50,513 bases of DNA from Caldifarciminota bacterium (GTDB taxonomy: Bacteria; Hydrothermota; Tepidihabitantia; SM23-42). The notes under the pieces are model-generated. The model searched no databases. It worked only from the letters and a program-made list of their open reading frames with translations, and was not told the origin of the DNA. Positions within the stretch are counted from its first letter, which is position 1. The number at the start of each line of letters is the position of its first letter. Both the position numbers and the translations under genes were made by a program. Positions 1-50,513 of the stretch are shown here, piece by piece. The DNA is taken from NCBI GenBank assembly GCA_027026255.1, contig JALVOT010000002.1, positions 1 to 50,513 of the forward strand. Reading direction: 5' to 3'.

Positions 1-2
1 TT

Positions 3-140
3 GAGTATGCTAAAGAGGTGATGCCCGAACTTAATCGAGACATTGCCTTATTTCCACCGGTAATTTTAGATAATCTCAGTAGTAGCTCTTTCTGGAAAGG
101 TGGTAAGGATGTGTGTGCACATTACAATTTTATATTCTAA
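3..140 (+). CDS. C-terminal end of an unrecognised protein (partial)
   Basis: An open frame enters from the left edge and stops at the TAA at 138-140, giving 45 residues that include PELNRDIALF and FWKGGKDV. I do not recognise the family. The frame is supported because a second copy at 36049-36297 aligns to it without gaps over about 42 codons, with many synonymous or conservative differences, which suggests it was once selected as protein. In this copy the Trp codon TGG corresponds to a TGA stop in the other copy. Whether the complete gene is intact cannot be told because its start lies outside the window. No transposase or phage motif is visible. Confidence 0.5.
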   Translation, partial: EYAKEVMPELNRDIALFPPVILDNLSSSSFWKGGKDVCAHYNFIF

Positions 141-337
141 GGAAAATAATAATTGAGCAGAATTGATTTTTATTTATTTTTAAACTATATAGTTACTGTA
201 TTATAAATCCCTTGATGTATGATTATGATAAGAAAAATAACAAACAGGATATAACCGAATTGAATGCAAATTTTATTCAGCATCAGTAAGTCTCGGTCGG
301 GATGTCTCCTGAACTATAGGGAAATCTCTTTTTTATA
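141..337. other. Intergenic region, AT-rich, no gene seen
   Basis: About 200 bases separate the partial gene at the left edge from the promoter of the next operon. No open frame with a ribosome binding site and no RNA gene is visible. A short stretch around 241-261 (AAACAGGATATAACCGA) resembles one at 4765-4786, too short to be called a repeat with confidence. Confidence 0.4.
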
Positions 338-365
338 TTGACATAATTCTTTTTTTATATAGAAT
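338..365 (+). promoter_or_regulatory. Sigma70-type promoter of the parvulin-galT-glgA operon
   Basis: TTGACA at 338-343, a 16-base spacer, and TAGAAT at 360-365 (5 of 6 consensus). Transcription would start near 372, leaving a short leader of about 18 nt that contains the Shine-Dalgarno AGAAAGGAGG (376-385). This is a leadered promoter, in contrast with several others in the window. Confidence 0.75.
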
Positions 366-389
366 AATAGCCTATAGAAAGGAGGCAAG

Positions 390-2378
390 ATGCAACTGAT
401 TCTGGCGATTTTTCTGACCCTGCCTAATAATTATGTTAATATGCTTATGGCAGGTGATTATGATAAGGCTTTAGAATATTGTCAAACAAATATTGCTAAA
501 AAGAAAAATGTTATGAAGTGGTCATTGGAGATGGGAGATATCTATTATAATCATCTTTTTGACCTGGATAAGGCACAGGAAATATATAAAGGAATTATTG
601 ATAAATATCAGAAAAAGTTGAACGGCTGGATTTACCTCCGTTATGCCCAGGTGCTTGAGCTGAAGGAAGATTATCTCAATGCCGCTAAGATGTATGAGAT
701 TGTTGCAACAAAGTATCGTAAGGCGCCGCTTGATTCTTTTGCGTTGAATGGTGTGGAGAGGTGTTTTAAGAAGAATTACCAGGAGTATGTTGCATCGGTG
801 GATGACTATAAGATTACCCGTCTCGAGTTGGATGACCGTTTGGGTAAGGGGGTTGTATTTCCAAGAAGAGATGAGAAGGCTGTCCTTGATCAGATGATTA
901 CCGGGGTTTTGATTCACATAAATGCATTAAAGAATAATATCCAGAATACTGAATTTTTTAAGAATATGCTTAACGAAAGAAAAAAACAGTTGATGCTTGA
1001 TGAAATCCGTGCCTGTGATATTATAGCTAAGGCTGAGCCGAATAATATGGAACTAAAGCGTTACTATTATAAACACAGAAAAAACTACAAACAGAGGGAA
1101 GAGATTAGGGGTAAGGAGATCATCGTTGAATCAGATAGTCTGGCAAAATTTTTACTCGATTCATTAAAAAAGGATATTAGTAGTTTTGATACTCTGGCCA
1201 AATTATATTCTACTGCATCTTCCAAAATGTCAGGTGGTTATATGGGTATTGTTTACAAGGGCACAAAACCAAAACCAGTAGATAAAGTTCTGTTCAGGAC
1301 AAAACCGAATCATCTTACCAATATCATAAAATTTGATGGGAAATTTGGAATTTACCTGGTAACCAGCCACAAACCAGAACGATATAAGAAATTCAAAGAG
1401 GTAAAAAATCAAATCAGAATTTCAGTGAAGGCAGAAAAAATAAAAAAAGTTGAAGAAAAATTTAGAAAACGATTATGGCGTCGGTCAAGGATTCGTATTT
1501 ATGAAGATAGTATCAAGACGGCAATTAATGATACAACCGGTAACGGTAATAGGGTTGTGGCAAAGGTTAATGGACGAAAAATAACCTGGCAGATGGTCAA
1601 ACAGAGGAATGAATCCCAGCCCCAGTTTGGTCGTGCTGATCTCTCAGATGTAAAGGCTGTTAAAGATTTATTGAAGACGATGATTGAAGAGGATATAAAG
1701 ATTGAATATGCGTTGAGAAATAAATATTTTCTGCATGATGGATACTTTACTAAGTTGGTGGATTTGGTTAATATGTTGCTGGACCAGGGACTCTATCAGA
1801 AGATCGTTATTGAGACAGTCCATATTGATTCCAATGATGTTAGAGATTATTATAATAAACATAAAGAAGAATTCAGGATTCCGGAATCGGTGCGCTGTCA
1901 GGAGATTGTGGTAAAATCCCGGAAACTCGCCGAAGACTTGAGAAAAATTCTGCTTGCTGACCCGACAAAGTTTGATTCATTAGCAAAGGTTCATTCTATC
2001 GTCCGCACGGGCAAGCGCGGTGGTGATACCGGGATTTTGAGAAGAAGGATGAGGCCTGAGAAATATGAGAAGATAGCATTTTCCCTGAAACCAGGGGAAA
2101 TAAGCAAGATTTTTTCCACTGATGACACTACATTTACAATTATCAAGGTGAATGAGTATAAGCCAATGGCCTATCGAAAATACGAAGAGGTGAAGGAGAG
2201 TTTAAAGACCAGATTACTGCGCAAGAAGCAGTCTGAGGTGGCACAGAATTATTTGAAGAAAATCAGGGAAGAGGCAAATATAAAAATTTTCTTGAAAGAG
2301 GAGAAAAAAGAGGAGAAGAAGAAAGAAGGCAAAAAAGAGATTAAAACGGAAGTGAAGAAAGTCGGAACAAAGAAGTAA
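390..2378 (+). CDS. Exported peptidyl-prolyl isomerase with TPR region and two parvulin domains
   Basis: This 662-residue protein starts at an ATG with a strong AAAGGAGG site upstream. A very short hydrophobic N-terminus (LILAIFLTL) looks like a minimal export signal. Residues about 10-115 form TPR-like helix pairs. Two parvulin-type (PpiC/SurA) rotamase domains follow, near residues 224-345 and 483-610, each with the typical GG(Y/D)xG turn and an end resembling K(F/Y)xEVK. A SurA-N-like segment (VAKVNGRKITW) lies between them. The C-terminus is a long Lys/Glu tail. The likely role is folding or delivery of envelope proteins in the periplasm. It is followed by galT after 3 bases, so it is probably co-transcribed with sugar metabolism genes of no obvious functional link. 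Substrates are unknown. Confidence 0.8.
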   Translation: MQLILAIFLTLPNNYVNMLMAGDYDKALEYCQTNIAKKKNVMKWSLEMGDIYYNHLFDLDKAQEIYKGIIDKYQKKLNGWIYLRYAQVLELKEDYLNAAKMYEIVATKYRKAPLDSFALNGVERCFKKNYQEYVASVDDYKITRLELDDRLGKGVVFPRRDEKAVLDQMITGVLIHINALKNNIQNTEFFKNMLNERKKQLMLDEIRACDIIAKAEPNNMELKRYYYKHRKNYKQREEIRGKEIIVESDSLAKFLLDSLKKDISSFDTLAKLYSTASSKMSGGYMGIVYKGTKPKPVDKVLFRTKPNHLTNIIKFDGKFGIYLVTSHKPERYKKFKEVKNQIRISVKAEKIKKVEEKFRKRLWRRSRIRIYEDSIKTAINDTTGNGNRVVAKVNGRKITWQMVKQRNESQPQFGRADLSDVKAVKDLLKTMIEEDIKIEYALRNKYFLHDGYFTKLVDLVNMLLDQGLYQKIVIETVHIDSNDVRDYYNKHKEEFRIPESVRCQEIVVKSRKLAEDLRKILLADPTKFDSLAKVHSIVRTGKRGGDTGILRRRMRPEKYEKIAFSLKPGEISKIFSTDDTTFTIIKVNEYKPMAYRKYEEVKESLKTRLLRKKQSEVAQNYLKKIREEANIKIFLKEEKKEEKKKEGKKEIKTEVKKVGTKK

Positions 2379-2381
2379 TCA

Positions 2382-3383
2382 ATGCCGGAACTACGGAAGG
2401 ACCCGGTATTAGGCCGCTGGGTTATTATCTCTACGGAAAGGGCAAAGCGACCCAAGGACTTTCGGGTTGAACCAGAGAAAAAGTCTGTAACCCCGGGAAA
2501 ATGTCCATTCTGCCCGGGAAATGAAAAGGCGACACCCCCGGAAATTTTTGCAATCCGACCTCAGGATACGCGGCCTAATACTCCAGGCTGGACTCTGAGA
2601 ATAATACCCAATAAGTTTCCTGCATTAAGGATTGAGGGTGAGATTGACCGGCGTGGTGAGGGTTTGTATGACCGGATGAATGGGATCGGGACCCATGAAG
2701 TAATCATTGAAACCCCTGACCATTCCAAAGATCTTGCTGATCTTGCAGACCCTGATTTTTATAATGTAGTTTATACCTACCGCAAACGGATTATTGAGTT
2801 AAAAGAAGATAAGCGGCTTAAATATGTAATGGTATTCAAAAATTTCGGTGCGGCAGCCGGGGCATCATTGGAGCATAGCCATTCCCAGTTGATTGCGATG
2901 CCTGTTATTCCGAAACGGGTGATTGAGGAGATGGATGGTGCCAAGCGATACTATGAATATCGGGAACGGTGTATATTTTGTGATATTGTTATGCAGGAAA
3001 CCAGAGAGCGCCGGCGTTTGATCGATGAAAACAACACATTTATCGCGATTTCACCATTTGCTTCACGATTTCCCTTTGAGACCTGGATCCTGCCTCGATC
3101 ACATAAATCCAATTTCGAGGATACTACAGATGAGGAATTAAAAGACCTTTGCGCAATTCTCAAAGGTTGTCTCAGGAGGTTAAAAAAAGCGCTTAATATT
3201 CCACCTTATAACTATATCATCCATACTACACCAATTACCCTTAAAGGTATTGAATTTTATCATTATCATCTGGAAATAATCCCGGCTCTTACTCATGTTG
3301 CGGGATTTGAGTGGGGCACCGGTTTTTATATCAATCCTACACCACCTGAGGAATCTGCTGCGTATCTTAAGAATATTCTGTAG
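2382..3383 (+). CDS. galT: Galactose-1-phosphate uridylyltransferase
   Basis: The product exchanges UMP between UDP-glucose and galactose-1-phosphate (Leloir pathway, cytosol). The 333 residues have the expected family length. The N-terminal signature DPVLGRWVIIS, the CPFC zinc-ligand pair near residue 43 and the catalytic histidine triad HSHSQ at residues 165-169 are present; by analogy with E. coli, His167 would carry the uridylyl group. The E. coli motif is HPHGQ, so the Pro and Gly are replaced by Ser, which I regard as a family variant rather than a defect. The gene lies 3 bases after the isomerase gene and overlaps glgA by one base, suggesting a role in nucleotide-sugar supply for storage or surface glycans. 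Confidence 0.93.
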   Translation: MPELRKDPVLGRWVIISTERAKRPKDFRVEPEKKSVTPGKCPFCPGNEKATPPEIFAIRPQDTRPNTPGWTLRIIPNKFPALRIEGEIDRRGEGLYDRMNGIGTHEVIIETPDHSKDLADLADPDFYNVVYTYRKRIIELKEDKRLKYVMVFKNFGAAAGASLEHSHSQLIAMPVIPKRVIEEMDGAKRYYEYRERCIFCDIVMQETRERRRLIDENNTFIAISPFASRFPFETWILPRSHKSNFEDTTDEELKDLCAILKGCLRRLKKALNIPPYNYIIHTTPITLKGIEFYHYHLEIIPALTHVAGFEWGTGFYINPTPPEESAAYLKNIL

Positions 3384-4747
3384 TGAAAGTAGCACTTGTT
3401 GCTGCTGAAGCGGTTCCTTATGCCAAGGTCGGAGGGCTTGCCGATGTAGTGGGAACTCTGCCCAGATATCTTAATAAGGAAGGGGTGGAGGTTAAGGTAT
3501 TCATCCCTCGATATAAGGGGATTAAAGGAAGATATCACACGACAATAAGGGTGAATAATAAATCAGTTAAAATATATTACGCTGGTAATTACTACTTCGT
3601 GAATCATCCGTTTTATTATCAACGCGCGGGTATATATGGAGAGAAAAAAGGAGATTATAACGATAATTGTGAGCGGTTTTCATTTTTTTGTCGTGCGGTC
3701 AGTAAACTGGTTCTTGGCGGTGGTTATGATATTGTTCATTGTAATGACTGGCACACTGGATTATTACCGCTTTATCTTCGTCAGGCAGGAGCAAATATAA
3801 AGACGGTTTTTACAATTCACAATCTTGGTTATCAGGGAATATTCCCTGTGGATAAGATTGATGCCTTAGGTTTAGATATCAGAAAATACAAATCAATACT
3901 GCACCATAATAAAATCAACTTTTTAAAGGCAGGCATTATTTATAGCGACATAATTACAACAGTTTCAGAAAATTATGCATGGGAAATCCAATCTGAAAAA
4001 TTCGGCTTCGGCCTCAATGAAATCTTAACTTCAAGAAGGTCCCGACTTTATGGTATTATAAACGGAATTGATTATCAAGAATGGAATCCGGAAAAGGATA
4101 AATTTATCTACAGAAAGTTTAGAGGACTTAAAGGAAAGCATGCGAACAAGAATTATCTTTGTAAAAAATCTGGATTAGAAAAAAAACGCCCCTTAATCGG
4201 TATGGTTTCGAGAATTACCGGGCAGAAGGGATTTGATATTCTTTTAGAATCGATGCAGGGTATTATTAAACTCGGCTGCAACCTCATCCTGGTTGGAATG
4301 GGTGATAAAAATTATTGCTCTGAATTAAAAAGATACTGCCGATTATTTCCGTCCCGCATCTCGGTAAATTTGAAGTTTGATAATCGATTGGCACATCAGA
4401 TTTATGCGGGAAGTGATTTTTTTCTTATGCCATCATATTATGAGCCCTGTGGTTTGGGACAGATGATTGCCCTTAAATATCTCAGCATCCCGGTGGTGAG
4501 AAAGACCGGAGGTCTGGCTGATACAGTGCACCAGTATAATCCTATGAGCGGTTCGGGAAATGGCTTTCTCTTCAAAAAATATTCATCCCGTGCCCTGTTA
4601 AATTGTCTGAACCGGGCTTTAAGGGTGTATCAGAATCCGAAGAAATTTATCAATGTAATCCAGAATGCAATGAAGGCTGATTTTTCCTGGAGTAAATCGG
4701 CACAAAAGTATAAGGCACTATACAATATGGTATTGAAAAACAGTTGA
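3383..4747 (+). CDS. glgA: Glycogen synthase (ADP-glucose type, GT5)
   Basis: The protein transfers glucose to the non-reducing end of alpha-1,4-glucans in the cytosol. It has 454 residues, slightly shorter than the usual 470-490. The nucleotide-sugar binding motif KVGGLADV is at the N-terminus (residues 15-22), and the C-terminal GT-B half contains the PSYYEPCGLGQ motif that holds the retaining-glycosyltransferase Glu. The start is GTG at 3383, overlapping the TAG stop of galT as TAGTG, so translation is probably coupled. No glgB, glgC or glgP is in the window. No clear terminator was seen after the stop. Confidence 0.92.
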   Translation: MKVALVAAEAVPYAKVGGLADVVGTLPRYLNKEGVEVKVFIPRYKGIKGRYHTTIRVNNKSVKIYYAGNYYFVNHPFYYQRAGIYGEKKGDYNDNCERFSFFCRAVSKLVLGGGYDIVHCNDWHTGLLPLYLRQAGANIKTVFTIHNLGYQGIFPVDKIDALGLDIRKYKSILHHNKINFLKAGIIYSDIITTVSENYAWEIQSEKFGFGLNEILTSRRSRLYGIINGIDYQEWNPEKDKFIYRKFRGLKGKHANKNYLCKKSGLEKKRPLIGMVSRITGQKGFDILLESMQGIIKLGCNLILVGMGDKNYCSELKRYCRLFPSRISVNLKFDNRLAHQIYAGSDFFLMPSYYEPCGLGQMIALKYLSIPVVRKTGGLADTVHQYNPMSGSGNGFLFKKYSSRALLNCLNRALRVYQNPKKFINVIQNAMKADFSWSKSAQKYKALYNMVLKNS

Positions 4748-5031
4748 TTTTTTCTTGATTTTTAAACAGAAATATAACCGAGAGGTGGCATATCTAAACC
4801 TAAACCGATGATTTTTCTGGTTTGTTAAGTTTCTTTATGGTCTGCAAAGGCCGCAAAAGATACGCGTAAGTTAAAGCAGAATTTTCTGATTCATTCTTTT
4901 TATCGGGCTTCGATACCCAACAACTTACAACGATCTGCATTTTGATTTATTTGGTGCGTAAGGAATCTTAGTTTTAAGTACAGCGTAGCGTTTTATCTGA
5001 TTTGTTTGCTTTGTTGGTTTGTCTATATCTC
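4748..5031. other. Intergenic region upstream of secA, with a degenerate repeat
   Basis: About 285 bases without a supported gene. The minus strand of 4902-4934 matches the plus strand of 18698-18730 at 27 of 33 positions without gaps, suggesting a small dispersed repeat. Nothing else recognisable was found; no RNA gene or riboswitch was identified. Confidence 0.5.
4902..4934 (-). repeat. Degenerate intergenic repeat, copy 1
   Basis: Read on the minus strand, this 33-base segment contains GTAAGTTGT followed by ATCGAA and CCCG, and matches 18698-18730 (+) at 27 of 33 positions. Both copies are intergenic. The function is unknown, and chance similarity cannot be fully excluded without a genome-wide count. 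Confidence 0.4.
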
Positions 5032-5059
5032 TTGACATTGCTGAATTATTTTATATAAT
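5032..5059 (+). promoter_or_regulatory. Consensus promoter of secA, predicted leaderless
   Basis: TTGACA at 5032-5037 and TATAAT at 5054-5059 are both perfect, with a 16-base spacer. Only 6 bases lie between the -10 box and the secA ATG at 5066, so transcription is expected to begin at the A of the start codon. No Shine-Dalgarno sequence can exist in such a transcript. Confidence 0.85.
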
Positions 5060-5065
5060 TAAGTA

Positions 5066-8023
5066 ATGCTCCAGAGAATTTTAGGAAAGATATTTGGAAC
5101 CCAAACCGAACGGGAACTAAAACGCCTCTGGCCCAGGGTCATTGAGATTAACGAAGTCTTTGAAAAGATGAAGAATGTTGATCTTGAGAAGACCACTGAG
5201 GATTTTAAGAGACGCATCAGTGATGGTGAGCCAATTGATGACCTTATGGTTGAGGCATTCGCCCTGGTGAAAGAGGCCTGTCGTAGGCTGCTTGGCAAGA
5301 AATGGTCGGTAGTGGATATTGAAACCGAATGGAATATGGTGCCATTTGATGTGCAGTTGATCGGCGCAATTGTGCTTCACGAAGGTAAGATTGCCGAGAT
5401 GAAGACAGGTGAAGGAAAGACATTAGTGGCGACGATGCCTTTATACCTGAATGCCCTGACTGGTAAGGGGGCTCATCTTATTACGGTTAATGATTATCTT
5501 GCAAAAAGGGACCGGGAATGGATGGGTCCGGTATATGAGTCATTGGGTTTGAAGATTGGAGTGCTTCAGGCCGGAATGGAACCGGAGGCAAGAAAAGAGG
5601 CATATCGGGCCGATATTACATACGGCACAAATAATGAATTCGGTTTTGACTATCTGCGGGATAATATGGTCTGGTCTCTTGAAGAAAAGGTTCAGCGTGG
5701 CCATTATTACGCGATTGTTGATGAGGTAGATAGTATCCTGATTGATGAAGCCAGGACACCACTTATTATTTCCGGACCGGTGGAGCGGGCAACCAATGCT
5801 TTCAAGGATTTAAATCCGATTGTCCAGAGACTCAATTCTGCCCAGACTGTGCTTGTCAATAGAATCGTTGCCGAGGCAAAGCGTCTATTAGAGGAAGGGA
5901 AGGAGAAAGAGGCAGGTATAAAGTTATTACAGGCACGCCGGGGTGCACCAAAGAATAAACAACTCTTAAAACTTGAACAGGAGACCGGTATCAAGAGGTT
6001 AATTGAGAATACCGAACTAAATTTTCTGCGTGAAAAGAATTTTTCAAAGATAGATGAAGAATTATATTTTGTTATCGATGAAAAGGCAAATATTGTTGAT
6101 TTGACCGAAAAGGGGAGGCAATTTGTTTCTCCTAACAACCCTCAAATGTTTGTGCTGCCTGATTTGAGTGAAATGATTGGTAAGATTGATAAGAGTGAAA
6201 ATCTTACCAAGAAGGAAAAAATTTTTGAGAAGGAAAAGGCCTATAAGGAGTATGCGAAGAAGAGCGAGACCCTCCATAATCTCAGGGCTTTATTAAAGGC
6301 ATATTCACTATTTGAAAAGGATGTTGAATATGTAGTAAAGGATGGTAAGGTAATAATTGTTGATGAGTTTACCGGACGTTTGATGCCGGGCCGGAGATTT
6401 TCTGATGGTTTACATCAGGCTCTTGAAGCCAAGGAAAGGGTGCGGGTTCAGGAGGAGACCCAGACATTTGCTACGATTACGATACAAAACTATTTTAGAA
6501 TGTATCAGAAACTTGCCGGGATGACCGGGACTGCGGCTACAGAAGCCAATGAATTCTGGCAGATTTATAAATTGGATGTGGTTGAGATACCGACAAAGGA
6601 ACCGGTGCGTCGAATTGATTATGAAGATATAGTATATCGTTCAAGGCGTGAAAAGTATAATGCTATAATAGACGAAATCGTCCGCTGGCACGAGAAGAAA
6701 CGACCCATCCTCGTTGGAACGACATCGGTCGAGGTAAGTGAAATTTTATCAAGGCTGCTTAAACGTCGTGGTATACGCCATGAGGTCTTGAATGCTAAAC
6801 ACCACCAGAGGGAGGCGGTTATTGTATCACAGGCCGGCCAGGCTGGTGCGGTAACGATTGCTACAAATATGGCGGGGAGAGGAACCGATATTAAACTCGG
6901 TCCGGGTGTCGTGAAGTGCAGTAAATGCTGTATTAAATGTCTTGATCAGGACTGTGCAAAGTGTGATCACAAGAAGATGAAAGAATGTTTTAAAGATGTG
7001 CCGTGCGGCCTTTATATTATCGGCACCGAAAGGCATGAATCACGCCGTATTGATAATCAGTTACGGGGGAGAAGCGGTCGTCAGGGTGACCCCGGCTCTT
7101 CGCGTTTTTTCCTTTCATTAGAGGATAACCTGATGCGGATATTCGGTTCGGATCGCGTGGCAGAGATTATGGACCGCTTTGGTGGTGATGAGCAGAAACC
7201 CCTTACTCATCCTTTAGTAACCCGGGCGATTGCTAATGCCCAGAAGAGGGTTGAAGAAAACCATTTTGAAATAAGAAAGCATCTTCTGGAATATGATGAT
7301 GTGATGAACAAACAGCGTCAGGTAATCTATAAAATGCGTGACGAAATTCTCGCCGGAGAAAATTTAATCACCCTGATTACTCAATTTTTTGAGGATACAA
7401 TAGAAGATATTATAGTAAAATATTCAGACCCCAAGACCAATCCCGAGGAATGGGAATGGGATAATCTTATTGGAGAATTTAATTTTCTATTTCTTACAGA
7501 TTTTCGCATACCGAAAGAAAAGATTCCTCGAATAAAGCAGGAAGAATTATTGGATATGCTGCTGGATAAGGCAAAGGAAAGATTAAAATGGCGTCAGGAG
7601 CAATTAGGTGAAGCAACGGTTAATGATTTTATAAAACTTATATTATTGAGCACGGTTGATAGTAAATGGCGGGATCATCTTTATGCCCTTGATGCCCTGC
7701 GTGAAGGGATTAGCCTACGTGCCTATGGCCAGAAGGATCCCCTGGTTGAATATAAACAGGAATCGTTTCGGATGTTTGATGAACTTTTACGGGATATTGC
7801 CAAACAGACTACAGCCCTTATATTCAGAGCAGAACCACAGATTCAGCCGGTACGAAGGCAGCCAAAAATTCAGGAATATAAACCTGGTGTATCATCGGCA
7901 GGAGGTGTTGAAGCAAAGAAGAAACCAACGGTTATTAAGAAAAAGAAGGTCGGTAGAAATGACCCCTGTCCCTGTGGAAGTGGTAAAAAGTATAAGAAAT
8001 GTTGTGGAAGGAATGTAGTATGA
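5066..8023 (+). CDS. secA: Preprotein translocase ATPase SecA
   Basis: SecA is the motor that pushes preproteins through SecYEG. This form has 985 residues, longer than E. coli SecA (901), with an enlarged preprotein cross-linking region around residues 250-390, as in several other phyla. Walker A (GEGKT) is near residue 114 and DEVDS (Walker B) near 219. The GRSGRQGDPGSSRF helicase motif and the C-terminal SEC-C zinc motif CPCGSGKKYKKCC are present. Unusually, a Cys-rich insert (about residues 616-650, with repeated CxxC-like pairs) sits between GRGTDIKLG and GLYIIGTERHESRR. The start at 5066 gives the canonical N-terminus ending in RELKRLWP, and the promoter spacing implies a leaderless mRNA. 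Confidence 0.97.
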   Translation: MLQRILGKIFGTQTERELKRLWPRVIEINEVFEKMKNVDLEKTTEDFKRRISDGEPIDDLMVEAFALVKEACRRLLGKKWSVVDIETEWNMVPFDVQLIGAIVLHEGKIAEMKTGEGKTLVATMPLYLNALTGKGAHLITVNDYLAKRDREWMGPVYESLGLKIGVLQAGMEPEARKEAYRADITYGTNNEFGFDYLRDNMVWSLEEKVQRGHYYAIVDEVDSILIDEARTPLIISGPVERATNAFKDLNPIVQRLNSAQTVLVNRIVAEAKRLLEEGKEKEAGIKLLQARRGAPKNKQLLKLEQETGIKRLIENTELNFLREKNFSKIDEELYFVIDEKANIVDLTEKGRQFVSPNNPQMFVLPDLSEMIGKIDKSENLTKKEKIFEKEKAYKEYAKKSETLHNLRALLKAYSLFEKDVEYVVKDGKVIIVDEFTGRLMPGRRFSDGLHQALEAKERVRVQEETQTFATITIQNYFRMYQKLAGMTGTAATEANEFWQIYKLDVVEIPTKEPVRRIDYEDIVYRSRREKYNAIIDEIVRWHEKKRPILVGTTSVEVSEILSRLLKRRGIRHEVLNAKHHQREAVIVSQAGQAGAVTIATNMAGRGTDIKLGPGVVKCSKCCIKCLDQDCAKCDHKKMKECFKDVPCGLYIIGTERHESRRIDNQLRGRSGRQGDPGSSRFFLSLEDNLMRIFGSDRVAEIMDRFGGDEQKPLTHPLVTRAIANAQKRVEENHFEIRKHLLEYDDVMNKQRQVIYKMRDEILAGENLITLITQFFEDTIEDIIVKYSDPKTNPEEWEWDNLIGEFNFLFLTDFRIPKEKIPRIKQEELLDMLLDKAKERLKWRQEQLGEATVNDFIKLILLSTVDSKWRDHLYALDALREGISLRAYGQKDPLVEYKQESFRMFDELLRDIAKQTTALIFRAEPQIQPVRRQPKIQEYKPGVSSAGGVEAKKKPTVIKKKKVGRNDPCPCGSGKKYKKCCGRNVV

Positions 8024-9114
8024 AGTCGTTCCAGGCACATCTTTTTACCAAAAATAGTCAACTTCCGACTTTTATTCCACCCCGGCCGTATTTTGTTCAC
8101 AATAATAAAAGGTATTTAAATTTTATGAATATTGATTGCCTCAGTTTGAAGAGCGATGATTATTTAAAGGAGATTGCGTGTCAAAGTATTGAAACATCCG
8201 GGATTCTTCCGGCAAATGGGAAGATAAAAATCATGGATGATATTCATGGGATAATGACGGAATTGAAAAATATAGATTCTCTTTTGATCTTTCCCGATGA
8301 GATTTCAGCGGTATTTGCTGCGCTTTCTATATTTGATCCAAAGACGACATTTTTTGTTGATTATGAGACATCGCCCAGTATTATTGCGGTTCTGGAACAT
8401 AGAAATCTTGAATACTACAGCCATAATGATATTGGACAGCTTACCAAACTACTTGCCGCAAAGACCGAAAAGGTAATTTTCATCGATGGTATATATGAAT
8501 GGCTGGGTAATATTGCTCCTATCAATGAGCTTATAAAGGTTGCTAAGGAATTTGAATGTTTTATAGTAGCAAATGAATTAAACTCCTTCGGTCTTTTAGG
8601 CCGGGACGGTCGAGGATTTATTGACCTCTTTAATGCCTACGAAGAAATAAATATTGAAATCGGCAGTTTTCATAAATATCTTGGTGGATTTGGATGTTAT
8701 ATTGGTGCAAAGAAGTATTTAATCAATAAGATCCGTGATAATGTATATAACATTAATGATACAATGCCCCAGTTTATGCTTGCCGTTAATCTTGCCGGGT
8801 TGGAGATTATAAAGCAGTTCGGGGATAAAAAAAGTCGGTATCAAACCCTCTGGAAGAATAGCCGATATTTTATAACCAGATTAAAACAGATTGGATTCAA
8901 AACAAAGAGTGAAACTCCGATTGTGGTGGTTTCGTTTCGCAACAACCAGGAAACCCAGGAATTCGTTAAAGGACTTATTAGACATCAGATAATTGCTATA
9001 TCAAACAGGGAGCGAATTAGATTCTGCCTTTCTGTAGAACATAGCAGGGAAGACCTCGATTTTTGTCTTGATAAATTGGAACAGTTGGGTCGTGAGCTGG
9101 GTACTCTTGGTTAA
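8020..9114 (+). CDS. Fold-type I aminotransferase-like protein (AONS/KBL family), probably altered active site
   Basis: The 364-residue protein belongs by sequence style to the alpha-oxoamine synthase group (BioF, KBL). The block ending SFGLLGRDGRG matches the family motif near DDAHGTG...GRG, and IGSFHKYLGG carries the PLP-lysine equivalent (Lys219). However, the Asp that grips the PLP ring nitrogen and the nearby His (E. coli BioF Asp204 and His207) align with Asn185 and Asn188. It may therefore be a pseudoenzyme or have changed chemistry. I chose the ATG at 8020, which overlaps the secA stop as ATGA and has GGAAGG upstream; an earlier in-frame start at 7999 would overlap secA further. The substrate is unknown. 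Confidence 0.7.
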   Translation: MKSFQAHLFTKNSQLPTFIPPRPYFVHNNKRYLNFMNIDCLSLKSDDYLKEIACQSIETSGILPANGKIKIMDDIHGIMTELKNIDSLLIFPDEISAVFAALSIFDPKTTFFVDYETSPSIIAVLEHRNLEYYSHNDIGQLTKLLAAKTEKVIFIDGIYEWLGNIAPINELIKVAKEFECFIVANELNSFGLLGRDGRGFIDLFNAYEEINIEIGSFHKYLGGFGCYIGAKKYLINKIRDNVYNINDTMPQFMLAVNLAGLEIIKQFGDKKSRYQTLWKNSRYFITRLKQIGFKTKSETPIVVVSFRNNQETQEFVKGLIRHQIIAISNRERIRFCLSVEHSREDLDFCLDKLEQLGRELGTLG

Positions 9115-9122
9115 ATTTTAGA

Positions 9123-9905
9123 ATGTTAGAGGCAAATATAATAGAGCCGGGCAGCCTGGTTCTTATCTTTCTGGATAATCGGCGCCAGTATCTTGTTCAG
9201 ATAAAAGAAGATTTGGTTTTCTCAACTGATCTGGGAAATATTAAATTGAGTGAAGTTATTGGTAATCGATTCGGATATGTGGGGAAGACCCATCTGGGTA
9301 AACCATTCTATTGTTTAATGCCGTCTACTGCTGATTTGATGTTTAAAGTTAAAAGAAAGACAACTATTGTCTATCCCAAAGACCTTGGTTATCTTTTGCT
9401 TGAGACGGCGATCGGCCCGGGTTCTTCGGTAATTGAAATCGGTACCGGAAGTGGGGCGTTGACCCTTGTCCTGGCACGATTTGTAGCACCTGACGGTGTG
9501 GTTTACAGCTACGAGCGGAGGCAGGATTTTATTGAGAATGCAAAGGAGAATGTCCGGCGCGCAGGATTTATAAATAATGTTCGATTCTTCTGTCAGGATG
9601 TCGCCATCGATGGTGTTTTACAGAAGGATGTAGATGCAGTATTTGTTGATGTTCCGGAACCATGGGATGTGATTGAAAAGGCACGTTTCGGGTTAAAATC
9701 AGGACGCCATATTGTATCCTGGAGTCCCAATGTTGAACAGGTGAAAAGGACGGTTGAGGCATTGAAGAATAATAACTTTACGCGTATAAAGATTTGTGAA
9801 ATAACCGAGCGTGAATTATTGGTACGGACTCAGGGGGTTAGACCTAAGGAAAGGGGAATCACCCATACCGCATACCTTATTCGGGCCTCATTGATTAATC
9901 CATAA
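9123..9905 (+). CDS. trmI: tRNA (adenine-58-N1)-methyltransferase
   Basis: The protein methylates A58 in the T-loop of tRNA using S-adenosylmethionine, which stabilises tRNA and is especially common in thermophiles. The 260 residues show a small N-terminal beta domain, then a Rossmann methyltransferase with the SAM loop EIGTGSGALT near residue 107, the Y(S)YERR acidic strand and DVPEPW as the motif IV catalytic loop. The closing segment R(T)QGVRPKERGITHTAYL is typical of the TrmI/GCD14 family. It follows the aminotransferase-like gene after 8 bases and is probably the last gene of the secA operon. No strong terminator is visible. Confidence 0.92.
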   Translation: MLEANIIEPGSLVLIFLDNRRQYLVQIKEDLVFSTDLGNIKLSEVIGNRFGYVGKTHLGKPFYCLMPSTADLMFKVKRKTTIVYPKDLGYLLLETAIGPGSSVIEIGTGSGALTLVLARFVAPDGVVYSYERRQDFIENAKENVRRAGFINNVRFFCQDVAIDGVLQKDVDAVFVDVPEPWDVIEKARFGLKSGRHIVSWSPNVEQVKRTVEALKNNNFTRIKICEITERELLVRTQGVRPKERGITHTAYLIRASLINP

Positions 9906-10063
9906 ACTTTTAAACATTAGTATTGAGTAAACCTGAAAGGGGATGATACTAAATCTAATGTTCTTTAATCTTTTTTATCTTTTGGTAAGAAGTTGATAAA
10001 AGATTTTCAGGCTATTAAAAAGTTATCTATCATTATAGAGATTTGAAGGAGAAAATTTATTTA
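9906..10063. other. Convergent intergenic region
   Basis: This short gap separates trmI (+) from the EnvC-like gene (-). An 8-base inverted repeat (AACATTAG at 9914-9921 with CTAATGTT at 9955-9962) and an imperfect ATCTTTTTTATC / GATAAAAGAT pair are present. They could help termination in either direction, but neither is a convincing intrinsic terminator. Confidence 0.35.
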
Positions 10064-11173
10064 TTAATCTAAATATGCCAGAGGGTCTACCGGTTTGCCG
10101 TTCTTCCTCAGTTCAAAATGGAGCATAGGACCGGATAGAGAACCACTTTCACCCACCCTGCCGATTATCCTTCCCTGGCCGATTTCATCACCGACATTTA
10201 CCAATATCTCGGCAAGATGTCCATACAAAGAATAGTAGCCGTCGAGATGGTCAATAAGAACAAGGTTTCCGTAGCCCATAAAACGGCCGGCATAGACAAC
10301 CTTTCCCGGTGCCACTGCATAGACATTATTTCCATATTTACTTTTTATATCAATACCATTATTCTTTGTTTTGGTATTATATTTCGGATGGATGATTTTG
10401 CCGAATTTTGTTATTACCGTTCCCTTACAGGGCCAGGGTATCTTCCCTCGATGAATTTCAAGATACATTTTCTTTGTTTTATGTCGGGTTCGTTTCTTCT
10501 CTAACGCTACGATTAACTCTTCAAGTTTACGTTGGGCGCTCTTCAATTCCTTGGCGAGTTTTTTCTTCTCGCTTGCTTTTCTACTTACATTGTTTAAAAT
10601 TTCCTGCTTCTTCTTTCTTTCGTTATTTAATCGCACCAGTTCATTTTCCTTTTCCTGCCGACGTTCTTTAAGGCTGGCAATTAAATCCTTACGCATCTTT
10701 TTATCAATTCGATACTTTTTCCAATCGCATTCAAATTCAAAGAAGGCACGCTGGTCATCACGGGCAAGAAGTTGAAGATAGTATGAAGAGGAAAGAATCT
10801 GGGGCAGGGATTTTTCGGTGAATAAAATTTCCATCTTATAAAACGGTTTCCATTTATATAGGCGGATAAGTCTCTGACGCAGGTCTTCTTTTCGTAATTT
10901 CATCTTCTTTTCCAGGTGGGCGATTTCCCGGTCCAGTTGTTGAATTCGATATTTTTCCTGGGTTTCCTGAGATGTGAGTTCATCAATATATTTTATTGTG
11001 AGTGAAATGCCTTCGTCAATTTTTTCAATACGTGCCAGGGTTCCGACCTTCTTTTTTTCGAGCTGGCGGATTTCTTTTCTTACATTGTTCAATTTCTTCT
11101 TTAGCTGATTTAATTCCTTCTGTTTCTGGTTAATCTGAGAAAAGAGAACGAGGATAATTAAGAAGACTGTCAT
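10064..11173 (-). CDS. EnvC-like murein hydrolase activator (coiled coil plus LytM/M23 domain)
   Basis: The 369-residue protein has a short hydrophobic export signal (FLIILVLF), a long Lys/Glu-rich coiled coil (about residues 17-235) and a C-terminal LytM domain (about 255-369). In active M23 peptidases the first zinc ligand is the His before GxD. Here the matching block reads NNGIDI, so that His is missing, while YGHL and LHFELR remain. This supports an activator role, as for E. coli EnvC, rather than an active endopeptidase. Its start overlaps the ftsX stop by 4 bases. Order and content fit an FtsEX-EnvC module that turns on septal amidases, and an amidase is encoded just across the divergent promoter. 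Confidence 0.87.
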   Translation of the reverse strand: MTVFLIILVLFSQINQKQKELNQLKKKLNNVRKEIRQLEKKKVGTLARIEKIDEGISLTIKYIDELTSQETQEKYRIQQLDREIAHLEKKMKLRKEDLRQRLIRLYKWKPFYKMEILFTEKSLPQILSSSYYLQLLARDDQRAFFEFECDWKKYRIDKKMRKDLIASLKERRQEKENELVRLNNERKKKQEILNNVSRKASEKKKLAKELKSAQRKLEELIVALEKKRTRHKTKKMYLEIHRGKIPWPCKGTVITKFGKIIHPKYNTKTKNNGIDIKSKYGNNVYAVAPGKVVYAGRFMGYGNLVLIDHLDGYYSLYGHLAEILVNVGDEIGQGRIIGRVGESGSLSGPMLHFELRKNGKPVDPLAYLD

Positions 11174-12018
11174 TTCAGAAATTTTCTTATCGCCACCGAT
11201 GACCCAATGATTCCGAAGAATGCACCGAATATTATGCTGCCAATGAAAAAATATAGCTTAGGAAAATATACCACGCTAATGATAGATGTGGTGATGTGGG
11301 TGGTAATCGCAATGAGGATAAATGCGATGATCCCGCCCAGTGCACCCTGAACCACCCCTTCAAAGGTGAATGGTATGGCAATAAATGAATTTGAGGCACC
11401 AACAAGCCTCATTATTTCAATTTCTGTGGAGCGGGCAAATATCGTTAATTTTATGGTCTGAAAGATTACAAAGATAACAGAAAAGATGATTATTATTAAA
11501 AGGCCGATATCAAAGGCAGATATAATATTGGTTATCTTTTTTAATTGGTCAACCAGTTCTCCTCCATATATTGTTTCTTTTACTCCCTGCAGAAGCATTA
11601 TTTTATTACTTATTTCTGTCAGTCCCCTGCGATTTCTAAAACTTCGTTCCAATTTAATTCTCAATGATGCTGGTAGGGGATTTTTCTCAAAGACATTCAG
11701 AACCGCTTCAGTTTCCTTGAGTTCATTCTGCAGATCCTTGAGTGCCTGCTCCGATGAAACAAAAATGACATCAGTGACTCCGTTAATCTTACGGATGTTT
11801 CTCATCAGCCTCTGAACATTTGCATGGTCGTCAAGGAAGGCGATTATTTCAATCTTTTCATCAAGAATTTTTACCGCATAGTAAAGGTTTACCGTTACCA
11901 GGACAAAAAGGGATAGGAGAAATAGAGAGATAGATGTAACCAGAAGGGATAACAGGAAAAGTGAATTATTACGAGTAATCGTGCGGATACCTTCCCGGAT
12001 TCCGATCCGCAGGGCCAT
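11170..12018 (-). CDS. ftsX: Cell division ABC transporter permease FtsX
   Basis: FtsX is the membrane half of FtsEX, passing the ATPase signal to a periplasmic hydrolase activator. The 282-residue protein shows the expected plan: one membrane helix (about residues 20-45), a periplasmic domain (about 50-165) with GVTDVIFVSSEQAL, then three C-terminal helices with the conserved cytoplasmic EIEIMRLVGAS stretch. It lies one base after ftsE and overlaps the EnvC-like gene as ATGA, so the three are one transcription unit. Confidence 0.93.
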   Translation of the reverse strand: MALRIGIREGIRTITRNNSLFLLSLLVTSISLFLLSLFVLVTVNLYYAVKILDEKIEIIAFLDDHANVQRLMRNIRKINGVTDVIFVSSEQALKDLQNELKETEAVLNVFEKNPLPASLRIKLERSFRNRRGLTEISNKIMLLQGVKETIYGGELVDQLKKITNIISAFDIGLLIIIIFSVIFVIFQTIKLTIFARSTEIEIMRLVGASNSFIAIPFTFEGVVQGALGGIIAFILIAITTHITTSIISVVYFPKLYFFIGSIIFGAFFGIIGSSVAIRKFLK

Positions 12019-12019
12019 T

Positions 12020-12679
12020 TTATTTGTCCCTCACAAGTTTGCCGTTTTCTATTCTTAGCATTCTTTTTTTCATCTTTTTTACGATATTCAGATTATGGGT
12101 CGCCATAATTACTGTTGTTCCTTTATAATTGATATCCATAAGAATTTCAAGGATATCCTGAGAACTGCGGCTGTCAAGATTCCCGGTTGGTTCGTCCGCA
12201 AGCAGGATATAGGGGTCGCGAACCAGTGCCCGGGCAATGGATACCTTTTGTTGTTCACCTCCGGACAGCTGATAGGGGAATGCGTATTTTTTATGACTGA
12301 GACGAAGGTAGGTGAGGATTTCCATCAATTTCTTTTTCATATTTTTGGGCGGTGTGTCTGTTACTTCAAGGGCAAAGAGCACATTTTCTTCAAGAGTGCG
12401 GTCCTGAAGCAGCTTAAAATCCTGAAATATGACGCCGATCTTTCGACGCAGTTTCGGCAGCTCTTTTTTCTTCATCAGCCTGAGATTTTCACCCATTACC
12501 TTAATTGTTCCTTTGGTCGGTTCTTCATATTTATAGATTAATCGCAGGATGGTTGTTTTACCTGCACCGGTTGGACCACAGACAAAGACGAATTCGCCTT
12601 TGTCGATATGAAATGAGACATCGTCCAACGCGGTCCAATCCCGCTGATATATTTTGGAAACTTTATCAAATGTTATCAT
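12020..12679 (-). CDS. ftsE: Cell division ATP-binding protein FtsE
   Basis: This is the cytosolic ATPase of FtsEX, coupling division to cell-wall hydrolysis. The 219 residues contain Walker A (GPTGAGKTT, near residue 36), the Q-loop IFQDFKLL, the ABC signature LSGGEQQK, Walker B ILLADEPTGNLD and the switch His in MATHN. Length and motifs match FtsE. It is the first gene of the ftsE-ftsX-envC-like operon. The -10 box ends 7 bases before the ATG, so the mRNA is predicted to be leaderless. Confidence 0.95.
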   Translation of the reverse strand: MITFDKVSKIYQRDWTALDDVSFHIDKGEFVFVCGPTGAGKTTILRLIYKYEEPTKGTIKVMGENLRLMKKKELPKLRRKIGVIFQDFKLLQDRTLEENVLFALEVTDTPPKNMKKKLMEILTYLRLSHKKYAFPYQLSGGEQQKVSIARALVRDPYILLADEPTGNLDSRSSQDILEILMDINYKGTTVIMATHNLNIVKKMKKRMLRIENGKLVRDK

Positions 12680-12686
12680 TTAAGTT

Positions 12687-12714
12687 ATAATAACCAAAAA
12701 TTTATTTATGTCAA
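12687..12714 (-). promoter_or_regulatory. Promoter of ftsE, predicted leaderless
   Basis: On the minus strand TTGACA occupies 12714-12709 and TATTAT 12692-12687, with a 16-base spacer. Seven bases lie between the -10 box and the ATG whose first base is 12679. An alternative -10 (TATAAC, 12689-12684) has a less favourable 19-base spacer and would also be leaderless. Confidence 0.7.
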
Positions 12715-12775
12715 TGTCTTTGCTGAATGCCACGATCTGATTAGCAATATAATTATCCAAGTTATTCCCTTTAAC

Positions 12776-12804
12776 TTGACTTTTCTGCAAAATCTTGATA
12801 TAAT
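12776..12804 (+). promoter_or_regulatory. Promoter of smpB, predicted leaderless
   Basis: TTGACT at 12776-12781, a 17-base spacer, and TATAAT at 12799-12804. Six bases separate the -10 box from the ATG at 12811, the same spacing as at secA. It is back to back with the ftsE promoter. Confidence 0.83.
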
Positions 12805-12810
12805 GCTTTA

Positions 12811-13260
12811 ATGAAGATAGTGACGACAAATCGTCGGGCCGAACATGATTATCATATTCTTATGACCTTTGAGGCGGGAATTGTTCTTGAAGGCAGTGAG
12901 GTTAAATCCCTGCGTCAGGGTGCAGTCTCTTTGAGTGATGCCTATGCCCGAATTGATAATGGTCAGATATATCTTTTAAATCTCCATATTGCACCATATA
13001 AGTATAGCAGTAGATATCAACTTGATCCCAAGAGGCGAAGAAAACTCTTGTTGAAAAAGCGCGAGATTAGGAAATTATATGGTCTTATTACACAGCGGGG
13101 TAATACCTTGATACCACTTAAGGTCTATTTTAATGAACGGGGTTTTGCCAAGATTTTACTCGGGGTATGCCGCCGAAAAAGAATGTATGATAAGAAAGAA
13201 CGCCTGATTGAGAAGGAACTCAAGACACGAGTTGACAGAATAAAGAAGGGTGTGCGATGA
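12811..13260 (+). CDS. smpB: SsrA-binding protein SmpB
   Basis: SmpB binds tmRNA and brings it to ribosomes stalled on broken mRNAs. The 149 residues have the family start with the N-R-(R/K)-A-x-H-(D/E)-Y block, the GxEVKSLR motif, the AYARI and YLLNLHIAPY segments and a basic C-terminal tail that enters the mRNA channel. The length is normal. It is the first gene of an operon containing the amidase, murI, rph, a pseudouridine synthase and rqcH. The tmRNA gene is not in the window. Confidence 0.96.
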   Translation: MKIVTTNRRAEHDYHILMTFEAGIVLEGSEVKSLRQGAVSLSDAYARIDNGQIYLLNLHIAPYKYSSRYQLDPKRRRKLLLKKREIRKLYGLITQRGNTLIPLKVYFNERGFAKILLGVCRRKRMYDKKERLIEKELKTRVDRIKKGVR

Positions 13261-14603
13261 TAATCCTGATGACACTTTTTCTCTTATATCCACATAAATT
13301 TGAGATTTCCTATGCTGAGAAGAGTGTTGTTGTCGAGGCGGAGCGGATAGAGATGCAGGATTATGTTCCCCTTTCTTCGCTTGCTGAATTATTGGGTATT
13401 AACTATGTTCTTAATAATAAAACCCAGAAACTGACTTTAACCGATGCCAGTCATAAGGCGGTATTGGTTGCTGATATTAACATAATGAAATTCGACCAGG
13501 TATATGTTAATCTTCCTTTTGGCCCTAAATACATCAATAACGAGGTCTATTTTCCGCTTGGTGAGGTGATTGATATAATCGGAAGCAGGTTTGAAAAGTT
13601 AATCTTTATAAAAGAGATAAAAGAGGTTCCATTGATAAAGCGTATCACCATCTATACCAGTGGTGATACGACAGTGCTGAAGTTTTCCTGGGCAAAGCCG
13701 ATTGGATATGATGTTCAATTCTCACTTAAAAAAGCAATTATTGAGATTGATGGTAGATATAAGGGTAAGAAAAAATTGAAAAAAACGGGTGCCATCAAAC
13801 AGATTAAGGTGATTCCATATAATACTTATACCAGATTGGAGTTGAGTTTAAAAGGGGTAAACTCTTATCTACAACAGAATAATCGGGTCCTATTTTATCA
13901 GAGAAAGAAAACCGAAGTCAGGCTGATTGTTATTGACCCCGGCCACGGCGGTATTGATCCAGGGGCAGTGGGAAGAACCGGTCTTTATGAAAAGGATGCA
14001 AACCTCTCAATCGCCCGATACCTGCGTAATTTTATCAGGGATTCTCTTAAGATTAAGGTGATTATGACTCGTGACAGAGATGTTTATATTTCTTTAAAAC
14101 AACGAACAAGTATAGCAAATCATAATGGTGCCGACCTCTTTCTCAGTATCCATTGTAATTCGACAAGCAAGAAGCGGGCACGGAAAAGAGGCATTGAGAC
14201 ATATTTTTTATCTGAGGCAAGAACCAATGACGAAAGGGCAGTTGCAGCCCGGGAAAATGCCTCACTGAAGTTTGATGGGATCAAGCCCAATGATGAGGTA
14301 AGTTTTATTCTTTATGACCTTGCCCAGAGCACCTATCTTGAAGAGTCAAATCGATTTGCTGAATATATCCAGGAGAGCGCTGAAAAATATCTGAATATTC
14401 CATCGCGCGGGGTAAAACAGGCAGGCTTCTATGTCCTGCGTGGTGCATTTATGCCTGCAATTTTGGTTGAGTGTGCATTTATTTCCAACCCTACTGAGGA
14501 GCGGTTACTGAGGAAAAAATCATTTCGCAAAAAGATTGCCTATTGCATATATCGAGGTATAAAGAGATATATCACTGATTATGAAAGGAGATTGAATAAT
14601 TGA
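13257..14603 (+). CDS. N-acetylmuramoyl-L-alanine amidase (Amidase_3)
   Basis: The enzyme cuts the bond between MurNAc and L-Ala in peptidoglycan, probably in the periplasm during division. The 448 residues begin with a very short hydrophobic signal (IILMTLFLLY), then a region like copper-amine-oxidase N-terminal or AMIN binding domains (about 25-215). The Amidase_3 catalytic domain follows (about 220-440): IDPGHGG with zinc ligand His230, the LYEKDAN Glu, SIHCN His, and VECAF(I)SN with the catalytic Glu. The start overlaps the smpB stop by 4 bases. An FtsEX-EnvC-like set is transcribed divergently next door, so this amidase is a good candidate for its target. Confidence 0.92.
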   Translation: MIILMTLFLLYPHKFEISYAEKSVVVEAERIEMQDYVPLSSLAELLGINYVLNNKTQKLTLTDASHKAVLVADINIMKFDQVYVNLPFGPKYINNEVYFPLGEVIDIIGSRFEKLIFIKEIKEVPLIKRITIYTSGDTTVLKFSWAKPIGYDVQFSLKKAIIEIDGRYKGKKKLKKTGAIKQIKVIPYNTYTRLELSLKGVNSYLQQNNRVLFYQRKKTEVRLIVIDPGHGGIDPGAVGRTGLYEKDANLSIARYLRNFIRDSLKIKVIMTRDRDVYISLKQRTSIANHNGADLFLSIHCNSTSKKRARKRGIETYFLSEARTNDERAVAARENASLKFDGIKPNDEVSFILYDLAQSTYLEESNRFAEYIQESAEKYLNIPSRGVKQAGFYVLRGAFMPAILVECAFISNPTEERLLRKKSFRKKIAYCIYRGIKRYITDYERRLNN

Positions 14604-15412
14604 ATAAAAGACCGATTGGTATATTTGATTCTGGAATTGGTGGATTGACCGTGGTCAAGGCGATAAAAAGACTTCTGCCCCGGGAAGATATTATCTATCT
14701 CGGCGATACTGCAAGACTTCCTTATGGCACAAAATCTACAGATGCAATCATACAATTTTCCCGGGAGAATACGAATTTTCTTCTATCAAGAAATGTAAAA
14801 TTTATTGTTATTGCCTGTTACTCTTCAACCTCGGTCGCCCTTGATACTATTCAACAGGCTTCACCGGTTCCGGTCATCGGGGTAATTGAACCCGGGGTTA
14901 GAAGGGCACTGAAGTTAACCAGAACGGGACGAATCGGTGTGATTGGAACTGCCCTCACAATTTATAGTGGTGCATATGAAAGGGCATTTAGAAAATTCAG
15001 TGACAGTTGTGAGATTCTGGGTCGGGCCTGTCCATTATTTGTCCCTTTGGTTGAAGAGGGATGGCTTGACCACCCGGCAACTGAATTGATTGCACGCACC
15101 TATCTTGAATCCTTGAAAGAAGACGGTATTGATACTCTGCTTCTGGGTTGTACCCATTATCCGCTTCTTTTAGCTCAGATTAAAAAGGTAATGGGAGATA
15201 TAAATTATGTTGATGCATCAAACGAGGTGGCAAGCGAATTGGCAAAACAATTCGCGGAAAGAGGATTGGAAAATCTCGATGGAAATGGTAATGTAGCAAT
15301 TTATCTTACTGACCTTTCAATGAATTTTAAGGAGATTGGCGAACGATTTCTTGGTGAGCCGATGAATACATTTTCAAGGATTTCTTTGCGTGAATTCCGA
15401 TTAGGTTCTTGA
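14600..15412 (+). CDS. murI: Glutamate racemase
   Basis: MurI makes D-glutamate for peptidoglycan. The 270 residues contain IFDSGIGGLTV at the N-terminus, the first catalytic Cys in VIACYSST and the second in LLGCTHYP. The first motif usually reads ACNT; here the Asn after Cys is Tyr, a conservative-looking family variation of unknown effect. I chose the TTG start at 14600, overlapping the amidase stop as TTGA, with AAAGGAG about 9 bases upstream. It continues the cell-wall theme of the preceding gene. Confidence 0.93.
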   Translation: MNKRPIGIFDSGIGGLTVVKAIKRLLPREDIIYLGDTARLPYGTKSTDAIIQFSRENTNFLLSRNVKFIVIACYSSTSVALDTIQQASPVPVIGVIEPGVRRALKLTRTGRIGVIGTALTIYSGAYERAFRKFSDSCEILGRACPLFVPLVEEGWLDHPATELIARTYLESLKEDGIDTLLLGCTHYPLLLAQIKKVMGDINYVDASNEVASELAKQFAERGLENLDGNGNVAIYLTDLSMNFKEIGERFLGEPMNTFSRISLREFRLGS

Positions 15413-15424
15413 AAGGGGGTTATT

Positions 15425-16144
15425 GTGAGAATTGATGGAAGGAATTTTGATGAACTGAGGAAGATAGAGTTTAAAGTTGATTGTCTTGACTATCCAGCCG
15501 GTTCCTGCTTTGTAACATTCGGAAAGACAAAGGTTATTTGCGCAGTTAGTGTGGAAGAACGGGTCCCACAATTCTTAGTTGGAACAGGAAGGGGCTGGTT
15601 GACTGCCGAATACGGACTTTTACCCTGTGCGACACAGGAGCGGGTTCAGAGGGAGGCAAATAAAGGTAGATTGAGAGGGAGAACCCAGGAAATCAGACGT
15701 TTTATCGGCAGATCACTGCGTCCAATCTTTGATCTCGGTATGGTGGGTGAGAGGACATTTATTATTGATTGTGATGTTATCCAGGCTGATGGTGGAACAA
15801 GGACGGCGTCAGTGAACGGTGCGTTTGTTGCCCTTTATAGCGCCATAAGGAAGATGATGGAAAATCATTCTTTTGAGAAATCACCGATCCTCGATTTTGT
15901 CGGGGCAGTAAGTTTGGGCATTGTTAATGGAGAGTATCTTCTTGACCTTGCCTATGATGAAGATAGTAATGCAGAACTTGATATGAATCTGGTGATGACT
16001 GAACGGGGTAAACTTATTGAGATTCAGGCGACTGCAGAAAAGATGCCGATTGCACAAGAGGATTTGAATAAACTCATTGAACTTGGAACTCGAGGTATCC
16101 AGCAGATTATTAAGTTGGAGAAGAGTATTTTTGGACTTGATTGA
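15425..16144 (+). CDS. rph: Ribonuclease PH
   Basis: This phosphate-dependent 3' exoribonuclease trims tRNA precursors and works as a hexamer. The 239 residues match the family length and carry RIDGR at the N-terminus, TAEYGLLPCAT, the EIRRFIGRSLR phosphate-site region, the DCDVIQADGGTRTAS core and LDLAYDEDS(N)AE(L)DMN. The start is GTG at 15425, preceded by GAAAGGGGG. It sits between murI and a pseudouridine synthase. Confidence 0.95.
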   Translation: MRIDGRNFDELRKIEFKVDCLDYPAGSCFVTFGKTKVICAVSVEERVPQFLVGTGRGWLTAEYGLLPCATQERVQREANKGRLRGRTQEIRRFIGRSLRPIFDLGMVGERTFIIDCDVIQADGGTRTASVNGAFVALYSAIRKMMENHSFEKSPILDFVGAVSLGIVNGEYLLDLAYDEDSNAELDMNLVMTERGKLIEIQATAEKMPIAQEDLNKLIELGTRGIQQIIKLEKSIFGLD

Positions 16145-17108
16145 AAAGAAATTTGAACGGACGGTTGCAGAAAAGCAGCGCGGTAAGCGGATTGACCATT
16201 ATCTTATCGGCGCCGGGATTGGTGTCTCACGCAGTATGACCCAGAAGTTAATTGAGCAGGGAAAGGTTCTGGTTAACGGTCATTCAGTAAAAAGGTCATA
16301 TCGGGTGAAGACTGAAGACCATATTACCGTCAATTTTAAACTTACACCGGTACCGAAGGTTAAAGCTGAGAATATTCCTCTGGATATTATATATGAGGAT
16401 GATGATATTATAGTGGTAAATAAAGCCAAGGGTATGGTTGTGCATCCCGCCCGGGGGAATTTTGAACACACGATGGTAAGTGCACTTCTTTATCATTGCG
16501 GAAACCTGCCCACGCTTGGTGACAAGATAAGGCCCGGAGTGGTGCATCGTCTTGATAAAGATACTACGGGATTAATTATATTTGCCAAAACCGATTACAG
16601 TTTGAGTACCCTGAGTCGGGCGATTGAGAAAAGGCTGGTGCAGAAGCGATATGATGTAATATGCTGGGGATTTCCCGGTCTTAATCGGGGAGTTATCGAG
16701 GCCCCGATTGGTCGGAGTGGACTGGATCGTAAAAAGATGGTTGTTACACCTCTTTCTTCGAAGCCGGCAACGACGAGATTTTATGTTATTGAACGTTTTC
16801 GGATTGCAACATATCTAAAGGTCTATTTAATAACCGGAAGGACTCATCAGATAAGGGTCCATTTTAAACATATCGGCTGTCCCATTGTTGGAGATAAGGA
16901 TTATGGGGGTAGGAGTCCCGCGGTGATTAAAAAGAGCACAGACCTTGAACAATTTAAAAAAATCTTGCAATTGATAGATCGACAGGCCCTGCATGCCCGG
17001 GAATTGGTATTTAATCATCCCCGTACCGATAAAAAGTTAAAGTTTACAGCACCCTTACCGGAGGATTTTTCTCGGGTTCTTTCCTTTTTACGCACCCAAA
17101 ATTTATAG
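16137..17108 (+). CDS. rluD: RluA/RluD-family rRNA pseudouridine synthase
   Basis: The protein isomerises uridines in large-subunit rRNA. An S4 RNA-binding domain (about the first 70 residues) is followed by the catalytic domain with VVHRLDKDTTGL, which holds the catalytic Asp, and the closing TGRTHQIRVH motif. The open frame extends upstream to 16077 inside rph, but the family N-terminus starts near EKKFERTVAE. I therefore place the start at the TTG at 16137, overlapping the end of rph by 8 bases; an ATT at 16140 cannot be excluded. Assignment to RluD rather than RluC or RluA is by general resemblance only. Confidence 0.88.
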   Translation: MIEKKFERTVAEKQRGKRIDHYLIGAGIGVSRSMTQKLIEQGKVLVNGHSVKRSYRVKTEDHITVNFKLTPVPKVKAENIPLDIIYEDDDIIVVNKAKGMVVHPARGNFEHTMVSALLYHCGNLPTLGDKIRPGVVHRLDKDTTGLIIFAKTDYSLSTLSRAIEKRLVQKRYDVICWGFPGLNRGVIEAPIGRSGLDRKKMVVTPLSSKPATTRFYVIERFRIATYLKVYLITGRTHQIRVHFKHIGCPIVGDKDYGGRSPAVIKKSTDLEQFKKILQLIDRQALHARELVFNHPRTDKKLKFTAPLPEDFSRVLSFLRTQNL

Positions 17109-17116
17109 TCTGAAAA

Positions 17117-18586
17117 ATGAATGGTGTCTATCTCTATCTATTATTAAGGGAGATAAAGCCTCAATTATTCAGACGTCGAATTGTCGATTTTGTTCAGAAT
17201 GGTAGATTGATCCAGTTGGTGCTTGATAAAAAATCTCTTTTCATATCCCTCTATCCCGAGGCGCGGGCAGTTTATCTCGGACCAAAAGAGAAAAGGGATT
17301 TTAAGAGGATTTTTTCTTTTTACAATATTCTGCATGGGGCGGTTATTAAAGATGTGCAACAGGAATCACTGATGCCGGTTTTTAAATTACTACTCAACCA
17401 GGGTGCTTATTACAGAAAAAGAGAGTTTGAATTTCTGGTCTCACTCTATTATTCCGGACCAAACATTGGATACCGCAGGGAAAATGTTCAGCATAATCTT
17501 TACAAACGATTCATCCAAAAAGAGCCAAAATCTTCAATCCTTGAACTCACTCCAGAAAAATTGTCAGAAATAGAAGATAAAAAAGAACTTGTTAAATCAT
17601 TTGAAGGTATTGATAAATCTCTCGCCCAGGAGCTCACCTCAAAAAATCTCGTTGATTTAAAGAAAATAATACAGGGTAGAGCGATTAAGCCCAGACTAAT
17701 TGAATCGGTTCCTCTTCGAATCAGCCTTTTTGCAAAGAATTATATAAAGAAATTCGATTCACTGAATGAACTTTATCAATTCGTATTAAAGGAATACATT
17801 TCCAACCGAACAGAAAGGATGATTGAGACAAAAACAGAAAAGATGCGGGCTTTATACAAAAAGGAGATTGAAAGATTGAAGAAGGCGCTTTTGACAAAGG
17901 AGGAGATTGAGGATTATCGGATAAAGGGAGAGTTGATACTGGCAAATTTACAACGGATAAAAAAAGGGTCTTTAAAGTTTGAAGTTATTAATCCATATAC
18001 GCAGGAGATGTTGGATATTAAACTCGAGCCAGAGAAGAAACCGCAGGAAAACGCCCAGGCATACTTTGCCCGATACAAGAAATTAAAACGGAGCCAGCCC
18101 AGGATTAAAAAAAGAATAGAGGAATTGGAAGAGGCAATAGGTCGATTGGATACCTATAAAGAGATTACGCAGGAACAGGCAGTCAAATTAAAGACCGGGA
18201 AATTACCCTATCATAAATTTATTCTTGAATCCGGTTCGATTATTTTTGTGGGTAAGAATGCCCGTTCCAATGAGATTGTTACATTTAAACTTGCTCGACC
18301 TGATGATTATATCTTTCATACCCGTGCCTATGAAGGTTCTCATACTGTGTTGCGGGCGAGAAAACCGAAGGGACAGAACCCGCCCGATAAAGAAATTCGG
18401 ATTTGTGCAGGTATTGCAGCATATTTCAGTAAAGCACGGAAGCAACGCGATGTTCTGGTTTCTTATACCCAGCGTAAATATATCAAGAAGAATAAAAAGG
18501 GCGGCATCGGAAGCATAATATTTATGCGGGAAAAGGTTGTTGCCGTGGATCCGATTCCACCTTCTGAAATTAAACTTAAATCTTGA
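17117..18586 (+). CDS. rqcH: NFACT-family ribosome quality control protein RqcH
   Basis: RqcH/NEMF proteins bind 50S subunits carrying stuck peptidyl-tRNA and recruit tRNA-Ala to add C-terminal Ala tails that mark the peptide for degradation. The 489 residues show an NFACT-N region, a central helix-hairpin-helix and coiled-coil part (about 150-360) and a C-terminal NFACT-R domain with KLPYHKF, the FHTRAYEGSHTV segment and DKEIRICAGIAAYFSKAR. The protein is slightly shorter than Bacillus RqcH (about 570). It begins 8 bases after the pseudouridine synthase. Presence in one operon with smpB places two ribosome-rescue routes together. Confidence 0.9.
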   Translation: MNGVYLYLLLREIKPQLFRRRIVDFVQNGRLIQLVLDKKSLFISLYPEARAVYLGPKEKRDFKRIFSFYNILHGAVIKDVQQESLMPVFKLLLNQGAYYRKREFEFLVSLYYSGPNIGYRRENVQHNLYKRFIQKEPKSSILELTPEKLSEIEDKKELVKSFEGIDKSLAQELTSKNLVDLKKIIQGRAIKPRLIESVPLRISLFAKNYIKKFDSLNELYQFVLKEYISNRTERMIETKTEKMRALYKKEIERLKKALLTKEEIEDYRIKGELILANLQRIKKGSLKFEVINPYTQEMLDIKLEPEKKPQENAQAYFARYKKLKRSQPRIKKRIEELEEAIGRLDTYKEITQEQAVKLKTGKLPYHKFILESGSIIFVGKNARSNEIVTFKLARPDDYIFHTRAYEGSHTVLRARKPKGQNPPDKEIRICAGIAAYFSKARKQRDVLVSYTQRKYIKKNKKGGIGSIIFMREKVVAVDPIPPSEIKLKS

Positions 18587-18856
18587 TTTGATATCTTGGT
18601 TTTTTATGATGATGTTATATAATATTTTATGGGGAAGGAGCGATTTAAGGCTAACGATTTAAAGGATAGTCGTCAAAAACGGTGCTGCCTTTGTTATATC
18701 GGTGTAAGTTGTCAGGCATCGAAACCCGTTTCGTCGTAAGGTTTCGTTATTCGTAGTTTTTTATTTTTGGTTTTAGCCGATTAACCACAATATATAACCA
18801 GACGGGCAGCAACACAGTATAACGAATAATAGTCTATATAGCGTTATTCCTGGAAC
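18587..18856. other. Convergent intergenic region with repeat and weak hairpin
   Basis: This 270-base gap lies between rqcH (+) and the MvhD gene (-). It holds a 33-base degenerate repeat at 18698-18730. A 7-base inverted repeat, CGAAACC (18720-18726) with GGTTTCG (18740-18746), is followed by a T-rich stretch and might act as a weak terminator for rqcH. No gene was found. Confidence 0.45.
18698..18730 (+). repeat. Degenerate intergenic repeat, copy 2
   Basis: It matches the minus strand of 4902-4934 at 27 of 33 positions without gaps, sharing GTAAGTTGT, ATCGAA and CCCG blocks. It partly overlaps a small inverted repeat. Confidence 0.4.
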
Positions 18857-19282
18857 CTACAGGAAAATCTCTTTTTTCAGGGGGTTTGGTCCTTTTTCCT
18901 TGATATGTTCGGTGAACTGGGTAACCACATCACGATAACGGCCACCTTCAGATGCCGATACCCATGCCAATCTTACCCGGTCGGTTTCCAGTCCTAAGGT
19001 TTCAAAGATTTTATTGAAAAGGACGATCCTTCTTCTGGTATGGTAATTGCCATATTGATAATGGCAGTCACCCGGATGGCATCCCGCAACCAGAACCGCA
19101 TCAGAACCTCTTAATAACGCCGTCAGGATAAAGAGGGGGTCAACCCGGCTTGAACACATTACACGGATTGGAATTATCGAAGGCGGCATCTGCAGTCTTG
19201 ATACCCCAGCAAGGTCAGCCCCTGCATAGGAACACCAGTTGCATAAAAATCCAATGATGCGCGGGTTAAATGTTTGTTCCAT
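18857..19282 (-). CDS. MvhD-type iron-sulfur electron-transfer subunit (second copy)
   Basis: MvhD proteins pass electrons between a hydrogenase or dehydrogenase and HdrA through a 2Fe-2S cluster. The 141 residues have the family core: IGFLCNWCSYAGADLAG, RVMCSSRVDP and GCHPGDCHY, with five conserved cysteines, and WVSASEG near the end. It is last in the operon, overlapping the FrhB-like gene by one base. It is closely similar to the other copy at 24415-24837, with shared N-terminal and C-terminal PNPLKK blocks, so the operon contains two MvhD paralogues at opposite ends. No hydrogenase subunit is in the window. Confidence 0.88.
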   Translation of the reverse strand: MEQTFNPRIIGFLCNWCSYAGADLAGVSRLQMPPSIIPIRVMCSSRVDPLFILTALLRGSDAVLVAGCHPGDCHYQYGNYHTRRRIVLFNKIFETLGLETDRVRLAWVSASEGGRYRDVVTQFTEHIKEKGPNPLKKEIFL

Positions 19283-20382
19283 TATTCCTCTCCTATTTCT
19301 TCAAATTCATTAATCTTAAAGGTTAGGATGGGAATTTTTTCTTCAATGTTTCTGCCCGGAATATATTTAAATACTTCTTGTGCTGATTCAGCAACGCGTG
19401 TAAAAATTGTCCCCACGGGTATGGAGACCGGACAGACATCTGTACACATTCCACATCCAATACAACTGAGGCTTATATGAATCATCCTGCCGATATGATA
19501 GAAGATAGTATTGGCAGGCAACCTATAGGCGCCCTTTGTCTCGGTTTCTGCTTCATATGCCTTGGGACCGACTTCACTATCGGCAGAATCAAAATAGCAG
19601 AGATTGCAGTAACAGATTGGACAGGCTCGACCACAGGCATGGCAGTTGAGACATCGGCCGAAGATATCAATCAATCCCTTCATCCCCAGTTTATCGGGAG
19701 TAATATTTGCGAAGACTTCCGCCTTTTTCCGGGCTCTTTTTTCTTTAATTTTACTGATCTCTGTATCATTCAATTCTTCTTCAACTGTTTCCGCCTCAAA
19801 TCCCTGGACAAAGTCTTCTGCCTTTTCAGTTTTTATGAGAAATGTAGTATTATTCAGGTCATTTTTTTCTATAAGTGGTAGTATAATATCTGCATTTTCC
19901 GGGACAAAATTTTCACAGATCTGGCAGCATTGCCGCAAGCCCGGTAGAGTGAGTTCAGTTGCTGGGTTTTTCTGGTATGCCTCAATTTTTTCTTCAAAGC
20001 CATCCTTTGATTCTTTGATTGAAATTACACCTTTGCAGGTAAAACTGATGAATAGAATATTATCCGGCCTTGCCTGTTCCAGCTTTATCAATTCATAAAA
20101 TGCCCTCATTTCACAGGGTCTAAGCACCACGGCAATCGGTGATGTTAATGGTTCAAGCATCGTGAGTTTAGAAAGCATTTTGCCGGCACTGGAAGGCATT
20201 ATCGGTGTAGTAGGTGTTATTTTTTCTAAGAGATTTTTATCCGTAATAAGTCCATAGAAATAGTCCCGTGAATTATTTTTGCAAAGGACAAAGGCAGCAC
20301 TAATCTTATTCTGCTCAAATAGATATTTAAGCAGTGAGCCTATTGCATTATCAGGTGATTGTGAAAGTTTTAATGCCTTCAT
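19282..20382 (-). CDS. FrhB/FdhB-like iron-sulfur oxidoreductase (copy B)
   Basis: The 366-residue protein resembles the beta subunit family of F420-reducing hydrogenase and formate dehydrogenase: a flavin-binding N-terminal region with LRPCEMRAF and CCQICENF, then two 4Fe-4S motifs, CLNCHACGRACPICYCNLC (about residues 245-265) and CIGCGMCTDVCP (about 315). The electron partner (F420, NAD(P)H, ferredoxin or another protein) cannot be read from sequence. It is a paralogue of the preceding gene and overlaps it by 4 bases. With HdrA- and MvhD-like neighbours it probably forms a soluble multi-flavin, multi-FeS complex. Confidence 0.8.
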   Translation of the reverse strand: MKALKLSQSPDNAIGSLLKYLFEQNKISAAFVLCKNNSRDYFYGLITDKNLLEKITPTTPIMPSSAGKMLSKLTMLEPLTSPIAVVLRPCEMRAFYELIKLEQARPDNILFISFTCKGVISIKESKDGFEEKIEAYQKNPATELTLPGLRQCCQICENFVPENADIILPLIEKNDLNNTTFLIKTEKAEDFVQGFEAETVEEELNDTEISKIKEKRARKKAEVFANITPDKLGMKGLIDIFGRCLNCHACGRACPICYCNLCYFDSADSEVGPKAYEAETETKGAYRLPANTIFYHIGRMIHISLSCIGCGMCTDVCPVSIPVGTIFTRVAESAQEVFKYIPGRNIEEKIPILTFKINEFEEIGEE

Positions 20383-21497
20383 TTTTTCTCCCGGGTATCT
20401 TCATATTCATGGAGTTCGTCTTCTTTGAAGGTAAGGAGCGGTATCGGTTCTTCTAAATTCTTTCCGGGCAGGTAATCAAACATCTTCTGGACCTCATTGC
20501 CGATAAAACTGAATATCTGTCCAACCGGAACATCCATCGGGCAGCCGTCTTCACAGGAACCACAGCCTACGCAGGATAGTGCCATATGGTTCATCCGGCC
20601 GAGATGGAAGACCATTCGTTCCGGGGGAAATCTAATACCGCCTTTTTCTTTAGCTCTTGCTAAGTATTCCTCCGCTTCATGATGGGATTGTTCAGGGGAT
20701 TCAAAGAAACATTGGCGGCAATAACAGATTGGACATACCCTCATACAGTTGTGACAGTTTATACAGCCGGTAAAAAATTCTTCAAGATTTTCAATCCCCT
20801 TAGTCTGGTTGCTTAGAAGAGAAAACTTCCGGGAACGATTTTCTTTTTTCTTTTTTAAAAGTGTGTTAATACTATTTTCCCATTCAGTCAGGTCATCTTC
20901 TGCCCTGTAGCTTAATATATCAAGGATTTTTTGACTATTTTTACTTACTGGATAGATGAGCAGGTGATTTCTGTAAAATCCGATGTGCAGGTCTGCAGGG
21001 GTATTATAATGGCTGAAGTTGACACAAATGCTGCAATTTGGGCGAAGCCCGTCTTCCTGCCATGCCTTTATCTTTTCAATAATATTCTGATCGTATTTTT
21101 CCGGTGATTTGATATATTCGGCAGTGGGGAAGACTCCAGGGCAATCAAAACTAAAGAATGTCAGGTTTTGTAAAGTGATCTGTCTCAATTTCGCCAGTTC
21201 AACCGCCGCCCTTATTTCACAGGGGCGCATTATACATAATATACGCAGGTTAAGTTTACCCAGTCGGGTAAGGTCCTTTAGTGCCCGGGCACCCTGAACC
21301 GGCATAGTCGGTGGAAGGGGCGTAATAGATTCAAGAATTTCTTTATCTTTAATCAATAGATAGGCAAATGATTCCCGGGATGGGATCCTGACCGGCACAA
21401 ACACTGCATCAAAGAGTTTTTTTTGCACTAATGTTTTGATAATATTTTTTATTGCGGTATTAAGATCCGATTTTATTTCAATAATCTTACCTTTCAT
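20379..21497 (-). CDS. FrhB/FdhB-like iron-sulfur oxidoreductase (copy A)
   Basis: I start this protein at the ATG at 21497, which overlaps the stop of the HdrA-like gene as ATGA; a longer upstream extension would run inside that gene's ferredoxin region in another frame. The 372 residues mirror the downstream paralogue: MRPCEIRAAVELAKL, the NCSICVNFS pair, then CINCHNCMRVCPICYCRQC and CVGCGSCEDGCP cluster motifs. The shared C-terminal segment (LPGKNLEEPIPLLTF here) shows that the two arose by duplication. The sequences have diverged clearly, so the two copies probably have different partners or positions in the complex. Confidence 0.8.
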   Translation of the reverse strand: MKGKIIEIKSDLNTAIKNIIKTLVQKKLFDAVFVPVRIPSRESFAYLLIKDKEILESITPLPPTMPVQGARALKDLTRLGKLNLRILCIMRPCEIRAAVELAKLRQITLQNLTFFSFDCPGVFPTAEYIKSPEKYDQNIIEKIKAWQEDGLRPNCSICVNFSHYNTPADLHIGFYRNHLLIYPVSKNSQKILDILSYRAEDDLTEWENSINTLLKKKKENRSRKFSLLSNQTKGIENLEEFFTGCINCHNCMRVCPICYCRQCFFESPEQSHHEAEEYLARAKEKGGIRFPPERMVFHLGRMNHMALSCVGCGSCEDGCPMDVPVGQIFSFIGNEVQKMFDYLPGKNLEEPIPLLTFKEDELHEYEDTREKK

Positions 21498-23137
21498 TTC
21501 AACATTGCCCTTTCTTCCTGATAAATTTCCTGATTCGTAAAGTGACGGTGTCGTGCCGCACCAGATGGACAGGCTGCTGCACAATTTCCACAGCCGCGGC
21601 AGAGGACCTCATTGACTACTGAAATGTGTTTACTCTCATCAATGGTTAATGCACCGTAGGTACAGACCCGGACACAGACTCCGCAGCCAACACAGATTGA
21701 ATCAGCAATTTCACAGGTCTTTGCCTCAACCTGGAGGCGTCTTCCAGGAATTAATGATGAAAGGGTCCTGCCTGCAGATGCCCCGGCCTGGATGACGGCA
21801 TCATTAAGGTCCTGTGGACCCTGACAACCACCTGCAATAGAGATACCTTCAGTTATCGTGGAGACCGGCGCCAATTTTATATGTTCTTCTTTAAAGAATC
21901 CATAGTCATCAAGCGGGATATTAAGAAGATTGGCAAAATATTGAGTATCCTTACCAGGAACAAGGCCGGTGGATAGAATAATCATATCAACGGAAAGGCT
22001 TTGTTTGATTTCATCTTCTGAGATGTAATCAATCTTGTGGTCACCGATTTCAATATTTTTGTAGCGGATGAATTCAACCCCCTGCTCTTTTGTCTCTTTA
22101 TAGAATTGGTCATATTCTTTGCCGGGCAGGCATAGTTCTTTATAAAATTGAAAGACCTTTGTATTTTTTGATTTTTCTTTAATCAGTCGGGCAAGTTTCA
22201 TCGAATTTGCACAACAGATTTTTGAACAGTAGCCGAATTTTTCACGACCAACACAATGGACAATTGCAATGGTCTGGGGCAGGTTTTCTTTATTTATTAC
22301 TGAGTTTTCAAATTCATCTGCGGTAAAAACATTTTCAAATTTTTTATAGCCAAAATTGGGGAGTTCCGCGGGAACAAATGTTTCACCCCCGATTGTGAGG
22401 ATTATTGAACCAATATTCAGTTTGACCTCTTTTTTGTCCTCGGTTTCAATCCGGGCAATAAAGTTTCCAAAGAAGCCTAAAATCTCTTTTATCTTGCTCT
22501 TTTGAAATACCTTTATTTCGGGGTGTGATTTTATTTCTTTAATCTTCTTTTGTAAGAGTTCTCTGGCACTTTGCATTCCGGGATAAAGGGACTGAAGACG
22601 GTTGAGGACACCACCCAGTTCGTTCTTTTCAACGATATAGATGTTTCTGTTTTTCTGTGCCGTTCTTAATGCCGTTTCAATGCCGGTAATGCCCGCACCG
22701 ATGATGAGGACATCAGGGCTGCATTCAATCTCTTTTTGTTTTAACGGAGTATGATAATTTATGCGATTGATCGCCGCCCGAATTAATCGAATTGCCTTTT
22801 GGGTTGCCAGTTCTTTATCTGGAGTCATCCAGGCACACTGTTCGCGAATATTTACCATCTGGAAAAGATATGGGTTCAATCCTGCCCGGGTCATTACTTC
22901 CATAAATGTATTCTCGTGTTGTTTTGGAGAGCAGGCAGCAATTACAATCCGTTCAAATCCATTTTTTTTGATGCTTTCGGCAAGAAATTTTTTTCCATCC
23001 TCAGAGCAGAGCAGACGGTGTCGTTCAATAAGGGCAACCTTTTTATCACCTTTTATTACCTCGGTAACTTTATCTAAGTCAACCGCCTCGGCAATATTGG
23101 GGCCACATTCGCAGAGAAAAAGTCCGACCTTTGTCAT
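21494..23137 (-). CDS. HdrA-like FAD iron-sulfur protein (long form)
   Basis: HdrA is the flavin centre of heterodisulfide-reductase-type complexes and can bifurcate electrons. This 547-residue protein has the HdrA N-terminal block (VGLFLCECGPNI), a CSPKQHE segment, an FAD-binding GAGITGIETA loop near residue 150 and a C-terminal pair of 4Fe-4S motifs (CVGCGVCVRVC and CRGCGNCAAACPSGA, about residues 485-525). It lacks the FP..(D/E)CATCxLAPK cysteine block, which is instead in the neighbouring short form. The two may therefore act as complementary halves or as a heterodimer. It sits 1 base after the short form. Confidence 0.87.
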   Translation of the reverse strand: MTKVGLFLCECGPNIAEAVDLDKVTEVIKGDKKVALIERHRLLCSEDGKKFLAESIKKNGFERIVIAACSPKQHENTFMEVMTRAGLNPYLFQMVNIREQCAWMTPDKELATQKAIRLIRAAINRINYHTPLKQKEIECSPDVLIIGAGITGIETALRTAQKNRNIYIVEKNELGGVLNRLQSLYPGMQSARELLQKKIKEIKSHPEIKVFQKSKIKEILGFFGNFIARIETEDKKEVKLNIGSIILTIGGETFVPAELPNFGYKKFENVFTADEFENSVINKENLPQTIAIVHCVGREKFGYCSKICCANSMKLARLIKEKSKNTKVFQFYKELCLPGKEYDQFYKETKEQGVEFIRYKNIEIGDHKIDYISEDEIKQSLSVDMIILSTGLVPGKDTQYFANLLNIPLDDYGFFKEEHIKLAPVSTITEGISIAGGCQGPQDLNDAVIQAGASAGRTLSSLIPGRRLQVEAKTCEIADSICVGCGVCVRVCTYGALTIDESKHISVVNEVLCRGCGNCAAACPSGAARHRHFTNQEIYQEERAMLK

Positions 23138-23138
23138 A

Positions 23139-24422
23139 TCAATCTTCAGTTATATTGAGGGCCTGGCCTGCTGCATCCTGAGCCTGAACAACGGCCTCCT
23201 GCATAAAATTCGGTTCTCTGGCACAGCCGGCAATATATATACCAGCCCGGTTTGATTCCACTGGATTGAATGGTTGGGTCTTTAGAAAGCCGAATTGGTC
23301 AAGTTCGATGTTGAGTATCCGGGCGATATTTCTGGTTTCAGGATGTGGCTCTATTGGTGGGGCGAGGACCACCATATCAACTGCAATGGAACCATTTTTA
23401 TTATTACCATTTTGATAATTTATCTGCAGACCGGAGTCAGCCTCTATGATTTCAATATTTTCGGCACGGATTGAATTAATCCCCTTTTTTTGAATCTCTT
23501 TGTAGAAATGTTCGTTTTCTTTTCCCGGGATGGAGAGTTCTTTATAAAATTGATAGACTTTTACCCCGGGTATTTTATCGAAGGCATAATGGGCGAATTT
23601 TGTAAGATAGAGACAGCAGACTTGAGAACAGTATCCTTTTTCCTTCCTGCCCACACAATGAATTAAGGCGATTGAATCAGGTGGGGAGCCATCTTTGGTC
23701 TGGATTATTCCTGTAGTTGGTCCATTTGATGCCCTGAGTCTTTCAAATTCAAAGGCAGATAATACATTCTTAAATTTTTTGTAGCCGTAATTGGTATATT
23801 GACTGGCATCGCCGAGTTTAAATCCTGTCGCAACGATAATGGCACCCACATTGACAGTAATTTCTCTGTCTTTGTCATCATATAATATTGCATCGAACAT
23901 ACAGGACTGTTTACAGGCCTGACAATCTTCACCCTTCTTCCGTAAGCAGTAATTCATATCGATAGCCGGAGCATTGGGCAGGGCACCGGCACAGGCTATG
24001 TATATTGCCTTGCGTTTTGATAGTCCTTCTTCAAAATTATTATCTATTTCTACAGGGCAGGGTTCAAAACAGGCACCACAACCGATACAATTTTCTAAAC
24101 TCACATATCTTGCCTGTTTTTTTATTCGGGCCGTAAAATTTCCTGCTTCGCCCTGAACCTCTTGTAGTTCAGACAGGGTGAGAAGTTCAATATTCTTATT
24201 TTCTAAAACATCTGACTGTTTTGGGGCAAGCATACAGGTTGCGCATTCCATTAAGGGAAATACCTCTTCGGATTTGATTGCCGAGCCGCCAAAATATGGT
24301 TCTTTTTCAAGCAAATATACCTTTCGGCCAGCCCGGGCACATAATAGACTGGCTTCAATTCCTGCCAGACCCGCACCAATTATTAAAATATCTTTATTCT
24401 TTGTTTCCATATATTTATTCAA
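23139..24422 (-). CDS. HdrA-like FAD iron-sulfur protein (short form)
   Basis: The 427-residue protein begins almost directly with the FAD motif IIGAGLAGIEASLLCARAG, so it lacks the usual HdrA N-terminal domain. It has the HdrA-specific FPLMECATCMLAPK block, the 4Fe-4S motif CIGCGACFEPCP near residue 115 and a second Cys group (CQACKQSCMF). The C-terminal ferredoxin domain of the long form is absent. It overlaps the upstream MvhD gene by 8 bases. A start at an internal ATG (24410) is possible; I see no strong ribosome binding site for either. Confidence 0.85.
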   Translation of the reverse strand: MNKYMETKNKDILIIGAGLAGIEASLLCARAGRKVYLLEKEPYFGGSAIKSEEVFPLMECATCMLAPKQSDVLENKNIELLTLSELQEVQGEAGNFTARIKKQARYVSLENCIGCGACFEPCPVEIDNNFEEGLSKRKAIYIACAGALPNAPAIDMNYCLRKKGEDCQACKQSCMFDAILYDDKDREITVNVGAIIVATGFKLGDASQYTNYGYKKFKNVLSAFEFERLRASNGPTTGIIQTKDGSPPDSIALIHCVGRKEKGYCSQVCCLYLTKFAHYAFDKIPGVKVYQFYKELSIPGKENEHFYKEIQKKGINSIRAENIEIIEADSGLQINYQNGNNKNGSIAVDMVVLAPPIEPHPETRNIARILNIELDQFGFLKTQPFNPVESNRAGIYIAGCAREPNFMQEAVVQAQDAAGQALNITED

Positions 24423-24837
24423 AAAATGGTTTCTTCTTTAGAGGATTGGGCCCTGCCTCTTTTATGAATTTTGCAAATTCCTGTGTTATTTCTGAAAACC
24501 TTTGACCTTCAGATGCCGATATCCAGGAAAGGCGTAATCTTTTGGGTTCGATATCAAAGGTTTGAAGAATTTTTATTAGGAGTGCAAGTCTTCTTCGTGC
24601 ATAATAATTTCCGGTCTGATAATGACAGTCGCCGGGATGGCATCCAGCAACCAGAACCCCGTCTGCACCCTGAAAATAGGCATTCAGGATGAAGACGGGG
24701 TCAACACGACTTGAACACATTACCCTGATTGTCGTAAGATTTCCAGGAACTTCCAGTTTGCTGTTTCCGGCCAAGTCGGCTGCGGCATATGAACACCAAT
24801 TGCAGAGGAAGCCGATAATAGTAGGTTCAGTTTGCAT
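24415..24837 (-). CDS. MvhD-type iron-sulfur electron-transfer subunit (first copy)
   Basis: The 140-residue protein carries the same cysteine pattern as its paralogue at 18857-19282: CNWCSYAAADLAG, RVMCSSRVDP and AGCHPGDCHYQTGNY. In methanogens this subunit links a hydrogenase or formate dehydrogenase to HdrA. Here it precedes the short HdrA-like gene, matching known mvhD-hdrA adjacency. The hydrogenase-like partner is not encoded nearby, so the FrhB-like proteins may replace it as electron input. Confidence 0.88.
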   Translation of the reverse strand: MQTEPTIIGFLCNWCSYAAADLAGNSKLEVPGNLTTIRVMCSSRVDPVFILNAYFQGADGVLVAGCHPGDCHYQTGNYYARRRLALLIKILQTFDIEPKRLRLSWISASEGQRFSEITQEFAKFIKEAGPNPLKKKPFFE

Positions 24838-24851
24838 TATGGTTATTTTTG

Positions 24852-25073
24852 TTAAAACTGAATCTGGGCATTAAACTTACCACCTTCATCCCGACAGAAG
24901 AGTAGTGTTTTTCCGGTTTTTTTACACCATGCCTCAACATCCCGGGGGAATGAGGGACAGTCAGCAACAATCTCAAGGATATCCCCGGGTTGAAGTTTTG
25001 GTGCTTCGATAGCAATCTTTAATACTGGTTGGGGGCATTTTAGTCCCAGGACATCGAGTTTGTGAACAGCCAT
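24852..25073 (-). CDS. TusA/SirA-family sulfur carrier protein
   Basis: This small protein (73 residues) has the TusA fold signature: LDVLGLKCPQPVLK near the N-terminus, with the CPxP motif whose Cys carries persulfide sulfur. I chose the ATG at 25073 because AAAGGAG ends 8 bases upstream; the ATG at 25079 would be only 2 bases from it. It is the second gene after the DsrE-like gene. Linked dsrE-tusA genes beside Hdr-like genes are known from sulfur oxidisers, which supports sulfur trafficking, but the direction of metabolism here is not shown. Confidence 0.88.
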   Translation of the reverse strand: MAVHKLDVLGLKCPQPVLKIAIEAPKLQPGDILEIVADCPSFPRDVEAWCKKTGKTLLFCRDEGGKFNAQIQF

Positions 25074-25086
25074 TTTCATTACTCCT

Positions 25087-25440
25087 TTAAAATGCAAATG
25101 TTATCTGCGCACCCTGGATATCTGTCATAAATGTTGTCGCACCGACGAGTTCGATATCGTCACGCAGTTCTTCTTTTTTCACTCCTTTTGCCTCAAGCAC
25201 CAGTTCACAGAGATAAAATTTTCCACCGAGATTTTTAATGCCGTTCCACATTTCAATTGCATCTGGATATCCCTTTGCCTTAAGATTTTCAATCACTCCG
25301 GGTTTCATAAGATCGGCAGCCCCGGGGGTGAAGAATATATAGACTGTATCACCAGCTGCTGCTGCTGATGAACCCAACACCAGGGTTGGAATTATATTTT
25401 TATTTTCTGAACCATTGCAGATTAAAGCAACCTTTGCCAT
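25087..25440 (-). CDS. DsrE-family protein, probable sulfur transfer
   Basis: The 117-residue protein has the DsrE/DsrF-like fold style: an N-terminal strand (MAKVALICNG), a Gly/Ala-rich turn (SSAAAAGDTVYIFFTPG) and a conserved Cys in FYLCELV that would take up sulfur. I start at the ATG at 25440, which has GAAAGGAGTG upstream; a longer in-frame start at 25497 would lie inside the promoter. It is the first gene of the electron-transfer operon. It probably exchanges sulfur with the TusA-like protein encoded next. Confidence 0.82.
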   Translation of the reverse strand: MAKVALICNGSENKNIIPTLVLGSSAAAAGDTVYIFFTPGAADLMKPGVIENLKAKGYPDAIEMWNGIKNLGGKFYLCELVLEAKGVKKEELRDDIELVGATTFMTDIQGAQITFAF

Positions 25441-25476
25441 TTTACACTCCTTTCTTTTTTCTGGAAAAATTATATA

Positions 25477-25504
25477 ATTATACATACCGGAGAACATTTG
25501 TCAA
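25477..25504 (-). promoter_or_regulatory. Consensus promoter of the DsrE-TusA-Hdr operon (leadered)
   Basis: TTGACA at 25504-25499 and TATAAT at 25482-25477, with a 16-base spacer. The start site would be near 25470, giving a leader of about 30 bases with a good Shine-Dalgarno site (GAAAGGAGTG). This contrasts with the leaderless promoters that use the same boxes. Confidence 0.83.
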
Positions 25505-25813
25505 GTAATTTTTTTATGCACTTTATTTTTATGTGCGTTGTAAAATATTGGTATCATTGCATTTGCCGTGAATTGTAAGGTTTGATTAAATTTTTCTTTT
25601 ACAGTTGCTCTTTTTGCTTTTTGTAAGATTAAAAATTGTTAATTATTTTACTACAAATATATAGGAATGTAGTAATTGATAATATTAACATATACTATCA
25701 AGAAAATTTTTTTATACAAAAAATCTTTAAGAGGAGAATAAGAATATAAACAGGAGGTACAGAAAATAACAAAGTTTTTATATTAACTACGATTATTTTT
25801 ATTAAATTGATTA
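25505..25813. other. AT-rich intergenic region between two minus-strand operons
   Basis: About 310 very AT-rich bases. An 8-base inverted repeat pairs TTACTACA (25648-25655) with TGTAGTAA (25668-25675), which could be an operator or a weak terminator for the chemosensory operon. A sequence resembling a ribosome binding site near 25752 is not followed by a usable frame. No gene was found. Confidence 0.4.
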
Positions 25814-26125
25814 TTATTTCTTTTTTAGCGTTTGCTCAATCTTAATCTTGATTAATCCGATATTGGCATCCTTATGACAGATTGCAAAGAAGATTCCCTC
25901 TTCGGTTTCTCTGATAAAAAATACACTTTTCTGAGTATAGAAGATTGCCGATGCCTTTTCTACATCAAGGCTTTTTCTGATTCTATTGACAATCCGAGCT
26001 GCAGTGGCGCCAAATTTTTCTGCATCATAGCCGATGGTGAATTGGGCATCAATTATAAAACCGTCATTACTGACCAGACCGGCTCCAAATACTTTTGATA
26101 ATTTTATAATACTGTTGAGTTTCAT
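25814..26125 (-). CDS. Roadblock/LC7-domain protein
   Basis: A single 103-residue roadblock/LC7-type domain, recognised by GAGLVSNDGFIIDAQF at the start and the central alternating hydrophobic pattern. Bacterial members (for example MglB) act as regulators of Ras-like GTPases or as dimerisation platforms. It overlaps the preceding gene by 4 bases and is the last gene of the chemosensory operon. The preceding protein ends with another roadblock-like domain, so the two may form a heterodimer. No MglA-type GTPase is in the window. Confidence 0.75.
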   Translation of the reverse strand: MKLNSIIKLSKVFGAGLVSNDGFIIDAQFTIGYDAEKFGATAARIVNRIRKSLDVEKASAIFYTQKSVFFIRETEEGIFFAICHKDANIGLIKIKIEQTLKKK

Positions 26126-27459
26126 TCTAATATCTCCTTTATCTCTTCAATTATCTTGCGGGCATAAACAAAGATAAGCCCGGGTTTGGTTTTAGGTTCG
26201 GTTATCACAGTGAGCAGGGATTCACCGGTAGCTACCACGCATATCGTTTCATCAGGTTTTTCGATGATGCCGCGTTCCAGACTATCCTTTTGCAGGAATT
26301 TAAAGGATTCATCCGCATCAGAAATAACTGATGCAATCAGAGCGCATAGTTCTTCAATGTCCGGTCGGTCATAGTAGTTTTGAATCAAAAGACCATCCCG
26401 GGAGCAGATAAATGCACCTTTTACCGTTTTGATATCGAGCAAACGCCTCATCGGTGCATCCAATGCCTCGAGCGGGGTTTCTTGCTTTTCAGCCTTTTCT
26501 GCCCAACCAATTTCCGGCAGAACCTCTTCTTTTGTTTTTCCTACAACTTCAGGTTTTTCTTTCTCGTCTGCAGGGACAGCGACTTCAGCTTTTTCAGGTG
26601 TGACTGTTTCGGGTTTTTCTTCTGCTTTTTCTTCAGTAGGTTTTTCTTCTTCAGGTTCGGGTTTTACTTCTTCGGGTTTTTCTTCTATAGGTGTTTCTTC
26701 GGCTTTTATTTCTTCTGTCACTTTTTCTTCGGTGGGGACAGTAACTTCAGTCGGTTCAGGTTTGGTTGGCGTGAGTTTTTCTTCTTCTTTCTTTTCTGCA
26801 GGGACAGTGACTTCGGTCTTTTCAGGTGTGACTGTTTCGGGTTTTTCTTCTGCTTTTTCTTCCGTGGGTTTTTCTTCTTCAGGTTCGGGTTTTACTTCTT
26901 CGGATTTTTCTTCTATAGGTGTTTCTTCGGCTTTTATTTCTTCTGTTACTTTTTCTTCGGTGGGGATAGTAACTTCAGTCGGTTCAGGTGTGGTTGGTGT
27001 GAGTTTTTCTTCTTCTTTTTCTTCTGCAGGGACAGTGATTTCGGTCTTTTCAGGTGTGACCGTTTCGGGTTTTTCTTCTACCCGAGCCGCTTTTAACATT
27101 TCAATCCCCTGTTTTGCCTCACTATTTTCTGGATTGATTTTGAGGGTTGCTTCATAATATTTCAGGGCATTCTCATTGTCTCCGAGTTTTTTATAGCAAT
27201 GTCCAAGATAAAGATTTGTATTTTCACTGTCTGGTGCTTCTGCATATACTTCCTGGAGTATTTTTAATGCCTCATTTATATCGCCATTCATATAATAGGC
27301 CCGACCAAGAATTATCTTTGCAAGTGTATAACCCGGGTTACGCACCAGGCCATCTTTCAGTATTAATATCGCCTCATCTATCATTCCAGAGGAGAGATAG
27401 ACATCAGCCAGGGTTGCAAAGATTAATGCCCCAGAGTCTATCTTTAATTCATCAGCCAT
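26122..27459 (-). CDS. TPR protein with Pro/Glu repeats and C-terminal roadblock-like domain
   Basis: The 445-residue protein has three parts: about three TPR units at the N-terminus (1-120), a long acidic Pro/Glu/Lys/Thr linker (about 125-320) built from two near-identical 76-residue repeats plus part of a third, and a roadblock/LC7-like domain (about 335-445, including KGAFICSRDGLLIQNYY). A GGAG site precedes the ATG. It lies 15 bases after the large TPR gene. The plan suggests a scaffold: TPRs for protein contact, a stiff extended linker and a dimerising or GTPase-contacting end. I do not know a characterised protein with this exact architecture. Confidence 0.75.
   Translation of the reverse strand: MADELKIDSGALIFATLADVYLSSGMIDEAILILKDGLVRNPGYTLAKIILGRAYYMNGDINEALKILQEVYAEAPDSENTNLYLGHCYKKLGDNENALKYYEATLKINPENSEAKQGIEMLKAARVEEKPETVTPEKTEITVPAEEKEEEKLTPTTPEPTEVTIPTEEKVTEEIKAEETPIEEKSEEVKPEPEEEKPTEEKAEEKPETVTPEKTEVTVPAEKKEEEKLTPTKPEPTEVTVPTEEKVTEEIKAEETPIEEKPEEVKPEPEEEKPTEEKAEEKPETVTPEKAEVAVPADEKEKPEVVGKTKEEVLPEIGWAEKAEKQETPLEALDAPMRRLLDIKTVKGAFICSRDGLLIQNYYDRPDIEELCALIASVISDADESFKFLQKDSLERGIIEKPDETICVVATGESLLTVITEPKTKPGLIFVYARKIIEEIKEILE
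26602..27080 (-). repeat. In-gene tandem repeat, 228-bp unit
   Basis: The same DNA landmark recurs at 26602, 26830 and 27058, giving an exact period of 228 bp (76 codons). The units are nearly identical, with only a few differences (for example PTTPEP against PTKPEP), indicating recent duplication or ongoing homogenisation. The third unit is partial. The encoded stretch is low-complexity Pro/Glu/Lys/Thr. Confidence 0.9.
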
Positions 27460-27474
27460 ATTAAATCCTCCATT

Positions 27475-29862
27475 CTACATCTCTTTCTTTAAAAACTCAG
27501 CAAGTTCAACCGTTATCTTGAGACAGTGTCTTATCTTCTCGGCAAGTTCCTCATCTGGACTCAGAAGTAGTGCCTTTTTCCATTTATCACAAGCAGATTC
27601 GAATTGTCCACGCTGCACCAGGATAAGCCCGAGATGGTAATATGGTAATGGTTTTGAGGAATCTATATCAATAGCCTGCTCAAGATGATGATTTGCTTTT
27701 TCAAATTCGTTCTTTTCCAGATAGTATATTCCAGCTGTGACATTGAATTCATAATTGTCCGAATAACGGTCTTTTAAGAAATTCAGGTAATTTTCAGCCT
27801 TATCGAGTTCCTTTTTCTTGATGGCAATTTTCAAAAGGCCGAGGTTTGCATTTATGTCATCAGGTGTTTTCTCATAGAGCTTTTCAAATGATGCCCGGGC
27901 AGATTCAAGGTCTCCCAAATCAAATGAAATTTTAGCGATCTTATTCAAAATTTCAGGATTATCTCTTTCAATCTCTAAAAGTTTCTGGTAGACTTCATTG
28001 GCATCATTTAATCGACCCGTGTGTTCCAGAATATCGGCTTTTGTCTTGAGAATTTTTTTATCTTCAGGATGATTGTTTAGATAGGATTGTAAGACCTCAA
28101 GGGCGTCATCTATATATCCATATTGATAAAGCGCCTCGGCCTTCAGGCTTACTGCTTCATTCCAATCGGGTTTAATCCTCAATGCCATCTCCAATTTTTC
28201 TAATGCCAGGTCATATTCTTTTGACACCAAATAGTTTTTTGCTTCATTAAGATAATCCTGGGGATCAGGGGTTTGGGGTTGTGTAAAGACTTCTCCAAAA
28301 CTGACTTCGGTCTTTTCTTCTTCGGCTGTCATCGGGATATAATATGGTCCAAACTCTGTAAGTTCTGGGGCAAGAAATAGCCGGTATCGTTTCTTTTCGT
28401 AGTTGGGTTCAATTTCCATACCTTTTCTTATATATTCCAGCCCTTCTTCATAATTGCCAAGTTTTGTCAGGATAAAACCTATATTATAGTAGGCACCGGC
28501 ATGACCCGGAGAAAACTCCAGTGCTTTTCTAAATGCCGTCAATGCCTCTTCATCCTTTCCCATCTCCATTAGCGCTATACCCCGACCAAAACATTCATCC
28601 CCATTTTCTTCGGTAAATGTCTTTAATGCCTGTTCATAGTTTTGTTTTTCTAAATAATACATTCCGAGATTGAATCGGGCGTCAGCAGAGCCGGATTTGA
28701 TCGCCTTATCAAACCGGGCAAGGGCATCATCAATCTTATTCTGTTTCATTAAAACTACGGCGAGGTTATTTATCGCCCCCAAATGATTTTTGTTTAGGGC
28801 AAGCGCCTTTTCAAAGAACTCTTCAGCTTTCTCAAACTGTTCCTGTATTAGGTAGACAACCCCAAGGGCATTAGCAATGGGTGCCGAATTGAAATCCTTC
28901 TCAAATGCCTTTTGTAAATACTCAAGTGCCTCATCAAAATTCTTAAGGAAGATGTCAACCTGGCCCAGGGCATAAAATAGGTCTGGATGTTCTTTGTCTA
29001 TTTTCAGGCACTCCTCAAGTTCCCTGCGCGCTTCATTAAAGAGTCCTTTATTTCGATATGAGATTCCCATATTGTAGTGGACCTGATACTCGTTGCTCAT
29101 GGGTTTCGGTACGCCAAGTTGTTCTTTCAGGAACTCCCAGTGTCCCTTATGCTTTTCAATATTAATGGGAAGGTTGGGTTCAAACTGTGCCAGAGCCGGA
29201 TTGAGCTCAATTGCCTTTCTGACTTCCTGAAGGCTTTCTTCAATCTTGCCTTTTTCACCTAAGGCAAAGCCGAGCATAAAATGTCCTTCGGCTGAGGATG
29301 GATCAAGCAGCAGGGATTCCTGAAAATTTTTGATCGCCAGATCAACTACCCCTTTGTTAAAATAGATTTCCCCGAGCACGCGATATACATCAGGTGAGAT
29401 TTTAATTTCTAATGCCTGTTTAATCTCTTCTAATGCGTCATCATATTTGCCAAGCAGTTTTAATGTTGTGCCAAGACCATAATGGGCTTCAAATGAACCG
29501 GGATTGATATCGAGCACCTTGCGATAAAAGATTATCGCCTGAGAATGACGATTCAATTTTCTATAGGTATCAGCAAGTTCCAATGTCTTCTGTTCATCGT
29601 ATGGCTCCTTATCGAGTATGCGGGCAAGTTTTTCGACATGTTGTTCTAATCGTCCGGTTTTTTTAAGTATTATATCGAGATTATTCCTTGCCAGCACAAA
29701 ATTGGGGTCAATTTTAATTGCCTTTTCCAATTCCTCGATTGCCTCATCATAAAGTCCCTTGTTGTAATAAACAATGGCAAGGTTGTTATGTGCACCCGGA
29801 TCATTATCCGGTATGCGTTCTGCAAAACTTTTTAAAATTTTATGTTCTTCAGTAGATATCAT
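27475..29862 (-). CDS. Large tetratricopeptide repeat protein
   Basis: The 795-residue protein consists almost entirely of TPR units, with repeated signatures such as NNLAIVYYNKGLYDEAIEEL and AYYNIGFILTKLGNYEEGLEY; I estimate close to twenty. A less regular break occurs near residues 500-530. No signal peptide or membrane segment is visible, so it is cytosolic. The start overlaps the cheC stop as ATGA. It probably acts as a docking scaffold for the Che or roadblock proteins, by context only. Confidence 0.85.
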   Translation of the reverse strand: MISTEEHKILKSFAERIPDNDPGAHNNLAIVYYNKGLYDEAIEELEKAIKIDPNFVLARNNLDIILKKTGRLEQHVEKLARILDKEPYDEQKTLELADTYRKLNRHSQAIIFYRKVLDINPGSFEAHYGLGTTLKLLGKYDDALEEIKQALEIKISPDVYRVLGEIYFNKGVVDLAIKNFQESLLLDPSSAEGHFMLGFALGEKGKIEESLQEVRKAIELNPALAQFEPNLPINIEKHKGHWEFLKEQLGVPKPMSNEYQVHYNMGISYRNKGLFNEARRELEECLKIDKEHPDLFYALGQVDIFLKNFDEALEYLQKAFEKDFNSAPIANALGVVYLIQEQFEKAEEFFEKALALNKNHLGAINNLAVVLMKQNKIDDALARFDKAIKSGSADARFNLGMYYLEKQNYEQALKTFTEENGDECFGRGIALMEMGKDEEALTAFRKALEFSPGHAGAYYNIGFILTKLGNYEEGLEYIRKGMEIEPNYEKKRYRLFLAPELTEFGPYYIPMTAEEEKTEVSFGEVFTQPQTPDPQDYLNEAKNYLVSKEYDLALEKLEMALRIKPDWNEAVSLKAEALYQYGYIDDALEVLQSYLNNHPEDKKILKTKADILEHTGRLNDANEVYQKLLEIERDNPEILNKIAKISFDLGDLESARASFEKLYEKTPDDINANLGLLKIAIKKKELDKAENYLNFLKDRYSDNYEFNVTAGIYYLEKNEFEKANHHLEQAIDIDSSKPLPYYHLGLILVQRGQFESACDKWKKALLLSPDEELAEKIRHCLKITVELAEFLKKEM

Positions 29863-30473
29863 TCTGTTAAATTTAATTTTTTAAATATAATTTCTAAACT
29901 TGCACTATCAGGAAGGAGGATGAAGTAGGCGCGTAAAGGACGTTCTGAATCGGTGAAGTCAAATTCGGTTTCGACACAGAATATAAAATCTTTATCCTGA
30001 CCAAACTCAATTATTACACTGGAAAGGACTGCACCTACCATATCAACAATCATTCCGGGAACCGAGGGTAGGACAAGAAGCCCCAAAAGTTCACCGAGGG
30101 CATTCATATATGAGCAGGAGAGGATATTGGACACCTCTTTTAAAAGGGATTCCTGCAGTTCTTTAGGTTCTACCCGGTCCTGGAATATTAAAAGGTCGGC
30201 AAGTGTCTGGGCGTCTTCATAGGGATAAAGGAGTAAGGTGCGTCCGGTCAGGTCACCAAGAAAATAGAGCAAGACCGAAGCGACGATATCGTCGGGGTCA
30301 GCGATTTTCATAATTACATCGTTCAGGGTGCCGGTCAGAATCTTGGGAACTCGAACCATCACCTTTTTACCCAGTAGTTGAGATAATGAGGTAGCAGCGT
30401 GTCCACTTCCGATATTAGCCACCTCTTTTAATGCATCCATTTGAATGGCAGAGAGGCGTTTTGCATCAATCAT
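29859..30473 (-). CDS. cheC: CheC-type CheY-P phosphatase
   Basis: CheC-family proteins remove phosphate from CheY-P. The 204-residue protein has both copies of the ExxN-x22-P active-site signature: Glu17/Asn20/Pro43 and Glu113/Asn116/Pro139, so both phosphatase sites look intact. CheX and FliY are related, but the length and two sites fit CheC. The gene overlaps cheA by 4 bases. No CheD partner is in the window. It supplies the signal-termination step of the cluster. Confidence 0.9.
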   Translation of the reverse strand: MIDAKRLSAIQMDALKEVANIGSGHAATSLSQLLGKKVMVRVPKILTGTLNDVIMKIADPDDIVASVLLYFLGDLTGRTLLLYPYEDAQTLADLLIFQDRVEPKELQESLLKEVSNILSCSYMNALGELLGLLVLPSVPGMIVDMVGAVLSSVIIEFGQDKDFIFCVETEFDFTDSERPLRAYFILLPDSASLEIIFKKLNLTE

Positions 30474-31975
30474 TCAAACCCCCTTGGGTCTAAAATCATA
30501 ATTGGTTTTCCATCTGCATAGATTGAACAACCAGAATAATATGGTGTAGAAACCAAGTCATCAAGTTTTTTTACAACAATTTCTTCTTCATCAATAATCT
30601 CATCGGTTACAAAACCTCGTTTCCGTTCCTGGTATTGTAGGACGATTATAGATTTTTTTGATTTACCACTTGGACAATTTAGATAATCTGCGGGTCTTAT
30701 CAGGGGTAGAATCTCGTTTCGTAGTGGATAGAGCTCACGATGATACACCGTTTGGAAATTTTTCTCCTCGGCATAAAATGTTTCCTGAACATAGTTTAAG
30801 GGAATGGCGAATCTATTATCATTTAGTTTGAATATCATCGCCCGAACAATTACGAGGCTTAATGGCAGATCAAGCGTGAAACAGGTTCCTTCACCCTTTT
30901 TTGTATTCAATTCGAATCTGCCTCCAAGTTTATCAACAATCGCACTCACCACATCCAGACCGATACCGCGGCCTGAAATTTTGGAGACTTTATCTCTTGT
31001 TGAAAAGTCAGGGTGAATGATGATTCTTAAAATATCCTTGTTTTGAAGATTTCGCGCCTCGACTTCGGCAATGATATTTTTTTCAAGTGCCTTTTTCTTT
31101 ATTTCCTCAAGACTGATTCCCTTGCCGTTATCAGCAACCGAGATTCTGATTCGTTCCCTTTCCCGGACTGCGGTCAAGGTAATCTTGCCTTCTTTTTCAA
31201 TTCCGTGGTCTAAGGCATTGCGTAGAAGATGAATCAATGGTTCTTTGAGTACATCTATGATTGAGCGGTCAACCTCAATATCTGCACCAATGATTTCAAA
31301 GTCAATCTTTTTCCCCTGTCGTTTTGCTTCATCCCTTAAAAGACGCGGAAAGAAATCGAATACCGTAGATAAAGGTAACATCCGCAGTCGCATTACCTCA
31401 TCCCGTAATGATGATATAAAACGCGCTGATGTCTCGACAACAGTGGTTAAATCATTATTGTCGATCATCTGTTTCAGATGGAGAAGGCGTGCCCTTTGAA
31501 TCATTAACTCATTGGTGAGGTTGAAAAGCTGGTCAAGTTTTTCAGTCTTTATCCGGATTTCACTGATGGTACCTGCCTGACGTCTTGCGCGCATTATCGC
31601 AACCATCTCGCCCTGTTCTATTTTTTTAATGGAATCAAGGATTTTATCGGGAGACGGGAATTCTTGTTTTTCCTTTAAGGCACGCACAAAATCAGTAAGA
31701 TAATCTACGATTGTAAACAGAAAATCTATTAAGTCTGGATTTATTTCGCCTTTTTCTTTGGGAGTGGAGAGCAAGTCCTCAAGACGATGGGTAATCTGTC
31801 CAAGTGTTTCATAACCCATTGCCTGTGCCATACCTTTAATTGTATGGAAGATTCGGAAGAGTTCGAGGATTGATTCACGATTCTGGTTATCCTTTTCAAG
31901 TTTGAGCAAATTTTTGTTTAAAGCCTCGATATAGACCCGGACCTCACTGATAAATAACTCTAAGTAGCTTTCCAT
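30470..31975 (-). CDS. cheA: Chemosensory histidine kinase CheA, short form without P2
   Basis: The 501-residue kinase has an Hpt (P1) domain with phospho-acceptor His44 in FHTIKG, a short linker (about 110-138), the P3 dimerisation helices (about 139-200), the P4 ATPase domain with N-box HLLRNALDHGIE, ADNGKGI and GRGIGLD, and a CheW-like P5 domain. Most CheA proteins are 630-700 residues and have a P2 domain that docks CheY; no room for it exists here. CheY must therefore be reached without P2 docking. It shares one base with the cheY stop. Confidence 0.95.
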   Translation of the reverse strand: MESYLELFISEVRVYIEALNKNLLKLEKDNQNRESILELFRIFHTIKGMAQAMGYETLGQITHRLEDLLSTPKEKGEINPDLIDFLFTIVDYLTDFVRALKEKQEFPSPDKILDSIKKIEQGEMVAIMRARRQAGTISEIRIKTEKLDQLFNLTNELMIQRARLLHLKQMIDNNDLTTVVETSARFISSLRDEVMRLRMLPLSTVFDFFPRLLRDEAKRQGKKIDFEIIGADIEVDRSIIDVLKEPLIHLLRNALDHGIEKEGKITLTAVRERERIRISVADNGKGISLEEIKKKALEKNIIAEVEARNLQNKDILRIIIHPDFSTRDKVSKISGRGIGLDVVSAIVDKLGGRFELNTKKGEGTCFTLDLPLSLVIVRAMIFKLNDNRFAIPLNYVQETFYAEEKNFQTVYHRELYPLRNEILPLIRPADYLNCPSGKSKKSIIVLQYQERKRGFVTDEIIDEEEIVVKKLDDLVSTPYYSGCSIYADGKPIMILDPRGFE

Positions 31976-32334
31976 TATTTCTTTACCAATCGTTCAATTG
32001 ACTCCAGTACCCTTGACGGTTGGAAAGGTTTAACTACATAATCGATCGCACCGGCCTGGACCGCTTCGAGGACCAGGGCCTGCTGTCCCATTGCTGATAC
32101 CATAAGAATCTTGGCATCCGGGTCGAGTTTTTTAATTTCCTTAACCGCTTCAATTCCACTCATATCAGGCATAATGATATCCATTGTTACGAGGTCAGGT
32201 TTCAACTTCTGATAGTGTTCAACTGCTTCTTTACCGGTCGAGGCTTCACCACAGATAGTATGACCGCCCTTTTCTAAAATATCGCTTAGCATACGACGCA
32301 TAAACATTGCATCGTCAACGACCAATATCCTCAT
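31975..32334 (-). CDS. cheY: CheY-like single-domain response regulator
   Basis: The 119-residue receiver domain has the acidic pair Asp7/Asp8, phospho-acceptor Asp52 in VTMDIIMPDMSG, the switch Ser80 and Lys102 in VVKPFQ. No output domain is attached, so it signals by binding a partner. It overlaps cheW by 4 bases. In flagellated bacteria the partner is FliM, but no flagellar gene is in the window, and the target may be one of the TPR/roadblock proteins at the end of the operon. Confidence 0.93.
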   Translation of the reverse strand: MRILVVDDAMFMRRMLSDILEKGGHTICGEASTGKEAVEHYQKLKPDLVTMDIIMPDMSGIEAVKEIKKLDPDAKILMVSAMGQQALVLEAVQAGAIDYVVKPFQPSRVLESIERLVKK

Positions 32335-32756
32335 TTATCCTCCTTTGATAGGGTCTTTACCAGGTCCAAAATAAGGATTGGTTTTTCTCCTGTTTCACAA
32401 ACTCCATAAAAAAACCTTTTTTCTTTCTTTGTTGCAAGAAATTCTGAACGGCGGTTAATATCTTTTTGCTGAATTTTTTTCGTGCCGAATAATTCATCCA
32501 CCTTTAAACCAGCCAGACGGCCTTTTTCTTCAATTATCAATAGCACATTTCCATTTTCTTCTCCTTTAAGGCCGAGCCTCTTTTTTAAGGAGATAACGGG
32601 GATGATTTCACCACGGACATTAACCAATCCCAAAAGAAAATTTGGTGTCCCCGGAACCATTACCGGTTCGGTTGATTCTGTTACCTCACGGACATTTTTA
32701 ATATCAACCCCGATATGCTCGTCTCCAATTCTAAAAACAATAATGGTATCCATCAT
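32331..32756 (-). CDS. cheW: CheW-like coupling protein
   Basis: CheW links chemoreceptors to CheA. The protein of about 141 residues has the family core TIIVFRIGDEHIGVDI, the central NFLLGLVNVRGEIIPVISL and a final GILDLxKT-like strand. I start at the ATG at 32756, which overlaps the receptor gene stop as ATGA; in-frame ATGs 9 bases upstream and 3 bases downstream are alternatives. The tight overlap with the receptor suggests coupled translation. Confidence 0.93.
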   Translation of the reverse strand: MMDTIIVFRIGDEHIGVDIKNVREVTESTEPVMVPGTPNFLLGLVNVRGEIIPVISLKKRLGLKGEENGNVLLIIEEKGRLAGLKVDELFGTKKIQQKDINRRSEFLATKKEKRFFYGVCETGEKPILILDLVKTLSKEDK

Positions 32757-35700
32757 TCGACCCATAGATTTCTAAACCGAATAATACCGAAGGGGTCAAC
32801 ATTAAAACCGCCAATCCGTTTATTCTTTACATAGGATTCAACACCATGTGAGATAAAGACCCAGGGTGCATCTTCAACGATTATCTGCTCCGCCTTTTGA
32901 TATAATCTTATTCGTTGTTTGATATTCGGCTCGGAACGGGCTTTTTCAATCATCTCGTCAACCCGGGGATTTTTGTAGAATGATGTATTACCCGGACTTC
33001 CGAAACTGCGGGAATGGAAAAGTGGAAAGAGAAAATTGTCCGGGTCACCGTTATCTGAAAGCCAGCTTTTTGTGCATAAAAGGCTTTTTCCTTTATATCC
33101 TTTTTCCAAAAATTCTTTCCAGGGCATCGGATTTATGACAACGTTGATACCGATTTTTTTAAAACATTTCTTTAAGTATTCGGCACGTTGGATTAAAGTT
33201 GCGCTGTCTCGAATATCAAGTTCATATTCCTGGTTTAGACCACTGCCAAATCCTGCTTCGCGCATCAACTCTCGCGCACGATCCAGGTTGTATGAATAGC
33301 CTTTAATCTCAGGATTGAATGAACTTAATCCCGGAGGGAAGATACCCCGGGCCGGCACCGCCTGACCTTTTAAGATATTACGGCAATAATATTCTCTATC
33401 CAGGGTATAATTTAACGCCTGCCGCACCCTCTTATCTTTGAACGGAGTATCCATTTGAACATTGATTCCCAAATAATAAGTTGAGAGCACAGAGCCGGAT
33501 ACAATCTCATCCTCAGCGAATTCTTCTATCATATTGGATGTTAGCTGCATTATATCTATCTTTCCCCGGCGAAAGAGTTCTATAGCTTCATTGTCATCTT
33601 TAATGATTTTTACAATAATCTGGTCAATAGGTGGACGTCCATCAAAAAAATCTTCAAAATCCTCAAAGATAAGCTCCTTTCCTTTGTTCCATTCTATTAA
33701 TCGGAAAGGTCCGGCACCAATCGGTGATTCAGGGTTGAAATTATCCGGGACGACATCACAGACACCGGAGGCAAGATTAGCCAGAAAGGGCAGGTAAGGA
33801 TATTTTAGTATAAATCTAATGCGATAGTCATCAACCACTATCATATCATCAATATAATCAATGAAAGCGAAATTGGGACCCTTTCTAATCCGCCTTATTG
33901 TATCTAAAACATTCTTTGCTGTCAAGGTCTGTCCATTATGAAATTTTACATTTCTTTTGAGGTAAAAATCCCATTGTGTTCCATCTTTGGATACGGTGAA
34001 ATATTCGGCAATCGCCGGGATTAAATTATTTGTGGAATCAAAGGTTAAAAGACCGGTGAAGGTTTGTTCAATAACCTCATGGCTTCGGGCATCAGTTTTT
34101 ATTGCCGGGTCTAAGGTGATTGGTTCAACCGACATTCGAAATACAATTGTTTTATATTCCTTTTTTAGGATTAAAATATCTTTGTCATAATTTTTAAGCA
34201 TCGTTAAAATTTTTTCTGATGTGCGCGAACTGGATTCCGCCGCTTTAAAATATTGGGGAAATTTTTTTTCAATCTTGCTGTATTCTTCTTTGATAAGGCG
34301 AAATTTGGCACCAAGATCATTGCATTGTTCAATCATCTTTGAAGTTGATTCTACCATTTCGCCGATTAAGGTATCAAGATTTTCTAATAAATTTTTATTT
34401 TCAACGAATGATGTAATAGCCGATTTCAAAAAAGAGATTCCCTGTTCAACATCACTAAGACTGCGGAGCAGGAGATCAGAGAGATGTTGAAAGTTTTTTA
34501 TCATTTCATTCTTTATTTCGGCAATCTCCGATACAAATTCGGCGGTTTTCTGGGAAAGACTCTTTATCTCTTTTGTTACTATACCCAGGGATGGGGCATA
34601 TTCGCCGCCCCGGGCACTTTCGATGCCGGCATAAAGACCCAGGATGCGAGAGCGTTCCATTATTCTTTTTAAATCGCTGAGAGGTAAATCAATTTCATAT
34701 ACTATGGTCTTCATTGAATTGATCTTCAGGTTGAGAGAGGTTAGTATTTTCAGGATATTCTCATAGAAATCTTTCCCCCGGGAAAGAACATCAGTGCCAA
34801 GTTTATTTGTTTTCAACCAATTCTTTAACTCCTCGGCAATATCCTTTGTAATTTTGAGCAGATGATTGGTTTCTGATACAAATTGCAAGATGGGTCGTTC
34901 AGAGAATTCACGGCCGATTTTGGAGACATTCTGGATAACCGTTGTTTCGGTGCTTTTATCGTAACTCTTTCGGGTGTTGGTCAATGCAATCCTCAGGGAA
35001 TTATAGATATGGGCGAAACTTGAATTATCCTTGACCTCAAGCAGGGCTTTGCGGATATTGTTAATATGGCGGAAGATTGTGCCCAGGCTGATTTCTAATA
35101 CTGCAGAAAACCGGGCGGTGTCATATATTTCATCAATGCGTTGAGATAACTTCTGATTTTCTTTTATTAGATGGTTATGCAATGCCTTCTGTTCAGCAAC
35201 CGAATCGGAGATTGTTTTGATATTTGCCTCAACACCCGGAATGAGTACCAGAAGTTCATCAGTGATATCGGAAAATTCTTTATTAATCTGTTTTAGTTCA
35301 AAGACTAATTTACTAACGCCGAGGAGGTCATGTCCCAGATTTACTACTTCCTGGATAATCTTCTTTGAAACATCAGGTATTAAATTTGTTGGAATCCTTG
35401 AACTCCGCACCAGGTTTGTCATTTCCCGGGCAATTACTTCAAATCCCCGACCTCTTTTCCCGGCATGAAAGGCAGTGATACCTGCATTCCTTGATGCGAC
35501 TTCAATGGATTCAGATACGGTATTTATATTTTTTATTGTATCATCGAGTTGTACACCCTCTTTGTGTATCTGGTCAAAGGTTTGGGCAACCATCTGCAGG
35601 TCCTCACTGATACGATTTGAAATCTTGAGTGATTGGTCCACCCGGGTGATTGTCTGTTCAAGTATTTCTTTCATTTTTTTGATTTGCTGATCAAAGACCG

Positions 35701-35899
35701 CGGCTCCTTCAAATTCAAGTTCAACTGTAGCAGATAGGTTGTCAAAACGGTGGCTTATTTCAGAGAGGGCCTCGGTTCCATGCTGAAGGCTATTCTCTAT
35801 TTCCCGGCCGGTTTCAAGTAAATTCTTGAAACTTGCATTATATTCCTCAAGCGGTGTCCTTAAGTGACTGATAACCCTTTCTCTTAAATTCTCAGACAT
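32753..35899 (-). CDS. Soluble double-MCP receptor fused to a family-5 peptide-binding domain
   Basis: This 1048-residue protein has no signal peptide or membrane helix. Long coiled coils contain two degenerate MCP hairpin tips: residues about 131-167 (ending AGKRGRGFEVIAREMTNLV) and about 415-454 (YAGIESARGGEYAPSLGIV). Both resemble the canonical NAAIEAARAGExGRGFAVVA tip but lack several of its residues. From about residue 585 the protein is a full SBP_bac_5 (OppA/DppA-like) domain, with EPITLDPA, the DGTQWDFYLKRNVKFHNG block, GAGPFRL and the usual C-terminal half. A binding domain that is normally extracytoplasmic is thus joined to an apparently cytoplasmic receptor. I start at the ATG at 35899 because a perfect -35 box lies inside the longer frame to 35962. 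Confidence 0.9.
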   Translation of the reverse strand: MSENLRERVISHLRTPLEEYNASFKNLLETGREIENSLQHGTEALSEISHRFDNLSATVELEFEGAAVFDQQIKKMKEILEQTITRVDQSLKISNRISEDLQMVAQTFDQIHKEGVQLDDTIKNINTVSESIEVASRNAGITAFHAGKRGRGFEVIAREMTNLVRSSRIPTNLIPDVSKKIIQEVVNLGHDLLGVSKLVFELKQINKEFSDITDELLVLIPGVEANIKTISDSVAEQKALHNHLIKENQKLSQRIDEIYDTARFSAVLEISLGTIFRHINNIRKALLEVKDNSSFAHIYNSLRIALTNTRKSYDKSTETTVIQNVSKIGREFSERPILQFVSETNHLLKITKDIAEELKNWLKTNKLGTDVLSRGKDFYENILKILTSLNLKINSMKTIVYEIDLPLSDLKRIMERSRILGLYAGIESARGGEYAPSLGIVTKEIKSLSQKTAEFVSEIAEIKNEMIKNFQHLSDLLLRSLSDVEQGISFLKSAITSFVENKNLLENLDTLIGEMVESTSKMIEQCNDLGAKFRLIKEEYSKIEKKFPQYFKAAESSSRTSEKILTMLKNYDKDILILKKEYKTIVFRMSVEPITLDPAIKTDARSHEVIEQTFTGLLTFDSTNNLIPAIAEYFTVSKDGTQWDFYLKRNVKFHNGQTLTAKNVLDTIRRIRKGPNFAFIDYIDDMIVVDDYRIRFILKYPYLPFLANLASGVCDVVPDNFNPESPIGAGPFRLIEWNKGKELIFEDFEDFFDGRPPIDQIIVKIIKDDNEAIELFRRGKIDIMQLTSNMIEEFAEDEIVSGSVLSTYYLGINVQMDTPFKDKRVRQALNYTLDREYYCRNILKGQAVPARGIFPPGLSSFNPEIKGYSYNLDRARELMREAGFGSGLNQEYELDIRDSATLIQRAEYLKKCFKKIGINVVINPMPWKEFLEKGYKGKSLLCTKSWLSDNGDPDNFLFPLFHSRSFGSPGNTSFYKNPRVDEMIEKARSEPNIKQRIRLYQKAEQIIVEDAPWVFISHGVESYVKNKRIGGFNVDPFGIIRFRNLWVE

Positions 35900-35907
35900 A
35901 TATTTTA

Positions 35908-35935
35908 ATTGTATTAAATTTTTCGAGAATGTCAA
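35908..35935 (-). promoter_or_regulatory. Promoter of the chemosensory operon, predicted leaderless
   Basis: TTGACA at 35935-35930, a 16-base spacer and TACAAT at 35913-35908 (5 of 6). Eight bases separate it from the ATG at 35899. It lies inside the longer in-frame extension of the receptor gene, which supports the shorter protein start. Confidence 0.78.
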
Positions 35936-36048
35936 GAAGGAAGTGTAAATGTTGACCGACATTGTTGCCAGTTTAGATATAAAAGGGATTTAAGAAAAAT
36001 GCTTGAAATAATAGGTTAACGGGTCTAAACGGGGTTGTAAGGAGCAGT

Positions 36049-36297
36049 ATGGTTATGCATCGCCCGGTTACCGGACGGATTGAATTGTATATCCCTTATG
36101 GTGCCGGGATTGAAGATATACTATAATATCCAATGCAGATACCGGGGACAACAAGATACCGAATTGATTATGCTGAAGAGGTTTTGCCCGAACTTAATAG
36201 AAACATCGCCTTATTGGCGCTGGTAATCCCGGGTAATTTCAGTAGTGGTTTTTCCTGAAAAGATGGTAAGGATGTGTATGCACATTACAGAAGTTAA
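36049..36297 (+). pseudogene. Decayed copy of the unrecognised gene at the left edge
   Basis: One continuous frame runs from ATG 36049 to TAA 36295-36297 but is broken by two in-frame stops (TAA after GAGIEDIL, TGA after SSGFS). The part from about 36169 aligns codon by codon to 3-140. The TGA corresponds to the TGG Trp codon there. A GGAG-like site (36041-36044) precedes the ATG. The family is unrecognised. It ends 4 bases before the 3' end of tRNA-Phe, a position typical of integrated element remnants, although no integrase is present. Confidence 0.6.
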
Positions 36298-36301
36298 AAA
36301 A

Positions 36302-36374
36302 TGCCAGGACGCAGAATCGAACTGCGGACACCCGGATTTTCAGTCCGGTGCTCTACCAACTGAGCTATCCTGGC
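36302..36374 (-). tRNA. tRNA-Phe (GAA)
   Basis: The minus strand folds as a normal cloverleaf: acceptor GCCAGGA pairing with TCCTGGC, D-arm TAGCTCAGTTGGTAGAGCA, anticodon loop CTGAAAA (anticodon GAA) and T-arm with GTTCGATTC. The discriminator is A, and the CCA end is not encoded (TTT follows). A good promoter lies upstream. Confidence 0.97.
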
Positions 36375-36385
36375 AACAACAATAG

Positions 36386-36413
36386 ATTTTATTCAGATTT
36401 TACAAATTGTCAA
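36386..36413 (-). promoter_or_regulatory. Promoter of tRNA-Phe
   Basis: TTGACA at 36413-36408, a 16-base spacer, and TAAAAT at 36391-36386. Eleven bases separate it from the tRNA 5' end, so a short 5' leader would be removed by RNase P. Confidence 0.75.
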
Positions 36414-36739
36414 TGGGTAAATTAACTTATTCATCTGCCCACCATATCAATTCAGAAAAACTGAAGAAATTTATTAATATATGCAGGAAGTGACAAACTC
36501 CCTGGCAAAAATAAGATAAGATACCGTGCCAGACTCTAATCGTCAGGCATTAAGGTTTTCGGGATTTAAAGGATGGTTTGTTATTTAATCGTTTGCGTTT
36601 ATCTTCGGTTAAGAAAGTGGCAAAGATGTTATTAGCTGGTGTTTTAGCCTATCTTTTTGTATTGATTATACTGAAATACCATTACAATTAATCAGAATGC
36701 ACAATGAAAAAAGCGGCGAGGAGTCAGGTCCAGCATACC
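36414..36739. other. Intergenic region between tRNA-Phe and the NHL gene
   Basis: About 325 bases with no supported gene. A 21-codon frame at 36626-36691 would encode one hydrophobic helix but lacks a ribosome binding site. GATTTAAAGGAT near 36563 is also found near 18655. Nothing else was identified. Confidence 0.4.
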
Positions 36740-36767
36740 TTGACAACTGAAGAAAATTATCTATAAT
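36740..36767 (+). promoter_or_regulatory. Consensus promoter of the NHL-PorV operon, predicted leaderless
   Basis: TTGACA at 36740-36745, a 16-base spacer and TATAAT at 36762-36767, both perfect. The GTG at 36776 is 8 bases and the ATG at 36779 is 11 bases beyond the -10 box, so at most a few untranslated bases precede either start. Confidence 0.8.
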
Positions 36768-36775
36768 CAAATTCA

Positions 36776-38062
36776 GTGATGTTTTTTTTATTATTGATCT
36801 TTTTTAGTCATCAGCCAAGGACCCTTGCGGTTCCGCCTTTCAAACATACCTTAGGGTTTTATCGGGCTTCAAAATATTATCTTCAACTCTTTCTCGGTCC
36901 GGGTTACGACTATGATGACCCTCAGGGTATTGCCGCAGTAAAACTGAAGGAACTGGATAATCCCAGGACATCAAGGGATGATGATGAACTTACCGTTTTT
37001 GCGGTGAATGCCGGCGCCGGCCAGATTGTGTATAATGTTGGTCTGATGTCGGTGCGGATATTCGGTAATAAAAAAATCTTTTCCCAACCCAGGGGGATTA
37101 CTGCAAACCGTGATGGTCTGGTTGCAGTAGCGGATTTTGGCAATAGGAGGGTGGTGAAGTTACAATATAAAAAGGGTAAACTTAAAATTGTCGGTGAAAT
37201 TCATACACCGGGTCGTCCGTTTGATCTCTGTTTTGATTCTCAGAACAACCTCTATGTAACTGATTATGATAGTTCAAAAGTCTATGTCTTTTCTGCCCGG
37301 GATTCACTGTTAAGAAGTTTTGGAAGAACGGGTAGGGCAGAGGGGGAGATTTATCATCCGATGGGGATTGAGGTTATTGATGGAAAGGCAAAACATAATT
37401 ATTATAAAGATGCATTTATTGTAATAACCGATGATGATGGTAAGCGTATTACACGGTTCTCCCTGCAGGGTAGATATCTTGGTTCAGTGAACAATTTTGA
37501 CCTGGGCCTTGTTGAGGCGCATTTTTTATATGTTGCGATTGATTATTTTGATTGTATTTATGTCACCGATGAGGTAAATAATCAGGTCCATAAATTTGAC
37601 CATTATCTTCACTATATCATATCCGAAGGTAGAAAAGGAACCGGAGAGGGCGAATTCTCTTCACCCCGAGGAATAACAATCTGGAGACGATATGGTCAGG
37701 TTTTTATTGCCGAGAAAGAAGGCGGTCAGTATCTCTGGATTGCCGCCGATGGTTTTGTTGTGGGAAGTTATCCGGAGGTTTTTACCCGGAAATTGCCGGG
37801 AACGACACTTGCAATATATCTAACCGGTGAATCAAAGCTTTATATTACAGTTGTGAATCAGAGAGGTGAGAAGGTGCGTGATTTACTTAATGGATTGAGA
37901 AGACCGCCTGGTGAGTTTCTTATCTTCTGGGATGGATACGATAATAAAGGTCAGATTGTGCCACCGGGTAATTATCAATTTATTATTAAATTACGGGCTG
38001 CCCATGGTCATGGAAGAAGATTAAAGAAGGTTCTGAAAGCAGAAGTAAGATGTCGTGCATAG
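36776..38062 (+). CDS. Exported NHL-repeat beta-propeller with FlgD-like Ig C-terminus
   Basis: The 428-residue protein starts with a very short hydrophobic signal (MMFFLLLIFF). Several NHL-type blades follow, with repeated patterns such as FSQPRGITANRDGLVAVADFGNRR and SPRGITIWRRYGQVFIAEKE. The C-terminal 75 residues form a FlgD-type Ig-like fold (LLNGLRRPPGEFLIFWDGYD, then GNYQFIIKL). FlgD-Ig ends are common in surface or secreted proteins of FCB-related bacteria. The function is unknown; a surface or periplasmic binding platform is likely. The GTG at 36776 fits the leaderless spacing best, with the ATG at 36779 as the alternative. It overlaps the next gene by 13 bases. Confidence 0.78.
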   Translation: MMFFLLLIFFSHQPRTLAVPPFKHTLGFYRASKYYLQLFLGPGYDYDDPQGIAAVKLKELDNPRTSRDDDELTVFAVNAGAGQIVYNVGLMSVRIFGNKKIFSQPRGITANRDGLVAVADFGNRRVVKLQYKKGKLKIVGEIHTPGRPFDLCFDSQNNLYVTDYDSSKVYVFSARDSLLRSFGRTGRAEGEIYHPMGIEVIDGKAKHNYYKDAFIVITDDDGKRITRFSLQGRYLGSVNNFDLGLVEAHFLYVAIDYFDCIYVTDEVNNQVHKFDHYLHYIISEGRKGTGEGEFSSPRGITIWRRYGQVFIAEKEGGQYLWIAADGFVVGSYPEVFTRKLPGTTLAIYLTGESKLYITVVNQRGEKVRDLLNGLRRPPGEFLIFWDGYDNKGQIVPPGNYQFIIKLRAAHGHGRRLKKVLKAEVRCRA

Positions 38063-38949
38063 TTAGAATACTGATTTTACCATTTCTCCTCTCGGCGACA
38101 AAATATGCTGGAGAATTTCAGGACCTTGGGGTTGGAGCGCGTTCCTGCGCAATGGGTGGGGCAGGTGTTGTTCAGAGCGTTGATCCATCCGTGCTTTATT
38201 TTAATCCTGCGGCTTCTTATTATACAGCCCGGAGTTTATTAATTATGCATGCGGAGAATTTTGCCGGTCTGGTTAAGAATGATTTTGCCGGGATTGTTTT
38301 TTCGAGGTTAAATAGCACATTTGGTGGAGCAATTCAATATCTCGCAGTTGATGGTATTAAATTGACCCGACTTCCTGATAGTAACTCACCGGTCGGCAAT
38401 AATAATAGACCGATTGCCTATGATACAGCAGGAACCAAGGATATTGTTCTTTATATCAATGGTGCGCGGGGCAATAGGCATCTCGCCCTTGGTGTTAACA
38501 TCAAGGTATTCTATCGGGATTTGAGTGTGATAACGGGTGCCGGTGGTGGTATGGACTTTGGTGCTGTAGTTAGAAACCATCACTTTAGATTTGGTATTTC
38601 ACTCCGCGATTTTGTCCTGGCACCAATCATCTGGAGCAACGGCACCAGGGAGACAATAGCCACCAAACTTACCGCCGGTGTTGCATCGATTGTGCCGATT
38701 GAGAAATTTAATTCAAAAATTAATTTAGAAATTGATTTTATAAAATATTTTGATATTGAAGGATTTGATTTGAACGCCGGAATAGAATTCGCCTTCCGCA
38801 GTCTGGTTTATGCCAGAGCCGGTAGCAATGGTGGAAGATTTACCATCGGTGCCGGTATCGGCTACCGCCGATTCTATCTGGATTATGCATTTATCACTCA
38901 TACTGATTTACACGGTTCAAATAAGATTTCTGCGGTGTTAAGATTTTGA
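38050..38949 (+). CDS. PorV/PorQ-family outer-membrane beta-barrel protein
   Basis: The 299-residue protein has an N-terminal export signal (ILILPFLLSA) and then the family signature FQDLGVGARSCAMGGAGVV and DPSVLYFNPAASYY. Alternating hydrophobic and polar strands continue to a C-terminal strand ending in Phe (KISAVLRF), as expected for an outer-membrane barrel. PorV helps release substrates of type IX secretion in Bacteroidetes, while the wider family is found in bacteria without proven T9SS. Its overlap with the NHL/FlgD-Ig gene suggests a joint role at the cell surface. Confidence 0.83.
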   Translation: MSCIVRILILPFLLSATKYAGEFQDLGVGARSCAMGGAGVVQSVDPSVLYFNPAASYYTARSLLIMHAENFAGLVKNDFAGIVFSRLNSTFGGAIQYLAVDGIKLTRLPDSNSPVGNNNRPIAYDTAGTKDIVLYINGARGNRHLALGVNIKVFYRDLSVITGAGGGMDFGAVVRNHHFRFGISLRDFVLAPIIWSNGTRETIATKLTAGVASIVPIEKFNSKINLEIDFIKYFDIEGFDLNAGIEFAFRSLVYARAGSNGGRFTIGAGIGYRRFYLDYAFITHTDLHGSNKISAVLRF

Positions 38950-39521
38950 TAAAATCCGAGGTTTTCAGAAAACTCTTAAATCTCTGGGCGATATTTATCT
39001 CCATCATATATTATATTGCCCCGGTTTACAAGGGCAGAATGCTTTTATTGATTGTTTGTGTTATTATTGTAGTGGTTGATTTTATGAGATTGCATTTGGA
39101 TGGAATCAAAGAGGCCTTTATCCTTTTTTTTGGTTCATTTCTCCGGCGTCATGAATTTACTCGATTGAGCGGTGCTACTTATCTACTATTAGGATGTTTG
39201 ATTACTTCATTACTTTACAGCAAAATCATTGTTGTTGCTTCCTGTGCATTTATTATTGTCGGGGATACATTTGCTGCACTCTTCGGTCAGAATATAAAGG
39301 GCCCGAGGTTATTTAAAAAGAAGACCCTGATCGGAAGTCTGGGATTTTTTCTTTCCACCCTGTGTGTAATTTTGGTAATGTATAAATTTACCCGGCCCTT
39401 TCATTTTAATCAACTTCTGATCGGCGCAATTGCCGCGACTATATTTGAGGCATTGCCGTTGCCCTGGAACGATAACTTTGCCGTGCCTATTATGACCGGG
39501 GCGGTGATGAGTTTACTCTAA
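38946..39521 (+). CDS. Dolichol kinase/Dgk1-family CTP-dependent membrane kinase
   Basis: The 191-residue integral membrane protein has six or more hydrophobic helices and the family blocks GDTFAALFG, KKTLIGSLGFF and EALPLPWNDNFAVPI, which match the GD(A/T)xAA..G, K(S/T)xxGSxxF and E(A/S)L....DN pattern of SEC59/DGK1/VTE5 proteins. These phosphorylate isoprenoid alcohols or diacylglycerol with CTP; the bacterial substrate is unknown. The start is TTG at 38946, overlapping the previous stop as TTGA. It is the last gene before the convergent rpoC operon. Confidence 0.78.
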   Translation: MIKSEVFRKLLNLWAIFISIIYYIAPVYKGRMLLLIVCVIIVVVDFMRLHLDGIKEAFILFFGSFLRRHEFTRLSGATYLLLGCLITSLLYSKIIVVASCAFIIVGDTFAALFGQNIKGPRLFKKKTLIGSLGFFLSTLCVILVMYKFTRPFHFNQLLIGAIAATIFEALPLPWNDNFAVPIMTGAVMSLL

Positions 39522-39527
39522 AAAATT

Positions 39528-39551
39528 AGGGGGGACATTAATATCCCCCCT
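39528..39551 (-). terminator. Intrinsic terminator of the rpoBC operon
   Basis: AGGGGGGA (39528-39535) pairs with TCCCCCCT (39544-39551) over an 8-base loop. On the minus strand the hairpin is followed by AATTTTTT, a good U-tract. On the plus strand the following bases are less T-rich, but it may also stop the converging operon. Confidence 0.9.
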
Positions 39552-39575
39552 GACTTTCTATTAATCATTATTAGA

Positions 39576-42500
39576 TTACATTGCCTGAGCCTCAGTCTTT
39601 TTCGGTTCCAGAGTTATCTTCTGATAGCTTTTTAGTCCGGTACCGGCTGGGATTATGCGTCCAACAATGACATTTTCTTTAAGACCTTCCAGCTTATCAA
39701 GTTTTCCGCTCACCGCAGCATCAGCCAGAACCTTGGTTGTTTCCTGAAAACTTGATGCCGAAAAGAAAGATTCAGTTGATAATGCGGCTCTTGTAATACC
39801 CAGAAGAATCGGTCGGTATGTCGCCGGTTTTTTGCCTTCCATTAATGCCTGCTGATTGATTTCAATAACCCGGCGTTTATCAACGATTTCGCCCCCAACA
39901 AACGGCGTGTGGCCGGGTTCTTCAATCTTGACCCTCTGTAGCATCTGACGAACAATAACCTCAATATGTTTATCATCAATCTTTACATCCTGGATTCGGT
40001 AGACCTCAAGTATTTCGTTTACTAAGAAGCGCTGGGTCTCCATCGGTCCTTTTATCCTTAAAATATCGTGGGCATCTATGGCACCTTCGCATAGGGGGTC
40101 ACCAGCACGCACTGCTTCACCGGAGTGGACCTTAAGATAACGGGTTGTCGATATCTTGTAGGTCCGGGCATCACCGACTTCAGGGGTGACTATAACTTTC
40201 CAGTAACCTTTTTCTTCTTCAACATCGCAGATTCCATCAATTTCAGTAACGACTGCCGGATTTTTAACCTGTTTCGCCTCAAATAGTTCTTCAACCCGGG
40301 GTAGACCGCCGGTTATGTCTTTACTCTTTCCAATCTCTTTGGGAATCCTTGCAATTAATGTTCCGGGATGAATTTTATCTCCATCCTTGACTAAAAGATA
40401 AGTGCCGGCCGGAATTGAGAAGGTTTTGAGAACCTTATCGTTTTTGCCTATGATATTGATCTTGGGATGATGGTGTCTTATTCTATCTTCAACAATAATG
40501 AGTTGTTTTCCACCCGACCTTTCATCAACCCAGTTCTCCTGTAGTGTTACACCGGGTATGATATCCAGATATTTTACCCTGCCGCCCACCGGGGATACGA
40601 TGGGGATTGAATAGGGGTCCCATTCAAATAGTGTATCACCAGGTTTGACTGTGGATTTTGCGGTTACATAGATAATTGCGCCGATTGGAATATTATAACT
40701 GATTTTTCTGCCGTTTCCCTTTATGATCATCTTACCCTTATCATTTAGCGTTATCTGGTAGCCGTCGGGTCTTTTAACCGCCGTAAGATTTTCAAAACTT
40801 ACCTTGCCGGAAAATTCTGCAGTCCTTGATGTACTTTCGGCTATCCTCAGTGCAACACCTCCACCATGGAATGTTCTCAGGGTAAGCTGGGTTCCCGGTT
40901 CACCGATTGATTGGGCAGCAATGACTCCAACCGCCTCACCGATTTCAACCATTTTGCCCGTAGCCAGATTTCTGCCGTAGCATTTTGCACAAAGTCCAAC
41001 CGGTGCCTCGCAGGTGAGGATTGAGCGGACCTTAACTTTTTCAATACCGCATTTTTCAATCTTGAGTGCCGCTTCATTGGAGATTTCCTGACCGCCTTTA
41101 ACAAGAATCTCATTTGTGACCTGGTCAATAACATCAACCAACGCAACCCTTCCGGCAATCCTTTCGTTTAAAGCCTCAACAATTTTTTCTCCTTCTTTCA
41201 AGGCGCTGATTTCCTGACCCATAATTGTTCCACAATCTTCCATTGTAATTGTTACATTCTGAGCCACATCAACAAGTCTTCTTGTGAGATATCCGGCATC
41301 TGCGGTCTTCAGTGCGGTATCAGCAAGTCCTTTCCTGGCGCCATGGGTAGAAATAAAGTATTCAAGTACGGAAAGTCCTTCTTTACACGAGCTCTTGATG
41401 GGTGTTTCAATGATTTGAACCGCCGTAACCCTTCGCTGGGGCTTGGACATAAGCCCTCTGAGACCGCATATCTGGCAGGCTTGATTTCTTGACCCCCTTG
41501 CTCCAGAATCTACCATCATATACAGTGGGTTGAATCCATTACGGTTTTTTTGCAGTTCTTTAATCAGGTCTTCTTCAATCTGCATTGCCGCTCTGGTCCA
41601 GGTATCAATAACTTTATTGTAGCGTTCGGTCTCGGATATGAGTCCAACCTTATGTGCCTTGTTTATTTCCATAACCTCCCGGGTGCTTTGTTTCCAGATA
41701 TCTTCTTTTGTTGATAAGGTTATCATATCATCGATGCCGATTGTTAATCCCGATATTGTGGCGATTTCAAAGCCGACTTTTTTAAGGTTATCCAGCAGTT
41801 CTATGGTTTTTTCGGTTCCTAATTTATTTAGGCATTCATCAACGATTTCAGAGAGCCTTTTTTTATTCGCTTCGATATTTTTGAATCTGAGTTCCGGCGG
41901 CAATAATTCATTGAACAATACGCGGCCCGGGGTCGTATCCATTATTTTACCATTAAATTTATATTTTATCGGTTCGTGGAAGGTGAGGCTGTTTTTAAAG
42001 AGTGCCATATTGATTTCATCAACCGAACTTATTAATTTTGGTTTCCTGTTTTTGGGTAGAGGTCTAAATTTAGTCAGATAATGTAGACCGATTACAATGT
42101 CCTGGGTAGGGGAAACCAGGGCACGACCATTGGCTGGAGAACGTATGTTGTGGATTGAGAGCATCAGAAGCAGAGATTCCATAAGTGCCTCAGGTGAAAG
42201 TGGGACATGAACACTCATTGTATCACCATCAAAGTCTGCATTATATGGGACGCAGACGCTGGGATGGATGGTGATGGCGCGGCCCTCTCTTAATACCGGA
42301 AGAAATGCCTGGATTGATACACGATGCAGGGTCGGTGCACGATTTAATAGGACCGGATGGTCCCGGATGATTTCGTCGAGGATTTCATAAACTTCAGTAG
42401 AACGCGCCCGGACTAAACGACGGGCACTTCTTTCTGAATCGACAATACCGCGTTCTTCAAGTTTACGCACAATCATCGGTTTGAATAATTCCAGCGCCAT

Positions 42501-43607
42501 CTCTTTTGGTATGCCGCACTGGTATAGTTTCAGGGTGGGGTCAACGACAATTACTGAACGGCCTGAATAGTCCACCCTTTTACCCAGGAGATTTCTGCGG
42601 AAACGTCCCTGCTTGCCTTTTAGGGCATCGGCAAGGGACTTGAGGGGACGATTGCCCCTGCCCTTGATTGGCCTTGAACGTCGTGAATTATCAAGCAGGG
42701 CGTCTACTGAATCTTGCAGCATCCTCTTTTCATTACGGATAATTACCTCAGGCGTCTTTATCCCGGAGGTGATTGATTTGACCCGGTTGTTTCTGGTGAT
42801 GACACGCTTGTAAAGGTCATTTAAATCAGATGTAGCATATCTGCCGCCCTCTAAGGCAACCAGAGGTCTGAGATCCGGCGGGATTACGGGAATTCGAGTG
42901 AGGATCATCCATTCGGGTCTATTACCGGAAAGTCTGAATGCCTCCACCAGTTTTAATTTTTTCAACAATTGGACCTGGCGCGACTGCAGGGTTTCTTTCT
43001 CCAATCTGATTCTCAAGTCTGAAGAAAGATTCTCCAAGTCAATTTCTTTGAGAAGGTCATAGATCGGCTGTCCACCCATATCTGCCCTGAATCCTTCATA
43101 TTTTTGTATTGCTTCCTGGTATTCTTCTTCAACTAAAACCTCTCCTTTTCGATGCGGGGAATCAGCGGATTCCAAGACAATATACGCCTCATAGTTGAGC
43201 ACGGCCTCAAGTTGATTGATTGAGAGGTCAAGGAGCAGACCAATCTTACTGGGTGGTATTTTGTAATAGAAGACATGGGCAACAGGAACTGCAAGATCAA
43301 TATGACCCATCCTTTCCCGGCGTACCGAGGCGGGAGCAACTTCTACTCCGCATCTTTCACAAACCGTCCCTCGATATTTTGCCTTCTTATATTTACCACA
43401 GGAACATTCAAAGTCTTTAACCGGACCAAAGATTCTTTCACAAAAGAGCCCATCCTTTTCTGGACGCTGAGTTCGATAATTTATTGTGTCAGCCCTGGTT
43501 ACCTCACCTCTTGACCAGGAAAGTATTGTTTCGGGTGAGGCGAGGGATAGTCGGATTCCGTCGTATTCCATCAGGTTCAGGTCATAGGAACGAGATTTAC
43601 TACTCAT
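39576..43607 (-). CDS. rpoC: RNA polymerase beta' subunit
   Basis: The 1343-residue beta' subunit holds the catalytic magnesium motif NADFDGD, the N-terminal zinc ribbon (CSCGKYK...CERCG), the bridge-helix and trigger-loop regions and the second zinc site (CEAPVGLCAKCYG). Conserved segments continue to the GRIIPAGTGL C-terminal block. I start at the ATG at 43607, with AGGAGG 6 bases upstream. That ribosome binding site lies inside the last codons of rpoB, and the two genes overlap by 8 bases. Confidence 0.98.
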   Translation of the reverse strand: MSSKSRSYDLNLMEYDGIRLSLASPETILSWSRGEVTRADTINYRTQRPEKDGLFCERIFGPVKDFECSCGKYKKAKYRGTVCERCGVEVAPASVRRERMGHIDLAVPVAHVFYYKIPPSKIGLLLDLSINQLEAVLNYEAYIVLESADSPHRKGEVLVEEEYQEAIQKYEGFRADMGGQPIYDLLKEIDLENLSSDLRIRLEKETLQSRQVQLLKKLKLVEAFRLSGNRPEWMILTRIPVIPPDLRPLVALEGGRYATSDLNDLYKRVITRNNRVKSITSGIKTPEVIIRNEKRMLQDSVDALLDNSRRSRPIKGRGNRPLKSLADALKGKQGRFRRNLLGKRVDYSGRSVIVVDPTLKLYQCGIPKEMALELFKPMIVRKLEERGIVDSERSARRLVRARSTEVYEILDEIIRDHPVLLNRAPTLHRVSIQAFLPVLREGRAITIHPSVCVPYNADFDGDTMSVHVPLSPEALMESLLLMLSIHNIRSPANGRALVSPTQDIVIGLHYLTKFRPLPKNRKPKLISSVDEINMALFKNSLTFHEPIKYKFNGKIMDTTPGRVLFNELLPPELRFKNIEANKKRLSEIVDECLNKLGTEKTIELLDNLKKVGFEIATISGLTIGIDDMITLSTKEDIWKQSTREVMEINKAHKVGLISETERYNKVIDTWTRAAMQIEEDLIKELQKNRNGFNPLYMMVDSGARGSRNQACQICGLRGLMSKPQRRVTAVQIIETPIKSSCKEGLSVLEYFISTHGARKGLADTALKTADAGYLTRRLVDVAQNVTITMEDCGTIMGQEISALKEGEKIVEALNERIAGRVALVDVIDQVTNEILVKGGQEISNEAALKIEKCGIEKVKVRSILTCEAPVGLCAKCYGRNLATGKMVEIGEAVGVIAAQSIGEPGTQLTLRTFHGGGVALRIAESTSRTAEFSGKVSFENLTAVKRPDGYQITLNDKGKMIIKGNGRKISYNIPIGAIIYVTAKSTVKPGDTLFEWDPYSIPIVSPVGGRVKYLDIIPGVTLQENWVDERSGGKQLIIVEDRIRHHHPKINIIGKNDKVLKTFSIPAGTYLLVKDGDKIHPGTLIARIPKEIGKSKDITGGLPRVEELFEAKQVKNPAVVTEIDGICDVEEEKGYWKVIVTPEVGDARTYKISTTRYLKVHSGEAVRAGDPLCEGAIDAHDILRIKGPMETQRFLVNEILEVYRIQDVKIDDKHIEVIVRQMLQRVKIEEPGHTPFVGGEIVDKRRVIEINQQALMEGKKPATYRPILLGITRAALSTESFFSASSFQETTKVLADAAVSGKLDKLEGLKENVIVGRIIPAGTGLKSYQKITLEPKKTEAQAM

Positions 43608-46600
43608 TACTTGCCTCCTTTTTTTCAAGGGTTACATTAAAACATAACCCCTGTAGTTCTTTAAGGAGCACATTGAATGATGCCGGGGCCCTTGGTCGGG
43701 GTGGATTTTTGCCCCTGATCAATGCCTCATACATTTCAGCCCGACCTTCAACATCATCAGATTTGACTGTTAACATTTCCTGAAGTGTATAGGCAGCACC
43801 ATAGGCCTCCAATGCCCATACCTCCATTTCACCGAGTCTCTGTCCTCCAAACTGTGCCTTTCCTCCGAGTGGTTGCTGGGTTATTAAGGAGTATGGTCCG
43901 GTAGAACGGGCATGGATTTTCTCGTCCACCATATGAATCAGTTTTAACATATACATATATCCGACAGTGATCTTTGAATCGAAGGCAAGGCCGGTTCTAC
44001 CATCGCGTAATTCAATCTGTCCATCTTCCGGAAGTCCTGCCTCATTTAATTTCTGTCTTAATTCTTCAATTGTCGCACCGTTGAAGATGGGTGAAATTGC
44101 GTAGAATTTTAATTTATCCGCTGCCCAGCCAAAATGGGTTTCCAGAATCTGGCCGACATTCATTCGGGAGGGAACGCCCAGGGGATTGAGCACAATATCT
44201 ATAGGTGTCCCATCAGGCAGGAATGGCATATCTTCTTCAGGCATAATTTTGGCTACTACACCCTTATTCCCATGTCGTCCTGCCATCTTATCGCCTACTG
44301 CGATTCGCCTTTTTTGGGCAATGAAGACCTTTACGATTTTTAAAACTCCATGGGGCAGTTCATCGCCCTTTAGTAATTTATCTTCTTCAATTTTTTTATC
44401 GGCTTCTACCTGGAGTAGTTGATTCTCTGATTCTATTGCAATTCTTTTTGCTTCTTCATTAAGACGACTGTCATTTATAAATTGGTCATCCGGAACCAGT
44501 TTATGCACTTCCGCAAGACTATTAAAAAATTCTTCATCAAACTGTTTTCCTTTTGCCAGAATAATCTTTCCTTTTTCATTCCTGATATTTGAATGTGCGG
44601 TTTTGTTAAGTAATATATGTTTCAGGAGATTATTCCTTTCCTGGATGATTTCTTTAAACAGAGCGGTGAATTCCTGTTGAATCTTTTTTCTCCTTTCCGC
44701 CTCCACATGTTGGGCTAAGGGATCCGTAGTTCTGCGCGTGAGGACTTTTCGATCGATAACAACACCCTCAACTCCGGGTTCTACCCTTATGGATGTATCT
44801 CGAACATTGGTTGCCTTCTCAGCAAAAACTGCACGCATCAATCTTTCCTCAGGGGTGAGTTCAGTTTCGCCCTTTGGTGTTATCTTGCCGACAAGAATAT
44901 CATCTGGACCAACTTCAGCACCAATGCGCACAATTCCAAATTCATCTAAGTCTTTCAGGAGAAAATCCGAGAGTCCGGGAATATCCCTTGTTATCTCTTC
45001 AGGCCCTAATTTTGTTTCGCGCACTTCGCAGTCAAACTCCAGGATATGAATTGATGTGAATGTATCCTCTTTAAGTAATTTTTCACTTATAATCACTGCA
45101 TCTTCAAAATTATAACCAAGGAAGGGCATAAATGCTACAAGCACATTTTTACCCAGGGCAAGAACCCCGTCTTTTGTTGCATATCCATCCGCTAAGATAT
45201 CACCTTTTTTAACCTTCTGCCGTTCTTTTACTATGGGTTTTTGGTGAATACAGGTATTCTGATTTGAGCGGATAAATTTTGAAAGCTGGTAATGTTTCTT
45301 TGCTTTATTACTCATCTCAATTATAATCCGCTCGGCATCAACATAATCAACTCGACCTTCAACATCAGAAAGGACCAAAATACCAGAATTTTTTGCAATC
45401 CGCTGCTCCATTCCAGTACCGACATAGGGGATATCTGGTTTAATCAGCGGCACTGCCTGTCTTTGCATATTGGAACCCATCAAGGCACGGTCTGCATCAT
45501 CGTGTTCTAAGAAAGGTATTAATGAGGTAGTCGGACTGAATACCTGCTCGGGCGAAACATCCATAAGCTCGACCTCTTTCACCGGCACCATAGGAAAATC
45601 ATCGCGGCGTCGACACAGTACCTGCCCAGCGGTAATACGGCCGTTTTTATCAATCGGAGTATTTGCCTGGGCTATTGTGTATTTATCTTCTTCATCAGCT
45701 CTCAGGTAGATAAAATCATCAGTTACCCGGCCGTCTTTCACCACCCAGTATGGGGCGAGGATAAAGCCGTATTTATCAATCTTCGCAAAACTTGCCAGGC
45801 TTGAGATCAACCCGATATTCGGACCTTCAGGTGTTTCAATCGGGCAGATTCTTGAATAGTGAGAATAGTGAACATCCCGAACCTCAAAACCTGCAGTCTG
45901 ACGGGTCAATCCCCCCTGACCCAATGAAGAGATCCTTCTTTTATGGGTTAACTCGGAAATAGGATTGGTCTGTTCCATAAACTGGGATAATTGTGAGGTG
46001 GTGAAAAATTTGTTGATAATATTGGATACGAGTCGGGGATTAATTAAATCCTGGGGTGATAATCCGGATTCATCCATCAATGAGGCTCGTTCTTTGATGT
46101 TTTGAATTAATTGTTTGATGGCGAGTCGGAATTGTTCACCCAGCAATTCACCGACACGGCGCACCCTTCGATTACCAAGATGGTCAATGTCATCGGCCTG
46201 GATTTCACCGGCAACAAACTTATAGAGATTTTTAAAGATGATAACCAAATCTTCTATCTTTAATGTTGTGGTATGCTTTCGTTCAGTGATACCAAGTTTC
46301 ATATTCAGTTTGAATCGGCCTATTTCATCGAGGTTGAAACGTTCCTGATCGAAGATCAAATTATTTATATAATTGATTGCGATATCTAAAGTCGGGGGTG
46401 CCATTGAACGCATAAGTGTGTAGATCTTTTTTGCTGCCTCTTCTTTGGAATAGGTGCGGTCTTTTTTGAGGGTATTGGTGATGATTGTAACGCCAAGTTC
46501 CCGGGAATCGATAATTGCTACTTTTTTAAATCCCTTATGCAGCAGAAAATCGATATTTGCCTTTTCCAGTAATTCACCGGCCGGAAGTAAGAGTTTCCCG

Positions 46601-47268
46601 TCTTCATAGATGTCATCGGCGCAGAAATGATTTTCTGCCTGTTTTAGGTCCACGGTCTTCACCGGGAAGAAGAGTCGAATTATCTCCGCATTTTTTTCAA
46701 AACCGAGGCTTCTCAAAAACATCGTGCCCAATAATTTTCTCCGCCGGTCAAGGATTGCGTAGAAGGTATTGTTGCGGTCGACAATGAATTCAATCCATTG
46801 CCCCCGATAGGGGATAACCATTGCCGAATAAATATTATTGCTTTCGCTGAAATATACTCCTGGAGAACGGTGAATCTGGTTTACGATAACCCTTTCTACG
46901 CCATTAATTACAAATGTCCCGCGGTTGGTCATCAGGGGAAGATCGCAAAGATAGATTTCCTGTTCTGTAATTTCATTCAGCTTTCCATCTTCCTCCTGAC
47001 TGACAAGCCGAAAGTTGACCTTTAACGGCACACCATAGGTGGCGCCCTTTTCAATCGCCTCATTTACCGAGTATTTTGCTGGTCCAAATCGATGGGAGTT
47101 GTAGTGGAGTTGATATCGATTATGGATATCCGAAACCGGAAATTCATTCTGGAATATCTTTTTAATGCTCTTATTAACGAAGAGGTTATATGATTCATGT
47201 TGCACCTCAAGCAAATGAGGCATCGTAAATTTTGATTTCCTTTTTGAGAAATCAATAAATTTTATCAT
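43600..47268 (-). CDS. rpoB: RNA polymerase beta subunit
   Basis: The 1222-residue beta subunit contains the rifampicin-region block SQFMEQTNPISELTHKRR, the GP(N)IGLI fork, the KAVFAEKA-type region and the C-terminal GGKAQFGGQRLGEMEVWALEA sequence. The rifampicin-region residues look like the wild type of most bacteria. The length lies between the thermophile (about 1120) and E. coli (1342) forms. It follows rplL after about 100 bases containing a small hairpin and is overlapped by rpoC. Confidence 0.98.
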   Translation of the reverse strand: MIKFIDFSKRKSKFTMPHLLEVQHESYNLFVNKSIKKIFQNEFPVSDIHNRYQLHYNSHRFGPAKYSVNEAIEKGATYGVPLKVNFRLVSQEEDGKLNEITEQEIYLCDLPLMTNRGTFVINGVERVIVNQIHRSPGVYFSESNNIYSAMVIPYRGQWIEFIVDRNNTFYAILDRRRKLLGTMFLRSLGFEKNAEIIRLFFPVKTVDLKQAENHFCADDIYEDGKLLLPAGELLEKANIDFLLHKGFKKVAIIDSRELGVTIITNTLKKDRTYSKEEAAKKIYTLMRSMAPPTLDIAINYINNLIFDQERFNLDEIGRFKLNMKLGITERKHTTTLKIEDLVIIFKNLYKFVAGEIQADDIDHLGNRRVRRVGELLGEQFRLAIKQLIQNIKERASLMDESGLSPQDLINPRLVSNIINKFFTTSQLSQFMEQTNPISELTHKRRISSLGQGGLTRQTAGFEVRDVHYSHYSRICPIETPEGPNIGLISSLASFAKIDKYGFILAPYWVVKDGRVTDDFIYLRADEEDKYTIAQANTPIDKNGRITAGQVLCRRRDDFPMVPVKEVELMDVSPEQVFSPTTSLIPFLEHDDADRALMGSNMQRQAVPLIKPDIPYVGTGMEQRIAKNSGILVLSDVEGRVDYVDAERIIIEMSNKAKKHYQLSKFIRSNQNTCIHQKPIVKERQKVKKGDILADGYATKDGVLALGKNVLVAFMPFLGYNFEDAVIISEKLLKEDTFTSIHILEFDCEVRETKLGPEEITRDIPGLSDFLLKDLDEFGIVRIGAEVGPDDILVGKITPKGETELTPEERLMRAVFAEKATNVRDTSIRVEPGVEGVVIDRKVLTRRTTDPLAQHVEAERRKKIQQEFTALFKEIIQERNNLLKHILLNKTAHSNIRNEKGKIILAKGKQFDEEFFNSLAEVHKLVPDDQFINDSRLNEEAKRIAIESENQLLQVEADKKIEEDKLLKGDELPHGVLKIVKVFIAQKRRIAVGDKMAGRHGNKGVVAKIMPEEDMPFLPDGTPIDIVLNPLGVPSRMNVGQILETHFGWAADKLKFYAISPIFNGATIEELRQKLNEAGLPEDGQIELRDGRTGLAFDSKITVGYMYMLKLIHMVDEKIHARSTGPYSLITQQPLGGKAQFGGQRLGEMEVWALEAYGAAYTLQEMLTVKSDDVEGRAEMYEALIRGKNPPRPRAPASFNVLLKELQGLCFNVTLEKKEASNE

Positions 47269-47370
47269 ATTCTCCTTTATTTAAACAACCATAATTGATT
47301 GTAAAGGATCGGCCCGGCAACACCAGGATTGGTGAAGGCCCTCATCCTTTTGAAGCAATTATCAAGATTA
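47269..47370 (-). other. rplL-rpoB spacer with small hairpin
   Basis: CACCA (47321-47325) and TGGTG (47330-47334) form a 5-base stem with a 4-base loop, flanked by GGCC sequences that could extend it. No U-tract follows on the minus strand, so a full terminator is unlikely. In other bacteria this spacer hosts attenuation or RNA processing between ribosomal-protein and polymerase genes. Confidence 0.4.
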
Positions 47371-47766
47371 TTATTTTAACTCAATAGTTGCACCGACTTC
47401 TTCGAGTTTAGCCTTCATATTTTCGGCTTCTTCCTTTGGTATTGCTTCTTTTATGTCACGGGGGAGATTGTCAATAATCTCCTTGGCTTCTTTCAGACCA
47501 AGTCCAGTAAGTTCTCTGAGCACTTTGAGGACCTGAATCTTTTTATCACCACAGGATGTCATTCTTACGGTGAATTCTGTTTTTTCTTCGGCTTTGGGTG
47601 CCGCTTCAGTTCCTGCTTGTTGAACCGCCACTGATACCGGGGCAGCAGCACTTACACCAAATTTTTCCTGTAGGGCCTTCACTAATTCAGAGAGTTCGAG
47701 GACGGATAGATTGCCTATCTCCTCAACTATGGTATCAATACCTTTTTTTGTTGCCTTTGCGGTCAT
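47371..47766 (-). CDS. rplL: Ribosomal protein L7/L12
   Basis: This stalk protein recruits translation GTPases. The 131 residues have the N-terminal dimerisation helices, an Ala-rich hinge (about residues 50-62) and the C-terminal domain with [20 protein letters not shown]. The start overlaps the rplJ stop by 4 bases, an unusually tight junction for a protein needed in about four copies per ribosome; rplL-specific extra initiation or a promoter was not visible. Confidence 0.97.
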
Positions 47767-48281
47767 TTTTCCTCCTTATCTTTTTTCTCCTTTAAGGCAT
47801 TAATTGTTGACATTAAATTTCTCAATAGGGCCTCCAAGACACCGACAAAGTTACCCAATATGTTGAGGGAACCCACAACCTGGGCATATAGGACATCACG
47901 GGATGGAATTTTTGAAAATCTTATCACTTCATCCTGATCACAAAAGACACCTTCAATGATTCCACCCTTTATTTTTAGATTTCCTGCTTCAGCAATTGTT
48001 TTGGCCAGCACAATTGGGTCATCAAAGGCGATTGCAATGCCGGTAGGGCCAACAAATAGTTGTTTAAGGGTCATCTCATCATAACCAAGATTTTTCATTG
48101 CAATTAATCCCAGGGTATTCTTAATCACAAGATATTGTCCGTTGTTTTTCTTTAAAGTCCTTCTTAAACTTTCTAAATCTTTTACAGAAAGTCCGGTGAA
48201 GTCCGTAAAGTAGAATGCCTTACCCTGTTCCATCTGCTTTTGAATTTTCTCAACATAGGTGACCTTTTTCTGTGAAGGCAT
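47763..48281 (-). CDS. rplJ: Ribosomal protein L10
   Basis: L10 (172 residues) anchors the L7/L12 stalk to 23S rRNA. The N-terminal block with [18 protein letters not shown] and VIKNTL is typical, and the C-terminal helix binds L7/L12 dimers. It shares one base with the end of rplA. An L10 leader regulatory site would have to lie inside rplA or further upstream. Confidence 0.97.
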
Positions 48282-48991
48282 TATATTCCTCCTTTACGTA
48301 ATTGAGAAAGAAGTTCTTTTTCATCAATTTTTATACCCGGACCCATGGAAGAGGAAATTGTGATTGATTTGATGAACTGTCCTTTTACAGTAGACGGTTT
48401 TGCCGCAATGAGGTCCTCGATAAAGACGCGGATATTTTCCTGCAATTTTTCCGGTTCAAATGACTTACGCCCAACCGGGGCATGAATACAACCGGTTTTA
48501 TCGGTTTTAAACGCAATCTTTCCTTTTTTCAGCGCCCTTACCTGGTTTCCCACCTCAAAGGTAACGGTGCCTGATTTTGGGGAGGGCATCAGACCCTTAG
48601 GACCAAGAATACGGCCGAGTTTTCCCACATCACTCATTGAATCCGGCGTGGTAATTATGGCGTCAACATCAGACCAGCCTGATTTAATCTTTTCAATATA
48701 TTCCTCATAACCTACATAATCGGCGCCTGCTTCCTTTGCCTCTTTCTGTTTTTCACCCTTGGTTAGTACCAATATTTTTATCTTCTTGCCGGTGCCGTGT
48801 GGTAGTTCTGATGTTCCCCTTACTAATTGATCGGTCTTTTTAGGATTGATGTTCAATTTTACTGCCAGATCAATGGATTCATCATATTTTGCCGTAGCAG
48901 TCTCCCGGGCAAGTTTCACTGCCTGGTCAAGTGGGTATTTCTTCTGGGTGATTTTTTCTTTAAGTGCCTTATAGCGTTTTGAATGCCTCAT
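48281..48991 (-). CDS. rplA: Ribosomal protein L1
   Basis: L1 (236 residues) forms the mobile L1 stalk and helps eject deacylated tRNA. Conserved segments include [39 protein letters not shown] and GK(I)AF(K)TDKTG. It overlaps rplK by 4 bases. Confidence 0.97.
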
Positions 48992-49416
48992 TTTTCCTCC
49001 ACGGTTATTCCCATACTCCGTGCCGTTCCTTCAATAATCTTCATTGCCTGTTCAATAGAATCTGCATTGAGGTCTTTTATTTTCTTTTCGGCAATTTCCT
49101 TTATCTGAGCCTTGGTGACCTTACCTACAAAATCGCGGTTTGGTACACCAGAACCCTTGGCAATTCCGGCTGCCTGTTTTAATAGAACCGAGGCCGGTGG
49201 ACTTTTCAGTACATAACTGAATGTGCGGTCTGCATATATAGTTACTACTGCTGGAACTATGATCCCACCCATATTTTTGGTTTCTGCATTAAATGCCTTA
49301 CAGAATTCCATAATATTAACTCCATGCTGACCTAAGGCTGGACCGACCGGTGGGGCAGGGGTAGCACCTCCTGCAGGGATTTGTAATTTTATAGTTGCAA
49401 CCACCTTTTTTGCCAT
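48988..49416 (-). CDS. rplK: Ribosomal protein L11
   Basis: L11 (142 residues) lies at the GTPase-associated centre. The N-terminal [29 protein letters not shown] sequence family block (here read in parts) and the C-terminal rRNA-binding domain ending in GTARSMGI are typical. It begins 10 bases after the nusG stop, with AAGGAG upstream. Confidence 0.97.
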
Positions 49417-49426
49417 AAATATCTCC

Positions 49427-49951
49427 TTAAATGGGTTTTAGTTGATGAAATCCAAGTTCGATCGGGGTAGTTCTTCCAAAGATGACCACCATTACCTTGA
49501 CCTTTTCCCTTTCTGGATATATTTCCTCAACGGTGCCGATAAAGTTTGTGAATGGCCCTTCGGTTACTGTTACCCTTTCACCTTTAACAAATGGAATTTT
49601 TGTAACGACCCGGTGTTTTGATTCCTCAACCTGTTTTAACAGTGTATCTACCTCCTCTTGACTCAGCGGGGTCGGTTTATTCCGGGAACCCAGAAAATGG
49701 GTAACCCCCGAGATAGAATTGACAAGTCTTAAGGATTCCTCATTTTCATCCATCTCGATGACGATATAACCGGGATATATTCTTCTCTCTTCAATTATCC
49801 GTTTTCCCTTTCTGATTTTTACAAGATTCTCAACCGGAATGATAATTCGCCCGAATGAATCCTGTAGGTTCTTTTCTTCGATTGTCTTTTCTAAAATCCT
49901 TTTTACCTTATGTTCGTGTCCCGTCAGTGTATGCACTACATACCATTTCAT
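49427..49951 (-). CDS. nusG: Transcription elongation factor NusG
   Basis: NusG binds RNA polymerase and couples it to Rho or the ribosome. The 174 residues have the N-terminal NGN domain ([11 protein letters not shown], the GYIVIEMD strand and GVTHFLG) and the KOW domain ([21 protein letters not shown]). Length is normal. It lies between secE and rplK, as in most bacteria. Confidence 0.97.
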
Positions 49952-49965
49952 AATTTGGCCCTCTG

Positions 49966-50151
49966 CTATTTAATGATTAGACCCAACGCCGTTGAGAATA
50001 TTGTATCAAGCGCGAATATGATAATTGCAACGATTCCAGAAATTGCAATAACCACAATGGTAGAATTCAACAACTCACTGCGCGTTGGCCAGGTCACCTT
50101 ACGCATTTCTCCGTAAACCTTTTTTAAATAATCAAATAATTTATTAATCAC
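49966..50151 (-). CDS. secE: Preprotein translocase subunit SecE
   Basis: SecE (61 residues) is the single-helix clamp subunit of SecYEG. The amphipathic block YLKKVYGEMRKVTWPTRSELLNST precedes one membrane helix (VVIAISGIVAIIIFALDTI). It lies between tRNA-Trp and nusG in the usual order. Short SecE forms like this are common outside enteric bacteria. Confidence 0.95.
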   Translation of the reverse strand: MINKLFDYLKKVYGEMRKVTWPTRSELLNSTIVVIAISGIVAIIIFALDTIFSTALGLIIK

Positions 50152-50169
50152 TATTAATCACTTAATCTC

Positions 50170-50245
50170 TGGCAGGCCTGGAGGGATTTGAACCCCCAAC
50201 CCCCCGGTTTGGAGCCGGGTGCTCTTCCGTTAGAGCTACAGGCCT
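50170..50245 (-). tRNA. tRNA-Trp (CCA)
   Basis: The minus strand folds with acceptor AGGCCTG pairing with CAGGCCT, anticodon loop CTCCAAA (anticodon CCA) and a T-arm containing GTTCAAATC. The discriminator is G and a CCA end is encoded (50172-50170). Its first two bases are also the last two bases of the rpmG stop codon. Confidence 0.97.
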
Positions 50246-50390
50246 ATTTTACCTCACGGTGAATAGTATGCTTTCGACAATTAGGACAGAATTTTTTCAG
50301 TTCCAATTTCTTCTGTTTCTTCTTATTCTTGGTAGTCGTATAGTTCCGATTTTTGCATTGCTTACACGCAAGCGTAATAATTTCTCTCAT
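50244..50390 (-). CDS. rpmG: Ribosomal protein L33
   Basis: This 48-residue protein has the L33 plan [35 protein letters not shown], with two CxxC pairs for zinc. The ATG at 50390 shares its A with the TAA stop of the upstream tuf gene (TAATG). Its TAG stop at 50246-50244 runs into the tRNA-Trp gene. It is therefore locked on both sides by overlaps. Confidence 0.95.
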
Positions 50391-50513
50391 TATTCTATAA
50401 TTTTTGTGACCACGCCGGCGCCTACGGTCTTACCACCTTCACGAATCGCAAAACGCAAACCCTGCTCAATCGCAACCGGCTCAATTAACTCAACCTCCAA
50501 ATTCGCATTATCT
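50390..50513 (-). CDS. tuf: Elongation factor Tu, C-terminal end (partial)
   Basis: Forty residues plus a stop are visible at the right edge: [20 protein letters not shown] and [13 protein letters not shown], the highly conserved end of EF-Tu domain 3. The remainder lies outside the window. It heads the visible tuf-rpmG-tRNA-Trp-secE-nusG order. Confidence 0.95.

Follow-up and report, generated by a model that had tools for sequence, protein, structure and literature searches.

MglC is a paralogue of MglB. RomR of Myxococcus combines a receiver domain with a C-terminal MglC-binding helix, and its partners include roadblock proteins of the MglA system (PMC12719032). The protein reported here resembles RomR in outline, that is, a folded N-terminal domain, a Pro-rich disordered linker and a Glu-rich part; however, it carries a TPR and a roadblock domain (PMC12719032). 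With the RomY/MglB roadblock GAP complex (PMC9481161), the locus has in common two adjoining roadblock proteins and a possible co-regulator of an MglA-type GTPase; unlike RomY/MglB, its roadblock domain is fused to a TPR domain and does not adjoin mglA. SgmX and Bd2492 are TPR effectors of MglA (PMC7519303, PMC3983030). They too are TPR proteins that may be connected with type IV pili, but the extracts of these two papers describe no roadblock domain in them and their neighbours are different. Finally, tandem repeats in intrinsically disordered regions form a general class, for which a census exists (PMC7230257), and the array described below is like that class in its low complexity, its disorder-promoting residues and the origin of its copies by duplication; unlike the class as treated there, the orthologous tether has been expanded repeatedly with differing units between two conserved domains. 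In the open-licence literature (TPR/roadblock/MglA and WOR-3 chemotaxis), no description of a TPR-roadblock fusion in the WOR-3 group was found, and nothing close to repeat-number variation in such linkers.

The window, i.e., the whole stretch of 50,513 nt that was analysed, belongs to the genome called G000 below. The host gene and its parts are as follows:
26122..27459, minus strand: gene of the TPR - acidic disordered linker - roadblock protein, 445 aa (ORF; Pfam)
27091..27459, minus strand: TPR domain, residues 1-123 (Pfam; AlphaFold helices; relatives)
26482..27090, minus strand: acidic Glu/Lys/Pro/Thr-rich linker, residues 124-326, 203 aa (bounded by the domain alignments, which are local, so that the ends may be a few residues out)
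26125..26481, minus strand: roadblock/LC7 domain, residues 327-445 (Pfam; PDB sequence match)

In the 445-aa protein, Pfam TPR_19 was matched at residues 57-117 (1.6e-18) and Robl_LC7 at residues 338-420 (3.9e-7, 30.1 bits, above the curated cut-off of 23). The TPR domain is 63-88% identical to its counterparts in 23 relatives. An AlphaFold model built on a two-sequence alignment gave confident TPR helices (block pLDDT up to 97) and neither helix nor strand for residues 131-320 (pLDDT 30-38), while its roadblock part, mostly below 50, was unusable; the roadblock assignment is based on Pfam and on the match to the PDB roadblock chain 7f8m (1.6e-6). The linker carries a net charge of -38, and in the charge-hydropathy plot it is disordered and both domains are not. 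The first-pass annotation had read it as a Pro/Glu/Lys linker, with which the measured composition agrees (33% Glu, 15% Lys, 14% Pro and 14% Thr).

Only one array in the window reached a TRF score of at least 50, with a period of 228, 2.3 copies, 94% matches and a score of 934 (26557-27079); the three other TRF rows (periods 15, 21 and 114) all lie inside it. A repeat search gave the extent as 26554-27079, which is divided into three copies:
27010..27079, minus strand: partial repeat copy, 70 nt, first in gene order (repeat search; second match at 87%)
26782..27009, minus strand: full repeat copy 1, 228 nt = 76 codons (TRF, repeat search, self-alignment)
26554..26781, minus strand: full repeat copy 2, 228 nt = 76 codons (TRF, repeat search), 94% identical to copy 1

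Copies 1 and 2 have 14 differences in 228 bases, which fall in 13 of the 76 codons and cause 8 amino-acid changes, and the reading frame is preserved across the copies. Shifted by 228, the sequence mismatches itself at 18 of 298 positions, with a longest exact run of 44 nt, and the linker aligns to itself with a score of 253, whereas 1000 codon shuffles reached 34 at most. A nearly identical 228-bp tandem repeat, as first noticed from the letters alone at 26602-27080, is thus real according to TRF, the repeat search and the codon shuffles; its end was placed rightly, but its start lies about 48 bases further out, at 26554. Within the array there is an older and weaker layer of 70-nt segments spaced 63, 99 and 66 nt apart at 61-71% identity, and a weaker period-162 match within the linker scores 34.5. 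The array is an in-frame tandem repeat in a disordered linker: its copies exceed chance, the region is disordered and of low complexity, and copy number differs between species. A DNA-level search of the genome found the 228-bp unit at no second site, which rules out a dispersed repeat. Since no 45-mer occurs twice in the array, the present copies should be separable with normal reads, though assembly could have merged one more, identical copy. The antisense open frames over the array (26380-27096 and 26429-27157, plus strand) are taken as shadow frames of a strand rich in Glu/Lys/Pro codons.

As for its age, dS between the copies is 0.132 (6 synonymous differences), far below the dS between G000 and G001, a genome of the same genus, for the TPR domain (0.97) and the roadblock domain (2.08). 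The 228-nt duplication is therefore younger than the split of G000 and G001, barring gene conversion, which could give the copies a falsely young look. Relative to dS, the dN of the copies (0.046) is higher than that of the domains.

The closest named record of the protein comes from candidate division WOR-3 bacterium 4484_100. With one genome per species, several of them incomplete, the protein was found at 1e-12 in 24 of the 27 genomes of the order, G000 included, and had no match in G011, G013 and G021. Class-wide, 24 of 65 genomes matched at 1e-20, all within the order of the window, and at that threshold none of the 38 genomes outside this order did; among viral contigs there was a single TPR-only match at 28% identity. 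Linkers could be read in 23 intact proteins, among them that of the window; a 24th (G004) is split into halves at two contig ends, and both were read. The intact linkers are 67-203 aa long, the longest being that of the window, and all are net-negative and Glu/Pro-rich. With the two halves of G004 taken separately, 23 of 25 linkers are disordered by charge-hydropathy. It had been asked whether the repeat number is constant among relatives: it is not, for both number and unit differ between species, and linker length varies threefold.

Repeat strength was judged for each linker of the 24 genomes against 20 codon shuffles. Strong repeats occur in five (self-alignment 55-283 against shuffle maxima of 15.5-28.5), with units of 228 nt in G000, 54 nt in G001, 51 nt in G004, 114 and 78 nt in G009, and 84 and 42 nt in G022; weak repeats, above all 20 shuffles, occur in G003, G012, G018 and G020, and in the remaining 15 genomes the self-alignment does not rise above the shuffles. 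The units differ between lineages in length and sequence. Even within the genus of G000, the 54-nt unit of G001 stands in place of the 228-bp unit, and the 228-bp duplication is private to the lineage of the window. The array of G004 is near-perfect and is present in both contig-end halves, with about 7 copies of the unit at the end of one contig and about 4.5 at that of the second (L017, L031). In a tree of the TPR and roadblock columns with the linker left out (24 rows), the distribution of the five strong cases implies no fewer than three changes. G009 is repeated and its sisters G008 and G010 are not.

Such expansion is also found in another protein of the same genome. A second TPR protein, of 514 aa, has a 39-nt array of 10.3 copies in its own E/P/K linker (G000:C7, L002, about 123375), and its gene lies directly upstream of a pilT-family gene at G000:C7:125315; no such obvious array was seen by eye in its counterparts in two genomes of genus g10. 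The C-terminal end FKSFQ-WLSGLLK is common to this protein and its g10 counterparts. As a background sample, non-overlapping arrays scoring at least 200 were counted in 400 kb of the genome on a fixed grid. There were four, two of them without a convincing gene, so that arrays of this strength come to about one per 100 kb in this genome. Besides the 39-nt array, the sample held a 204-nt array in an 854-aa frame (a putative propeller-type protein), a 27-nt array in short frames only, and a 279-nt array of 2.5 copies (94%, score 1209, L084 16858-17532) under no open frame.

The gene stands in a conserved neighbourhood, of which the window holds the following:
25814..26125, minus strand: small roadblock-like protein, 103 aa (Robl_LC7 4.7e-4, 20.3 bits, below the cut-off of 23; conserved neighbour)
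27475..29862, minus strand: TPR protein of 795 aa (TPR795), conserved upstream neighbour (ORF; Pfam; synteny)
29859..35962, minus strand: chemosensory genes CheC, CheA, CheY, CheW and MCP-SBP_bac_5 (Pfam, except CheY, which was named from sequence; synteny)

The small roadblock-like gene overlaps the stop codon of the TPR-roadblock gene. Outside genus g10, the order MCP-SBP/CheW/CheY/CheA/CheC/TPR795/TPR-roadblock/roadblock is kept where contigs permit, with G003, in which only the two roadblock genes were seen, as an exception. The 1069-aa protein that heads the che cluster in many relatives (32753-35962, minus strand) carries an SBP_bac_5 oligopeptide-binding domain after its MCP signalling domain. 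Hydropathy shows no transmembrane segment in it (best 19-residue mean 1.12), i.e., it is a soluble receptor whose binding domain is of the periplasmic type. Downstream (18857-25497, minus strand) lie putative heterodisulfide-reductase/ferredoxin-type and DsrE-like genes, named from sequence.

CheA was found at 1e-20 in 17 of the 27 genomes, and in none of the eight of g10. The TPR-roadblock gene does not occur solely together with a CheA system, for seven of these eight CheA-less genomes retain it; at the four g10 loci mapped (L057-L060), TPR795 and the small roadblock gene still flank it and the che genes are absent. The pilT family is present in all 27 genomes, and in 11 of 24 (G003, G004, G008, G014-G020 and G022) the distance from one of its members to the TPR-roadblock gene is no more than 8 kb. 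In G000 there is none within 8 kb, in the single-contig genomes G005 and G006 pilT is truly far, and contig ends restrict the view in several others. FliG_C was missing in 26 of 27 genomes and matched at 1.4e-4 in one. A homologue of MglA (PDB MglA, 5e-84) with its own roadblock partner directly upstream is located on contig C8 of G000, and the TPR-roadblock gene, on contig C2, is not adjacent to it. PF00025 matches all 27 genomes, but is unspecific, since 12 of 14 control genomes also match.

Taken together, the array is probably a young, lineage-specific in-frame tandem duplication in a disordered tether, which arose by ordinary drift in a protein with a proposed adaptor role. Since doublings recur independently in the relatives, that of the window looks like linker drift and not like a tuning switch. 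The acidic tether would join a TPR docking domain to the roadblock domain. Selection would keep its make-up (acidic, Pro-rich, unfolded and about 65-200 aa), while its sequence and repeat unit would be under little constraint and be replaced through duplication and deletion, as has happened several times with different units; the tether may need only length and flexibility. By the scaling law of denatured chains, a tether of 127 residues would have a mean end-to-end distance of roughly 9 nm and one of 203 residues roughly 11 nm, so that the duplication is expected to matter only modestly. The protein may be an adaptor that holds its roadblock domain near a TPR-bound partner, and the roadblock domain may pair with its 103-aa roadblock-like neighbour, act on the MglA GTPase, or both. 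The partner would most likely be the type IV pilus machinery, and the Che cluster, in genomes that have it, would provide input. This MglA/type IV pilus role is proposed by analogy with SgmX, RomY/MglB and RomR, and it appears likelier than chemosensory tuning because FliG is missing in nearly all genomes, PilT is present in all, and MglA with a roadblock partner is encoded elsewhere in G000. The adaptor part is opposed by the distance of mglA from the gene and by the proximity of pilT in fewer than half of the genomes, G000 not among them.

Among the alternatives, an unlikely one is multivalency, in which every repeat would contribute a short EVTVPAEE-like motif for docking, so that duplication would increase the number of binding sites. 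Five such motifs are present in G000, and the units of G000 and G001 have an EVxVP-like stretch in common by eye. The pattern [VI]x[VIL]P occurs in 19 of 25 linkers (the halves of G004 apart), whereas 300 shuffles gave 12.5 on average and 18 at most. This moderate excess speaks against drift, but the pattern was picked after looking and the relatives are not independent. A profile of the G000 motif beats shuffles (p<0.05) in only 4 of 24 other linkers as a 12-mer and 3 of 24 as an 8-mer; a conserved docking motif was rejected on this mostly negative test.

It is also unlikely that the protein is a WOR-3-specific polarity adaptor connecting a soluble Che system that senses peptides with type IV pili under MglA control, with the tether length re-tuned by repeated tandem expansion as lineages lost their Che input.

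That the array is an adaptive ruler is improbable. In that case, the repeat number would be selected because it determines how far the TPR and roadblock domains can reach from each other and hence the gain of a chemosensory output. Most relatives show synteny with CheW/CheY/CheA/CheC, which speaks for it, as do the threefold range of linker length and the shorter linkers of CheA-less g10 (median 81, n=7) compared with 15 CheA-bearing genomes (median 125). This difference in length, and the fact that G000 has the longest tether, count against drift and could mean functional length control. However, the contrast between g10 and the CheA-bearing genomes (Mann-Whitney p 0.016) is uncorrected for descent, its ranges overlap (67-127 against 73-203), and it depends on the seven genomes of one clade. 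Tuning of the chemosensory output, as the first-pass annotation had suggested, is weakened because a genus without CheA keeps the gene and the locus lies close to pilT in 11 of 24 genomes; moreover, the unit is not conserved between lineages, and the 514-aa TPR protein shows a similar expansion.

An assembly artefact, whether a false duplication or a collapsed longer array, is highly improbable. In its favour, the assembly of G004 breaks within its 51-nt array and leaves the gene on two contig ends, and none of the six single-contig genomes (G005, G006 and G015-G018) has a strong array; against it, the copies of G000 carry their 14 differences, have no 45-mer in common and keep the frame.

To return to drift in a permissive tether, the locus offers a small and clean example, within one bacterial order, of a disordered tether whose make-up is conserved and whose repeat unit is repeatedly replaced between conserved domains. 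More interesting than the repeat is the module to which it belongs, namely the TPR-roadblock protein, the Che cluster, MglA and type IV pili without FliG. If the proposed role is true, MglA-type control of pili would exist far from the myxobacteria in which it has been studied.
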